Source: a bacterium
GTDB lineage: Bacteria; BMS3Abin14
Length of the DNA stretch: 40,469 nt
Direction of reading: 5' to 3'
Assembly: GCA_029210965.1 (NCBI GenBank)
Contig: JARGFZ010000010.1
Location: 45,324-85,792, forward strand
Numbering within the stretch: the first letter of the stretch is position 1; every line of letters begins with the position of its first letter. The notes under the pieces were generated by a model. That model was not told where the DNA came from. It saw only the letters and a list, made by a program, of their open reading frames with translations, and did not search any database. Shown here piece after piece: positions 1-40,469 of the stretch. The translations under genes were made by a program, and so were the position numbers.

Positions 1-7
1 ATTACCT

Positions 8-781
8 CTATTTGGTGCCTTCTTTACCAAACCCTATCACGATATACGAACCGCTCTTTTCATCCTGGCGAAGGCGGATAAGCCCATTGCGCTGGGCATC
101 ATCGAGCAGTTCGCTGAAGGTACGGTACCCAACGGCAGATTCCGAGAAAGAGGGTTTCTTTCGTTTCATGGTCTCCTTGACCATGGAGGACCAGAGGATC
201 TCCTTGTTCTCCCGGACCAGCGCGATGATGGAGTCCACCAGGAGTTGGAACGCCTCCTTTCGCTGCTTGGGGATGGATTCGGTCATCTTGGGAGGGATAC
301 CTACAGGGTTTTCCAACTCCTCGTAGTAGATAAACTCGTCACAGTTTTCGGTGAGCAGGGTGGAGGCGGAATCCTGAAGGCTCATGCCGATAACCCTCTT
401 CCCGTTCTCCTTGAGCTTCGAAACCAGCGGGGAGAAATCCGAGTCCCCGGACACGATGACAAAGGTGTCAATGTGTTCTTTCCCCCAGGACAGGTCGAGG
501 GCATCTACCACCAGCCGGATATCGGCCGAATTCTTTCCGGTCAACTGGCGTTTGGGGATCTCAATAAGTTCCAGACCCGCCTCGTGGAGGGCATGCTTGT
601 AATCGGAGTAGCGGGTCCAGTCCGCATAAGCTTTCTTGACCACGACCTTGCCCTTCTCCACCAGACGTTCTAAGATCAGGGTTATCTCGAACTTTTTTTG
701 TTTTTTCCCCTTGAAACCCAGAATGATGTTCTCAAAATCCACGAACACCGCCAGGGTATGTCCATTATCATCATGTGCCAT
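8..781 (-). CDS. NYN-domain (LabA/DUF88-like) protein with C-terminal LOTUS-like region
   Basis: 257 aa. The N-terminal half has the NYN/PIN-like nuclease pattern: a first-strand acidic site FVDFEN (D15), then NSADIRLVVDALD near residues 84-96, and VIVSGDSDFSPL near 108-119, which supplies the conserved acidic residues of the family. The last ~80 residues (SMVKETMKRKKPSFSESAVGYRTFSELL...) look like an OST-HTH/LOTUS winged-helix segment, a common partner of NYN domains thought to bind RNA. Family knowledge suggests a metal-dependent RNase or RNA-processing role; the substrate is not visible here. ATG start with AGGGGG about 9 nt upstream. It lies 1 nt downstream of the CBS-GGDEF gene on the same strand, so the two are probably one transcript. 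Stop codon is 8 bp inside the window edge; the gene is complete. Confidence 0.85.
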   Translation of the reverse strand: MAHDDNGHTLAVFVDFENIILGFKGKKQKKFEITLILERLVEKGKVVVKKAYADWTRYSDYKHALHEAGLELIEIPKRQLTGKNSADIRLVVDALDLSWGKEHIDTFVIVSGDSDFSPLVSKLKENGKRVIGMSLQDSASTLLTENCDEFIYYEELENPVGIPPKMTESIPKQRKEAFQLLVDSIIALVRENKEILWSSMVKETMKRKKPSFSESAVGYRTFSELLDDAQRNGLIRLRQDEKSGSYIVIGFGKEGTK

Positions 782-782
782 T

Positions 783-1676
783 CTATTTTCCCCCTATTTT
801 CTCGTCCCAGCTCACAACCTGGTTTTTGCCGCTCCTTTTGGCCACATACAGGGCCTCGTCGGAAAGGCGGATCAGGTCGTCAGGGAAACGGCTCTTTTCG
901 TTGGGATAGTGGGCCACACCGCAGCTGACAGTCACTCCGGATTCAGCGATGGTTGACCGCAGTCTTTCGGCGAGACGATCTGCGTGTTCTATGTCGGCCC
1001 CGTTGGTGAGAACGATAAACTCCTCTCCCCCGTAGCGCGCCGCGATGTCGGCGTCTCTTGTCTGGCGATGGATAATCTCGCCCACTGTCTGAAGTATCCG
1101 GTCGCCGTACTGATGACCGTGTTTGTCGTTTATCTTCTTAAAGTCGTCGATGTCGAGCATGATGAGGGTAATGGGGGTCTTGTACCGCTTGGACCGGTAG
1201 AACTCTTTTTCAAGGGTGGTCATAAATAAGCGGCGGTTATACATCCCGGTAAGATAGTCCCTTACAGCAAGGTCCTTCAACTTTTCGTGAGCGATCTCCA
1301 TCTCCCGCACATAGGTCTTCAGGACGTCCGATTGAGTCACTATCCCCACGAGTTTATCTTTGCGGTTAATGATCGGGAACCGTCTGAACCCCTTTTCCGT
1401 CATGAGGGCTACCGCCCTTTCCAGGGTGGTGTCGGAGAAAAGGGTCTGAACCGGGGATGACATGACCTGGTTTGCCTTGACCTTCGATACCTCGCCCCCG
1501 TTGGCGGCAAGTCGGCGGACAATGTCCCGCTCGCTGATGATACCTGCGATCTTGTCCTTATCCTGGACGATAACGCAGGAGATCTTTTTATCGCTCATCA
1601 TATGGCCTACGGTGACAAGATTTGCCCCTGGAGGGACAGTGGCCACCTTCTTTGACATGACGTAGCTGACTTTCAA
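783..1676 (-). CDS. CBS-pair diguanylate cyclase (GGDEF) signalling protein
   Basis: 297 aa. Residues 1-120 hold two CBS motifs (VMSKKVATVPPGANL..., VMSSPVQTLFSDTTL...), a module that usually senses adenine nucleotides. After a short linker (MEIAHEKLKDLAVRD) comes a GGDEF domain from about 138 onward: DxLT-like DYLTGMYNRR, LDIDDFKKIND, and GGEEF at 216-220. An RxxD inhibition site (R207-D210) stands exactly five residues before GGEEF, so product inhibition by c-di-GMP is expected. Predicted reaction: 2 GTP to cyclic di-GMP, in the cytoplasm (no membrane segment). Start is TTG at 1676, chosen because AGGAGG lies 9 nt upstream; the internal ATG at 1658 has no ribosome site. First gene of a two-gene unit with the NYN protein. 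Confidence 0.9.
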   Translation of the reverse strand: MKVSYVMSKKVATVPPGANLVTVGHMMSDKKISCVIVQDKDKIAGIISERDIVRRLAANGGEVSKVKANQVMSSPVQTLFSDTTLERAVALMTEKGFRRFPIINRKDKLVGIVTQSDVLKTYVREMEIAHEKLKDLAVRDYLTGMYNRRLFMTTLEKEFYRSKRYKTPITLIMLDIDDFKKINDKHGHQYGDRILQTVGEIIHRQTRDADIAARYGGEEFIVLTNGADIEHADRLAERLRSTIAESGVTVSCGVAHYPNEKSRFPDDLIRLSDEALYVAKRSGKNQVVSWDEKIGGK

Positions 1677-1760
1677 CGGTTAAGTCCTCCTGTGTTCCTG
1701 AGAGTTAACATACCAGTAAATTTACACTTTTTTATCGGACACGGCAAAGGGGGAAATGCA

Positions 1761-1788
1761 GTGAACCGTGAAGCGTGAAGCGTGAAGC
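1761..1788 (-). repeat. 7-bp tandem array, 4 units
   Basis: Units GTGAACC then three copies of GTGAAGC (reverse complement GCTTCAC). Member of the dispersed heptamer-array family described in findings. Confidence 0.85.
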
Positions 1789-1862
1789 GAAAAAGACCTT
1801 TGTTGTCATTTAGTTGTCGAATTTATACACTACGTTAATCCTGGATCCAACAACGGCTGCCA

Positions 1863-1890
1863 CGTTGTTCGAATCACGGGTCACGAATAA
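1863..1890 (+). repeat. 7-bp tandem array, 4 degenerate units
   Basis: Units CGTTGTT, CGAATCA, CGGGTCA, CGAATAA. Degenerate; resembles the array at 15050-15077 (CGAGTCA, CCAGTCA, CGAATAG). Confidence 0.55.
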
Positions 1891-2064
1891 AGGCACTTAA
1901 CCGCACTTTTTTCATAGTTACCCACTGTGCATTAATGAAAACCTTTACATTTAGGCTGTCTGCGGTGGTGTGATTATTGCACATTTACCCTTTTAGCTTG
2001 AATTCGCCAAGGGAATTGATGAATATGCAAGAATAACCTTCGATTAATGGTAAAGGAGAACGCG

Positions 2065-3141
2065 ATGAAACGAATATCCATTTTTACTGTTGTAGTCCTG
2101 GTGGCTCTGGCCTTTGTGTCGGCAGCTTGGGCCCTTCCCTTCCCCATCACCGATGTCCGGGCTCTTGGTATGGGCGGCGCTTTCGTGGCGGCTGGTGAAG
2201 GGATCGGCGCAGTGCAGTACAATCCGGCACTGCTGGGTAAAGATTCTACAGTGGGCGTGGTTGTACCCGAGATCGTTGCGCGCATCGAGGATCACATAGG
2301 GTTGGTGGATCTCATCGATGACCTGAACAATGCCGTTGATACAGCTGATACAACCCAGATGATTGCTATCCTTAACCAATTGGATCAGGGTGGAGCTCTG
2401 GATATCCAGGCCAGCGCTGCTGCAGGTGCCGGTTTCGGGCTCTTCGGCATCTCGGCCGGTGCGACCTATTCCCAGTTGATCTACGGAACCGCCTACCCGG
2501 ACCACATCTATACGACCCAGGATGCGGGTCTTTTAGATTCAGCCAACAACACCCTCGAATTGAGGGGTATGGAAGCCAGACAAATCATCCTTACAGGTGC
2601 TAAAAGTTTCGGCAACATCATCGTGGGTGCGAACCTGCGTAACATCCAGGCTACCGTCTTCTCCGATTCGGAAAGTCTCTTCAGCGATCCCGGCATCGGT
2701 ATTGGTGATGTAACGGCGGGTACTGAACAGGATGAGAGTGCCACCGCCTTTGATGTAGGTGCCGTTATGGGTCTAACCCCCCTGCTTGATGTTGGTATCG
2801 TAGCGAAGGACGTGGGCGGCACTGACCTGGGTGTGGTCGAATTCGACCCGCGCTACAGGGTTGGAGCGGCGCTGCACCTTCCCATGATCACCGTTGCCGC
2901 TGATTACGATGTCACGAAGGATGATACAGGCGGTACGGATTACCAGGACTGGGCCCTGGGAGCGGAGTTCGACGTTTGGGCTATCGCCCTGAGAGCAGGA
3001 TTAAGCAACAACTCGGGCCTCAGCGCCGCTCCCACCCTCATCCACCTGGGCGTTGGACTCGGTTTCCTGGACATCGGAGCAGCCTACGCCGAGGACGGTG
3101 ATTACTATATGGCCGGTGTGAATTTGAGTTTGGGATTTTAA
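2065..3141 (+). CDS. secreted TraF_2-like / outer-membrane-barrel-like protein
   Basis: 358 aa from the ATG at 2065, preferred over the in-frame start at 2047 because AAAGGAGAA lies 4 nt upstream and a signal peptide begins here (basic MKR, hydrophobic core to about residue 20, cleavage near SAAWA-LP). The mature N-terminus has the sequence VRALGMGGAFVAAGEGIGAVQYNPALL, the hallmark of the PF13729 (TraF_2) and FadL/PorV-like barrel families. The rest alternates short hydrophobic and polar stretches with many Gly and ends in ...AGVNLSLGF, with the terminal Phe typical of outer-membrane barrels. Likely an outer-membrane or periplasm-exposed barrel of unknown substrate; the 'conjugal transfer TraF' name is a family label only, as no transfer genes are nearby. 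Monocistronic, followed by a strong terminator. Confidence 0.75.
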   Translation: MKRISIFTVVVLVALAFVSAAWALPFPITDVRALGMGGAFVAAGEGIGAVQYNPALLGKDSTVGVVVPEIVARIEDHIGLVDLIDDLNNAVDTADTTQMIAILNQLDQGGALDIQASAAAGAGFGLFGISAGATYSQLIYGTAYPDHIYTTQDAGLLDSANNTLELRGMEARQIILTGAKSFGNIIVGANLRNIQATVFSDSESLFSDPGIGIGDVTAGTEQDESATAFDVGAVMGLTPLLDVGIVAKDVGGTDLGVVEFDPRYRVGAALHLPMITVAADYDVTKDDTGGTDYQDWALGAEFDVWAIALRAGLSNNSGLSAAPTLIHLGVGLGFLDIGAAYAEDGDYYMAGVNLSLGF

Positions 3142-3146
3142 ATACG

Positions 3147-3174
3147 AATCTCAAATTTCAGATCTCATATCTCA
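3147..3174 (+). repeat. 7-bp tandem array, 4 units, just after a stop codon
   Basis: Units AATCTCA, AATTTCA, GATCTCA, TATCTCA, starting 5 nt after the preceding stop codon and running directly into the terminator hairpin. Confidence 0.85.
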
Positions 3175-3201
3175 AAAGGGGCGCTTCGGCGCCTTTTTTT
3201 T
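3174..3201 (+). terminator. rho-independent terminator
   Basis: GGGGCGC stem with the stable TTCG tetraloop (loop 3185-3188), paired to GCGCC followed by eight T; upstream A4 extends the stem. Ends the 2065-3141 transcript. Confidence 0.92.
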
Positions 3202-3242
3202 GTACCGGGTACGAAGAGCGAGGAAGCGGCTTAGATCTGAAG

Positions 3243-3277
3243 CTCTACACTCTGCACGTTGCACTTTACACTGTTCA
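3243..3277 (+). repeat. 7-bp tandem array, 5 units
   Basis: Units CTCTACA, CTCTGCA, CGTTGCA, CTTTACA, CTGTTCA. The last unit forms part of the hairpin next to the stop codon of the flavoprotein gene. Confidence 0.75.
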
Positions 3278-3300
3278 TCGGATTGATAAATCCGATGAAC
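3273..3300 (-). terminator. perfect 12-bp hairpin abutting the flavoprotein stop codon
   Basis: Arms 3273-3284 (GTTCATCGGATT) and 3289-3300 (AATCCGATGAAC) with a 4-nt loop. The stem overlaps the first base of the stop codon of the minus-strand gene. No long T-tract follows, so it may protect a 3' end rather than terminate intrinsically. Confidence 0.6.
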
Positions 3301-4010
3301 TAAACCATCCCCTCATAACCCTCCAGTTCCTCCTTATAGACCTTGTCCCTGTGGATTCCCAGTTCGTCGAGACACATTGCCACCGCTTTGACCATGGCCG
3401 GAGGGCCTGAGACGTAAAAAGTCTGCTCGGGGAGGTCCGGCACCGATTCTTCGATGATGCGGCTGTTGATAAACCCGTTAAAACCGTCCCAATTTTGGGG
3501 AGGGTTTTCAAGGACATGGATCACCTTGAGCTTTGGATCCGCCTTTTTCCACTGCCTTATCTCATCGGCAAAGGCGGTCTCCTCCCTGGTGAGGTTGCCG
3601 TACAGCAGGTACTTCTCGCCACCTATTCCCTTGTCCACTGCGTGTTTCAGAATACTCCGGATGGGAGTGATCCCGATCCCACCGGCCAGAAAAGATACTT
3701 TGTCCAGCCCTCCTTCGTAGATCAGGTTTCCCATGGGACCTCGAAAGAACACTTCATCATCCACCTGAAGCTGCTTGACGTTCTGACAGAAATCGGAGTC
3801 GCTGAGCCGCTTGGTGAACTCCAGGTAAGGTTCCGTGGGTGAGGAGGAAAAGGAGAGAGAGCGGGATAACTTCCCGGAGCTCCCTTCAACGGTAAAGTAG
3901 CCCCATTGGCCGGGTTTGAAGGTAAAGCCCTCAGGTTTATCCATGCGCAGCGTCACGGCTGTGGGAGTGAGTTGGATGAGCTCGATGACCTTGACGGTGT
4001 ACTCACTCAT
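3300..4010 (-). CDS. ferredoxin-NADP(+) reductase-like flavoprotein
   Basis: 236 aa, cytoplasmic. FAD-binding barrel at residues 1-95 with the R-x-x-S flavin motif RSLS (R50, S53) and KPGQWGYFTV; NAD(P)-binding half from about 103 with FLAGGIGITPIRSIL (110-116 glycine-rich loop) and FYVSGPPAMVKAV (about 198-210), the pair of motifs that define the ferredoxin reductase superfamily. No ferredoxin domain or haem-binding membrane part is fused, so it needs an external electron partner, which is not obvious from the neighbours. Resembles stand-alone reductase components of oxygenases or ferric reductases. ATG start with AAAGG 8 nt upstream; monocistronic between two repeat-bearing gaps. Confidence 0.85.
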   Translation of the reverse strand: MSEYTVKVIELIQLTPTAVTLRMDKPEGFTFKPGQWGYFTVEGSSGKLSRSLSFSSSPTEPYLEFTKRLSDSDFCQNVKQLQVDDEVFFRGPMGNLIYEGGLDKVSFLAGGIGITPIRSILKHAVDKGIGGEKYLLYGNLTREETAFADEIRQWKKADPKLKVIHVLENPPQNWDGFNGFINSRIIEESVPDLPEQTFYVSGPPAMVKAVAMCLDELGIHRDKVYKEELEGYEGMV

Positions 4011-4033
4011 GTTGGGTGCCTTTCGTTAAGGGA

Positions 4034-4061
4034 GAATCTCAAATCTCACATCTCATATCTC
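4034..4061 (+). repeat. 7-bp tandem array, 4 units (left arm of an inverted pair)
   Basis: Units GAATCTC, AAATCTC, ACATCTC, ATATCTC. Roughly complementary to the array at 4118-4145. Confidence 0.85.
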
Positions 4062-4117
4062 AAATAAATCGAAAAGGCTGAATGCATTTACTTGAGAGAT
4101 TTTATTTAAGGTTTCTT

Positions 4118-4145
4118 TCTGAGATCTGAGATCTGAGATCTGAGA
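4118..4145 (-). repeat. 7-bp tandem array, 4 perfect units, 2 nt from the znuB-like stop
   Basis: Four identical TCTGAGA units, ending two bases before the stop codon (4148-4150) of the minus-strand permease gene. Inverted relative to 4034-4061. Confidence 0.9.
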
Positions 4146-4147
4146 TC

Positions 4148-4957
4148 CTACCCGCTTTTCCTCAGGAAACGGCTCCCGGCCCACACCAGCCCGAAAACGA
4201 CCGCTTCCAGAAGGACGATGGAACCGGATGACGGTATGTCCATGTAGTAACTGATCGCGAGACCGCCCAGTACGGAGAGTATTCCAACCGCGCAGGACCA
4301 GATAATTGCCATGCGGAAGTTACCCGCCATCTGAAGAGCTGTTGCCGCGGGAATGACGATGAGAGCTGCTACCAGAAGAAGTCCCACCACCTTCATGGCC
4401 AGAACCACCGTTACGGCGCTAAGTACGGCAAGAAGGAGATCCAGCCGTCGGACCGGTATCCCCGATGTTCTGGCAAGCTCCCGGTCGAATGTAATGGCCA
4501 CCAGGTCATGATAGTTCAGGACAACGGTGAGCACGACAGCAATAGCGAGGATGGCAGAGGTCCACACCTCACCAGGACCGATAGCAAGGATATTCCCGAA
4601 GAGGTAGGAGAACAGCTCCACGCTGAACTGACCTGAGACGCTGGCGATGACGATCCCAAGGGCGAAACCTACAGAAGAAACGATCCCTATGGCGGTGTCG
4701 CCGTGCAACCCTGCCGCTTCCCGGAGTTTGAGCAGGAGGATAGCGGCAATGATCGCCACCACAAGGGCCGTCCAGACAGGGGAGACGTTCAGCAGCAGAC
4801 CCAGGGCCACGCCGCCAAAGGTGACGTGGGCCAGGCCGTGCCCAAGCATGGCATCACGACGCAGCACGAGAAAGACGCCCAGGACGCTGCACGCCACGGC
4901 GATGAGAAGACCCGCTGCGATGGCTCTTTGCATGAATGAAAAAGCTAATATCTCCAT
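4148..4957 (-). CDS. znuB: metal ABC transporter permease, ZnuB/MntB family
   Basis: 269 aa with about eight hydrophobic segments along the whole length; typical ABC-3 family permease (ZnuB, MntB, PsaC type). Recognisable family stretches: MLGHGLAHVTFGGVALG (residues 33-49), AAGLHGDTAIGIVSS and the C-terminal LLVAALIVIPAATALQMA. Forms the inner-membrane channel for Zn(II), Mn(II) or Fe(II) delivered by the binding protein encoded at 6114-7016. ATG start with AAGGA 5 nt upstream. Same strand and order as the other transporter genes but separated from the ATPase gene by 408 bp, an unusual gap for this operon. The metal cannot be decided from the permease. Confidence 0.88.
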   Translation of the reverse strand: MEILAFSFMQRAIAAGLLIAVACSVLGVFLVLRRDAMLGHGLAHVTFGGVALGLLLNVSPVWTALVVAIIAAILLLKLREAAGLHGDTAIGIVSSVGFALGIVIASVSGQFSVELFSYLFGNILAIGPGEVWTSAILAIAVVLTVVLNYHDLVAITFDRELARTSGIPVRRLDLLLAVLSAVTVVLAMKVVGLLLVAALIVIPAATALQMAGNFRMAIIWSCAVGILSVLGGLAISYYMDIPSSGSIVLLEAVVFGLVWAGSRFLRKSG

Positions 4958-5108
4958 GGTATCCTTGAAGTCGGTAAAAGCCTACTAACCGCAGTGCGGC
5001 CGACTGAAGGCCGCTCCGCAGGGGTACGCAGGGTGATTCAAAAATCTGGGTAAAACCTTATCGATAATACGGCATGTCATAATTTGTTAATTTGAACTAA
5101 ACCAATTT

Positions 5109-5140
5109 ACCTTTGTAGGCTTTGCGTCTTTGCGTAACAC
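5109..5140 (+). repeat. 8-bp-period array, degenerate
   Basis: Words ACCTTTGT, AGGCTTTG, CGTCTTTG, CGTAACAC in 8-bp register; only the middle two are close matches, so this is a weak member. Confidence 0.45.
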
Positions 5141-5222
5141 AGTCCGCATTTTAAGAACCTGTTCTTTCCCCCTCTTTTTTGCCTTCCCTTGCGTCACGGC
5201 CTTGCAATGGCTTAACTGCCTG

Positions 5223-5242
5223 CCCTGAGCTTGTCGAAGGGC
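5223..5242 (+). repeat. REP-type palindromic element, copy 1
   Basis: CCCTGAGCTTGTCGAAGGGC, an imperfect palindrome. Further copies at 14883-14920 (as a double, inverted pair) and 40310-40349 (two direct copies). The same sequence type is scattered in many environmental bacterial genomes. Confidence 0.8.
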
Positions 5243-5300
5243 GAGAGACAGAATTTATCGCTTTAATAGCAACCGTGCTTTACCCAAGTTCAAAGTTGTA

Positions 5301-5329
5301 CCCTGCGGTAAATTAGCTTTTGATCTTCT
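5301..5329 (+). repeat. head module of a composite repeat, copy 1
   Basis: CCTGCGGTAAATTAGC followed by TTTTGATCTTCT, then directly a heptamer array. Close relatives at 9574-9601 and 15137-15164, each also followed at once by a heptamer array. Confidence 0.75.
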
Positions 5330-5361
5330 CCTGCGTTCTGCGTGCTGTGTGCTGCGTCCTG
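5330..5361 (+). repeat. 7-bp tandem array, 4.5 units, 4 nt from the ATPase stop
   Basis: Units CCTGCGT, TCTGCGT, GCTGTGT, GCTGCGT plus CCTG. Lies directly 3' of the minus-strand ATPase gene (stop at 5366-5368). Confidence 0.85.
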
Positions 5362-5365
5362 TCAT

Positions 5366-6127
5366 TTAATGCCTATGACATATCAAATGGCTCTCCGGGC
5401 CGAACAGTGTGATGGCCTGTTCAGAATCGCAGAAATCATCGTGGCTTCCGTGGAAAATGAGTCTCTGGTTCAGGCAGGCCACCTTGTTCACATGTTTGGT
5501 GACCACACCGATGTCGTGGGTTACCAGGATCAAGGTGACACCTTTCTCCCGGTTGATGTGCTCAAGCATGTCATAAAAACGCTCCTGGGTGACTCCGTCC
5601 ACCCCGGTGGTCGGCTCGTCCAGGACCAGGATTTCGGGCTGGGAGGCAAGGGCTCTTGCTATGAATACCCGCTGCTGCTGCCCTCCTGAAAGTGCCCAGA
5701 TACGGCGGTTTTTATAGCGGCGCATATCCATAAGGTCCAGTGCTTCGTCGATAACCGCTTCATCACCCGGTTTCAGGAAACGGGGCCAGGCCTTGTGGGG
5801 CAGGAGCCCCATAGCCACCACCTCTTTCACCGATGCCGGGAAAAGGGGGTCCAGGTCGGTGACCTTCTGGGGAACATACCCCACCCTGTCCCAGGCGGTA
5901 AAATCCCCCAGGTTCCTGCCCATGATCCGGACCAACCCGCTGTCGGGCTTCTGCAGACCGAGTATGATGCGGATGAGAGTGGATTTTCCCGAACCGTTGG
6001 GACCCAACAGGGCAAGAAAATCCCCCCGATGGACCTTCATGCTCACCGAGTCCAGGATCTGTTCGTTCCCGTACCGGAAACTCACCTCATCCAGGTCAAA
6101 CAGGACGTCAGGTTCAGTCACACTCAA
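5366..6127 (-). CDS. znuC: metal ABC transporter ATP-binding protein, ZnuC family
   Basis: 253 aa ABC ATPase. Walker A GPNGSGKST at 42-50, Q-loop in VGYVPQK (about 82-88), signature LSGGQQQR at 146-153, Walker B ILVLDEP at 166-172, and the switch His in LVTHD. Highest resemblance is to the ZnuC/MntA branch, matching its neighbours. Supplies ATP hydrolysis on the cytoplasmic face. TTG start at 6127, chosen for GGGAGG 4-5 nt upstream. The gene begins inside the 3' end of the binding-protein gene (14-bp overlap), implying translational coupling. Confidence 0.92.
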   Translation of the reverse strand: MSVTEPDVLFDLDEVSFRYGNEQILDSVSMKVHRGDFLALLGPNGSGKSTLIRIILGLQKPDSGLVRIMGRNLGDFTAWDRVGYVPQKVTDLDPLFPASVKEVVAMGLLPHKAWPRFLKPGDEAVIDEALDLMDMRRYKNRRIWALSGGQQQRVFIARALASQPEILVLDEPTTGVDGVTQERFYDMLEHINREKGVTLILVTHDIGVVTKHVNKVACLNQRLIFHGSHDDFCDSEQAITLFGPESHLICHRH

Positions 6128-7016
6128 GTCCCTCCCTGAGGGTTTTCAGGTTGCGGTCCATGATCTCGAGGAAAATCAGCCCCTCCCTCCACTGGGCCCC
6201 AGTCAGGTTCGCCCCAGGGTTCAGAACCATAACCGTTGCACCGGTCTCCTGAGAAAGGACCTGGGCCATCCGGGGGTTCATCAGCTCTTCCGAGAAAATG
6301 GTGTGAATCTTATTGTCCTTGACCACGTTAACGATGCCAGCCAGATGCCTGGGCGTTGGTTCGGCATCCGGGGTGAGACCGTAGACGGATATCTGTTCGA
6401 TGCCGTATCGCCGGGCCAGATGCCCGAAGGCCGCGTGTCCCCCCGTCACCAGACGCCGCGAGCCGCACTCTTTGAGGCCGGTCATAAAATCCTGGTCAAG
6501 TTGTTCAAGCCTGTGGGCGTAAGCCCGGGCATTGGCGATATAACTGTCCTTGTTTTCAGGATCCTGGCTGGCCAGCAGTCTGCCGATCATCTCCACTGTG
6601 CGTGCAGAAAGGGAAAGGTCCAGCCAGAAATGGGGGTCCTCTCCCTGGTTCTGACCGCTGCAAACAGTGCTGGTAAAGCCTTGGCTGTCCATGACCTGCA
6701 CGAGAGCAACGCCCCGTCCCTGGACCGCCTTTGCGAGGTTGTCAGCCCACGGCTCCATCCTCTCACTTGTGTACACAAAAATATCCGCCTGGGAAAGGTC
6801 TACGATGTCCGATGGTTTTGGCTCCCAGGAGTGAGGATCTACCCCAGGCGGCAACAGGAGCCGCACATCAGCCGCCGTACCGGCCACCTCCCGCGCGAAA
6901 TCGAATAGGGGGAAAACAGACGCGACCACCGTGAGACGATCGGCGGCCGCATGTGAGGGCACCTGAACCATTATCGCTAGCATGACAGCTGTCAGGAAGC
7001 TGAGTCGTTTTTTCAT
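6114..7016 (-). CDS. znuA: periplasmic metal-binding protein, ZnuA/TroA family
   Basis: 300 aa from ATG 7016; this start puts a signal peptide (KKR, then hydrophobic to about residue 20, cleavage near SHAAA-D) at the N-terminus. An in-frame ATG at 7040 would add eight residues; the only GGAGAGG lies between the two, so the start is not fully settled. Cluster A-1/SBP_bac_9 family: metal-ligand candidates are His62 in GVDPHSWEPKPSD, His129 in EDPHFWLD, His194/His199 in GGHAAFGHL and the C-terminal acidic pair in FSEELMNPR. The His-rich loop typical of many ZnuA proteins is absent, with only a short segment (about 117-128), so Mn or Fe remain possible. First gene of the transporter operon. Confidence 0.9.
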   Translation of the reverse strand: MKKRLSFLTAVMLAIMVQVPSHAAADRLTVVASVFPLFDFAREVAGTAADVRLLLPPGVDPHSWEPKPSDIVDLSQADIFVYTSERMEPWADNLAKAVQGRGVALVQVMDSQGFTSTVCSGQNQGEDPHFWLDLSLSARTVEMIGRLLASQDPENKDSYIANARAYAHRLEQLDQDFMTGLKECGSRRLVTGGHAAFGHLARRYGIEQISVYGLTPDAEPTPRHLAGIVNVVKDNKIHTIFSEELMNPRMAQVLSQETGATVMVLNPGANLTGAQWREGLIFLEIMDRNLKTLREGLECD

Positions 7017-7043
7017 GTGTTGGGCCGATCGCCTCTCCATGGT

Positions 7044-7071
7044 CGCAGTTCACAGTTCACGGTTCACAGTT
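7044..7071 (+). repeat. 7-bp tandem array, 4 units
   Basis: Units CGCAGTT, CACAGTT, CACGGTT, CACAGTT, just upstream of the binding-protein gene start. Confidence 0.8.
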
Positions 7072-7115
7072 CTTTTAAATTCCCTTGACACAGCTATCCT
7101 GTGGACTTTCGTTTT

Positions 7116-7175
7116 TGCTGCGTGCTGCGTGCTGCGTGCTGCGTGCTGCGTGCTGCGTGCTGCGTGCTGCGTGCT
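7116..7175 (+). repeat. 7-bp tandem array, 8 perfect units, touching the GTPase stop codon
   Basis: Eight identical TGCTGCG units (7116-7171) plus a partial ninth that overlaps the stop codon (7174-7176) of the minus-strand GTPase gene. The most homogeneous long array here and a prime candidate for copy-number instability. Confidence 0.95.
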
Positions 7176-8169
7176 AGTCATTGAGCTCAACTATATCTCC
7201 ATCGATCAACTCGTAATCCATCGCCACCCTTTGGCCGTCAAAGACCTCCTCCCCCCACACCCTTGCGAACTTCATTTTCAAGGCCAGGTCCTTGTGCACC
7301 GTTTTGGCAAGTTCCGATACAGTAGACCCGCGTTTGACGACGAAGGGATGGTCCATGTCCGGTTCCTTGCCGGGGGGTTTGGAGAAGACCCGGATGAGGC
7401 GCATGGAGTTGGTCACATTTTCCTTGAACTCTTCCAGTCCCGAACCGGTGCGGGCCGACACGGGGTGTATCTGGGGAAGGTCCTCGATCAGTTCCGTGAG
7501 GATGGAAAGACGCTCCTCGGCTTCGTCCATGGCGCACTTGTTCCCAAGGTAGATAGACGGTAAATGGGCCCAGCCGCTTTCCTCAAATACCTTTTCTCCA
7601 TCAGAGGCAATGAGCTTTATTCTCAGGTCCTCAAGGACGGCATGAGCGGCCTCCCACTGTTCAAGGAGGTCGTCCCGGGCAAGGTCCAGAGTGAGGACGG
7701 CCATGTCGGCGTTCCTGATGAGTCCTGAGATCCAGCGCTCTGTCACGTTGGGATCCAGGGCCGGGGTGTCTACCAGCTGGATGGGGATGCCGTGGTGAAA
7801 CATCATTCCCGGTTGAGGTGTCCGGGTTGTAAATGGGTACTCGGCGATGTTCGGCTCCAGGTTGGTCATTACCGATATGAGGGAGGACTTTCCGGTGTTC
7901 ACCGGACCGATGATGACAACCTGGGCAGCACCTTCCTTCGGTACATGAGAAAGGTCGACTCGCCCGCCTCCCTTCTTTTTCGCCTGCTCGGACTGGGTCT
8001 TCCATTTGGCGATGCGTTTCTTGATATCGCCCTGCATCTTCTCGGTCCCCTTGTGCTTGGGGATGAGGCGGAGCATCTTTTCCAGCGCTTCCAGTTTGGC
8101 CTCGGGCGAGACTGCCTGCCGGAATTCTTCCTCTGCTTCTCTATATTGTGGAGTAAGGTTTGTGGACAT
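7174..8169 (-). CDS. DRG/Obg-related GTPase with C-terminal TGS domain
   Basis: 331 aa. A basic helical N-terminal region (1-80, EEEFRQAV...KRIAKWKTQSEQAKKKGGG) precedes a TRAFAC GTPase domain: P-loop GPVNTGKSS (88-96), G2 region YPFTTRTPQPG (111-121, the Obg-type sequence), G3 DTPA (134-137), G4 NKCA (210-213, where NKxD is usual), and G5 SAR (238-240). Residues about 270-331 (KRGSTVSELAKTVHKDLA...YELIDGDIVEL) form a TGS domain. This order matches DRG/Rbg-type proteins, which associate with ribosomes in archaea and eukaryotes; the bacterial role is unclear. The altered G4 motif may loosen guanine specificity. ATG start without a clear ribosome site. Stands alone. Confidence 0.85.
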   Translation of the reverse strand: MSTNLTPQYREAEEEFRQAVSPEAKLEALEKMLRLIPKHKGTEKMQGDIKKRIAKWKTQSEQAKKKGGGRVDLSHVPKEGAAQVVIIGPVNTGKSSLISVMTNLEPNIAEYPFTTRTPQPGMMFHHGIPIQLVDTPALDPNVTERWISGLIRNADMAVLTLDLARDDLLEQWEAAHAVLEDLRIKLIASDGEKVFEESGWAHLPSIYLGNKCAMDEAEERLSILTELIEDLPQIHPVSARTGSGLEEFKENVTNSMRLIRVFSKPPGKEPDMDHPFVVKRGSTVSELAKTVHKDLALKMKFARVWGEEVFDGQRVAMDYELIDGDIVELND

Positions 8170-8215
8170 TTTGGATTTATGCGGGCATCAATAGCACGTC
8201 ATTTGCTGCGTTATC

Positions 8216-8311
8216 ACCCCTCGGAAATCCTCGTCGTATGTCGGCATATACGCCTCCGGTGTTCCTCGGGACTCTGGCCTTGCATCTAACGCACTCTTGA
8301 AGCCCTCAAAC
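8216..8311 (+). repeat. modular repeat family 'CTCCGGTGTTCCTCGGG', copy A
   Basis: Left part TCGGAAATCCTCGTCG then a near-palindrome (GTATGTCGGCATATAC), then the conserved core CTCCGGTGTTCCTCGGG and CTCTGGCCTTGCATCTAA (8254-8289), then a CTTGAAGCCCTCAAA tail. Copies B (8505-8588) and C (40034-40112). Confidence 0.85.
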
Positions 8312-8504
8312 CTCCGGGTAAGATAGATTAAATAAGGGTAAAACGGCGCCTGAAAACGGGCAATCTGCAAGTTTAGTTCTTATAGATAAGTGATAGGAGA
8401 TAAGGAAAAACTTCAGCACTTATCTCATAGCAACTCGAACTTATCTTTTCCATTCTCCCGCACCGATAAGCACATCCTTTCAACTTCAGATTTATTGTCA
8501 AGTT

Positions 8505-8588
8505 ACCTCGATCCCGCCACAGGCGGGACCTCCGGTATTCCTCGGGGCTCTGGCCTTGCATCTAAACCCTTCCTGGAAACCTTCAAAG
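8505..8588 (+). repeat. modular repeat family, copy B (different central hairpin)
   Basis: Same core (CTCCGGTATTCCTCGGG, CTCTGGCCTTGCATCTAA) as copy A, but the central palindrome is replaced by CCCGCCACAGGCGGG. Tail CTGGAAACCTTCAAA matches copy A. Confidence 0.85.
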
Positions 8589-8830
8589 CTAATCATAAAT
8601 TCAGTCCGATTACGCTTCCGTCGAGCCTCATAGCTAACGCATTCTTGCGAACTTCTCGGCCGGTGTGGTTTCTCTCACATCACCCTCATTCCCCTGGTCC
8701 TGGAGTTGTGATTTTCTGACTTTTAAAATCTTGTTTTTCATAGGGTTACCATACCGTATGTGAAAAATCAGAGGTGCTATTTTCATCCTGTGAAACGCTT
8801 GACTAAGAAAAGGAAGAGTATCAGTTTCTT

Positions 8831-8886
8831 TCCACGCTCCACGCTCCACGCTCCACGCTCCACGCTCCACGCTCCACGCTCCACGG
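8831..8886 (+). repeat. 7-bp tandem array, 8 units, 4 nt from the ferritin-like stop
   Basis: Seven identical TCCACGC units and one TCCACGG, then a degenerate TTCACTA that runs into the stop codon (8891-8893) of the minus-strand gene. Confidence 0.95.
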
Positions 8887-8890
8887 TTCA

Positions 8891-9373
8891 CTAATCACCT
8901 TTTTTTGTTTTCTCAATCTCCTCTATGATCATCTGGCGATGCTGCGCCAGATCCCGGCTCATGACCTCCATGAACTTCAGGTACGTAGGGTTCTGACTGA
9001 TAATGATCTCGAAAAAACGTCCCTCGATGATGGATTCTTCGATCACCAGGGCGAAATTAAGGGCTGCGCTGAGGGTTACCTGTCCCTTCATGAGGTCGGA
9101 CGTCTTCTCGTTGATATTTTCCACGAAGGATGAAATAGCCGTGGGCTCGACCTTCAGCCCGGGCTTGAACTGATCCAGGTGTGCTTCGACCACCCTGGTC
9201 AGGTTGCCGATGATCTTTTCGTGCCGTTCTTCCTCTATAGCCAGTTCCATCCACAGGGAGGCTACGGACTTCCAATTTTCAGAACACGCCAGGTAATAGG
9301 CTGCCATGGCTGACTCTAGATGACAGAGGTTTTCCAGGGTCTGAAGTATCTGGTTGGTTCCGGCTGTGTCCAT
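8891..9373 (-). CDS. ferritin-like / rubrerythrin-type diiron protein
   Basis: 160 aa from ATG 9373 (a longer in-frame start at 9394 lacks support). Almost wholly helical; a four-helix-bundle ligand pattern is visible: Glu20 in CHLESAMAAYY, the ExxH-type EEERHEKI (Glu48, His51), EESIIEGRFFE (Glu112/113) and QHRQMI (His145). This fits the ferritin-like superfamily near rubrerythrin, but there is no C-terminal rubredoxin CxxC domain, so electron delivery must come from elsewhere. Likely an iron-binding or peroxide-protective protein. A TATAAT sits 11 nt before the ATG on the coding strand, suggesting a very short leader. The neighbouring gaps are repeat-filled; monocistronic. Confidence 0.7.
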   Translation of the reverse strand: MDTAGTNQILQTLENLCHLESAMAAYYLACSENWKSVASLWMELAIEEERHEKIIGNLTRVVEAHLDQFKPGLKVEPTAISSFVENINEKTSDLMKGQVTLSAALNFALVIEESIIEGRFFEIIISQNPTYLKFMEVMSRDLAQHRQMIIEEIEKTKKGD

Positions 9374-9443
9374 GGTGACGGGATTATACAACAATCAGCG
9401 TCCTATAGTGAAATTTCCAAAAGCTAAAAGACAGGGATCTTTT

Positions 9444-9582
9444 AACGCAGAGGAAGGCTCAAGCAAAGGGGAAGGTTGTCTTTTTAAATGCTGGTTTTAT
9501 CGCTATTATTGTAAACGTTCCTTCCCCCTGATTCCAGAATTCAGGTTTTGATTTTCTCAGCGCTCTTCGCGACCTCTGCGTT
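9444..9582. mobile_element. possible MITE-like element with 10-11 bp terminal inverted repeats
   Basis: AACGCAGAGG at 9444-9453 is inverted as CCTCTGCGTT at 9573-9582, enclosing about 120 bp with no open frame. The right end leads into the head module and heptamer array. Related ends (ACCGCAGAGT/ACTCTGCGGT) occur at 15103-15145, and fragments at 17896-17965. No transposase is present; target duplication not identifiable. Confidence 0.4.
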
Positions 9583-9601
9583 TAAACAGCTTTTGCCTTT
9601 C
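9574..9601 (+). repeat. head module of a composite repeat, copy 2
   Basis: CTCTGCGTTTAAACAGC followed by TTTTGCCTTTC, in the same orientation and followed at once by a heptamer array, as at 5301 and 15137. Confidence 0.7.
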
Positions 9602-9636
9602 TTCTACGTTCTGCATTCTAGGTTCTACATTCCAAG
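9602..9636 (+). repeat. 7-bp tandem array, 5 units
   Basis: Units TTCTACG, TTCTGCA, TTCTAGG, TTCTACA, TTCCAAG, ending 19 bp before the polX start. Confidence 0.85.
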
Positions 9637-9654
9637 TTGTGCTAAATTGGCCCC

Positions 9655-11373
9655 ATGGATAAAAAAGCCATCTCCAACGCCCTCGATGAAGCCTCCGTCC
9701 TCATGGAACTTGCCGGGGACAACCCCTTCCGGGTGCGCGCCTACAGTAACGCTTCGCGCATCGTGCGGGCCTACGCCGGAGACCTTGCCGAGGCGGTGGC
9801 CGACGGGTCTATTCGGTCCATCAAGGGCATCGGTCCAGCCATAGCAGGCGACATCGCCGAACTGCTGGAATCGGACGATCCGCCCTTTTTGCAGGAGCTC
9901 AGATCAAGGTTCCCCGAAGGGGTCCTGGGCATGCTCCGCATCCCGGGCCTGGGCCCGAAAAAGATCAGGGCCCTCATGGAGGAGCTCGATATTACCTCCA
10001 TAGGAGAACTGGAATACGCCTGCAAGGAGAACAGGCTTCTTGAGCTTCCCGGGTTCGGGGCAAAGACCCAGGAGAATATACTCAAGGGGATCGCCAGCCT
10101 CACGGCCTATGCCGGACGCTACCTGGCCGATACGGTGAGGGCTGAGGCCGACCAGATCGCCCATGCCCTGCGAGAGGTTCAGGGTGCCCAACGGGTAGAA
10201 GTCGCCGGGTCTTTAAGACGGCGGAAGGAAGTGGTCAAGGACATGGACATCGTGGCCTCCGGGGACCCGGGTCCCCTTATGGACGCGGTGGCAGCCCATT
10301 CCCTTGTGGAGGAGGTCACGGCCCGTGGGGATACCAAGCTCACAGCTCACCTTAGATCCGGCCTCAACCTTGACCTCAGGGTCGTTCCTGACGCCTCGTT
10401 CCCCTACACCCTTCAGCACTTTTCCGGGAGCAAGGAGCACAACATCGCATTAAGAGGCAGGGCCCATGCCTTGGGGCTCAAATCCAACGAGTACGGACTG
10501 TTCAAAGGAGAAAAGAACATCCCGTGCAAGGGTGAAGAAGATATCTATAAAAAACTCGGGCTGGCCTTCATCCCTCCGGAGCTTCGGGAGGATATGGGGG
10601 AGTTTGAAGCTGCCGAAAAGGGAGAACTTCCCGAACTGGTGGAACCGGAAGACCTTAAAGGCGCCCTGCACGTGCACACCATTGCCAGCGACGGTTCCGC
10701 GACATTGGAGGAGATGGTCCAGGCGGCCAGGGACCTGGGTCTTTCCTACATCGGGATCACGGAGCACTCAGCCTCGGCCAGGTACGCCCGGGGTCTGGAA
10801 CCGGAGAGGGTTACCCGGGAGGCAGATCTTATAGACAGGCTCAATCACAAAATCAAGGATTTTGTGATCTTAAAGGGCATAGAATCAGATATCCTCCCGG
10901 ATGGTTCCCTGGATTATCCCGACGAGGTCCTGGCTTCCTTCGACTTCGTCATAGGGTCTGTTCATTCGAACTTCACCATGCAGGAAAAGGAGATGACGGC
11001 CAGGATCTGCCGGGCCCTGGAGAACCCCTACCTTGACATCCTCGGCCATCCCACAGGGAGGCTGCTTCTCACCCGGGAACCCTACGCTGTGGACATGGAG
11101 CAGGTGCTCACCTGCGCCGCGAAACATAATAAAGCCATCGAACTCAACGCCCACCCCTACCGCCTGGACATCGACTGGCGTCTCCTGCCCCAGGCGAAGA
11201 AGCTGGGGATAAAGATCGCCATCTGTCCGGATGCCCACAGCACCGCGGAACTGGGATATACGTTCTATGGACTTGGAGTCGCACGGAAGGGGTGGTTGGA
11301 AAAAGAAGATGTTCTCAACAGTCTGACGGCCGATGAGTTGAGAAGTTATTTCGCCAACAGGCGGGCGAAATAA
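9655..11373 (+). CDS. polX: family X DNA polymerase with PHP domain
   Basis: 572 aa, the usual length of bacterial PolX. N-terminal helix-hairpin-helix region (SIRSIKGIGPAIAGDIAELL, about 59-78; LRIPGLGPKKIRALMEEL, about 95-112), polymerase palm with the nucleotidyltransferase motif VAGSLRRRKEVVKDMDIV (about 182-199) and a later catalytic Asp in LNLDLRVV, then a PHP domain from about 335: HVHTIASDG, ITEHSAS, KGIESDILPDG, GSVHSNF, LGHPTGR, ELNAHPYR and DAHS supply the metal-binding His/Asp set. Bacterial PolX fills short gaps in base excision repair and the PHP domain gives 3'-5' exonuclease or phosphatase activity. ATG start with only a weak ribosome site. Codirectional with the endonuclease III gene downstream, consistent with a shared repair role. 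Confidence 0.95.
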   Translation: MDKKAISNALDEASVLMELAGDNPFRVRAYSNASRIVRAYAGDLAEAVADGSIRSIKGIGPAIAGDIAELLESDDPPFLQELRSRFPEGVLGMLRIPGLGPKKIRALMEELDITSIGELEYACKENRLLELPGFGAKTQENILKGIASLTAYAGRYLADTVRAEADQIAHALREVQGAQRVEVAGSLRRRKEVVKDMDIVASGDPGPLMDAVAAHSLVEEVTARGDTKLTAHLRSGLNLDLRVVPDASFPYTLQHFSGSKEHNIALRGRAHALGLKSNEYGLFKGEKNIPCKGEEDIYKKLGLAFIPPELREDMGEFEAAEKGELPELVEPEDLKGALHVHTIASDGSATLEEMVQAARDLGLSYIGITEHSASARYARGLEPERVTREADLIDRLNHKIKDFVILKGIESDILPDGSLDYPDEVLASFDFVIGSVHSNFTMQEKEMTARICRALENPYLDILGHPTGRLLLTREPYAVDMEQVLTCAAKHNKAIELNAHPYRLDIDWRLLPQAKKLGIKIAICPDAHSTAELGYTFYGLGVARKGWLEKEDVLNSLTADELRSYFANRRAK

Positions 11374-11394
11374 CGAAACGGGGTGTCGGCGAAA

Positions 11395-11411
11395 TCACGC
11401 CGTTGGCGTGA
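11395..11411. repeat. 7-bp-stem hairpin TCACGCC/GGCGTGA, copy 1
   Basis: TCACGCC-GTT-GGCGTGA, 21 nt after the polX stop. The same stem with other loops recurs at 15116-15132 (TCT loop, one G-T pair) and 19604-19620 (CAA loop). Confidence 0.7.
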
Positions 11412-11583
11412 CAGGCGGGGAACCGGGGGACGGTCAAAAGCCGTAACGCAGTGGGCCGTAGTAAGAATAATGGGGAATATTATGTTTAACTATATCAATG
11501 CCAGGGTCGCGAGCATCAGATGGCGCTATTATATCGACTAGGATTTTTTTAAAATATATTCTGAGGTACGACAAAGTGTTTTC

Positions 11584-11615
11584 TCTCCGTTTTCCCTCGT
11601 CCCCGTTTCACCGTT
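11584..11615 (+). repeat. 8-bp tandem array, 4 units
   Basis: Units TCTCCGTT, TTCCCTCG, TCCCCGTT, TCACCGTT, 24 nt upstream of nth. Shares the TCNCCNNN pattern with the arrays at 12347-12378 and 16346-16385. Confidence 0.7.
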
Positions 11616-11639
11616 TCGGGAGCGCTGAAAGGATACTGA

Positions 11640-12287
11640 ATGAGCGAATCTCAATCAAAGCGAAGTCAGCGATGCCAGGCTATCGATACCATTTTAAGTC
11701 AACGCTACCCCAACGACACGGCTCTGCGGTTCGAAAGTACACTCCAGCTGCTTGTTGCCACGATCCTTTCCGCCCAGTGCACCGACGCACAGGTGAACAA
11801 GGTGACTCCAGAGTTATTCAAAAAATACCCGGATGCGAAGGCCTTCGCCAAGGCTGACATGGAAGAGTTGGAGCAGATGATCTTCTCCACCGGGTTCTAC
11901 CGGCAGAAGGCCAAGTCCATCAAGGGGTGCGGCATGGCCATCGTGGAGAATTTCGGTGGGGAGGTTCCCCGCACGCTGGAGGACATGGTAAAGCTTCCGG
12001 GTGTGGGGAGAAAGACCGGCAACCTGGTCCTGGGCATCGCCGAAGGCCTACCTGGAGTGGTGGTGGACACCCACGTTACTAGACTGGCGGGCCGCATGGG
12101 GCTGACGGTAAACAAAAATCCGGAGAAGATCGAAAAGGACATCAACGAACTGCTGCCCCCGGAGCGATGGATGGCCATCTCCAGCGAGCTGATCTACCTG
12201 GGGAGGGAGTTTTGTCCTGCGAGAAAGCCTAAATGCGGAGAGTGCCCCGTTGCTGAATTATGCTCAAAGGTAGGAGTCGAGGCATAA
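11640..12287 (+). CDS. nth: endonuclease III (DNA glycosylase/AP lyase)
   Basis: 215 aa, normal length. Helix-hairpin-helix LPGVGRKTGNLVLG (about 118-131) with the catalytic Lys, followed by VVDTHVTRL containing the catalytic Asp. The C-terminal iron-sulfur cluster loop is complete: C-x6-C-x2-C-x5-C in CPARKPKCGECPVAELC. Removes oxidised pyrimidines and cleaves the abasic strand in base excision repair. ATG start with AAAGGA about 7 nt upstream. Follows polX in the same direction across a 266-bp gap containing a hairpin and an octamer array; convergent with the beta-helix gene. Confidence 0.97.
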   Translation: MSESQSKRSQRCQAIDTILSQRYPNDTALRFESTLQLLVATILSAQCTDAQVNKVTPELFKKYPDAKAFAKADMEELEQMIFSTGFYRQKAKSIKGCGMAIVENFGGEVPRTLEDMVKLPGVGRKTGNLVLGIAEGLPGVVVDTHVTRLAGRMGLTVNKNPEKIEKDINELLPPERWMAISSELIYLGREFCPARKPKCGECPVAELCSKVGVEA

Positions 12288-12298
12288 TTCACCGAAGA

Positions 12299-12378
12299 GG
12301 GGAAAAGGAGAAAAGGTGAAAAGGAGAATAAACATTCCATGCCTTCTCCCCTCATCCCCTCTTCTCCTCTTCACCTCA
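12299..12378. terminator. inverted pair of 8-bp arrays between convergent genes; likely bidirectional terminator
   Basis: Left array 12299-12330: GGGGAAAA, GGAGAAAA, GGTGAAAA, GGAGAATA. Right array 12347-12378: TCCCCTCA, TCCCCTCT, TCTCCTCT, TCACCTCA. Each has four units, one purine-rich and the other pyrimidine-rich, so the strand can fold into a long imperfect hairpin with a 16-nt loop. The right array abuts the stop codon (12379-12381) of the beta-helix gene; the left lies 11 nt after the nth stop. Confidence 0.75.
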
Positions 12379-14877
12379 TCAGGGGAGGATGATAACCATC
12401 CCAAGGTCCCCATCATCCTCCCTGTCAAACACCATATCCCTTAAAGTCTTACCGTCTGACAGGTCAAAGAGTCCTCCCCGCACCTCCACATCCTCCGTGA
12501 CGAGGATCCCCAGTTTGATGTGGTAATCGCGGCTGGCTTTAAAAGTGTTCCCGGTGAGGGTGACATTTTCCGGGTTGTCGGTGACGAAGATCCCCGTTGC
12601 GTTGGAGTCAAAGAGGTTGCCCGACACGATCCCGCCGTTTTTGTGAAAGCGCATGCCGGTGTTGTTCAGCTCGAAGGCGTTGCCGGTGATCTCAACATCG
12701 CTCCTGGAAAAGCGAAGGGCCATATCATTTGATATAAAAACCGAGTCCCTGACGATCACCTTTCCGGCGTCTCTGGCATGGATGCCGGTGGCGGCACGAA
12801 ATATGTAGCAGTTTTCAAAGACGGCTCCCTGCCCTCCGGTGAGGTTCACAGCCCCCCACTGGGCCCTTCCAGGCCCCTCTTCAGAGTTCAGCTCAAACAT
12901 GGTTCGGCGGGCAGGAGCGAAGGTGATGGGGTTGTCCATGGTTCCCACAGCCTCCAGTTTTCCCATGACGTGCAGCTCGGAAGAGGGGAAGCTGGGGTGG
13001 TCGGAGCACAGGTCAAACAGGGAGTCTTGAGGAACCTCTGAGAAAAACACCGAGGTCCCAGGTGTCAGACGCACCGTTGTTTCGGGTGAGGTGATGACAT
13101 CGCCAACCACCAGAAGGTCCCCTTCCAGGTCTTCCCTTGGAGGGTTCATACCTGGAAAAAGTACAAGGAACCTCCTGGGATCCGCTGTAAGCACCTGACC
13201 TATCCCCCCCTCATCGCTGCCGTCGTAAATCATCTCCGGAGCTGGCCCGGAGCCTGTGCCCCAGTCGTTTCCCCTGGCGTCCACAACGGTAGATCCGTTG
13301 TTGTCCACCTCGAACCGCCCGTTTCCCGCAATGCGGTTCCCGTAGGCCGTCACTTCGGCGTCGGTTACAGATAGGCCTGTAAATCCGTTGCCGGTCAGCC
13401 TGCTCTCGCGGACCGTGGCTTTGACGTTGTTAAGGGAAAGGCCCTCGGTGAGGTTCCCCATGACGGCTGCCTCCCGGATAGACACATTTTCGCCATCACC
13501 CTTGAAACGAGGCCCCCTGACGTTGCCGGTAATGACGGCCCGGTTCAGGGTCGTTTCAGACTCCCTGGATACGAAACTTTCGGTGAAACTACCGGTGACA
13601 AAAATATCCGACGCGGTCACGCTGGAGCGCAGAAAATTGATCCCCGCCACGTTATCGATTGCAGCAACGTTTGAGAGGTTAACCTCGCTGTCTCTGAAGC
13701 GTGCTCCGCTCTGGTTGCGGCGCAAGATCACCCGGTCAATGCGGGTGCTCTCGGACTCCTGGAACTGGATGCCCCGCAGGTTGTCTTCGAAAATGGCGTG
13801 ATCGAGGCGGACCTTGGAAAAATGGGTGTGGAACGCCTTCACCCCGCGGCGGAAGACAGCGTACTGAACGAGGTTGTCTGTGGAGTCAGAGGCGATGATA
13901 CTCAGGCTGTCCCAGGCCCCGGGACCGGCAGCCTGGTCCTGGGCATCGAAGAGGACCCAATCGTCCTCCTCTCCCAGAACCTGAACCGTTCCCTGAACGA
14001 TGATCCAGGATTCACCGAGGCCGTCGGAATTGGTATCGCGTGGGGAGAAAAGGACATGTGTTCCCGCTTCGATAGTGAGGGTGGCTTCCGGCATGACCGC
14101 CACCTGCCCCTCAACGACCACCGTACCTGACCAGGAGGTGTCCTCGGTGAGAGCCACCTCGCCCAGGTACTCCCGGGTTATCGGGGGAGTGTCCTGGATG
14201 ACCGGCAGGATTTCCCGGAACTGGATATCCATTGGCTCAGCCGTGAGAGCCAGGGCTCCATCTTCGTTGCCTGTAAATGTGTCGGTGGGACTTCGCAGAG
14301 GGTTGGCCGTGTGCCAGGCGGCCGTGGCCATGCTGTTGCCGTCAAAGGTGTTGTCAGCCAGCTCCACCCAGGCACCCAATGCGGCGGCGATCCCCACTTC
14401 ATTGTTTTCAAAGGTGCTGTTCGTTACCCGGGCGGTGCCGTGCAACATCATGAGTCCGTACTGGGCACCAGCTACCCTGGAACCCCTGATCGTTATGTCG
14501 GCCTCTGGTGTAGCTGCGATGATGCCGCCCCAGAAGCCTTTGGATCTGTTTTGCGTCCCGACAGTTGTTCCGTCCACGAGGAGGGAGCCGCGTACCACAA
14601 TCTCGGTCTGGGTAGTGACGAACTGGGAGTCGGTGCGTGTCCCCTCGCTGGGGACCACCGTCACCTGGGTGCCGGGAAGGAATGTGAGGGTAATCCCCTC
14701 CGGGACGAGAAGATCCTGGGCAATGGTGACCTTGCCGGATACGGTGGTATCGGTGGTCACAGTCTCGGCAAGGACGATGGGCTTTTCCACATCGCCTGTC
14801 ATGACAACGCTATGAGGCGCCGCACAGGAGGGGAGCGCCGCCACAATGAATAAAAGAATACAGGCGGCGCGGTCCAA
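12379..14877 (-). CDS. large right-handed beta-helix lipoprotein with three repeated modules
   Basis: 832 aa from TTG 14877 (AGGGGG 3 nt upstream). The longer frame to 14961 runs through a palindromic element and a heptamer array and is unlikely. From this TTG a lipoprotein signal follows: DR, hydrophobic ILLFIVAAL, then LPSC with Cys18 as the candidate lipidated residue. The mature chain is dominated by NosD/pectate-lyase-type beta-helix rungs (repeated patterns such as NTFDGNSM, NAFELNNTG, NLFDSNATG, NTFKASRD). Three copies of a longer module occur near residues 25-110, 240-330 and 585-680: a strand-rich start, TLTIEAGTHVLF or TVRLTPGTSVFF, then a xVxGxLxVxGT turn and (V/I)xF. Probably an extracellular or outer-membrane-anchored carbohydrate-binding or structural protein; no catalytic motif was recognised. 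Convergent with nth. Confidence 0.75.
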   Translation of the reverse strand: MDRAACILLFIVAALPSCAAPHSVVMTGDVEKPIVLAETVTTDTTVSGKVTIAQDLLVPEGITLTFLPGTQVTVVPSEGTRTDSQFVTTQTEIVVRGSLLVDGTTVGTQNRSKGFWGGIIAATPEADITIRGSRVAGAQYGLMMLHGTARVTNSTFENNEVGIAAALGAWVELADNTFDGNSMATAAWHTANPLRSPTDTFTGNEDGALALTAEPMDIQFREILPVIQDTPPITREYLGEVALTEDTSWSGTVVVEGQVAVMPEATLTIEAGTHVLFSPRDTNSDGLGESWIIVQGTVQVLGEEDDWVLFDAQDQAAGPGAWDSLSIIASDSTDNLVQYAVFRRGVKAFHTHFSKVRLDHAIFEDNLRGIQFQESESTRIDRVILRRNQSGARFRDSEVNLSNVAAIDNVAGINFLRSSVTASDIFVTGSFTESFVSRESETTLNRAVITGNVRGPRFKGDGENVSIREAAVMGNLTEGLSLNNVKATVRESRLTGNGFTGLSVTDAEVTAYGNRIAGNGRFEVDNNGSTVVDARGNDWGTGSGPAPEMIYDGSDEGGIGQVLTADPRRFLVLFPGMNPPREDLEGDLLVVGDVITSPETTVRLTPGTSVFFSEVPQDSLFDLCSDHPSFPSSELHVMGKLEAVGTMDNPITFAPARRTMFELNSEEGPGRAQWGAVNLTGGQGAVFENCYIFRAATGIHARDAGKVIVRDSVFISNDMALRFSRSDVEITGNAFELNNTGMRFHKNGGIVSGNLFDSNATGIFVTDNPENVTLTGNTFKASRDYHIKLGILVTEDVEVRGGLFDLSDGKTLRDMVFDREDDGDLGMVIILP

Positions 14878-14882
14878 TGTCC

Positions 14883-14920
14883 CCCTCGACAAGCTCGGGG
14901 CCCTGAGCTTTGTCGAAGGG
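14883..14920. repeat. REP-type double palindrome, copy 2, flanked by an 11-bp direct repeat
   Basis: Arms CCCTCGACAAGCTC (14883-14896) and GAGCTTTGTCGAAGGG (14905-14920) form a long hairpin. GTCCAATGTCC occurs on both sides (14872-14882 and 14925-14935). The left end supplies the ribosome-site-like GGGGG for the beta-helix gene. Confidence 0.75.
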
Positions 14921-14945
14921 CAAAGTCCAATGTCCAAAGATTTTA

Positions 14946-15012
14946 ACCGTTCACCGTTCACTTTTTACCTTTCACTGAAAGTTCCGTAATTGGTGATTCG
15001 TAATTCGTGATT
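14946..15012 (+). repeat. two adjacent 7-bp arrays, 4 units each
   Basis: 14946-14973: ACCGTTC twice, ACTTTTT, ACCTTTC. 14985-15012: CGTAATT, GGTGATT, CGTAATT, CGTGATT. Eleven bases separate them. Confidence 0.8.
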
Positions 15013-15049
15013 TGAAAATTCTAATCCTGTCATGGGGCCATTTCCCGGT

Positions 15050-15077
15050 CGAGTCACCAGTCACGAATAGGATTCAA
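15050..15077 (+). repeat. 7-bp tandem array, 4 degenerate units
   Basis: Units CGAGTCA, CCAGTCA, CGAATAG, GATTCAA; words resemble the array at 1863-1890. Confidence 0.5.
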
Positions 15078-15102
15078 GGTCCAAAATCCAGGCAATTCTT
15101 TA

Positions 15103-15145
15103 ACCGCAGAGTCCGTCGCGCCTCTGGCGTGAGGTACTCTGCGGT
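15103..15145. repeat. nested double hairpin
   Basis: Outer 10-bp stem ACCGCAGAGT (15103-15112) with ACTCTGCGGT (15136-15145); inside it the 7-bp TCGCGCC/GGCGTGA hairpin (15116-15132). The outer right arm is the beginning of the head module. Confidence 0.75.
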
Positions 15146-15164
15146 AATTCAGCTTTTGATCTTT
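15137..15164 (+). repeat. head module of a composite repeat, copy 3
   Basis: CTCTGCGGTAATTCAGC then TTTTGATCTTT, followed directly by a heptamer array; closest to the copy at 5301. Confidence 0.75.
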
Positions 15165-15192
15165 TTCTACGTTCTACATTCTACGTTCTACA
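15165..15192 (+). repeat. 7-bp tandem array, 4 alternating units, near the permease stop
   Basis: TTCTACG and TTCTACA alternate twice, then TTCTG; 9 nt from the stop codon of the minus-strand permease gene at 15202. Confidence 0.9.
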
Positions 15193-15201
15193 TTCTGTCC
15201 C

Positions 15202-16173
15202 TCAGAACAAATAATGATACGCATACGCCAGCCCTATCGTACCGGTAAGGCATATTCCCAGGTACAGAAAGAACACTCTTCGGGCAAAGAAGGTCAGGAA
15301 TATCCCCATCACCGGGATGGCGGTGACCGGGCCACCCACCAGGAAGGCCAGGCCAGGCCCCTTGGCAAGAGGAAGGTCCACGAAGCCGTACAAAATGGCC
15401 GAAGCCATTATCTGATTGATGTGGAGGGGCACAACTGCCAGGGTGATGAGGGGGATGCTGAGCGGAAAAGTGTTGGTCAGCAGGGGCGAGATCCACTCAG
15501 TGGGGATGTAGCGGGCTGCCACGACCTCGATGAATACTCCCAACAGGACAAACTTTCCTATCTTCAAGGTGCCGTCTACGAATTTGCCGGCAAAGATGGC
15601 GAATTTGTTGCTGGTGCGCGATTCGATGTACTTCTTGCTGAACTGGTTGCGGCAGTCACACTGCAAGTCCTCGCAGGGGTAGTCGGGATCGTGAAAGTCT
15701 CCCCTGGGGATGCCCCGGGTGAACAGCTTGTCCATATCGAACCATCCCCGCCGCTGAAAATAAAGGGTGACGTAACCGGCGAAAAGTCCCATAAGGGCAG
15801 CCGACACCAGTTTCGCCACAGCCCACTGCTGGCCCAATTCCCAGGCGGTGAGGGTGTAGCCTGCCGGGCTCATGAGAGGGCTTGTCACAAGAAGGGCCAT
15901 GGCTGGTGCGAAGGGAACCCCAGCGAGGATCATGGAAATGCTAAGAGGAAGGATCCCACAGGCGCAGAGAGGACTGAAAAGCCCGATACCGACGGCTATC
16001 AGAATGGCGCTTCGCCCGAAGCGCTCCAACACATTGCGCAGCTTGATGTGCCAGCCCATGGTTCGGACCAGTGCTTCCATGGCAACTCCGGCTGCGAAGT
16101 ACCAGAAGATGTAGCGGAACTCGGCTACAAAGTCGGCGCCGAGACCGAGGATCTCATTGAAAAAAGATTCCAA
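15202..16173 (-). CDS. DUF318/ArsP-type permease
   Basis: 323 aa inner-membrane protein with about eight hydrophobic segments. The first half contains the family hallmark SPLCACGILPLSISMI (about 67-82) and LVTSPLMSPAGY; the second half repeats the fold (FVLLGVFIEVV..., VPLHINQIMASAILYG, LVGGPVTAIPVMG). A central cytoplasmic loop (about 160-205) carries the Cys cluster YPCEDLQCDC, which could bind a metal or sense redox state. PF03773 relatives export organoarsenicals or have unknown substrates; no arsenic genes are adjacent. TTG start at 16173 with AAGGAG 6 nt upstream. A sigma-54-type promoter lies about 110 bp upstream, suggesting conditional expression. Confidence 0.85.
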   Translation of the reverse strand: MESFFNEILGLGADFVAEFRYIFWYFAAGVAMEALVRTMGWHIKLRNVLERFGRSAILIAVGIGLFSPLCACGILPLSISMILAGVPFAPAMALLVTSPLMSPAGYTLTAWELGQQWAVAKLVSAALMGLFAGYVTLYFQRRGWFDMDKLFTRGIPRGDFHDPDYPCEDLQCDCRNQFSKKYIESRTSNKFAIFAGKFVDGTLKIGKFVLLGVFIEVVAARYIPTEWISPLLTNTFPLSIPLITLAVVPLHINQIMASAILYGFVDLPLAKGPGLAFLVGGPVTAIPVMGIFLTFFARRVFFLYLGICLTGTIGLAYAYHYLF

Positions 16174-16224
16174 ATAATTCTCCTTAGACAGGAACCTGTC
16201 ACCACTTTGATTCAGATGGTTGGC

Positions 16225-16246
16225 ATCTGGCCGAATTCAGCCAGAT
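16225..16246. repeat. inverted repeat in the permease leader
   Basis: ATCTGGC (16225-16231) and GCCAGAT (16240-16246) with an 8-nt spacer containing GAATTC. Lies in the 5' leader of the permease gene; could be an operator or leader hairpin. Confidence 0.5.
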
Positions 16247-16278
16247 AAGGCCCTTTTTGGCAGTGTAAGAGGCTACTT

Positions 16279-16296
16279 ATGCCATAGCTGTGCCAA
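16279..16296 (-). promoter_or_regulatory. sigma-54-type promoter upstream of the permease gene
   Basis: On the minus strand: TTGGCAC (-24) and ATGGCAT (-12), with the invariant GG and GC separated by exactly 10 nt. The -24 half is a perfect consensus; the -12 half has TGGC for TTGC. Predicted start near 16270, leaving a leader of about 97 nt. Confidence 0.55.
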
Positions 16297-16302
16297 AACC
16301 TG

Positions 16303-16330
16303 CAGAATTCAGAATCCAGGAGCCAGAAGC
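16303..16330 (-). repeat. 7-bp tandem array, 4 units
   Basis: Units CAGAATT, CAGAATC, CAGGAGC, CAGAAGC, just upstream of the sigma-54-type promoter. Confidence 0.75.
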
Positions 16331-16345
16331 CGGCACATAAGCTTT

Positions 16346-16385
16346 TCTCCCTTTCCCCGATTCACCCCATCCCCGTTTCGGCGTT
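16346..16385 (+). repeat. 8-bp tandem array, 4-5 units, 18 nt from a stop codon
   Basis: Units TCTCCCTT, TCCCCGAT, TCACCCCA, TCCCCGTT, TCGGCGTT. TCNCCNNN pattern as at 11584 and 12347. Lies 3' of the minus-strand TauE-like gene. Confidence 0.65.
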
Positions 16386-16403
16386 GCTGAAATGAATTGA
16401 TTC

Positions 16404-17162
16404 TCAGTTCAGCAATGCCATGACGCCTTCTGCCCCCACCTTGAACGCAATTACCATAATGATGATCCCGATGAGGATCCGGATGGCCTTGGGGTTTACC
16501 TGTCGAGAGGCATAAACACCCCCGAGCCCGGCTCCGGCAAGGGCGGCGGCAGCTAAAATTATAGCCTCTTTCAGTGGGAAGCCGGCATCGGGAAGGTGAA
16601 AGAGGAAGGCTGAGAAGGTGCTGATGGTGACAACCAGGGATGTTGTCCCAACGGCTTCCCTGGCCGGGTAACCCCTGATAAGAAGGATGGGTACAAGGAG
16701 AAAACCTCCTCCGACGCCGACCAAAGCGCTGAAAAAACCCATGAGAAAACCAATAAACAGAGTGGCCGCCGCGGGCAGGAGATAGGACTTGTCCGTGAGG
16801 CGTAAGGGTTCTCCAGACCTCAGCGCGCGCAGAGCTACATAGAAAGCAGTCGCGGCAAGGATGATCTTCACCAGGCTAATCGGAACGGCCTGAAGGGCCA
16901 ATACGCCCAGCGGCGCTCCAAAGACAGCGGCAGTGCCCGTGGCCAGGCCCGTTTTTACATGGACGAGGCGCTTTCGCATGTATGTATAGGCAGTCCCTGC
17001 GCCGGTAGCAACGCTCAAAAGCAGCCCGAGAGGAATGGCCCCGGTGGCAAAGTCAAGTCCCCACCATGAAAGAAGGGGTACATAAATAATGCCGCTTCCC
17101 AACCCCATCATGCCGAAGAGGGCGGCTGTTATCATGACCAGGATGAAAAGTAGTGCCAGCAT
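16404..17162 (-). CDS. TauE/SafE (DUF81) family membrane permease
   Basis: 252 aa from ATG 17162. Upstream in-frame codons to 17279 pass through two short-period repeat arrays and are probably not translated. Two related halves of four membrane segments each; family motifs are MMGLGSGIIYVPLLSWWGLDFATG at the start and GFFSALVGVGGGFLLVPILLIRGYPAREAVGTTS in the second half, the duplicated glycine-rich G-x-G-x-G loops of the TauE/SafE family. Members move sulfur-containing or other organic anions (sulfite, sulfoacetate) across the inner membrane; the substrate cannot be read from this sequence. No ribosome site of note. Same strand as the DUF318 permease downstream but separated by its promoter region. 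Confidence 0.85.
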   Translation of the reverse strand: MLALLFILVMITAALFGMMGLGSGIIYVPLLSWWGLDFATGAIPLGLLLSVATGAGTAYTYMRKRLVHVKTGLATGTAAVFGAPLGVLALQAVPISLVKIILAATAFYVALRALRSGEPLRLTDKSYLLPAAATLFIGFLMGFFSALVGVGGGFLLVPILLIRGYPAREAVGTTSLVVTISTFSAFLFHLPDAGFPLKEAIILAAAALAGAGLGGVYASRQVNPKAIRILIGIIIMVIAFKVGAEGVMALLN

Positions 17163-17185
17163 GGGAAAATACAGTACAGGAAAGA

Positions 17186-17206
17186 GAATCCAGAATCCAG
17201 AATCCA
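17186..17206 (-). repeat. 7-bp tandem array, 3 perfect units
   Basis: Three identical GAATCCA units; one of the few arrays with fewer than four. Confidence 0.8.
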
Positions 17207-17257
17207 GTAGAGAACACCGTGTGTGCGTGGAGCGTGAGAGCGTCAGATCTTTCTCAT

Positions 17258-17285
17258 ACACGCTATACGCCGTACGCAATTACGA
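17258..17285 (+). repeat. 7-bp tandem array, 4 units
   Basis: Units TACACGC, TATACGC, CGTACGC, AATTACG. Confidence 0.7.
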
Positions 17286-17443
17286 GTTCTCCGAACCTGG
17301 AACCTGAAATAGGGGACAAGAAAATAGCGAGTGTCGGAGTCGAATATGTTCAGGAGAATTCGTCAGCTGGCTTGTGAAAGTTTGCATAAATAGTCGTATT
17401 TACACTATATGTAAGCCCTTGTGCATTTTTTCTCAAAAAATAC

Positions 17444-17472
17444 TTGACATGGCGTAGCACGCTTGTTAAAAT
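17444..17472 (+). promoter_or_regulatory. strong sigma-70-type promoter of the small-peptide operon
   Basis: TTGACA (17444-17449), 17-bp spacer, TAAAAT (17467-17472). The -10 box is embedded in the palindrome 17461-17482. Confidence 0.88.
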
Positions 17473-17482
17473 TTTAACAAGC
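17461..17482. promoter_or_regulatory. perfect 22-bp palindromic operator over the -10 box
   Basis: Half-site GCTTGTTAAAA followed immediately by its exact inverted complement. It covers the -10 box and the likely transcription start, the classic place for a dimeric repressor. The regulator is not encoded next to it. Confidence 0.85.
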
Positions 17483-17527
17483 TCAGAGGATGAAACACAC
17501 GGTCTTAAGTTTAAGGAGGTGATCAAA

Positions 17528-17671
17528 ATGATGGAATTCCTGCTAACGATGGGTGTCATAGCCCTTGTTTTCGTTGCTGCGACCATCGTGGTCGCCCTGA
17601 TTTCGGGAGCACTTATGAAGCTGAAGGAATCGGCCTTAAGGCGAAATGCTGAGAAATCCAGCCCGAAATGA
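17528..17671 (+). CDS. small single-span membrane protein, paralogue 1
   Basis: 47 aa (MMEFLLTMGVIALVFVAATI...LKESALRRNAEKSSPK). One hydrophobic span (about residues 4-30) and a basic, charged tail, so probably inserted in the inner membrane with the tail in the cytoplasm. Start chosen for the near-perfect Shine-Dalgarno AAGGAGGTGATC 4 nt upstream. A second, clearly related peptide follows 32 bp later: shared pattern M-x-EF, then F-x-AAT-x-x-VAL-x-x-G-x-L. I do not recognise a named family. The strong promoter, strong ribosome sites and own terminator argue for a real, well-expressed, repressor-controlled two-peptide operon; a stress-induced membrane peptide role is only a guess. Confidence 0.75.
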   Translation: MMEFLLTMGVIALVFVAATIVVALISGALMKLKESALRRNAEKSSPK

Positions 17672-17703
17672 TATCGGGCATGGAGCTTGGAGGAGGTGCT
17701 AAC

Positions 17704-17841
17704 ATGTTAGAATTCATCACAATGCTGTCAGTCGTCGCCATGATCTTTTGTGCCGCTACTGTTTTCGTAGCTCTCTTCGCCGGCGGTGTTCTCAAAGCCA
17801 GCCGGGCCATGAGAAAGAAGGCAACCCAGGAAATTTCCTGA
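17704..17841 (+). CDS. small single-span membrane protein, paralogue 2
   Basis: 45 aa (MLEFITMLSVVAMIFCAATV...KASRAMRKKATQEIS). Same layout as the upstream 47-aa peptide: hydrophobic span about residues 4-29, then a basic tail; one Cys at position 15 inside the span. GGAGGTGCTAAC precedes the ATG, again a strong ribosome site. The pair look like a tandem duplication that has diverged to about one third identity while keeping EF near the start and AAT-x-x-VAL-x-x-G. Followed after 26 bp by a strong intrinsic terminator, so the operon ends here. Function unknown. Confidence 0.75.
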   Translation: MLEFITMLSVVAMIFCAATVFVALFAGGVLKASRAMRKKATQEIS

Positions 17842-17864
17842 CCTGGTAATAGTGATCTCGTAGA

Positions 17865-17895
17865 GAGGGGAGCCATCAGGCTCCCCTTTTTTTTT
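17865..17895 (+). terminator. rho-independent terminator of the small-peptide operon
   Basis: GGGGAGCC (17867-17874), loop ATCA, GGCTCCCC (17879-17886), then nine T. Strong. Confidence 0.95.
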
Positions 17896-18064
17896 CGAAA
17901 CGCGGAGGAAGGCTGTAGCCTTGGATAAAGCACAGCTAACATAAGTGCGATGTTTTCTAAACGCAGAGAACGCATCTTCCCGAAAAAAAAGTACCACACC
18001 TAAAGCTGTTGCTATTTGTCCCCTGAATCAAGCTTCTCTGCGTGTTCCACATCCATGCCTTTCA

Positions 18065-18092
18065 AATCACGATTCACGAGTTACTAATCACG
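18065..18092 (+). repeat. 7-bp tandem array, 4 units
   Basis: Units AATCACG, ATTCACG, AGTTACT, AATCACG. Confidence 0.75.
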
Positions 18093-18111
18093 GAATTTTT
18101 CTGACAATTTA

Positions 18112-18160
18112 TGTCCCCTGACAAGATGTGTCACAAAATTTGGTCTTAATATTGTCACAT
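18112..18160. promoter_or_regulatory. possible activator-binding sites upstream of the sigma-54-type promoter
   Basis: TGTCCCCTGACA (18112-18123, TGTC-N4-GACA), TGTGTCACA (18127-18135, palindromic about its central T) and TTGTCACAT (18152-18160). They lie 85-130 bp upstream of the -24 element, where enhancer-binding proteins usually sit. TTACA-N4-TGTAA near 18212-18226 is another palindrome in the same region. Confidence 0.4.
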
Positions 18161-18240
18161 TTCCAATTTGATACCCGGGATTTGTTCGGGAAAATGGAGT
18201 AAAATCAGACTATTACAAAAATGTAACAATTTCTGCCGGA

Positions 18241-18259
18241 TTGGCATCCCACTTGCAAA
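18241..18259 (+). promoter_or_regulatory. sigma-54-type promoter of a small-peptide gene
   Basis: TTGGCAT (-24) and CTTGCAA (-12); GG (18243-18244) and GC (18255-18256) are exactly 10 nt apart. Predicted start near 18267, 59 nt before the peptide ATG. Confidence 0.75.
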
Positions 18260-18325
18260 TACCTGATTGTAATTAATAGTGAGCAAGTGCCTGATTACAT
18301 GCAGATTCAAAAAGGGGCATCTGAA

Positions 18326-18433
18326 ATGAAGGCAAAAGCAATAGCCGTTGATAGGAGAAAGATTGTTGTGCTTCGGTTGGCATGGCTGCTTTCAGCGGGC
18401 GGTTGTTTAATGATCCTTCAACTCCTTTTTTGA
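18326..18433 (+). CDS. small membrane peptide behind the sigma-54-type promoter
   Basis: 35 aa (MKAKAIAVDRRKIVVLRLAW...MILQLLF). A basic head (K, R rich to residue 17) and a hydrophobic tail (about 18-35) ending on Phe suggest a tail-anchored or single-span membrane peptide. ATG 18326 has AAGGGG 9 nt upstream; an in-frame ATG at 18299 would give 44 aa. Too short for homology by eye and not of a family I know. Support is the well-placed sigma-54-type promoter just upstream and absence of any other gene before mraZ. Alternatively the transcript could be a small RNA. Confidence 0.5.
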   Translation: MKAKAIAVDRRKIVVLRLAWLLSAGGCLMILQLLF

Positions 18434-18512
18434 TCCTGTCAGTCTACTAAGGTGAGGCTGCCTGTCGTTTAGTCTCACCATGTAAAAGGTGTTTTACCCC
18501 CACCCCACCCCC

Positions 18513-18544
18513 TGGCCCGGGGCCGGTTTACCGGCTCCGGGCCA
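18513..18544 (+). terminator. 14-bp-stem GC-rich hairpin
   Basis: TGGCCCGGGGCCGG, loop TTTA, CCGGCTCCGGGCCA; all 14 pairs form in RNA with one G-U. Followed by AACCTCGTTT rather than a T-tract, so termination is possible but not certain. Confidence 0.55.
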
Positions 18545-18560
18545 ACCTCGTTTAAAAACA

Positions 18561-18588
18561 GTGCAGAGTGCAGGGTGTAGAGTGCAGA
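18561..18588 (-). repeat. 7-bp tandem array, 4 units
   Basis: Units GTGCAGA, GTGCAGG, GTGTAGA, GTGCAGA. Confidence 0.85.
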
Positions 18589-18617
18589 AAAAGTGGTCTG
18601 AAACCGAGACAGTGCTG

Positions 18618-18645
18618 GTGAACATTGAACCGCGAACTTTGATCA
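18618..18645 (-). repeat. 7-bp tandem array, 4 units
   Basis: Units GTGAACA, TTGAACC, GCGAACT, TTGATCA; degenerate but in clean register. Confidence 0.65.
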
Positions 18646-18959
18646 GGAAAAACCAGGACATTCAATTCTCAATCGTAATTTCCAATTTACGTTTTCCTTC
18701 GAATTGTGCACCTGACGAGATGGACGAGCCGCCCTCAGCACTGCTTGATTAGTCCCCAGACACCAGAAGCTGCCCTTCACCGACCCTGCTTTTTCTTTGG
18801 TCTTTGGACAATCCTCCATACCACCTTCTCCCACCACTTCCCAACAAACACTGAGATCCCTTTGAAAGCAGCCTCCATTCAGGTCAATTCAGGTCAATTT
18901 GTGTCCTGATTCAGGCCAGGCTCATTCTCTCCTAACCATTTGAAAACCTTTTTGTTTCC

Positions 18960-18988
18960 TTGACAATGGAATGGCCGGAAAGTATATT
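18960..18988 (+). promoter_or_regulatory. sigma-70-type promoter of the dcw cluster
   Basis: TTGACA (18960-18965), 17-bp spacer, TATATT (18983-18988). Predicted start about 18995, inside the MraZ box series. Confidence 0.9.
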
Positions 18989-19018
18989 GTGGGGCAAAGT
19001 GGTAGAAAGTGGGGAGAC
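18989..19018 (+). promoter_or_regulatory. MraZ-binding boxes (three, 10-bp spacing)
   Basis: GTGGGGCAAA, GTGGTAGAAA and GTGGGGAGAC stand head to tail with 10-bp period: TGGGN-type boxes separated by 5 nt, the known target of MraZ. The middle box has TGGT. Position right after the -10 box predicts autorepression; the third box doubles as the ribosome site (GGGGAG). Confidence 0.88.
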
Positions 19019-19026
19019 ACGCAACC

Positions 19027-19479
19027 ATGAACCACGCACCCTTCAGAGGCCGGTACCAGCATGCCCTGGATGACAAGGGACGCCTAAGCATCCCATCCAG
19101 GTTCCGGGAGACCCTTGTCCAGGAGCATGACGGACGCCTGATCATCACCAACCTGCCCCATTGCCTGGTGGCATACACTCCCGACCAGTGGGAAGCCATT
19201 GAAGCCAGATCGGGAAAGCTTTCCACGGTCAAAAGCAATGTACAGAGTTTCCTTCGGTACTTCTACTCCGGCGCAACGGAATGTGAGCTTGATAAGCAGG
19301 GTCGTGTCCTTATCCCGCCGTCTCTGAGAGAGGCCATAGACCTGGACAGACAGGTCGTCATCGCTGGGATGCTGAATCGCCTCGAGATCTGGAGCCAGGT
19401 CAGGTGGGATGAGGAGATGAAAAAGGCCATGGAGAACTTTGACGATATCTCCGACGAGCTAGCCGATTTCGGCCTTTAG
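19027..19479 (+). CDS. mraZ: transcriptional regulator MraZ
   Basis: 150 aa from ATG 19027 (GGGGAG about 10 nt upstream; a GTG at 19009 would put the ribosome site inside the gene). Two AbrB-like swapped-hairpin repeats, each with its signature: DDKGRLSIPSRFR near residues 16-28 and DKQGRVLIPPSLR near 90-102. MraZ forms ring-shaped oligomers and binds direct repeats in front of its own gene, controlling the dcw cluster; matching boxes are present just upstream. First gene of the cluster, 189 bp before rsmH. Confidence 0.97.
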   Translation: MNHAPFRGRYQHALDDKGRLSIPSRFRETLVQEHDGRLIITNLPHCLVAYTPDQWEAIEARSGKLSTVKSNVQSFLRYFYSGATECELDKQGRVLIPPSLREAIDLDRQVVIAGMLNRLEIWSQVRWDEEMKKAMENFDDISDELADFGL

Positions 19480-19523
19480 ACCAACACCTCCATGCTTGAT
19501 GGGCTCTCCAGGATTCCAACAAA

Positions 19524-19620
19524 CAGGATGTTCGCGAAGCGTGCATCCTGGGGTGAGCGCCACGCCAATGGCATGGGACGGATTGACCGGCACTGGCGAG
19601 GGATCACGCCCAAGGCGTGA
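19524..19620 (+). other. two hairpins in the mraZ-rsmH gap
   Basis: CAGGATG (19524-19530) pairs with CATCCTG (19544-19550); TCACGCC-CAA-GGCGTGA at 19604-19620 is a further copy of the recurrent 7-bp-stem hairpin. Neither has a T-tract, so they may tune rather than stop transcription into rsmH. Confidence 0.5.
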
Positions 19621-19668
19621 CCGCCCGACAGAAAACTCGCAGAGCCTTTTGAACACGGGAGAAACAAA

Positions 19669-20652
19669 TTGACCGGGATCGAGGTGCTCAGTCGCCACGT
19701 ACCGGTCCTGTTGGAGGAGGTCCTTGAGGGTCTGGCCCTCCGGCAGGGCGGAGTTTACCTGGACGGAACCATCGGGTGGGGCGGCCATACTTCCCGGATA
19801 CTCCAAATGTACGAGGATACCCGTGTTATCGGGTTGGATCGTGATGCCGCGGCTCTGGAGGCCGTTTCCCGAAAGCTGGCGAACTTTGGCGACAGGGTTT
19901 TGCTTTTTCACAGTGACTTTCGCGAGTTGGACAAGGTGCTCGATGAAGCCGGTGTCGGGTTGGTGGATGGGATACTCATGGACCTGGGGGTTTCTTCCAT
20001 GCAGCTTGAAGATGCCAACAGGGGGTTCTCCTTTGCCCAGGATGGTCCCCTTGACATGAGAATGGACCCCGATTCAGGAGTTGCGGCGGCTGAGATCGTT
20101 AACACATGGGCACAGACAGACCTTGCCAACCTGTTTTTCAAGTATGGAGAGGAAAAACGCTCCAGGGCCATTGCAGCGGCCATTGTGAGGACAAGAGAAG
20201 CATCCCCCATAGAGAATACGCTGCAGCTGGCGGATCTTATCAGTTCGGTGCCGGGGATGGGCAAAGTGAGAAATATACACCCGGCAACCCGTACGTTCCA
20301 GGCGCTGCGCATCGAAGTGAACGATGAACTCGATGCAGTGAGACAGGTTATCCCTGCCGGTGTCGAGCGCCTGACCCCGGGAGGCAGGTTGGCGATAATA
20401 AGCTTTCACTCCCTTGAGGATCGCATCGTCAAGAGAAGTTTCAGGGAGCTGGAAAGTCCTTGCCGCTGCCCCAAAGAATTTCCTGAATGCCGGTGCGGAA
20501 AAGTAAGCGCGGGGAAGGTGCTGACCAGGCGACCAGTGGTTCCTTCCGAAAAGGAGATCATGGTCAACCCTCGCAGCCGAAGTGCGAAGTTGAGAGTATT
20601 TGAAAAAGGCAGCACGCAGGACGCAGAACGCAGAACGCAGAATGGAAATTAA
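19669..20652 (+). CDS. rsmH: 16S rRNA (cytosine-1402-N4) methyltransferase RsmH
   Basis: 327 aa (MraW). S-adenosylmethionine site YLDGTIGWGGHT (about residues 29-40) and DRDAAALEAV, then GILMDLGVSSMQLED, and the conserved C-terminal ISFHSLEDRIVKR. Methylates N4 of C1402 in the ribosomal P site. TTG start with GGGAG 8 nt upstream. Odd point: the last ~15 residues (STQDAERRTQNGN) are encoded by a 7-bp tandem array (20612-20646), so the original stop was probably earlier and the tail is an extension by repeat DNA. A C-terminal Cys-rich segment (CRCPKEFPECRCG) precedes it. Confidence 0.97.
   Translation: MTGIEVLSRHVPVLLEEVLEGLALRQGGVYLDGTIGWGGHTSRILQMYEDTRVIGLDRDAAALEAVSRKLANFGDRVLLFHSDFRELDKVLDEAGVGLVDGILMDLGVSSMQLEDANRGFSFAQDGPLDMRMDPDSGVAAAEIVNTWAQTDLANLFFKYGEEKRSRAIAAAIVRTREASPIENTLQLADLISSVPGMGKVRNIHPATRTFQALRIEVNDELDAVRQVIPAGVERLTPGGRLAIISFHSLEDRIVKRSFRELESPCRCPKEFPECRCGKVSAGKVLTRRPVVPSEKEIMVNPRSRSAKLRVFEKGSTQDAERRTQNGN
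20612..20646 (-). repeat. 7-bp tandem array, 4-5 units, inside the 3' end of rsmH
   Basis: Units GCACGCA, GGACGCA, GAACGCA, GAACGCA, GAATGGA. Translated as the RsmH tail. Confidence 0.85.
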
Positions 20653-20660
20653 TAGCCGTT

Positions 20661-20688
20661 ACTTGGAACTCGGAACCTGGAACCTGGA
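20661..20688 (-). repeat. 7-bp tandem array, 4 units, filling the rsmH-ftsL gap
   Basis: Units ACTTGGA, ACTCGGA, ACCTGGA, ACCTGGA; occupies most of the 48-bp gap, 8 nt after the rsmH stop. Confidence 0.85.
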
Positions 20689-20700
20689 ACTATTTTAACT

Positions 20701-21024
20701 ATGACCACAGCCGCTGAGACAAAAGTAAGGCAGTCCGGGCAGATCACCCTGAGGGGAGGATTGAAGGATTTCGCCTTCGCTCTGATGGTGTTGATGCTTT
20801 TAGGCTGTGCCATTTTCATAACAGCCTGGAGACGGGTCGCTTTCATAGAAGTGGGGTACGAGATCAGGAGGCTGGAAAAAAGTGAATCTGAGTTTCTTCG
20901 TCTACAGCATGAGATGGAGATAGAAAGAGCCATGCTCAGTAGCCCGGAACGGATAGAAAAGGTGGCCCGGGCCAGGTTCGGGCTGAGAGAACCGGAACCT
21001 GGACAGATCAGGGTTGTGCCATGA
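20701..21024 (+). CDS. ftsL: cell division protein FtsL
   Basis: 107 aa bitopic protein: short cytoplasmic N-terminus (1-25), one membrane span (about 26-46, FALMVLMLLGCAIFITAW), then a periplasmic coiled-coil (about 50-85, heptad-like EVGYEIRRLEKSESEFLRLQHEMEIE). FtsL-type length and position between rsmH and ftsI. Works with FtsB and FtsQ in the divisome to activate FtsWI. ATG start lacks a good ribosome site; only the heptamer array precedes it. Overlaps ftsI by 4 bp. Confidence 0.9.
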   Translation: MTTAAETKVRQSGQITLRGGLKDFAFALMVLMLLGCAIFITAWRRVAFIEVGYEIRRLEKSESEFLRLQHEMEIERAMLSSPERIEKVARARFGLREPEPGQIRVVP

Positions 21025-22988
21025 GAGGGACCTCCGGTAACGGACGCAAGTGGGAGGCCACTGTTCGGTCCCGTATCCGCTTCCTCGGTTTTTTTATTAC
21101 CTTCCTCCTGATCCTGCCGGCGGGAAAGGCTTTTTACCTTCAAATACATGAGCGGGATGCATTAAGGGACCACGCCAGCCGCCAGAGCCAGATGGTTGAG
21201 AAGGTCAATCCGCGCCGCGGCGCGATCCTGGACCGCAACGGTCAGCCTCTCGCTATAAGTGTTCCAGTTCCCTCCATATGCGCTATGAGGGAGAATATCG
21301 AAAACAAGTCCCTGGCAGCCCGTGAACTGGCGCCCATACTGGGTCTGAACCCCGATACCCTTATGAACAGGATGGACAGGGGAAGCGGATTTGTGTGGCT
21401 CAAGCGGAAAGTTGATCCTGACGTTGCCGCCCGGGTCAAGGAAGCGGATATCAACGGGGTCGGCATCAGGACCGAATCTAAAAGGTACTACCCCAACAGC
21501 GATCTGGCAGGCGCCGTACTGGGATTTGTGGGTACCGATGGGGGTCTGGAAGGCCTTGAATCCTCCCTTGAAGAGCACCTGAGAGGGGGAAATGGCACCC
21601 GGATCCTCAACCTTGACGCCCGCGGGAAGGTGATGACCTCAGCCCAGCCATGGGAGACGTACCCGGCTGCCGGATCCACCGTCCATCTGACTCTGGATCG
21701 GAACATACAGTTTTTCGCCGAGCAGAGCCTGAGAGATGGATGCTCCGAGGCCGGAGCTGGAACTTGTACCGCTATCATCCTGGAAACGGCCACAGGGAAG
21801 GTCCTTGCCATGGCCAGCTATCCGGGCTTTAACCCCAACAATTTTGGCCGCTACGGACAGACGTCCTTCCGAAACCGTGGTCTGACATCAATATACGAGC
21901 CGGGCTCCACGTTCAAGGTCATTACAATAGCTGCGGCCCTCGAGGAAAAGATCTTTGATGAAATGGACATCCTGTTCTGCGACAACGGCAGGTTCCCGGT
22001 GGCCGATGTGGTCATCAGCGATCATGTGCCTCATGGCTGGCTCACTCTCATGGGGATCATTCGGAAGTCCAGCAACATCGGTGCGAGCAAAGTGGGGATC
22101 GAACTGGGACGAGATCGGCTGGGCAGGTATGTCAAGAGTTTCGGGTTCGGGCAGAAGGCGGGGATTCTGCTCCCGGGGGAAGGAAAAGGGATCCTTCGGA
22201 GTGAAACAAACTGGACCCAGGTGGACCTGGCGAATATCTCTTTCGGTCAGGGTCTTGGGGTGACGCCCATACAGATGGTGAGCGCAGTGAACGTCCTGGC
22301 CACCGGTGGTGAACTCCTGCGCCCTTACCTTGTTTCGCGGATCACATCGCCCTCCGGAGAGTTGATCCTTCAAAACCGACCGGGAATAGTGAGAAGGGTT
22401 GTCAGTGAGGAAACAGCCCGGAAGGTGACCCGGATGATGGAAACCGTTACGCAGCCTGGTGGGTCAGGGACAAGGGCTGCCATAAAGGGGTTCCTGGTTG
22501 CCGGTAAAACGGGCACGGCCCAGAAGTTTGATCTTAAGAAGGGCAGCTACTCCAGTGAGGCGTTCATCGCATCCTTCGTCGGTTTTGCCCCCTCACGAAA
22601 TCCGGCCATCACCGCCATCGTCATCGTCGATGAACCGAAGGAAAATACATACGGCGGTGTGGTGGCGGCGCCTATATGGGCTGACATCGTCAGCAAGACC
22701 CTTAAATATCTGAATGTCCCGGCCGTGGAGCAGGAACCGATGCTCTATGAAGGTGAGGGAAATGGGGAACGGTGGGCCAGCGGAACAGTGCCTGCAGAAC
22801 CCGGGAATCTTACCGTTATGCCTGACCTGAAGGGGCTGACCCTGAGGGAAGCCCTGACGTGCCTCGGGCTATCCGGCGCCAGGGTCAATGTTTCCGGGTC
22901 CGGGATCGTTGTGGCCCAGGACCCCGGAGCTGGTAAGTCTATTGAAGACGCTGTTTTTCTGGAACTTCTTCCGAGGACAGCCAGTTGA
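21021..22988 (+). CDS. ftsI: septal peptidoglycan transpeptidase FtsI (PBP3 type) with PASTA domain
   Basis: 655 aa. N-terminal membrane anchor (about 15-35), pedestal domain with the RGAILDRNG motif, and transpeptidase domain with all three active-site motifs: S296-T-F-K, S350-S-N and K496-T-G. A C-terminal PASTA domain (about 597-652, VMPDLKGLTLREALTCLGL...) is present, as in many Firmicutes and delta-type proteobacteria but not E. coli FtsI. Cross-links septal peptidoglycan in the periplasm together with FtsW. ATG overlaps the ftsL stop (ATGA type), and its own stop overlaps the murE start. Confidence 0.97.
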   Translation: MRGTSGNGRKWEATVRSRIRFLGFFITFLLILPAGKAFYLQIHERDALRDHASRQSQMVEKVNPRRGAILDRNGQPLAISVPVPSICAMRENIENKSLAARELAPILGLNPDTLMNRMDRGSGFVWLKRKVDPDVAARVKEADINGVGIRTESKRYYPNSDLAGAVLGFVGTDGGLEGLESSLEEHLRGGNGTRILNLDARGKVMTSAQPWETYPAAGSTVHLTLDRNIQFFAEQSLRDGCSEAGAGTCTAIILETATGKVLAMASYPGFNPNNFGRYGQTSFRNRGLTSIYEPGSTFKVITIAAALEEKIFDEMDILFCDNGRFPVADVVISDHVPHGWLTLMGIIRKSSNIGASKVGIELGRDRLGRYVKSFGFGQKAGILLPGEGKGILRSETNWTQVDLANISFGQGLGVTPIQMVSAVNVLATGGELLRPYLVSRITSPSGELILQNRPGIVRRVVSEETARKVTRMMETVTQPGGSGTRAAIKGFLVAGKTGTAQKFDLKKGSYSSEAFIASFVGFAPSRNPAITAIVIVDEPKENTYGGVVAAPIWADIVSKTLKYLNVPAVEQEPMLYEGEGNGERWASGTVPAEPGNLTVMPDLKGLTLREALTCLGLSGARVNVSGSGIVVAQDPGAGKSIEDAVFLELLPRTAS

Positions 22989-24451
22989 GGCTCCAGGATG
23001 TCATGAGCGGTATCGAGAATATCCAGATACTGGGAGACAGTGCGGTGAATGTGGCATCTCTCAAATATGATTCCCGCCGGGTTCTGGAAGGGGACATGTT
23101 TGCTGCTGTACAGGGGGAGAAACAGGATGGCATGAACTTTATCGAGGATGCTGCCAGACGGGGAGCGACGACGTTCCTGGTACCAGAGGGAACGAAAAAA
23201 GGTCCGGAAGGGACCTTTGTCACCGCCTCCAACGTCAGGAAAACCCTGGCTCTTGCCTCGAGAAATTTCTTCGGCGACCCCTCCTCGAGACTGAAAGTTG
23301 TAGGGATCACCGGGACTAACGGGAAAACCACCAGTTCCTATCTTGTTCACGGGATACTCGAACAGGCCGGGATCGATTCCGGGCTCATCGGAACGGTCCA
23401 GTACCTTGTTGGAGGGGAGGTCCTCAGCGCGGCCAGAACGACACCTGAATCCCCGGACCTTTTTGGACTGATGGAGAGGATGGTTCAAAAAGGCTGCGGT
23501 GCCTGCATCATGGAGGTATCCTCCCATGCCCTCGTACTGGACAGGGTCACGGGTGTGACACTGGAAGTAGCTGTGTTCATGAACCTGACCCGGGACCATC
23601 TGGATTTTCACAAAGACATGGAGGCGTACTTCCGGGCGAAGGCCACTCTTTTTGAGTCTGGGGAAGTGAACCATAAAGTCGTGAACAGGGATGATCCCTT
23701 CGGTATGCGACTCATCCAGGAGCTGGGCGGGGATGTCCTCACATTCGGGATGCATGAGGGGGATATATCCCCTGAAGGAGATGTAAAAGTAAAAGCGTGG
23801 GGCAGCAGCTGCCGCCTCAAAACTCCCTGGGGACCGGTGGACGTGAATACGGCTCTCCCTGGCAGGTTCAACCTCTACAACATCATGGCGGCCGTGGCCT
23901 CCTGCGGTCTGCTGGGTCTGGATACCGATACCATCACCAGGGGGTTGTCGTCGGTTAAAAGGGTGCCTGGCAGGTTCGAGAGTGTGGACAGAGGGCAGCC
24001 GTTTTCCGCGGTTGTCGACTACGCTCACACTCCCGATGCGGTTCAGAACATACTTGAAAACGCCAGAGCGATCACCGTTGGGCGTGTCATCACGGTACTT
24101 GGCTGCGGCGGGGACCGGGATACCAGTAAAAGGCCCCTCATGGGGCACACTGCGGGCCGCCTGTCAGACATTCTTTTCGTAACCTCGGACAATCCCAGGA
24201 GCGAGGACCCCGAGTCCATCATAGACGACATCATGGAGGGTATCGACGGGCCATCAGGAACGGTGGAAAGGATCACGGACAGGAGAACGGCCATTGACCG
24301 GGCTGTCAGGGAAGCCAAACCGGGAGATATGGTGGTGGTGGCTGGCAAGGGCCATGAAAATTATCAGATCATCGGAGAACGGATTCTTCCCTTTTCCGAT
24401 GTGGATGAACTGGCCCGGGCCATAGAGAAGGTTATGGGTGAGAAGCTTTGA
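22985..24451 (+). CDS. murE: UDP-MurNAc-tripeptide synthetase MurE
   Basis: 488 aa Mur ligase: N-terminal UDP-binding part (KYDSRRVLEGDMFAAVQG), central ATP site GTNGKTT (110-116), C-terminal domain. The sequence DNPR (402-405) followed by SEDP is the meso-diaminopimelate specificity motif, so this enzyme adds meso-DAP to UDP-MurNAc-L-Ala-D-Glu. Cytoplasmic. TTG start overlaps the ftsI TGA by 4 bp (TTGA), implying coupled translation. Confidence 0.96.
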   Translation: MRLQDVMSGIENIQILGDSAVNVASLKYDSRRVLEGDMFAAVQGEKQDGMNFIEDAARRGATTFLVPEGTKKGPEGTFVTASNVRKTLALASRNFFGDPSSRLKVVGITGTNGKTTSSYLVHGILEQAGIDSGLIGTVQYLVGGEVLSAARTTPESPDLFGLMERMVQKGCGACIMEVSSHALVLDRVTGVTLEVAVFMNLTRDHLDFHKDMEAYFRAKATLFESGEVNHKVVNRDDPFGMRLIQELGGDVLTFGMHEGDISPEGDVKVKAWGSSCRLKTPWGPVDVNTALPGRFNLYNIMAAVASCGLLGLDTDTITRGLSSVKRVPGRFESVDRGQPFSAVVDYAHTPDAVQNILENARAITVGRVITVLGCGGDRDTSKRPLMGHTAGRLSDILFVTSDNPRSEDPESIIDDIMEGIDGPSGTVERITDRRTAIDRAVREAKPGDMVVVAGKGHENYQIIGERILPFSDVDELARAIEKVMGEKL

Positions 24452-25869
24452 TCCAGTTTCATCTTAAAGACATCCTCGGTGGAACGGGCGGATCACTGAT
24501 CAGCAGCGCGGTGGGCGCCCAACTGTTCACCGGTGTGTCTATCGACAGCCGGACTGTAAAGGAAGGTGAGATCTTCTTCGCCCTGAGGGGTGAGTTTCAC
24601 GATGGCCATGATCACCTGCGGGAGGCAGCCGGGAAAGGTGCGGCGCTTACAGTTGTTGACAGGAAGGCCGCTTCCGGCAAGGTGGAGCTGGCCCCTGTTC
24701 CCGTGATCGTTGTGGAGGACACCTTGAAGGCCCTGCAATCCCTGGCGTCCTATTGGCGTGATCGTCACACTTTGCCGGTACTGGCTGTGGTAGGGAGTGT
24801 GGGCAAAACCACCACCAAAGAAATGATGGCAAGTATTCTCTCCACAACAGGCCCCTGCCTGAAAACGACAGGCAATTTAAACAACCAGATCGGCCTTCCC
24901 CTTTCCCTGTTGGAACTTGCCGACTATCACAAATATGCTGTCCTGGAGATAGGAACCAACATCTCGGGAGAGGTGCGATATCTCACGTCTCTTCTGAAAC
25001 CGGTGGCCGCGGTCCTTACCCGTATCGGTTGGGCCCACCTTGAGGGTTTTAAAACCATGGAGAACCTGGTGGCGGAAAAAAGGTCGGTTCTGGAAGAGAT
25101 CCCGGCGTCTGGCTGGTGTGCCATCAACGCTGACGATCCTAACCAGGCCGATTTCGCCAAAAGTGCGGCGTGTGATGTGATCACTTACGGTATCGGATCA
25201 GGGGATGTGACAGCGGAAGGGATCATCCTGTCCGAAAAGGAAACATCGTTCATTCTCACCTTACCGTCGGGCAAAGAGAGGGTCAACTTAAGAGGTTTCG
25301 GAAGGCATTTTGTGGAGAACGCCCTGGCCGCGGTGGCTTCGACACTGCCCCTCAAGGTGCCGGTTGAAAAGATGGTGGCCGGGCTGAGCGCCTGGAAGCC
25401 GACAAACGGGCGTGGAGAGATAAGCTCACCTCTTCCCGGTGTTCACTTTATTGATGATACCTACAACGCGAACCCTCTGTCGGTCCAGGCAGCTCTGGCG
25501 AGCCTGGCCCAGTTCAGCCAAGTAGGCGTCACTGTGGCCATCCTGGGGGAAATGAAGGAGCTGGGTGATTATTTCGAGACAGGCCACACCCAGGCTGGAA
25601 GCGATGTTGCCCAGTTTGGAATAGATTACCTGATAGCGGTAGGGCCCGCTGCCCACCTCATCGCAAAAGGTGCCCGTGCCGGAGGGATGGATCCGGCGAG
25701 GATCACCGAGTGCGGGGACAACGATGAGGCGGCCCTCTCCCTTGAACCTCTTCTTACCGACGGTGTGTGGGTGCTTTTCAAAGGTTCAAGGGCCTCGAAA
25801 ATGGAGCAGATTCTGGAGCACTTTGGCAAGCCCCATGGCGACAACAGAGTCAGCTCGGGAGGGATCTAG
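24448..25869 (+). CDS. murF: UDP-MurNAc-pentapeptide synthetase MurF
   Basis: 473 aa Mur ligase with ATP site GSVGKTTTKEM near residue 113-123, and the family sequences NNQIGLPLSLLEL and DDTYNANPLS. Adds D-Ala-D-Ala (made by Ddl, encoded downstream) to the tripeptide. TTG start, 4-bp overlap with murE, so translation is probably coupled. Followed without a gap by mraY. Confidence 0.96.
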   Translation: MIQFHLKDILGGTGGSLISSAVGAQLFTGVSIDSRTVKEGEIFFALRGEFHDGHDHLREAAGKGAALTVVDRKAASGKVELAPVPVIVVEDTLKALQSLASYWRDRHTLPVLAVVGSVGKTTTKEMMASILSTTGPCLKTTGNLNNQIGLPLSLLELADYHKYAVLEIGTNISGEVRYLTSLLKPVAAVLTRIGWAHLEGFKTMENLVAEKRSVLEEIPASGWCAINADDPNQADFAKSAACDVITYGIGSGDVTAEGIILSEKETSFILTLPSGKERVNLRGFGRHFVENALAAVASTLPLKVPVEKMVAGLSAWKPTNGRGEISSPLPGVHFIDDTYNANPLSVQAALASLAQFSQVGVTVAILGEMKELGDYFETGHTQAGSDVAQFGIDYLIAVGPAAHLIAKGARAGGMDPARITECGDNDEAALSLEPLLTDGVWVLFKGSRASKMEQILEHFGKPHGDNRVSSGGI

Positions 25870-26952
25870 TTGCTCTATAAGTTTTTCATGCATTTAAGAA
25901 CCGTGGACCCCGGTTTTGATGTGTTCCGATACATTACCTTCCGGACAATTCTTTCTGTGCTCACCGCTCTGGGACTCTGCTTTATCCTGGGGCCCTGGAT
26001 CATAGGACGGCTTAAAACGGCCCAGCCCGGCAACTATGTGAGGGAGTATCTCCCCGAGGGGCATGTTCTCAAAGCAGATGTTCCTACCATGGGAGGCCTG
26101 CTGATCCTCCTTGCCATAGCGATCTCCACCCTCCTCTGGTCGGACCTGTCCAACAGGATGGTATGGATCGTTCTTGCCACCTTTGCCGGTTTCGGGCTTC
26201 TGGGCCTGGTGGACGACCTGATGAAAGTCTACGGGAAAAAAAGGAAGGGCATCACGATCCGAACCAAGTTCAGCCTCCAGATGTTTATGGCCGGGGTTGT
26301 GGCTGTTTACCTGTATGTGTTCCCCTCAGGGCAGTGGGGACACCACCTGCAGCTGCCTTTTTACAAGGACGCCCTGGTCGATCTCGGCTGGATCTACATC
26401 CCCTTCGTTATCCTGGTTATTGTCGGCACCTCCAACGGGGTGAACCTTACCGATGGTCTTGATGGCCTGGCCATAGGGCCCATCATGTTCGCTTCCTCTG
26501 CTTTTGCCCTGCTCATCTATCTGTCGGGTCATGCCAAGTTCGCCGAGTACCTGCAGATCGTCTTTGTACCTGAAGCCGGAGAGTTGTCGGTTTTCGCGGG
26601 AGCCATGGTAGGCGCAAGCCTTGGTTTCCTGTGGTTCAACACCTACCCGGCCCAGGTTTTCATGGGGGATATCGGTTCTCTTTCCCTTGGAGCCGCCCTT
26701 GGTCTGCTGGCCGTCGTATCCAAACACGAGGTCCTTCTTGTTCTGGCTGGAGGGCTTTTTGTTGTGGAGACAATGAGCGTCATTATTCAGGTCATCAGTT
26801 TCCGTCTTTTCGGTAAGCGGGTTTTCCTTATGGCGCCGCTGCATCACCATTTTGAGAAGAAAGGCTGGCCGGAGCCTCAGATCATTGTCCGCTTCTGGAT
26901 CATCTCCATAATACTTGTGCTCGTTTCACTGAGCACCCTGAAACTAAGGTGA
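25870..26952 (+). CDS. mraY: phospho-N-acetylmuramoyl-pentapeptide transferase MraY
   Basis: 360 aa, about ten membrane segments. Diagnostic stretches: VPTMGGLLIL, GLVDDLMKV (catalytic Asp pair), SNGVNLTDGLDGLAIGP, FMGDIGSLSLG and APLHHHFEKKGWPE, all conserved in MraY. Transfers phospho-MurNAc-pentapeptide to undecaprenyl phosphate, giving lipid I in the inner membrane. TTG start directly after the murF stop. Confidence 0.97.
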   Translation: MLYKFFMHLRTVDPGFDVFRYITFRTILSVLTALGLCFILGPWIIGRLKTAQPGNYVREYLPEGHVLKADVPTMGGLLILLAIAISTLLWSDLSNRMVWIVLATFAGFGLLGLVDDLMKVYGKKRKGITIRTKFSLQMFMAGVVAVYLYVFPSGQWGHHLQLPFYKDALVDLGWIYIPFVILVIVGTSNGVNLTDGLDGLAIGPIMFASSAFALLIYLSGHAKFAEYLQIVFVPEAGELSVFAGAMVGASLGFLWFNTYPAQVFMGDIGSLSLGAALGLLAVVSKHEVLLVLAGGLFVVETMSVIIQVISFRLFGKRVFLMAPLHHHFEKKGWPEPQIIVRFWIISIILVLVSLSTLKLR

Positions 26953-26955
26953 ACT

Positions 26956-28356
26956 GTGGCCGTAACGTTTCGTGACATAAACGATCCTCTCAAAGCGCTC
27001 CTGGGCGGGGGTCGCCCCGTTCTTGTAGTGGGCCTTGGAAGTTCGGGTATCTCGGCAGCCAACTTGCTTGCCCGGATGGGGTGTGCGGTTCAGATCAGCG
27101 AGAAGTCCAAACGTGAGGATTCCCTGGTGGATCTGTCCCGACTGGACCCATCCATAACCGTTCACTGGGGCGGACATCCCGGGGAACTGTTTGACCGGTT
27201 CCCTCTCATAATAATCAGCCCCGGAGTACCCGGTGACCTTGAAGTGCTTAAGGGGGCAGCAGAAAAGGGAGCCAGGATCCTGGGGGAGATGGAACTGGCT
27301 TTCAGGTTGACCACTGCCCCCTGGGTCGCCATTACCGGGAGCAACGGAAAGTCCACCACCGTTACTCTTGTAGACCTCATGGCCAGGGAGGAGGGGCTGC
27401 GGGTATCTACGGGGGGCAACCTGGGTACGCCGGCGACGCAGTTTGTTGATGTGGAGGAAGCCCCCGCATTTATCGTCGCCGAGGTCTCAAGCTTTCAGTT
27501 GGAATCCACAGAAGCTTTCCGTCCGGCAATAGCGGCCATGCTCAACCTGTCGCCGGATCATCTGGACCGCCATGCTGATATTGAGGATTACGTGGGGGCT
27601 AAACTCCGGATCTTCTCCCGGATGGATGAAAATGACTGGGCTGTTCTGAACGAAGACGATGAATGGGTTTTGAGGGTGACAGCTGATCTGCCTGTAGGCC
27701 GGTTTTCATTCAGCAGGAAACATCTTCTGGCAAAGGGCGCATTTGTCAAGGAAGGGTGGATCGTAGTGCGCGAAGATGGTGAGGGATACCCCGTGACAGC
27801 GGTCAGTTCCCTTGCCATTGCCGGTAACCACAACCTTGAGAACGCCCTGGCTGCAACCGCCATGGCTTGCAGGATGGGGATAGGGCGGGGCGCCATGGCG
27901 AAGGTGCTTCAGAGCTTTTCCGGTCTGGAACACCGGATGGAACTGCTGGGATATTTCAGGGGTGTGCCGGTGTACAACGATTCCAAGGGGACGAACGCAG
28001 GAGCCACCATCAGGTCTCTGGAGGGAATGGGGGGGGATGTGATTCTCATCCTCGGCGGAAAGGACAAGGGGACCTCCTATGAGTCCCTTGAGAAAATTAT
28101 CCGGCGAAAAGTGACCCATTTGATCCTCATCGGCGAGGCGGCCAAAAGGATGAAGGAAGCGTTTGAAGGGGCCGCAGACATCGTGGAGGTCAGAAGTCTT
28201 GACGAGGCGATGAGGGTGGCGGTTCAACGTGCAAGGTCAGGAAGCGAGATCCTCTTTTCGCCCGCGTGTTCGAGCTTTGACATGTTCAGCGGGTACGAGG
28301 AACGAGGGCGCGTTTTCAAAGAGGCGGCCAGAAAATATATCGGGTTGGTGCGATGA
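26956..28356 (+). CDS. murD: UDP-MurNAc-L-alanine:D-glutamate ligase MurD
   Basis: 466 aa. N-terminal Rossmann part (VVGLGSSGISAANLLARMG), ATP site GSNGKST near residues 128-134, and family sequences NLSPDHLDRH and YNDSKGTNAGAT. Adds D-Glu to UDP-MurNAc-L-Ala in the cytoplasm. GTG start with AAGGTGA just upstream, 3 bp after mraY. Ends in a 4-bp ATGA overlap with ftsW. Confidence 0.97.
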   Translation: MAVTFRDINDPLKALLGGGRPVLVVGLGSSGISAANLLARMGCAVQISEKSKREDSLVDLSRLDPSITVHWGGHPGELFDRFPLIIISPGVPGDLEVLKGAAEKGARILGEMELAFRLTTAPWVAITGSNGKSTTVTLVDLMAREEGLRVSTGGNLGTPATQFVDVEEAPAFIVAEVSSFQLESTEAFRPAIAAMLNLSPDHLDRHADIEDYVGAKLRIFSRMDENDWAVLNEDDEWVLRVTADLPVGRFSFSRKHLLAKGAFVKEGWIVVREDGEGYPVTAVSSLAIAGNHNLENALAATAMACRMGIGRGAMAKVLQSFSGLEHRMELLGYFRGVPVYNDSKGTNAGATIRSLEGMGGDVILILGGKDKGTSYESLEKIIRRKVTHLILIGEAAKRMKEAFEGAADIVEVRSLDEAMRVAVQRARSGSEILFSPACSSFDMFSGYEERGRVFKEAARKYIGLVR

Positions 28357-29450
28357 GACACCTGAGGCTTGATCCTACCCTGGTCATTGCCGTCCTTGCG
28401 CTGGCGATCCTTGGAACGGTGATAATTTTTTCGGCAAGCGCTGTTCGTGCTGATACGGAACACGGGGGTGACGGTTATTACTATTTCAAACGGCAGATCT
28501 TTTTCCTCATGGTGGGGATCATGGCCCTGATAGTTGGCGCAGCCATTCCTTACAAAGTGTGGGAGAGGAGCGTGATCGGGCTGCTGGCGTTAACGGTTAT
28601 TCTGCTGGTCCTTGTGCTGACACCCCTTGGACACACAGCCAACAACGCTTCCAGGTGGTTCCGCATCGGGCCCATTTCCCTCCAGATCGGGGAGTTCGCA
28701 AAACTTGTGGTGGTTATGTATATGGCTCGCTACCTGGCGGCAAGAGGCGAAAGGCTCAAGACCGAGCCTCGGCTTCTCATCCCTCCATTGGCCGTGATGT
28801 GTATTGTTTCCTTCCTGGTGGTAAAAGAACCCGACCTGGGAACAGCCATGTTCATTGGAATGATCGTGTGCGCCATGCTTTTCATATCCGGTGTCCCCTG
28901 GAGGGTTTTGACAGGCATCAGCCTGGCCTCAATCCCTGTTATTACCTACATGATCATGGTGAAGGATTTCAGGGTGCAGCGGATGAAGGCGTTCCTGGAC
29001 CCATGGAAGGAATATGACGGATCAGGATTTCAGCTGGTGCAGTCCTATGTGGCTTTTGGAGACGGAGGTCTTTTCGGAACGGGTCTGGGGGCAGGAAAGA
29101 GCAAGCTGTTTTTCCTTCCGGAGTCACATACAGATTTCATCCTCGCGGTCATTGGCGAAGAACTGGGTTTCCTGGGAGTAGCGGCCGTCCTGGGCCTCTT
29201 CGCGGTCCTCATCATTAAAGGCATGAAGGTATCGGCAGCGGCGCCGGATAGCTTCGGTGCCATGCTCGGTGCGGGGCTGACCCTCATGCTTGCTCTCCAG
29301 GCTCTTATCAACTGCATGGTCGTCCTGGGTCTTCTGCCTACAAAAGGCTTACCCCTGCCCTTCATCAGTTACGGCGGATCATCACTGCTCACCTCAATGA
29401 TCGCGGCCGGGATCCTTCTTAACGTAGCTGGCAGGAGCAAAACAGCATGA
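28353..29450 (+). CDS. ftsW: SEDS peptidoglycan polymerase FtsW
   Basis: 365 aa with about ten membrane segments. SEDS signatures include IGPISLQIGEFAKLVVVMYMA, VVKEPDLGTAMFIG (conserved Asp), GLGAGKSKLFFLPESHTDFILAVIGEELG and the C-terminal PLPFISYGGSSLL. Polymerises glycan strands from lipid II at the septum, paired with the FtsI transpeptidase from this cluster. Start and stop both in ATGA overlaps with murD and murG. Confidence 0.96.
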   Translation: MRHLRLDPTLVIAVLALAILGTVIIFSASAVRADTEHGGDGYYYFKRQIFFLMVGIMALIVGAAIPYKVWERSVIGLLALTVILLVLVLTPLGHTANNASRWFRIGPISLQIGEFAKLVVVMYMARYLAARGERLKTEPRLLIPPLAVMCIVSFLVVKEPDLGTAMFIGMIVCAMLFISGVPWRVLTGISLASIPVITYMIMVKDFRVQRMKAFLDPWKEYDGSGFQLVQSYVAFGDGGLFGTGLGAGKSKLFFLPESHTDFILAVIGEELGFLGVAAVLGLFAVLIIKGMKVSAAAPDSFGAMLGAGLTLMLALQALINCMVVLGLLPTKGLPLPFISYGGSSLLTSMIAAGILLNVAGRSKTA

Positions 29451-30550
29451 AACTGGTCATCGCTGGAGGAGGGACCGGGGGCCATCTTTTCCCCGGGGTT
29501 GCTCTTGCCAGCGAGTTCCAACGGCTGGTGACCGATGTGGAAGTAATTTTTATTGGCGCGGATAGAGGGTTGGAAACCAAAGTGATACCGGCCTTGGGGT
29601 ATGAGCTTGTAACCTTGCCTGTTCGCGGTGTTGTGGGACACGGATTTTTCGGGGGAGTCGCACGAGGGGCAGTTCTTGTTGCGGCTTGTTTTAAGGCGTA
29701 CTGGATCCTGGGACGCTTGAAACCGGATCTGGTACTCGGTGTGGGAGGCTACGCTTCAGTCCCCGCGGTCCTGGCTGCGGCTGTAAGAGGGCTGCCACGA
29801 TCCATACTGGAACAAAACGTCTCACCGGGAAGGGCCAACCAGGTCCTGGCGCGATTTGTCCACAGGATCTATCAGGGTTTCGCCAGTCGCAGCGAGGTGT
29901 TCCCGGTGGAAAAGACCAGGGTAACCGGTAACCCAATTAGAACTGAAATTCTCCCTGCCGAGGGGCTGACACGACCACCGGGGCGAAGGACGCTCCTTAT
30001 ACTGGGAGGAAGTCAGGGAGCGATGCAGATAAATGAGCTGGCCATGGAGGTCGTCGGGCGGTTGAAAAATGAGTTTTCGAATCTGAAGGTGATCCATCAG
30101 ACAGGTCATGCCCACGAGAAAACGATCCGGGAAGGCTACCTGAAGGCCGGCGTGGATGTGGAAGTGGTACCGTTCATTACCGATATGGCCGATGCCTATG
30201 CAAGGGCAGATATTTGTCTTTCGAGAGCAGGTGCTATGGCTATTTCAGAGCTTACCGCATCGGGCCTGCCTGCCGTGCTCATCCCCTTTCCCCATGCGGC
30301 GGGAGGACACCAGGGACTCAACGCAAGGTGGATGGAGGAAAGGGGTGCGGCAGTTGTCATCGAACCTGCCGAAGCGACTTTAGAACAGCTCTATGAGCAG
30401 TTAAGAAAGCTGTTGGATACTCCCGGCCTTCTGGCTGATATGGCCCGGGCAAGCGCGAAAGCCGGTATCCGGAACGCGGCGGAGAGGATCGTGACGGAAG
30501 AACTGAAAAGGCTGGGATACATGGGACGCGGAGACGCGGAGACACGGTGA
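29447..30550 (+). CDS. murG: UDP-GlcNAc:lipid I N-acetylglucosaminyltransferase MurG
   Basis: 367 aa GT-B glycosyltransferase: GGGTGGHLFPG loop at residues 7-17, LEQNVSPGRANQVLA, LILGGSQGAMQIN, SRAGAMAISELTASGLPAVLIPFPHA. Makes lipid II on the cytoplasmic side of the inner membrane. The last residues (GRGDAETR) and the stop codon come from a 4-unit 8-bp tandem array (30523-30554), so the native C-terminus was probably a little shorter. ATGA overlap with ftsW; followed by a 505-bp repeat block that breaks the otherwise tight cluster. Confidence 0.97.
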   Translation: MKLVIAGGGTGGHLFPGVALASEFQRLVTDVEVIFIGADRGLETKVIPALGYELVTLPVRGVVGHGFFGGVARGAVLVAACFKAYWILGRLKPDLVLGVGGYASVPAVLAAAVRGLPRSILEQNVSPGRANQVLARFVHRIYQGFASRSEVFPVEKTRVTGNPIRTEILPAEGLTRPPGRRTLLILGGSQGAMQINELAMEVVGRLKNEFSNLKVIHQTGHAHEKTIREGYLKAGVDVEVVPFITDMADAYARADICLSRAGAMAISELTASGLPAVLIPFPHAAGGHQGLNARWMEERGAAVVIEPAEATLEQLYEQLRKLLDTPGLLADMARASAKAGIRNAAERIVTEELKRLGYMGRGDAETR

Positions 30551-30554
30551 CACG
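30523..30554 (+). repeat. 8-bp tandem array, 4 units, containing the murG stop codon
   Basis: Units GGGACGCG, GAGACGCG, GAGACACG, GTGACACG. The TGA stop is at 30548-30550. Confidence 0.85.
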
Positions 30555-30572
30555 GGAAAATCTTAAGTGGGC

Positions 30573-30642
30573 GTAGGGCGTGGAGCGTAGGGCGTAGGGC
30601 GTGGAGCGTGGAGCGTAGGGCGTAGGGCGTGGAGCGTAGGGC
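30573..30642 (-). repeat. 7-bp tandem array, 10 units of two alternating words
   Basis: Words GTAGGGC (a) and GTGGAGC (b) in the order a b a a b b a a b a. The longest heptamer array here; both words are single-step variants of each other. Confidence 0.95.
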
Positions 30643-30689
30643 GGAAAGAGATCAAGCACGGAAGCACGGAGACACGATAATCACCCCTC

Positions 30690-30728
30690 CGTCATTCCGG
30701 GCCGAGTGAAACGATGACCCGGAATCCA
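30690..30728. repeat. CCGGAATCC palindromic repeat, copy 1
   Basis: CGTCATTCCGGG and GATGACCCGGAATCCAG form an imperfect hairpin. A near-identical copy lies at 40164-40204. This type is widespread in environmental genomes. Confidence 0.8.
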
Positions 30729-30835
30729 GGGGTAAAGCACAGTTTATATAAAGGCGAATGTTTTCACCACAGAGACGCGGAGACAAGCGGAGAAAATCTT
30801 AGCCAGGGATAAATCGGTCGTTGGGGAGAGTAAAA

Positions 30836-30907
30836 GACACAGTGACACGTAGACACTTGGATACTTAGACACGTAGATACTTAGACACGTAGACACATAG
30901 ATATGGG
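30836..30907 (+). repeat. 8-bp tandem array, 8-9 units
   Basis: Units GACACAGT, GACACGTA, GACACTTG, GATACTTA, GACACGTA, GATACTTA, GACACGTA, GACACATA, then GATATGGG. Same GACACG core as the array at the murG end. Confidence 0.92.
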
Positions 30908-30996
30908 GAAAGAGCATTAAAGGAAAGATGAAAAGTGGATGGTGAAAACATGAAAGTGAGCAGTGCATTAGTGGAAAAGTTCAGGAAGTGCACTCG

Positions 30997-31024
30997 TTCT
31001 ACGTTCTACATTCTACATTCCACA
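30997..31024 (+). repeat. 7-bp tandem array, 4 units
   Basis: Units TTCTACG, TTCTACA, TTCTACA, TTCCACA; almost the same as the arrays at 9602 and 15165. Confidence 0.9.
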
Positions 31025-31055
31025 TTCGCGACGACGAAACAGTGAGGAGTCGCAC

Positions 31056-32432
31056 ATGGTCAAATTAAGAAAAACAAGGCACATCCACTTCGTCGGCATC
31101 GGCGGCATCGGCATGTCCGGTATCGCAGAGGTCCTGGCCAACCTGGGTTATGAGGTCACCGGGTCCGATCTGGTCCTGAGCGACACCACCAGGCATCTGG
31201 TGCAGGTGGGCTGCCAGGTGACGGCGGGTCATGCCGCTGAGAATGTGGGAGAAGCCGATGTGGTGGTTATCTCTTCGGCTGTCAAGGACGACAACCCGGA
31301 GGTCATAGCTGCCAGGCATGAGGGAATACCGGTGGTGCCTCGTGCCGCAATGCTCAACGAACTCATGCGGATGAAGTACGGGATCGCCATAGCAGGTTCC
31401 CACGGTAAAACCACCACGACCTCCATGGTGGCCACCATCATGGCCGAAGCTGGTCTGGATCCCACTGTGGTCATCGGCGGGAAGCTGGGCAGCCTGGGGA
31501 CCAACGCGCGCCTGGGTGAAGGGGATTTTCTCCTGGCCGAAGCTGATGAGAGTGATGGTTCCTTCCTTCAGCTCACTCCAACTATCGCAGTGGTGACAAA
31601 CATAGATAACGAACACATGGACTACTACGGTACCTTCGACGAACTGAGATCAGCCTTTCGCCGTTTTTTAGACAAGGTGCCTTTTTACGGGCGCGCCATT
31701 TTGTGTGTAGATGACATAGATGTGGCGGGGATGCTGGCTGATCTGGAACGGCCTGTCATCACCTACGGCTTGACCGCTCAGGCGGACGTAAGGGCATCGG
31801 ATATCGCCCATGAAGGGTTTACATCTACTTATGTGGCGTCGCTGGGCGCTGAAACTCTGGGTGAAGTGCGGCTGCCGGTACCTGGCGTTCATAACGTTTA
31901 CAACTCCCTGGCTGCCATCGCGGTAGGACTGGAGATGGAAGTTCCTTTCGAAGTGATCGCAAGGGCTCTTGCCTCCTATTCAGGGACCCAGAGACGGTTT
32001 CAGAAAAAAGGGGAAGCCAAAGGGATCTCGATCTATGACGACTATGCCCACCATCCAGCCGAGATCAGCGCGACTCTTGGCGCCGCGCGGATCGGTTGGA
32101 AGGGGCGCGTTATAGCGCTTTTCCAGCCCCACAGGTTCAGTCGTACCAGAGATCTCCTCCAGGATTTCGGTATGGCTTTTCACAATGCCGACAGGGTTCT
32201 TGTGTGTGATATCTACGCTGCCGGCGAAAAACAGGTGGACAACCTCACCGGCGAGAATGTGGCCGGTTCCATCACCAACCACGGCCACAGGAGCGCCGAG
32301 TACGTTGGCCCATGGGACGAGGCGGTGAAAATAGCCGTGGATGAACTGCAGGAGGGTGACCTTCTGCTCACTTTAGGCGCCGGTGATATCTGGAAGGCAG
32401 GTGAGCAGATCCTCGAGAGGCTGGGGAAATGA
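31056..32432 (+). CDS. murC: UDP-N-acetylmuramate:L-alanine ligase MurC
   Basis: 458 aa. N-terminal dinucleotide-type loop GIGGIGMSGIAEVL (residues 13-26), ATP site GSHGKTTTTSM near 113-123, EADESDGSFLQL and YDDYAHHPAEI. Adds L-Ala to UDP-MurNAc, the first amino acid of the stem peptide. ATG start with GTGAGGAG 8 nt upstream, a stronger ribosome site than most genes in the cluster, fitting a gene that restarts translation after the repeat block. 4-bp ATGA overlap with murB. Confidence 0.97.
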   Translation: MVKLRKTRHIHFVGIGGIGMSGIAEVLANLGYEVTGSDLVLSDTTRHLVQVGCQVTAGHAAENVGEADVVVISSAVKDDNPEVIAARHEGIPVVPRAAMLNELMRMKYGIAIAGSHGKTTTTSMVATIMAEAGLDPTVVIGGKLGSLGTNARLGEGDFLLAEADESDGSFLQLTPTIAVVTNIDNEHMDYYGTFDELRSAFRRFLDKVPFYGRAILCVDDIDVAGMLADLERPVITYGLTAQADVRASDIAHEGFTSTYVASLGAETLGEVRLPVPGVHNVYNSLAAIAVGLEMEVPFEVIARALASYSGTQRRFQKKGEAKGISIYDDYAHHPAEISATLGAARIGWKGRVIALFQPHRFSRTRDLLQDFGMAFHNADRVLVCDIYAAGEKQVDNLTGENVAGSITNHGHRSAEYVGPWDEAVKIAVDELQEGDLLLTLGAGDIWKAGEQILERLGK

Positions 32433-33337
32433 CCACGGCACCTCTCCTTCGAAAGATCAGGAAGCGGGGCTTTCTTGGTGATCTACGGGAGTCTGAGCCG
32501 TTAAGCCGTCACCTTTATCTGAAAACGGGCGGTCCGGCGGCCCTGTTTGCCATCCCGGAGAGCACGGAAGACATTCTTGAGCTTATGGAGTTTCTCAAAC
32601 TGGAAGGCATTCCCTGGGTCCTTCTTGGGGGAGGCACCAACGTTGTTTTTGCCAACGGCGGCTACCCGGGGTGTGTTGTACGCCTGGGCAGGCGGTTTGC
32701 ACGCATGAAGGTGGAGGCAGATTCGATACTGCTCACAGGAGCTGCGGCCACCCTGACCGGGGCCATGGAAACATCGGCCGCCCATGGCCTTGCCGGCATG
32801 GAGTGCCTCGCGGGTATTCCCGGGACTGTCGGGGGAGCGGTGACCATGAATGCCGGAACCAGGGAGGGGGAGATATCCGACGTGATCCGCGAGGTGCGGG
32901 TTTTTGACGGAGAGGATATCCATTGGCTGCCCGCGGAAAAGCTGGGCTTTTCCTACCGCTCATCAAGCCTCCCTGAGACCCATGTCATCCTCGAGGCAAG
33001 GCTCGGTCTGGCCCTGTCCACCGAGGAGGAAGTGCGGTCCAGGATCCATGTTTTGAAACAGAAGAGGACGGAAACACAACCCTCAGGCCTGCCCAGCGCC
33101 GGCTGCTGGTTCAAGAACCCTGCAGGGGACAGTGCGGGAAGGCTCATCGATGAGGCAGGGATGAAGGGGATAAGGGTTGGAAACGCTCAGGTATCGGAGG
33201 TACACGCGAACTTTTTCGTGAACCTTGGGGGGGCTACAACCTCTGATTTTCTGACACTTGCCGAAAAGGTGAGGGGAACGGTTCATAAAAGGTTCGGTGT
33301 CATGCTTCAGGAGGAGGTCAGGGTCATCCATGAATAG
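32429..33337 (+). CDS. murB: UDP-N-acetylenolpyruvoylglucosamine reductase MurB
   Basis: 302 aa flavoenzyme. FAD-binding stretches TGGPAALFAIP, LLGGGTNVVFANGGYPG and GIPGTVGGAVTMNAG; C-terminal substrate region LPSAGCWFKNPAGDSAGRLIDEAGMKG. The proton-donor position holds Cys226 (SAGC) where E. coli MurB has Ser. The compact C-terminus fits the shorter type II MurB class. Reduces the enolpyruvyl group to make UDP-MurNAc, using NADPH. Overlaps murC by 4 bp and ddl by 8 bp. Confidence 0.96.
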   Translation: MTTAPLLRKIRKRGFLGDLRESEPLSRHLYLKTGGPAALFAIPESTEDILELMEFLKLEGIPWVLLGGGTNVVFANGGYPGCVVRLGRRFARMKVEADSILLTGAAATLTGAMETSAAHGLAGMECLAGIPGTVGGAVTMNAGTREGEISDVIREVRVFDGEDIHWLPAEKLGFSYRSSSLPETHVILEARLGLALSTEEEVRSRIHVLKQKRTETQPSGLPSAGCWFKNPAGDSAGRLIDEAGMKGIRVGNAQVSEVHANFFVNLGGATTSDFLTLAEKVRGTVHKRFGVMLQEEVRVIHE

Positions 33338-34268
33338 CTCACGCAAGGGAAAGTCAGGAAACAGACCGGTGGGCAGGGTGGGCGTGCTCATGGGCGGGAA
33401 CTCGGCCGAACGGGAGGTTTCCCTCACTACAGGAAAGGCGATCCTTGGAGCTCTTCTCGAGGAAGGTGTTGATGCCGTTGGTATCGACACACAGGGATCC
33501 TGGAGGGAGGAGATCGCCCTGGAAAATGTTGCCACCGCCTTTATCGCTCTTCACGGAAGAGGCGGGGAAGATGGGACGATCCAGGGTGCTCTGGAGCTTA
33601 TGGGCATCCCCTATACCGGACCTGGTGTCATGGCGTCGGCCCTGGCCATGGACAAGATCATGACCAAAAGGGTGCTGCGTGCCATGGGCATTCCCACCCC
33701 CGAATACACCGAACTGGGGCCTGGAAATTATGACGCGCCTCTTGCTATGGGGCTGCCCGTTGTGGTCAAGCCCAACCGGGAAGGCTCAACGATCGGTATC
33801 TCGGTTGTGAGAGAAGAAGGTGAACTTGAAGCGGCGATAAAGATCGCCGCATCCCACGATCCGGATGTCCTGGTGGAGAAGTTCGTGGCAGGTGAGGACC
33901 TTACGGTGGGAGTGCTCAACGATCGTCCGATGGCTATCGTTCAGATCGTCACCGAATCGGGGTTTTACGATTACGAGACCAAGTACGTAACCGGGGCCAA
34001 GGAGTATCGTGTTCCTGCCTCCATCGGGGAAGCTGCCACCAGAACGGTTCAGGAGGCGGCCCAGGCCGCGGCCAGGGCCCTGAGATGCTGCGGCGCTGTC
34101 CGGGTTGATTTTCGCGGAGCCGGTGATCGTTTCGAAGTGATCGAGGTCAACACTATACCGGGAATGACTCCCAACAGCCTGCTGCCCAAATCGGCTGCGG
34201 GAGTGGGGATCGGGTTTGCCCAACTGGTCATGGAGATGCTCCAGGCTGCGGGAGAGGGAAGCCGGTGA
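33330..34268 (+). CDS. ddl: D-alanine:D-alanine ligase
   Basis: 312 aa from ATG 33330 (GGAGGAGGT about 11 nt upstream); a GTG at 33297 would give 11 more residues deep inside murB and is less likely. ATP-grasp enzyme: N-terminal VLMGGNSAEREVSLTTGKAI, HGRGGEDGTIQGALELMGIPYTG, Lys in VVKPNREGSTIGI, and metal-binding VRVDFRGAGDRFEVIEVNTIPGMT. Supplies D-Ala-D-Ala to MurF. GTGA overlap with ftsQ. Confidence 0.96.
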   Translation: MNSSRKGKSGNRPVGRVGVLMGGNSAEREVSLTTGKAILGALLEEGVDAVGIDTQGSWREEIALENVATAFIALHGRGGEDGTIQGALELMGIPYTGPGVMASALAMDKIMTKRVLRAMGIPTPEYTELGPGNYDAPLAMGLPVVVKPNREGSTIGISVVREEGELEAAIKIAASHDPDVLVEKFVAGEDLTVGVLNDRPMAIVQIVTESGFYDYETKYVTGAKEYRVPASIGEAATRTVQEAAQAAARALRCCGAVRVDFRGAGDRFEVIEVNTIPGMTPNSLLPKSAAGVGIGFAQLVMEMLQAAGEGSR

Positions 34269-35137
34269 AGCGCAACACATCCACAAGCAGAAAGAGAGCT
34301 GGAAAGCCGGCCAAGCGGGTTTCCATGGTCAAAAAGAAGAGGACAGGTTTTTCTTTCCGGCACTACCTGGTCAGGGGCTGGTGGATCTTCAGAGGTGGTG
34401 CGGTGGGTGTACTTGCCCTGGGTATTTTCTATGGCGGTTACCTGGGTTTCGGAAAGGTTATGGGTCTTCAGTCCCTGTCTGTGAGGACCGTAGAGGTTGA
34501 AGGGTGTCAGGATGTTCAGCCGGACGCTATCCGCCGGCTTGCTGGAGTTGTGAAAGGAGATCCCCTCCTGAGGATCGATCTGAAGGAGGTTCGCAGGAAG
34601 GTGATCACACACCCATGGGTCAAGGAGGCCACCGTGGTGCGAGAGCTTCCGGATACCCTGAGAATATCTGTGAAGGAGAGGGCTCCTGTAGCTGTTGTCC
34701 TTGGCCGGCAATTCGCTTTGGTTGATAACGAGGGGGTTGTTCTCAGTCTTCACACTTCCTACCCCAAGGGGTATCCGGTTATCACCGGGATCCCGGAGTC
34801 CGGAGTGCCGGGGCGGCAGATGATCGAAGCGCAGCCAGCCATAGAAATTCTTCGAAATATTCCCCAGTCCGGTCTTATCGGACAGGAACGGATATCGGAA
34901 CTTGGTGTGGAAGGGGAACTGGTCAAGGTTTCTCTCATGGGCAGCGGTACTGTTCTTGTTTTTAAACAGGGGAGCGTGGATGTCCAGATGAAAAAGTTGG
35001 CTCGTCTCATGGAAGCAGGGATTTTTGATACCCGTTCTGCCGGATACGATCTGAGGTTTGCCGATCGTGTCGTTGGAATGCCTGAAAGAAAGCATGATGC
35101 GTCAGGGGGGAACGGTCTTTCCCCTGCGGGAGGATAA
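34265..35137 (+). CDS. ftsQ: cell division protein FtsQ
   Basis: 290 aa. Very basic cytoplasmic N-terminus (1-35, many K/R), one membrane span (about 42-62), then a POTRA domain (about 72-140, LSVRTVEVEGCQDVQPDAIRRLAGVVKGDPLLRIDL...VKERAPVAVV) and the beta domain. Links FtsL/FtsB to the divisome in the periplasm. GTG start, overlapping ddl by 4 bp; stops 4 bp before ftsA. Confidence 0.94.
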   Translation: MKRNTSTSRKRAGKPAKRVSMVKKKRTGFSFRHYLVRGWWIFRGGAVGVLALGIFYGGYLGFGKVMGLQSLSVRTVEVEGCQDVQPDAIRRLAGVVKGDPLLRIDLKEVRRKVITHPWVKEATVVRELPDTLRISVKERAPVAVVLGRQFALVDNEGVVLSLHTSYPKGYPVITGIPESGVPGRQMIEAQPAIEILRNIPQSGLIGQERISELGVEGELVKVSLMGSGTVLVFKQGSVDVQMKKLARLMEAGIFDTRSAGYDLRFADRVVGMPERKHDASGGNGLSPAGG

Positions 35138-35141
35138 GCAG

Positions 35142-36374
35142 ATGGCCAAAGGTAAGGAGAGGATCGTGGTAGGACTGGATATTGGCACCACCAAGATCTG
35201 TGCGGTGGTGGCTGCTGTGGGAAACGGCGGGAAGTGCGAGATCATCGGTATCGGGACCACACCGTCCAGGGGGCTTCGGAAGGGTGTGGTGATAAACATC
35301 GATTACACGGTGGACTCCATCAAGAAGGCGATAGAAGAGGCTGAACTCATGGCCGGGGTGCCCATACAGGGAGTCTATGCAGGGATCGCCGGCGGCCACA
35401 TCAAGGGGTTTAACAGCCATGGTGTCGTAGCTGTTAAAAACCGGGAGGTTTCAAAGAAGGATATTGAGCGGGTTATCGATGCCGCGCAGGCTGTGGCCAT
35501 GCCCCTTGACCGTGAAGTGATCCATATCCTGCCCCAGGAGTACATCGTCGATGATCAGGATGGAATAAGAGACCCTCTCGGCATGTCAGGAGTCAGGCTC
35601 GAGGCCCGGGTCCACATCGTTACCGGGGCAGTCACCTCTGCCCAGAACGTCATCAAGTGCTGCCACCGTGCGGGGCTGGACGTACTGGATATCGTATTGG
35701 AACCTCTGGCTGCGGCCGACGCGGTGCTCACGGAGGAAGAGAAAGAACTGGGTGTAGCCCTGGTTGATATCGGCGGGGGAACCACCGATGTGGCTATCCT
35801 GGGGGACGGAAGCATCAAGCACACAGCGGTGCTGGCCCTGGGAGGCGTCAACCTGACCAACGATATTGCTTACGGTCTCAGGACACCCACGACGGAAGCG
35901 GAAAAGATCAAGAAAAAATACGGTTGCGCCCTCACTGATATGGTGGGGGAGGATGAGGTTGTGGAGGTTCTCTCCGTGGGAGGACACAAACCCAGGACCG
36001 TTTCGAGAATGTCCCTGGCTGAGATCATCGAACCGAGGGCAGAGGAGTTTTTCGACCTTATCAACCGGGAGCTCCTGAAGTTTGGTTATGAGGACAGGAT
36101 CGCATCAGGAGTGGTCATCACCGGAGGAACGGTGATCATGCCGGGTATGACGGAACTGGCCGAACAGGTGTTTAATCTGCCTGTTCGCCGGGGAACACCG
36201 ATGGATATTGGCGGGCTGATAGATGTGGTTAACAGCCCCATGTATGCCACGGCGGTGGGGCTTGTAAAATACGCCGCCACCCATGCCAGCGAAACCGGGT
36301 TCGGGCACAACGAAACAGGGATCTTCGACAAGATCGTTGTGAAGATGAAGGGATGGTTAAAAGACTTTTTCTAA
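35142..36374 (+). CDS. ftsA: cell division protein FtsA
   Basis: 410 aa from ATG 35142 (GGGAGG 8 nt upstream; the longer frame from 35058 lies inside ftsQ). Actin-like ATPase: phosphate loops GLDIGTTK (residues ~9-16) and VDIGGGTTDVA, adenosine loop GGTVIMPGM, the FtsA-specific 1C domain in between, and the C-terminal amphipathic membrane-targeting helix FDKIVVKMKGWLKDFF. Tethers FtsZ to the inner membrane. Followed by an inverted pair of heptamer arrays before ftsZ. Confidence 0.97.
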   Translation: MAKGKERIVVGLDIGTTKICAVVAAVGNGGKCEIIGIGTTPSRGLRKGVVINIDYTVDSIKKAIEEAELMAGVPIQGVYAGIAGGHIKGFNSHGVVAVKNREVSKKDIERVIDAAQAVAMPLDREVIHILPQEYIVDDQDGIRDPLGMSGVRLEARVHIVTGAVTSAQNVIKCCHRAGLDVLDIVLEPLAAADAVLTEEEKELGVALVDIGGGTTDVAILGDGSIKHTAVLALGGVNLTNDIAYGLRTPTTEAEKIKKKYGCALTDMVGEDEVVEVLSVGGHKPRTVSRMSLAEIIEPRAEEFFDLINRELLKFGYEDRIASGVVITGGTVIMPGMTELAEQVFNLPVRRGTPMDIGGLIDVVNSPMYATAVGLVKYAATHASETGFGHNETGIFDKIVVKMKGWLKDFF

Positions 36375-36376
36375 GG

Positions 36377-36452
36377 GATCTCAGATCTCACATCTCAGAT
36401 CTCAAAGAGCAACCATGGTCTTTTTGAGATTTGAGATTTGAAATATGAGATT
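36377..36452. repeat. inverted pair of 7-bp arrays (4 + 4 units) between ftsA and ftsZ
   Basis: Left 36377-36404: GATCTCA, GATCTCA, CATCTCA, GATCTCA, starting 2 nt after the ftsA stop. Right 36425-36452: TGAGATT, TGAGATT, TGAAATA, TGAGATT. The 20-nt spacer carries ACCATGGT. Together they can fold into a long, slightly imperfect hairpin in the ftsA-ftsZ transcript. Confidence 0.9.
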
Positions 36453-36505
36453 CGTAATAAGCGAGAGCGAGCCGGGATCGCTCGAGTTCATTGGGAGGTG
36501 AACTG

Positions 36506-37654
36506 ATGTTTACTTTTGCGGAAGACAGCCAGGATCTCAAGGCCAGGATCAAGGTCATTGGGGTCGGCGGCGGGGGCGGGAACGCCTTGAACACAATGAT
36601 CCAGTCCAGTTTGAAGAACGTGGAGTTTATCTCGGCCAATACGGATGCACAGGCCCTGAAAACTTCACTGGCCCCCACCAGGATACAGATGGGTATCCAG
36701 GTGACTCACGGTCTTGGAGCGGGTGCTGATCCTGACGTGGGCCGCAAGGCGGCCGAGGAGAGCGAAGAGCAGCTCAGAGAGAGCCTCTCCGGTACCGAGA
36801 TGGTGTTCATCACCGCCGGCATGGGAGGGGGAACCGGGACAGGAGCCGCGCCCATCGTGGCCAAAATTGCCAAAGAGTCGGGTGCTTTGACCGTGGGCGT
36901 GGTCACCAAGCCTTTTGACTTCGAGGGCAGAGTCAGGCTGAAAAACGCCGAGGACGGTCTCGAAGAGCTGCGCAAGAATGTTGATACTCTTATCGTGATC
37001 CCCAACGACCGGATCTTCTCGGTGGTCAAACACGGCTCCAGGGCCACCGACGCCTTTGCGATCGTGGATCAAGTTCTTAACTGCGCTGTGAAAGGCATCA
37101 GCGATCTCATCACGAAACCGGGACGGATCAACCTGGACTTTGCCGACGTCAAGCGCATCATGGCGGGCAAGGGACGGGCGCTCATGGGAACAGGGGTTGC
37201 TGATGGGGATGACCGGGCTGCCGAGGCAGCTCAAACAGCCATTTCGAGTCCCCTTCTGGAGGACAACAGCATCGATGGCGCAACCGGCGTGCTCATTAAC
37301 ATCACTGCCGGCTCCGACATTGGTATCCAGGAGATCCAGCACGCCTCATCCATTATCCGCGCCGCTGTCCACGCCGATGCCGAGATCATTTTCGGATGGG
37401 TTGAGGACGACACGGTAGGGGATGAACTCATGGTTACCGTCATCGCCACAGGTTTCGGCCGGGAAGCCGGTCACAAGGGGCGGGACCTGATCCACCCCCA
37501 CAGGGGTGACAGATCCAGCGATTCCGAGATCCCGGCCTATGTCCGTAAAAATGAAGCGGAAAATCCCCTCGATAAGGTGAGGCGGCCGTCGGTGACCCTC
37601 ATCGAAGAGGAAGAGTTCGAGGTTCCGGCCTTTTTAAGGCGCCAGGCGGATTGA
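36506..37654 (+). CDS. ftsZ: cell division GTPase FtsZ
   Basis: 382 aa from ATG 36506 with GGGAGGTGA 5 nt upstream. Tubulin-like: [22 protein letters not shown]-box [12 protein letters not shown] (about 104-115), [12 protein letters not shown], and the T7-loop region [11 protein letters not shown]. The short C-terminal linker leads to the conserved tail FEVPAFLRR, which binds FtsA and other partners. Forms the Z ring. The 131-bp gap after ftsA may hold its own promoter; the hairpin there may change the FtsA:FtsZ ratio. Confidence 0.98.
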
Positions 37655-37660
37655 TTTCCC

Positions 37661-39217
37661 GTGCCTGCAAGCATGGTTTCACAAAAGACCTGGATCTCGC
37701 CGCCACCCCGAAGCGGCGGTATGAAGGTTGCCGTGGCCTACCCCAACAGTTATCGGGTGGGCATGCCAAACCTCGGATACCAGGCAATTCTCAGGACTTT
37801 CCTGGAGGACCACAGGTTTGATGCCAGGAGAGTTTTCTGGGATGGGCGCTCCCTCAGTTTCCCGGATGGAGGGCGATCCCTTGACCAGTTCGATGTCATC
37901 GCCTTTTCCGTTTCCTTTCAGCCGGACATGGTTCACCTCCCACGGCTGCTGGAAGCGGGAAGGGTGGGGCTTGAAAATCCAATAACCAGGCCTCTCCTCA
38001 TCGGAGGAGGGGTGGCAGTCACCATAAACCCTGAAACCTGTCATCATCTTTTCGACCTCATTGTCCTCGGGGACGCAGAACCTGTCCTCCCGGTATTAAA
38101 GGATCAGCTCCTGGCCGAGGGCCCAGGCAACGACAGAACCGCTTTCCTGGACAGTATGGTAAGGGTGCCGGGTGTCTACCTGCCTGGCAGATATAAAATG
38201 GAGCCTGTGCCCGGCAGCCCCTTTCTCAGGACCCGCCCCGACCCGGGAACCCCGTCCACCATCGTAACGGCAGCCGTGGGCGATCTGGATGACAACCCCG
38301 CCCGGCCGGCCGTGGTCAGCACCGATTCGGAGTTCGGGAACCTATATCCGCTGGAGGTTTCAAGGGGATGTCCGGCAGGCTGCCTCTTTTGCGCGGCCGG
38401 TTCGGTTTGCGGTCCCGTGCGGTTCCTGGGGATGGACGCCTTCGTTCGGGAAGCAGAGCTTGGGCTTCATTACCGCAAGACTATCGGATTGGTAGGGACG
38501 GCTGTGTCCTACCACCCGAAGCTGGAAGAGATGGCCGGCTATCTCCTGGAGCAGGAAGGCAGCTTTTCCCCCTCTTCCATCCGGGCCGAAAGGGTCACCC
38601 CGAAGCTGGCAGCCCTGCTGGTTGCCGCCCGGCACCGGACAGTGTCTCTTGCTCCCGAGGCCGGAACTGTGGAGCTTCGGAGCGCCATCGGTAAACGGTT
38701 TTCCGATGGACAGTTCCTCGAGAAAGTGGACATACTCCTCGATGCGGGAATTCCCAACCTCAAACTGTATTTCATGGTGGGATTGCCCGAAGAGTCAGAC
38801 AGTGATATTGAGGGGATCGTGGAGCTTGCCGTAAAACTGAGAGAGAGGATGCTCCACTTTGGCAGGCCCAGGGGGAAGGTGGGCACTTTAACGATAAGCG
38901 TCAACCCCTTCGTACCCAAACCGCGGACAGCTTTTGAAAGGGCTCCCATGGCCGCGGAATCCATACTCAACGGGCGGATGAAAACAGTGAGATCCAGACT
39001 CGGCCCCGTTGGAGGGGTCAGGGTCCAGACGGGCTCTGTGAGGGGCGCTTACCTGGACGCTCTTCTTTCCCTGGGAGACAGGTCGGTGGCCGAGGTGCTG
39101 GACAACCTGCCCGCCGGGGGTGTATCAATGAAGCGCCTGACAAAGATCATCCCCGCCGCGGAGCAGATCCTCTACGGACGTGAATCAGGGCGGTTACCGT
39201 GGGGGTTTATAAAATAG
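37661..39217 (+). CDS. B12-binding-type radical SAM protein
   Basis: 518 aa. N-terminal cobalamin-binding-like domain (about 20-140: VAVAYPNSYRVGMPNLGYQAI, FDVIAFSVSFQPDMVHLPRLLEA, LLIGGGVAVTINPE, FDLIVLGDAE), then a radical SAM barrel with the cluster motif C-x3-C-x2-C in SRGCPAGCLFCAAG (near residue 234-247), and later SLAPEAGT, LKLYFMVGLPEE and ISVNPFVPKPRTAFE. Related to the TIGR03960-type family of uncharacterised radical SAM proteins; reaction unknown. GTG start at 37661 (ATG at 37673 possible), 6 bp after ftsZ, so it is probably cotranscribed with division genes. Stop codon lies at the edge of a heptamer array. Confidence 0.88.
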   Translation: MPASMVSQKTWISPPPRSGGMKVAVAYPNSYRVGMPNLGYQAILRTFLEDHRFDARRVFWDGRSLSFPDGGRSLDQFDVIAFSVSFQPDMVHLPRLLEAGRVGLENPITRPLLIGGGVAVTINPETCHHLFDLIVLGDAEPVLPVLKDQLLAEGPGNDRTAFLDSMVRVPGVYLPGRYKMEPVPGSPFLRTRPDPGTPSTIVTAAVGDLDDNPARPAVVSTDSEFGNLYPLEVSRGCPAGCLFCAAGSVCGPVRFLGMDAFVREAELGLHYRKTIGLVGTAVSYHPKLEEMAGYLLEQEGSFSPSSIRAERVTPKLAALLVAARHRTVSLAPEAGTVELRSAIGKRFSDGQFLEKVDILLDAGIPNLKLYFMVGLPEESDSDIEGIVELAVKLRERMLHFGRPRGKVGTLTISVNPFVPKPRTAFERAPMAAESILNGRMKTVRSRLGPVGGVRVQTGSVRGAYLDALLSLGDRSVAEVLDNLPAGGVSMKRLTKIIPAAEQILYGRESGRLPWGFIK

Positions 39218-39236
39218 CCCAAAGCCCAAAGACCAA
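39216..39236 (-). repeat. 7-bp tandem array, 3 units, overlapping a stop codon
   Basis: Units AGCCCAA, AGCCCAA, AGACCAA; the first unit begins inside the TAG stop (39215-39217) of the radical SAM gene. Confidence 0.8.
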
Positions 39237-39257
39237 AGAGGGCAACAAACTCTTTCG

Positions 39258-39285
39258 TTGGACCTTGGACATTGGACCTTGGACT
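39258..39285 (-). repeat. 7-bp tandem array, 4 units
   Basis: Units TTGGACC, TTGGACA, TTGGACC, TTGGACT, 24 bp before the maf start. The same word is found around the REP element near 14872-14935 on the minus strand. Confidence 0.9.
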
Positions 39286-39308
39286 GATGAGATATAAGGA
39301 TAAAACCC

Positions 39309-39917
39309 ATGCCTGTAAGATTTTCAAAACGATGGTTCCGCAGAAAAAAGGTCATCCTTGCCTCAGGTTCGCCCCGTCGCAAGGAGCTCATGGACCTCAC
39401 CGGTCTCAGGTATCAGGTGATCATCCCCAGTGTTGATGAAAAGATCCTTCCGGAAGAAACTCCCAAAGACCACGTGGAGAGGCTGGCACTGGAAAAGGCC
39501 ACAAGTGTGGCTGCCAACCATCCGGACGATGTGGTCATCGGGTGTGATACGATCGTTATCCTCAACGAACGCAATATCCTCGGCAAGCCCCAGAACAGGA
39601 AGGACGCCAAGCAGATGCTGACCAGCCTGGCCGGTCGGGAGCATACTGTTTTATCCAGCGTTGCCGCCGTCTGGCATAAGAAGAGCAAGCAGCGGGTGGT
39701 TACGGTGGAGAGCCGCGTTCGGATGAAGATGCTGGAAGAGTGGGAGATGAACTGGTATCTGGAATCGGGGGAGTATCGGGATAAGGCAGGGGGGTATGGA
39801 ATCCAGGGGAAGGCGGCTATTTTTATAGAGGGGATTGTGGGGTCGCATACCAACGTCATCGGTTTACCCCTGATGGAGACTGTAATGCTGCTCCGCAGTT
39901 TTGGGGTGAGGCTATAA
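39309..39917 (+). CDS. maf: Maf-family nucleotide pyrophosphatase
   Basis: 202 aa. Signature ILASGSPRRKELM (about residues 16-28), catalytic Asp in VIGCDTIVIL with the following GKPQNRKDAKQML, and DKAGGYGIQGKAAIFIEGIVGSHTNVIGLPL near the C-terminus. Hydrolyses noncanonical or modified nucleoside triphosphates; historically linked to septum inhibition, which fits the neighbourhood of division genes. ATG start with AAGGAT 7-8 nt upstream. Confidence 0.95.
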   Translation: MPVRFSKRWFRRKKVILASGSPRRKELMDLTGLRYQVIIPSVDEKILPEETPKDHVERLALEKATSVAANHPDDVVIGCDTIVILNERNILGKPQNRKDAKQMLTSLAGREHTVLSSVAAVWHKKSKQRVVTVESRVRMKMLEEWEMNWYLESGEYRDKAGGYGIQGKAAIFIEGIVGSHTNVIGLPLMETVMLLRSFGVRL

Positions 39918-39947
39918 CGGCTGCCAATAGTACATCATCGCAGCCGT
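39917..39947. terminator. hairpin at the maf stop codon
   Basis: ACGGCTGC (39917-39924) pairs with GCAGCCGT (39940-39947), 15-nt loop. It begins on the last base of the stop codon but is followed by A-rich sequence, so plain intrinsic termination is doubtful. Confidence 0.45.
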
Positions 39948-40033
39948 AAAAATATTGGGGGGCGGCGCGCTATAACGGGCGATCTGTCCCTCTCTTCGTT
40001 CGGGACCCTGAATTAAATCAATGGGCGGCGTTG

Positions 40034-40112
40034 TCGCCCTTCGGACTTCCTCGCGTACGATATCGTGTACGCTCCGGTGTTCCTCAGGGCTCCGGCCTTG
40101 CATCTCACCCAT
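40034..40112 (+). repeat. modular repeat family, copy C
   Basis: CCCTTCGGACTTCCTCG, a near-palindrome GTACGATATCGTGTAC, then GCTCCGGTGTTCCTCAGGG and CTCCGGCCTTGCATCTCA. Same order as copy A at 8216, with a different central palindrome. The GGGC(G/A)ATCTG word of the upstream flank (39977-39986) also occurs just downstream of copy A. Confidence 0.85.
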
Positions 40113-40163
40113 TCTAGCGCGCCGGTGAGCGCAGTCCATTCAAGTGCGATATCACTCATTAGC

Positions 40164-40204
40164 CGTCATTCCGGGCAAAGCGAACGCGATGACCCGGAAT
40201 CCAG
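40164..40204. repeat. CCGGAATCC palindromic repeat, copy 2
   Basis: CGTCATTCCGGG paired with GATGACCCGGAATCCAG, as at 30690-30728. Confidence 0.8.
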
Positions 40205-40238
40205 TCGGTCTTGAATTACATTTTCCCGAGCCCGCCGG

Positions 40239-40274
40239 CCTGCCCTGCCTGTCCCGCCTGCCCTGCTTGCCCAC
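40239..40274 (+). repeat. 9-bp tandem array, 4 units
   Basis: Units CCTGCCCTG, CCTGTCCCG, CCTGCCCTG, CTTGCCCAC, running into a CCCACC...GGTGGG hairpin (40270-40296). Confidence 0.7.
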
Positions 40275-40309
40275 CGAAGCTCCACGCGAAGGTGGGAGCC
40301 TGTCGCCTG

Positions 40310-40349
40310 CCCTGAGCTTGTCGAAGGGAGGGAAGCTTGTCGAAGGGAG
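40310..40349 (+). repeat. REP-type element, copies 3 and 4 in direct orientation
   Basis: GCCCTGAGCTTGTCGAAGGG followed by AGGGAAGCTTGTCGAAGGG. Confidence 0.8.
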
Positions 40350-40417
40350 CCCGACCCCGAAGCCGGAATTAGTCCTTGATGTCATTGCGAGCATAAAATA
40401 GTCATCTTCCTAATTCT

Positions 40418-40462
40418 TCCTCCCCCTATTGAGGGGGGAGGACCGAGGTGGGGGTGAATGAT
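40418..40462. repeat. CCTCCCCC/GGGGGAGG palindromic repeat
   Basis: TTCCTCCCCC, TATTG loop, AGGGGGGAGGA, then CCGAGGTGGGGGTGAAT. A sequence type common between genes in environmental genomes. Confidence 0.7.
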
Positions 40463-40469
40463 AACATCG

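Follow-up and report, generated by a model that had tools for sequence, protein, structure and literature searches.

Tandem small membrane peptides with a nearly exclusive promoter architecture in a poorly known bacterial phylum, and a relative in a T4-like phage

Two related genes for membrane proteins of 45 to 47 amino acids, both unannotated, form a compact operon in the window (the whole stretch of 40,469 nucleotides of bacterial DNA that was analysed). The peptides belong to an unrecognised family that is conserved only in one poorly known phylum, of which environmental genomes are apparently the main source. Small membrane proteins regularly escape notice, and for most of them no role is known; in this case, a defined family comes with a private control region and a phage version.

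The operon and its peptides

The promoter is of the sigma-70 type (TTGACA-17-TAAAAT, 17444..17472, + strand) and matches 11 of 12 consensus positions, with the -35 box TTGACA at 17444-17449, a 17-nucleotide spacer and the -10 box TAAAAT at 17467-17472; TTGAC is invariant in 12 promoters. Over the -10 box lies the putative operator, a strandless, perfect 22-bp palindrome (GCTTGTTAAAATTTTAACAAGC, 17461..17482), of which shuffled DNA is expected to contain none, even if three mismatches are allowed. All further features lie on the + strand. Peptide 1 (A type, 47 amino acids, 17528..17671) follows the Shine-Dalgarno sequence AAGGAGGTGAT (17513..17523), whose GGAGG is invariant in the promoter alignment, and has one hydrophobic helix, an N-terminus of net charge -1 and a basic C-terminal tail. 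Peptide 2 (B type, 45 amino acids, 17704..17841), with a conserved Cys16 in its membrane helix, follows the Shine-Dalgarno sequence GAGGAGGTG (17690..17698). The unit ends in an intrinsic terminator (17866..17895) with the stem GGGGAGCC-ATCA-GGCTCCCC and nine T; the hairpin is present in the minimum-energy fold and is not listed by a simple consensus scan. An earlier note on this DNA had described a near-consensus promoter with a perfect palindrome across its -10 box, a pair of strong ribosome sites, two related single-span peptides and a strong terminator, and each of these was found at the positions it gave, the two peptides of the window being homologous and about 33% identical. That description did not include two conserved elements upstream of the promoter, another such operon in the host genome or the relative in a phage.

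Both peptides start with M-x-E-F, continue with one hydrophobic stretch of about 26 residues that contains small residues and end in a basic tail. M1, E3, F4 and F15 are invariant in the family and G27 is nearly so, while Cys16, in the middle of the helix, is invariant in all B sequences, including the phage copy. Hydropathy is high, and the predicted structure of peptide 2 is a single helix from residue 2 to 44 (mean pLDDT 88), features shared with the small single-span hydrophobic peptides of type I toxin-antitoxin systems. As the positive-inside rule suggests, the N-terminus is probably outside and the basic C-terminal tail in the cytoplasm.

A family confined to one phylum, and its phage copy

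Protein searches of related genomes revealed orthologues in several genera as tandem pairs, and the host genome (G000) has a second pair at G000:C10:24979-25302 on the minus strand. A profile built from 17 orthologues gave 23 matches, spread over 8 of 12 genomes examined from the phylum, among them all seven of high quality, although six of these matches come from the fragmented genome G001, where some are cut by contig ends and one gene may be counted twice. The four genomes without the family are 71 to 81% complete, and the genomes compared are mostly metagenome-assembled. No convincing match was obtained in about 380 genomes of other families, with the proviso that searches with short profiles can overlook diverged relatives; out-of-phylum matches with E values of 0.002 to 0.008 were rejected, as they fall mostly within long frames and resemble generic membrane helices. 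When 84,980 species genomes were scanned for the N-terminal pattern, loci were found in only four metagenome-derived genomes, apparently G001, G003, G004 and G009. Plasmids and named phages had no relative of either peptide, and 50,697 phage records were without a match. The statement of the earlier note that neither a stress-peptide nor a type I toxin family is recognisable still holds; there was no significant match in Pfam, NCBIfam, PHROGs or PDB chains.

Codon comparison gave dS above dN in every orthologue pair. For the A peptide, dS/dN was 0.154/0.039 between G000 and G001 and 1.207/0.193 between G000 and G006; for the B peptide it was 0.357/0.020 between G000 and G001. Differences between G000 and G006 at codon positions 1/2/3 numbered 9/5/25 in A and 9/5/28 in B. 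Between G000 and G001, the genes and their spacer are 92 to 97% identical, against 54% for the upstream intergenic stretch. Conservation of orthologues, the excess of dS and the greater conservation of the genes than of upstream DNA show that the frames encode proteins and evolve under purifying selection. Neither of the outcomes that the earlier note had named as speaking against it, lack of conservation or neutral change, was observed: the family is conserved and silent changes outnumber replacements. A tree of 22 peptides has few well-supported forks; with sequences this short, it gives neither a date for the A/B split nor a position for the phage copy.

The content of the operon varies. 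Besides A+B there are A-only operons (G009 and one G003 locus) and a B-only locus in G006, which is a recent duplicate (dS 0.09). An obligatory A:B partnership was ruled out by these A-only operons, the B-only G006 locus and the B-only phage. In several genomes one locus is flanked by mraZ/dcw genes on one side and by a divergent TauE/SafE-type permease gene on the other; others adjoin ubiE, pyruvate phosphate dikinase, or tRNA-modification and dnaK genes (names read by eye from the sequence). There is no constant neighbour across operons, the sole recurrent link being frequent divergence from the permease gene at that one locus. Since the operons sit in unrelated neighbourhoods, the unit appears to be self-contained.

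Upstream of mraZ, at 18240-18545 of the window, is a candidate sigma-54-dependent small RNA, also seen at loci L060, L058, L050, L061 and L077. It comprises a promoter-like site (TTGGCATCCCACTTGCA), a C-tract (CCCCCACCCCACCCCC) that is strictly conserved and unpaired, and a GC-rich hairpin of 13 pairs, in which three pairs have changes on both sides and 97% of cells are paired. A 35-codon frame (MKAKAIAVDRRKIVVLRLAWLLSAGGCLMILQLLF, 18326-18433) with one hydrophobic stretch lies between the sigma-54 site and the C-tract. Some relatives seem to have short frames in this position; G009 does not, and there the promoter-like site is about 25 bases upstream of the C-tract with no reading frame between. 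Separately, a short dispersed element with GAGCTTGTCGAAGGGC occurs at 5227-5242, 14881-14896 and 40314-40348 of the window (5 matches versus 0.4 expected).

A viral contig of 83,100 bases with T4-like replication genes (L158/L159) codes for a B-type peptide of 42 residues, a homologue of a host gene in a viral genome, as is the case for phage-carried host auxiliary genes. It is 74% identical to the query across 31 residues, and 71 of 93 bases are identical to the gene in the window. Its neighbours match phage DNA polymerase, exonuclease, primase and sliding clamp. The gene has no operator and sits behind TATAAATA, the T4 late-promoter box; in 20 kb of the phage there are three copies of this box, all on the coding strand and just upstream of genes (0.7 expected per strand). 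Downstream of the late-type promoter and ahead of the peptide gene's ribosome site there is a near-perfect hairpin (GGCTGTGAAATATCTCACAGCC, L159 9960-9985). A second profile-guided viral scan found no contig beyond this one. The phage presumably infects this phylum, and transfer was presumably from host to phage.

Promoter elements and the search for a regulator

Nearly all copies share a promoter of roughly 115 bp, and twelve promoters were aligned across about this length upstream of the transcription start. In addition to the -35 box and the operator, the aligned blocks are element 1 (consensus TTNGTGAAAGTTCGCATTAGT; 17370..17391, + strand, about 105 bases upstream of the predicted transcription start) and element 2 (TTGTG-N8-CACAA and an A-tract). 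In the window, element 2 is an 18-bp imperfect dyad, TTGTG-N8-C(A/T)CAA, followed by the A-tract (17419..17436, + strand, centred near -52). The family consensus of the operator is AGCTTGTTA-N6-TRACAAGCT.

These elements are nearly confined to peptide promoters. The earlier note had proposed a genome scan for further copies of the palindrome, which revealed a second exact core site at the second peptide operon; thus, the two exact copies of CTTGT-N10-ACAAG in the host genome are exactly those of the two peptide operons (the reversed control gave five). Of 12 matches to the operator core across the eight genomes with peptides, 11 are at peptide promoters and the single exception is likely to be due to chance. 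All seven exact matches to the core of element 1 in 12 genomes, and all ten to TTGTGN7TCNCAANAAA of element 2, are at peptide promoters. As the motifs were derived from these promoters, such matches are there by construction and the information is in their absence elsewhere. A loose 24-bp operator search gave no obvious recurring site elsewhere and a few weak extra sites, though motif searches overlook degenerate sites. The operator had no match in the viruses searched. The full promoter is not always needed, since the single-peptide operon of G003 retains the operator while element 1 is absent and most of element 2 is lost or degenerate.

From this near confinement a global regulator (SOS, Rex, CRP/FNR) is unlikely and we infer a dedicated one. 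SOS control was rejected as the operator is not shared with recA, lexA or other damage genes. TTGTTAA-N4-TTAACAA resembles the clostridial Rex site, and its one perfect copy in the genome is at this operon; the clostridial form fits and a Rex gene is present, but the site is confined to these operons, which argues against Rex. Element 2 has the geometry of a CRP/FNR/HcpR site, but this reading was rejected for want of further copies beyond peptide promoters. The expectation that a regulator gene might lie beside the operon was not borne out, no consistent one being present: in one genome, an Rrf2-type gene (G006:C10:1086-1481, L049) is directly 3' of the operon terminator, but elsewhere it has only distant paralogues with about 30% identity and no close orthologue, and it was rejected as the dedicated regulator.

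Possible function and relation to known systems

The chances are about even that this is a dedicated, normally silent and strongly inducible operon for single-span inner-membrane proteins with an accessory or protective role. A repressor encoded elsewhere would occupy the 22- to 24-bp operator over the -10 box and block RNA polymerase, and one or two more DNA-binding proteins, probably activators, may act at the -52 and -105 elements. Output on induction should be high because the promoter and ribosome sites are strong, and a tight operator over such a promoter, together with tiny membrane products, would fit a burst of A and/or B peptide when a specific signal lifts repression. Each peptide would enter the membrane as a single helix, with the N-terminus probably outside and the basic tail cytoplasmic. 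There it may serve as a stoichiometric accessory or protective protein, acting on a partner complex or on the bilayer, and not as a catalyst; this role is suggested by analogy and by the expression logic, and repressor, activators and topology are predicted. The T4-like phage carries its B-type gene under a late-type promoter, freed of the operator. A more specific version, which we advance tentatively, is that a phylum-specific membrane-peptide response has its own private circuit, in which the operator and both upstream elements serve nothing else, and that the phage captured B to control the membrane or energy state of its host during infection, much as hli genes serve cyanophages.

It is unlikely that the peptides are type I toxin-like, arresting growth by depolarising the membrane when induced and otherwise held by the repressor, with the phage using one late in infection. 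Their small size and single span, the duplicated copies, the tight operator and the phage copy behind a late-type promoter would all suit such peptides. However, no minus-strand sigma-70-like site is conserved at any position in eight operons (the scan covered sigma-70-like sites, with trans-acting RNAs outside its scope), there is no Rfam match in the window, and neighbourhood comparison found no antitoxin gene beside the operon. Type I systems usually have a translational block; here, the ribosome sites are strong, near the start codons and without one. The operator, being nearly exclusive to these operons, is not a LexA-type box. With no conserved antisense promoter, the hint of a toxin in the earlier note gained no support, and a protective or accessory role is preferred because neither a conserved sigma-70-like antisense promoter nor an antitoxin gene turned up, the ribosome sites are strong and the phage keeps the gene.

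That role overlaps with a narrower one, rather unlikely in our view, in which the peptides are subunits of one defined membrane complex (as are CydX, KdpF and AcrZ), with A and B bound either to one version of the partner or to different ones. A single helix with such invariant residues, including Cys16 in B, is consistent with this, and subunits of this size are well documented (AcrZ: PMC7267776; CydX: PMC4325964), but no conserved partner operon lies alongside and there is no sequence match to solved small subunits. A holin-like origin, in which phage membrane peptides were later domesticated, appears very improbable: although a homologue lies behind a late-type promoter on a contig with T4-like genes, two profile-guided scans gave this one viral contig only, phage records gave no match and PHROGs no significant one, variety is far greater in the bacterial family, and the phage copy is inside a replication cluster with no lysis genes alongside in the stretch read.

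Should the expression logic outlined above hold, function could be approached directly through the phage copy: as a T4-like phage keeps one host-type peptide of 42 residues, what infection gains from it ought to be measurable. With the nearly exclusive promoter elements as bait, the regulator could be isolated.

Like AcrZ, KdpF, CydX, MgtS and YohP of Escherichia coli, the peptides have fewer than 50 residues and one helix. Those proteins are often up-regulated under stress, as is YohP (PMC12719787), or act on a larger membrane protein, as does AcrZ (PMC7267776), and YohP illustrates how so small a peptide can be protective to cells, through altered membrane and metabolism (PMC12719787). In contrast to them, the present family shows no sequence match, a duplicated A/B pair, an almost exclusive three-element promoter, no adjoining partner complex and a phage-borne copy. 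With the SOS-linked type I toxins TisB and DinQ, the latter the toxic single-span product of an SOS-regulated gene, with an antisense RNA opposing it (PMC3567139), it shares small single-span peptides and, as predicted here, a tight repressor. It differs from them in showing no conserved sigma-70-like antisense RNA promoter, no visible translational block and an operator that is not a shared SOS box. The phage-shock operon is controlled by PspF, a regulator of small membrane proteins with very few targets, and a few-target regulator over small membrane proteins is also what is proposed here; however, the promoter is of the sigma-70 type with an operator over the -10 box and lacks a sigma-54 site, and no adjoining PspA/B/C relatives were recognised. 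Cyanophage hli genes are a case of T4-like phages carrying the gene of a small single-span stress protein of the host. The present phage copy, too, is a small single-span host-type protein in a T4-like phage, although the sequences are unrelated, the host is not a cyanobacterium and a single phage contig is known.

Follow-up and report, generated by a model that had tools for sequence, protein, structure and literature searches.

What is the long hairpin that separates ftsA from ftsZ in the window, i.e., in the whole stretch of 40,469 nucleotides of bacterial DNA that was analysed? It could be a device in the ftsA-ftsZ message that sets the level of FtsZ, as a reading of the sequence alone had proposed, or it could belong to the DNA and appear in the message only because the operon is transcribed. 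We arrive, with a probability of roughly 0.6, at the latter answer: the hairpin is a single member of a family of imperfectly palindromic DNA cassettes that are scattered over the genome and turn over rapidly, a family that is REP/REPIN-like but unusually built and rewritten, and the RNA hairpin is a by-product.

The ftsA-ftsZ gap in the window and in relatives

The left arm of the hairpin begins 2 nt after the ftsA stop codon with the units GATCTCA, GATCTCA, CATCTCA and GATCTCA, and the right arm, in which the third core is imperfect (TGAAAT), completes the cassette (Table 1). The sequence-only reading had described four ATCTCA-type heptamers after ftsA that face four TGAGAT-type heptamers 20 nt later, and the arrays are found as described. 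It had also proposed RNA folding of the region 36370-36510, and here the outcome is favourable: the fold of this 141-nt RNA has an energy of -54.5 kcal/mol, which is far better than for shuffled sequences (z = -5.05; 0 of 200 shuffles equally good). A stop of transcription at the hairpin, which had been suggested as well, receives no support, since a pattern scan for an intrinsic terminator (a G+C-rich stem followed by a T run) finds none at 36377-36452. Rfam gives 0 matches across the window at gathering scores. Translation of FtsZ most likely starts at the ATG at 36506, behind GGGAGGTGA, rather than at the TTG at 36491 in the ORF list. The comparable pair that had been pointed out in the gap between the flavoprotein and permease genes is also real; it forms a second cassette (4035-4147) with a 57-nt loop, for which the fold of the transcribed strand has a z value of -5.5.

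Table 1. Positions of the cassettes, arrays and neighbouring genes in the window
Feature	Position	Strand	Remarks
ftsA, upstream gene	35058-36374	+	stop codon 36372-36374; Pfam FtsA 2.2e-51
Left arm, four ATCTCA-type heptamers	36377-36404	+	
Cassette loop, 20 nt	36405-36424	+	
Right arm, four TGAGAT-type heptamers (NTGAGAT)	36425-36452	+	cores 36425-36451; fold
Small hairpin GAGCGA-GCCGGGA-TCGCTC, GGG loop	36465-36483	+	shape recurs in 12/12 family members
ftsZ Shine-Dalgarno	36493-36501	+	sequence
ftsZ	36506-37654	+	Pfam Tubulin 6.4e-52, FtsZ_C 3.2e-29; begins at ATG behind Shine-Dalgarno
Second cassette, arm near downstream gene start	4035-4062	-	operon on - strand
Second cassette, arm adjoining stop codon of ABC-3 permease gene (4148-4957)	4118-4147	-	fold
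Third cassette, left array, CCAAAGN word	39216-39239	+	between radical-SAM and maf genes
Third cassette, right array, TTGGACN	39258-39284	+	
Two adjoining heptamer arrays, words CAGNACG and CTNGGAA	20609-20690	+	words non-complementary
Heptamer and octamer arrays sharing one gap	30569-31027	+	GGGCGTA, GACACGNA, TTCTACN

The gap was read in twelve genomes of the family: G000, which is the genome of the window, G001 to G010, and the genome of L044 (G011 has no FtsZ match). A clear cassette occurs in six of them (G000, G001, G002, G004, G006 and G008), five have a gap without cassette (G003, G005, G007, G009 and G010), and the L044 genome has a heptamer array with no matching partner. The six cassettes are all 75-78 nt long, their folds range from -25.2 to -38.1 kcal/mol, and the length of the gap is 109-117 nt in five of the six carriers. 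Their words are ATCTCAG in G000, AGTCCAG in G001, ATCTCAA in G002, a decayed ATCTCAG in G004, ATTTCAA in G006 and AGTTCAG in G008. In G001, the nearest relative, both arms are built from AGTCCAG-type words where G000 has ATCTCAG; the flanks are 94-96% identical. When the arms of G000 are paired with those of G001, the energies are -9.9 and -9.8, to be compared with -30.2 and -33.3 for arms from the same genome. Cross-pairing is often the worse of the two, with the exception that the left arm of G000 pairs better with the right arm of G002 than with its own. Conservation of complementarity in relatives had been named as a check on the hairpin, with the absence of compensatory changes counting against it; what is seen is that the two arms change together. 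When six cassettes are drawn at random, their lengths fall within 3 nt in 5 of 100,000 draws (0.005%), or in 0.025% when only short loops are drawn. From this follows that, with the length of 75-78 nt kept in all six, a kept site is favoured over repeated independent insertion.

In G005 the gap holds, in place of a cassette, part of a dispersed repeat of about 70-240 nt, unrelated to the cassettes, which gives 29 HSPs in 440 kb of G000 (for instance L027:14333-14546 and L040:5222-5396), is present in G006 in dozens of copies that are more than 90% alike, and is cleanly absent from G001 at one site. The FtsZ matches of G009, G010 and G005 (L128, L130 and L131) each contain one TGA within the matched stretch, which may be the end of the frame.

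Anatomy and placement of the cassettes

In the 3.19 Mb of G000 the three-unit pattern TGAGATN, with at most one mismatch, has 251 matches, where overlapping matches within one array are counted separately, versus 8 for the reversed control pattern, and CCAAAGN has 64. L027, L035 and L040 were further sources besides the window. In 440 kb of the genome there are 87 exact runs of period 7 and 0 in the shuffle, which is the largest excess of any period; period 6 gives 19 versus 2, period 8 gives 12 versus 0, and periods 14 and 21, both multiples of 7, give 12 versus 0 and 4 versus 0. Periods 4 and 5 show no excess over the shuffle of these 440 kb. A more tolerant detector finds 112 arrays here, and 84 of them fall between the ORFs that a simple greedy caller predicts, although these ORFs cover 86% of the bases. 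Their lengths peak at 4 and 4.5 units (41 and 39 arrays), with only 5 arrays at 5 units, and many seven-base words besides ATCTCA and CCAAAG are present in the genome.

Consider now the typical ATCTCA or CCAAAG cassette, which consists of two inverted arrays of about four heptamers, with one word and with a fixed arm order. In the examined stretches of G000 and G002 the ATCTCA arrays form 30 neighbouring left-right pairs, 0 reversed pairs and 3 right-right neighbours. The two arrays of a pair lie on opposite strands in 30 of 30 cases, the loops between them range from 13 to 197 nt, and there are four units in the left arm of 23 pairs and in the right arm of 25. For CCAAAG the order is left-right in 6 of 6 pairs, which makes it fixed in 36 of 36 for the two families, and 20 of 23 arrays have four units. 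The sequence-only reading was right that only a few positions break the complementarity of the arms; in the 30 ATCTCA pairs these mismatches are in fact regular and tend to fall at every seventh pair. The six core bases are paired in 663 of 684 facing cells. The seventh base forms a Watson-Crick pair in 13 of 84, when 26.7 would be expected from shuffling the arms among the elements, and the fraction of permutations with a value as low as this is 0.001 out of 5000. Most often G faces T or A faces C. This excess of mismatches means that each arm is fairly uniform internally and that the two arms are offset at the seventh base.

When all words are taken together, 20 of 65 neighbouring arrays are complementary, versus 5.8 with partners shuffled. 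About two thirds of the neighbouring arrays are thus non-complementary, and unpaired arrays are common, so that the clean cassette plan best describes the ATCTCA and CCAAAG families. Two rules for the left arm were tried and rejected: CAG occurs in the left-arm words of 10 of 38 complementary pairs (CTG in none) and is therefore not general, and the A-richness of left arms (31 of 38) is carried largely by the ATCTCA word.

As a rule the cassette adjoins a stop codon, and the next Shine-Dalgarno sequence stays outside it. By our ORF calls, the genes that border the 30 ATCTCA pairs are co-directional for 24 pairs, convergent for 4 and divergent for 2. Among the 20 co-directional pairs with loops shorter than 120 nt, 19 have the start of the cassette 1-12 nt past the upstream stop codon, and the distances from these 20 cassettes to the next gene start vary widely, with some of them clustered at 7-28 nt. 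Operon gaps are often little more than a cassette plus a Shine-Dalgarno sequence, and part of the tightness at the stop codon is therefore forced. The density of arrays of all kinds, calculated from 80 of the 112 with the others in ORFs, short gaps or stretch ends, is 1.25 per kb in co-directional, 1.28 in divergent and 2.47 in convergent gaps. At the seventh position on the mRNA strand there are 13 G-U versus 14 A-C oppositions, and the sense strand is the more stable one in 8 of 20 cassettes. With no excess of G-U and with the sense strand favoured in only 8 of 20, there is no sign of selection or tuning on the message.

Exchange of words and its possible causes

The geometry of the cassettes outlives their words, and between close relatives the words are swapped in both arms. 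The clusters compared come from L027, L035, L040 and the window; a counterpart in one or more of the genomes G001, G002 and G006 could be located for 18 of them, and the sites were read by eye. In G001, where 11 clusters were mapped, the word is kept at 4 and is another one at 7, and at 5 of these 7 changed sites the two arms again match each other. Each of the six ATCTCA cassettes among the 11 has a different word in G001, with flanks that are mostly more than 90% identical (range 82-96%), and in G002, at about 77% identity, ATCTCA is retained at 3 of 4 sites. The site L027:2700-2800 has ATCTCAG in G000 and G002, and CCAAAGN in G001 and G006, contrary to kinship. By the same reading the loops differ from copy to copy, and the arms are alike in word only. 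A clean empty site or a target duplication was not found among the compared sites; where a gap is filled in a relative, its counterpart in the window genome had been refilled with other sequence and was not empty.

These differences are also reflected in the totals: for G000, G001, G002 and G006, the TGAGATN matches are 251, 67, 218 and 83, and the CCAAAGN matches 64, 121, 93 and 74. In the examined stretches there are 22-26 arrays per 100 kb in G000, G002 and G006, and 3-6 in G004, G003, G005 and G010. Of 61 genomes, 7 have TGAGATN and 11 have CCAAAGN matches; in the 49 genomes outside the family there is one genome for each pattern, with 1 and 2 matches. Eight further genomes were taken from FtsZ matches, some of them chosen because their loci held arrays, and here TGAGATN has 46 matches in G064 (CSMAG_1299), 19 in G065 (a Nitrospinota MAG), 2 in G067 and none in the other five. 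The loci of G064 and G065 also contain inverted heptamer pairs with other words, from which follows that the plan is not confined to the family of the window genome. The pairs at L272:2704-2789 and L274:2755-2840, in the Nitrospinota MAG and CSMAG_1299, have the words GAACGTC and AGTAACA, and some arrays in the loci of these two genomes sit within long open frames. At L040:17038-17108 the unlike arrays AAGCGTG and TGAGATN are nearly identical in G006, and one flank is 98% identical; judged from this similarity it is possible that the segment was transferred recently, G000 and G006 being otherwise about 70-86% alike there.

What could make both arms change word jointly? Slippage of the polymerase, a reverse transcriptase, a Y1 transposase and copying of one arm from the other each fit poorly. 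Slippage fails on the fixed unit number. RVT_1 is absent from G001, G002, G004, G006 and G008 (completeness 73-97%), and since these genomes carry cassettes a telomerase-like writer is unlikely. The Y1 transposase domain PF01797 is present in 8 of 12 genomes, but its presence does not track the cassette load: it is absent from the cassette-bearing G001 (91% complete) and G008 (80%) and present in the array-poor G003, G005 and G010. A RAYT/Y1 mobiliser was therefore rejected, and from the pattern across the 12 genomes no mobiliser of the cassettes was found. Copying or correction templated by the hairpin predicts that the seventh pair is Watson-Crick, and it fits poorly because this pair is in fact avoided.

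A further circumstance concerns how the cassettes could persist. SbcCD cuts DNA hairpins in Escherichia coli. SbcD (TIGR00619) is above cut-off in 0 of the 12 family genomes G000-G011, three of which have weak sub-threshold matches, versus 8 of 14 controls, and with SbcCD apparently absent long palindromes could persist. The array-poor relatives also score no SbcD, so that its absence is at best permissive.

Weighing the explanations

If the hairpin belongs to a DNA-level family, the cassettes would be made and renewed by a process that recognises them, as with REP/REPIN elements. Two circumstances, we suggest, would make them tolerable: they are placed in untranslated DNA between genes, and the lineage seems to be without SbcCD, which cleaves hairpins. 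Transcription of the operon would give the mRNA a hairpin of about 28 pairs, and its function between ftsA and ftsZ could at most be that of a general spacer or a guard of the 3' end; a generic effect of this kind on the message may exist. The copy numbers (251 TGAGATN and 64 CCAAAGN), the word swaps at 6 of 6 sites in G001 and the lack of tuning on the mRNA strand favour this explanation. Against it stand the missing mobiliser, the lack of a clean empty site or target duplication, and loops that differ from copy to copy, unlike those of a copied element. Selection for a role of the RNA could explain equally well why cassettes stand at stop codons and why 6 of 12 genomes retain one at ftsA-ftsZ. 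The stronger form of such a role, in which the hairpin regulates ftsZ as a pause, attenuator, RNase III site or stabiliser, would account for the strong fold, the matching arms of the six cassettes and the constant gap length in five of them. We regard it as quite unlikely, since the element belongs to a large dispersed family, 5 of 12 gaps do without it, and neither a G-U bias on the mRNA strand nor a terminator pattern is seen. What stands of the sequence-only reading is therefore the hairpin and its recurrence in relatives, and what finds no support is the device specific for ftsZ.

The remaining explanations concern the arrays as such. If the four heptamers of each arm were bound by an oligomeric protein, i.e., a nucleoid protein or global regulator as proposed for paired repeats in Geobacter metallireducens, then the fixed arm order and unit number, the single dominant word per genome and the six-base core with a free seventh base would follow naturally. 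The same TGAGATN word in the two genomes reached through distant FtsZ matches (46 and 19), and the four tandem octamers ending in N and paired on opposite strands in the available part of PMC2700814, point in the same direction. The sites are mostly behind genes rather than at promoters, and quite different words are found at orthologous sites, also in the nearest relative, where one protein would not follow many words; binding by protein is accordingly unlikely as the main explanation. Plain simple-sequence repeats, generated by slippage at seven-base steps and inverted by chance, would agree with the statement, attributed to Mrazek (2007) in PMC4679880, that among long simple repeats heptamers are the most frequent in many bacteria. 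They would give a steady fall in length instead of the peak at 4-4.5 units with its drop from 39 to 5 arrays at 5 units, and neither the complementary neighbours (20 of 65 versus 5.8) nor the fixed order, which makes slippage very improbable. A reverse transcriptase that, in the manner of telomerase, extends the two 3' ends at a break with heptamers predicts the fixed order, one word in both arms and unrelated loops, and for DRT10 it is described, in the accessible part of PMC12632851, that a bacterial enzyme can make tandem-repeat DNA. Because RVT_1 is absent from the cassette-rich G001, G002 and G006 and from the cassette-bearing G004 and G008, we give this scheme hardly any credence. A doubtful but possible extension of the DNA-level explanation is that an active process rewrites the words in place, with site, unit number and loop length persisting and both arms switching within a shared vocabulary. 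The writer would then be an undescribed sequence-copying machine, distinct from hairpin-templated repair and from reverse transcriptases that have the usual domain, and close relatives would speak different dialects (TGAGATN/CCAAAGN of 251/64 in G000 and 67/121 in G001).

Like REP, BIME and REPIN elements, the subject of PMC3116915, PMC3733652 and PMC8266576, the cassettes are high-copy imperfect palindromes between genes, with two inverted units that form a hairpin and with possible effects on mRNA as a by-product. REP elements keep their family sequence. The cassettes differ from them in that the arms are tandem heptamers, the loops differ from copy to copy, the words swap and the Y1 (RAYT-type) transposase does not track; compared by eye, no sequence is conserved over the whole element, the arms sharing only the word and the loops being different. 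Cyanobacterial heptanucleotide STRR repeats are dispersed, with seven-base tandem units, and we know of none that form four-unit inverted pairs.

The nearest published relatives that we found are the paired tandem-repeat sites of G. metallireducens, which, as described in the accessible part of PMC2700814, are of the same kind at a smaller scale: 24, 21 and 8 pairs of sites composed of short tandem units, in which the two sites occupy opposite strands and their spacing varies, interpreted as binding sites of an IHF/HU-like regulator. Class 1 consists of four tandem octamers ending in N, and the class consensus sequences are GTTGCTYN, TCTCCGTS and MTYCTGA; ATCTCAN, CCAAAGN and the other words, compared by eye, do not fit them. 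Shared with the cassettes are the short units with a free last base, four per site in class 1, the opposite strands and variable distance, the presence of several words, and the location between operon genes (proBA), where a sister species has a different repeat in the same gap. In G. metallireducens each class has one word, with 8-24 pairs and octamers in class 1, whereas in the window genome one word reaches 251 pattern matches, the units are mainly heptamers (with some period-8 arrays) and the words change at orthologous sites. The TAACTGA repeats of marine Beggiatoaceae, as far as the available part of PMC4679880 describes them, are likewise intergenic heptamers, in 169 sets and common to distant phyla. 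Apart from a single indirect repeat they are arranged directly, have one word and mostly precede start codons closely, unlike the cassettes, which are inverted pairs of many words behind stop codons. Word swapping of paired heptamers at orthologous sites was not found in the open-access literature searched.

Sequence is the usual criterion by which short palindromic repeats are recognised. In the cassettes the architecture lasts, and the sequence of both arms is exchanged together between genomes with flanking genes that are mostly more than 90% alike. If this is confirmed in strains, there would be a repeat family that sequence searches miss and a copying mechanism outside every class considered here, and the paired repeats of Geobacter would become testable by comparison.

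For ftsZ, a small conserved hairpin now deserves more attention than the big one and is most likely the better candidate for a leader element. It lies directly before the ftsZ Shine-Dalgarno sequence in 12 of 12 genomes (window; L124-L133, L044), with stems that differ in sequence and have 5-8 pairs, or more where the stem runs on, and with a loop that holds GGG. The best pick of the hairpin finder is another hairpin in G000 and G005, which were therefore read by eye, and the pairing totals of 92/92 and 414/888 include these wrong picks. A stem of at least 6 pairs with a GGG-type loop precedes 7.3% of 82 other genes with a Shine-Dalgarno sequence, and 10% in shuffles. A form with GGA in the loop is reminiscent of CsrA sites.

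Octamer arrays also occur beside heptamer ones, at L035:13697-13830, L040:10296-10455 and 30525-30901 of the window (GTGTCGGC, TATCGGAG and GACACGNA), and some of these seem to make inverted pairs as well.
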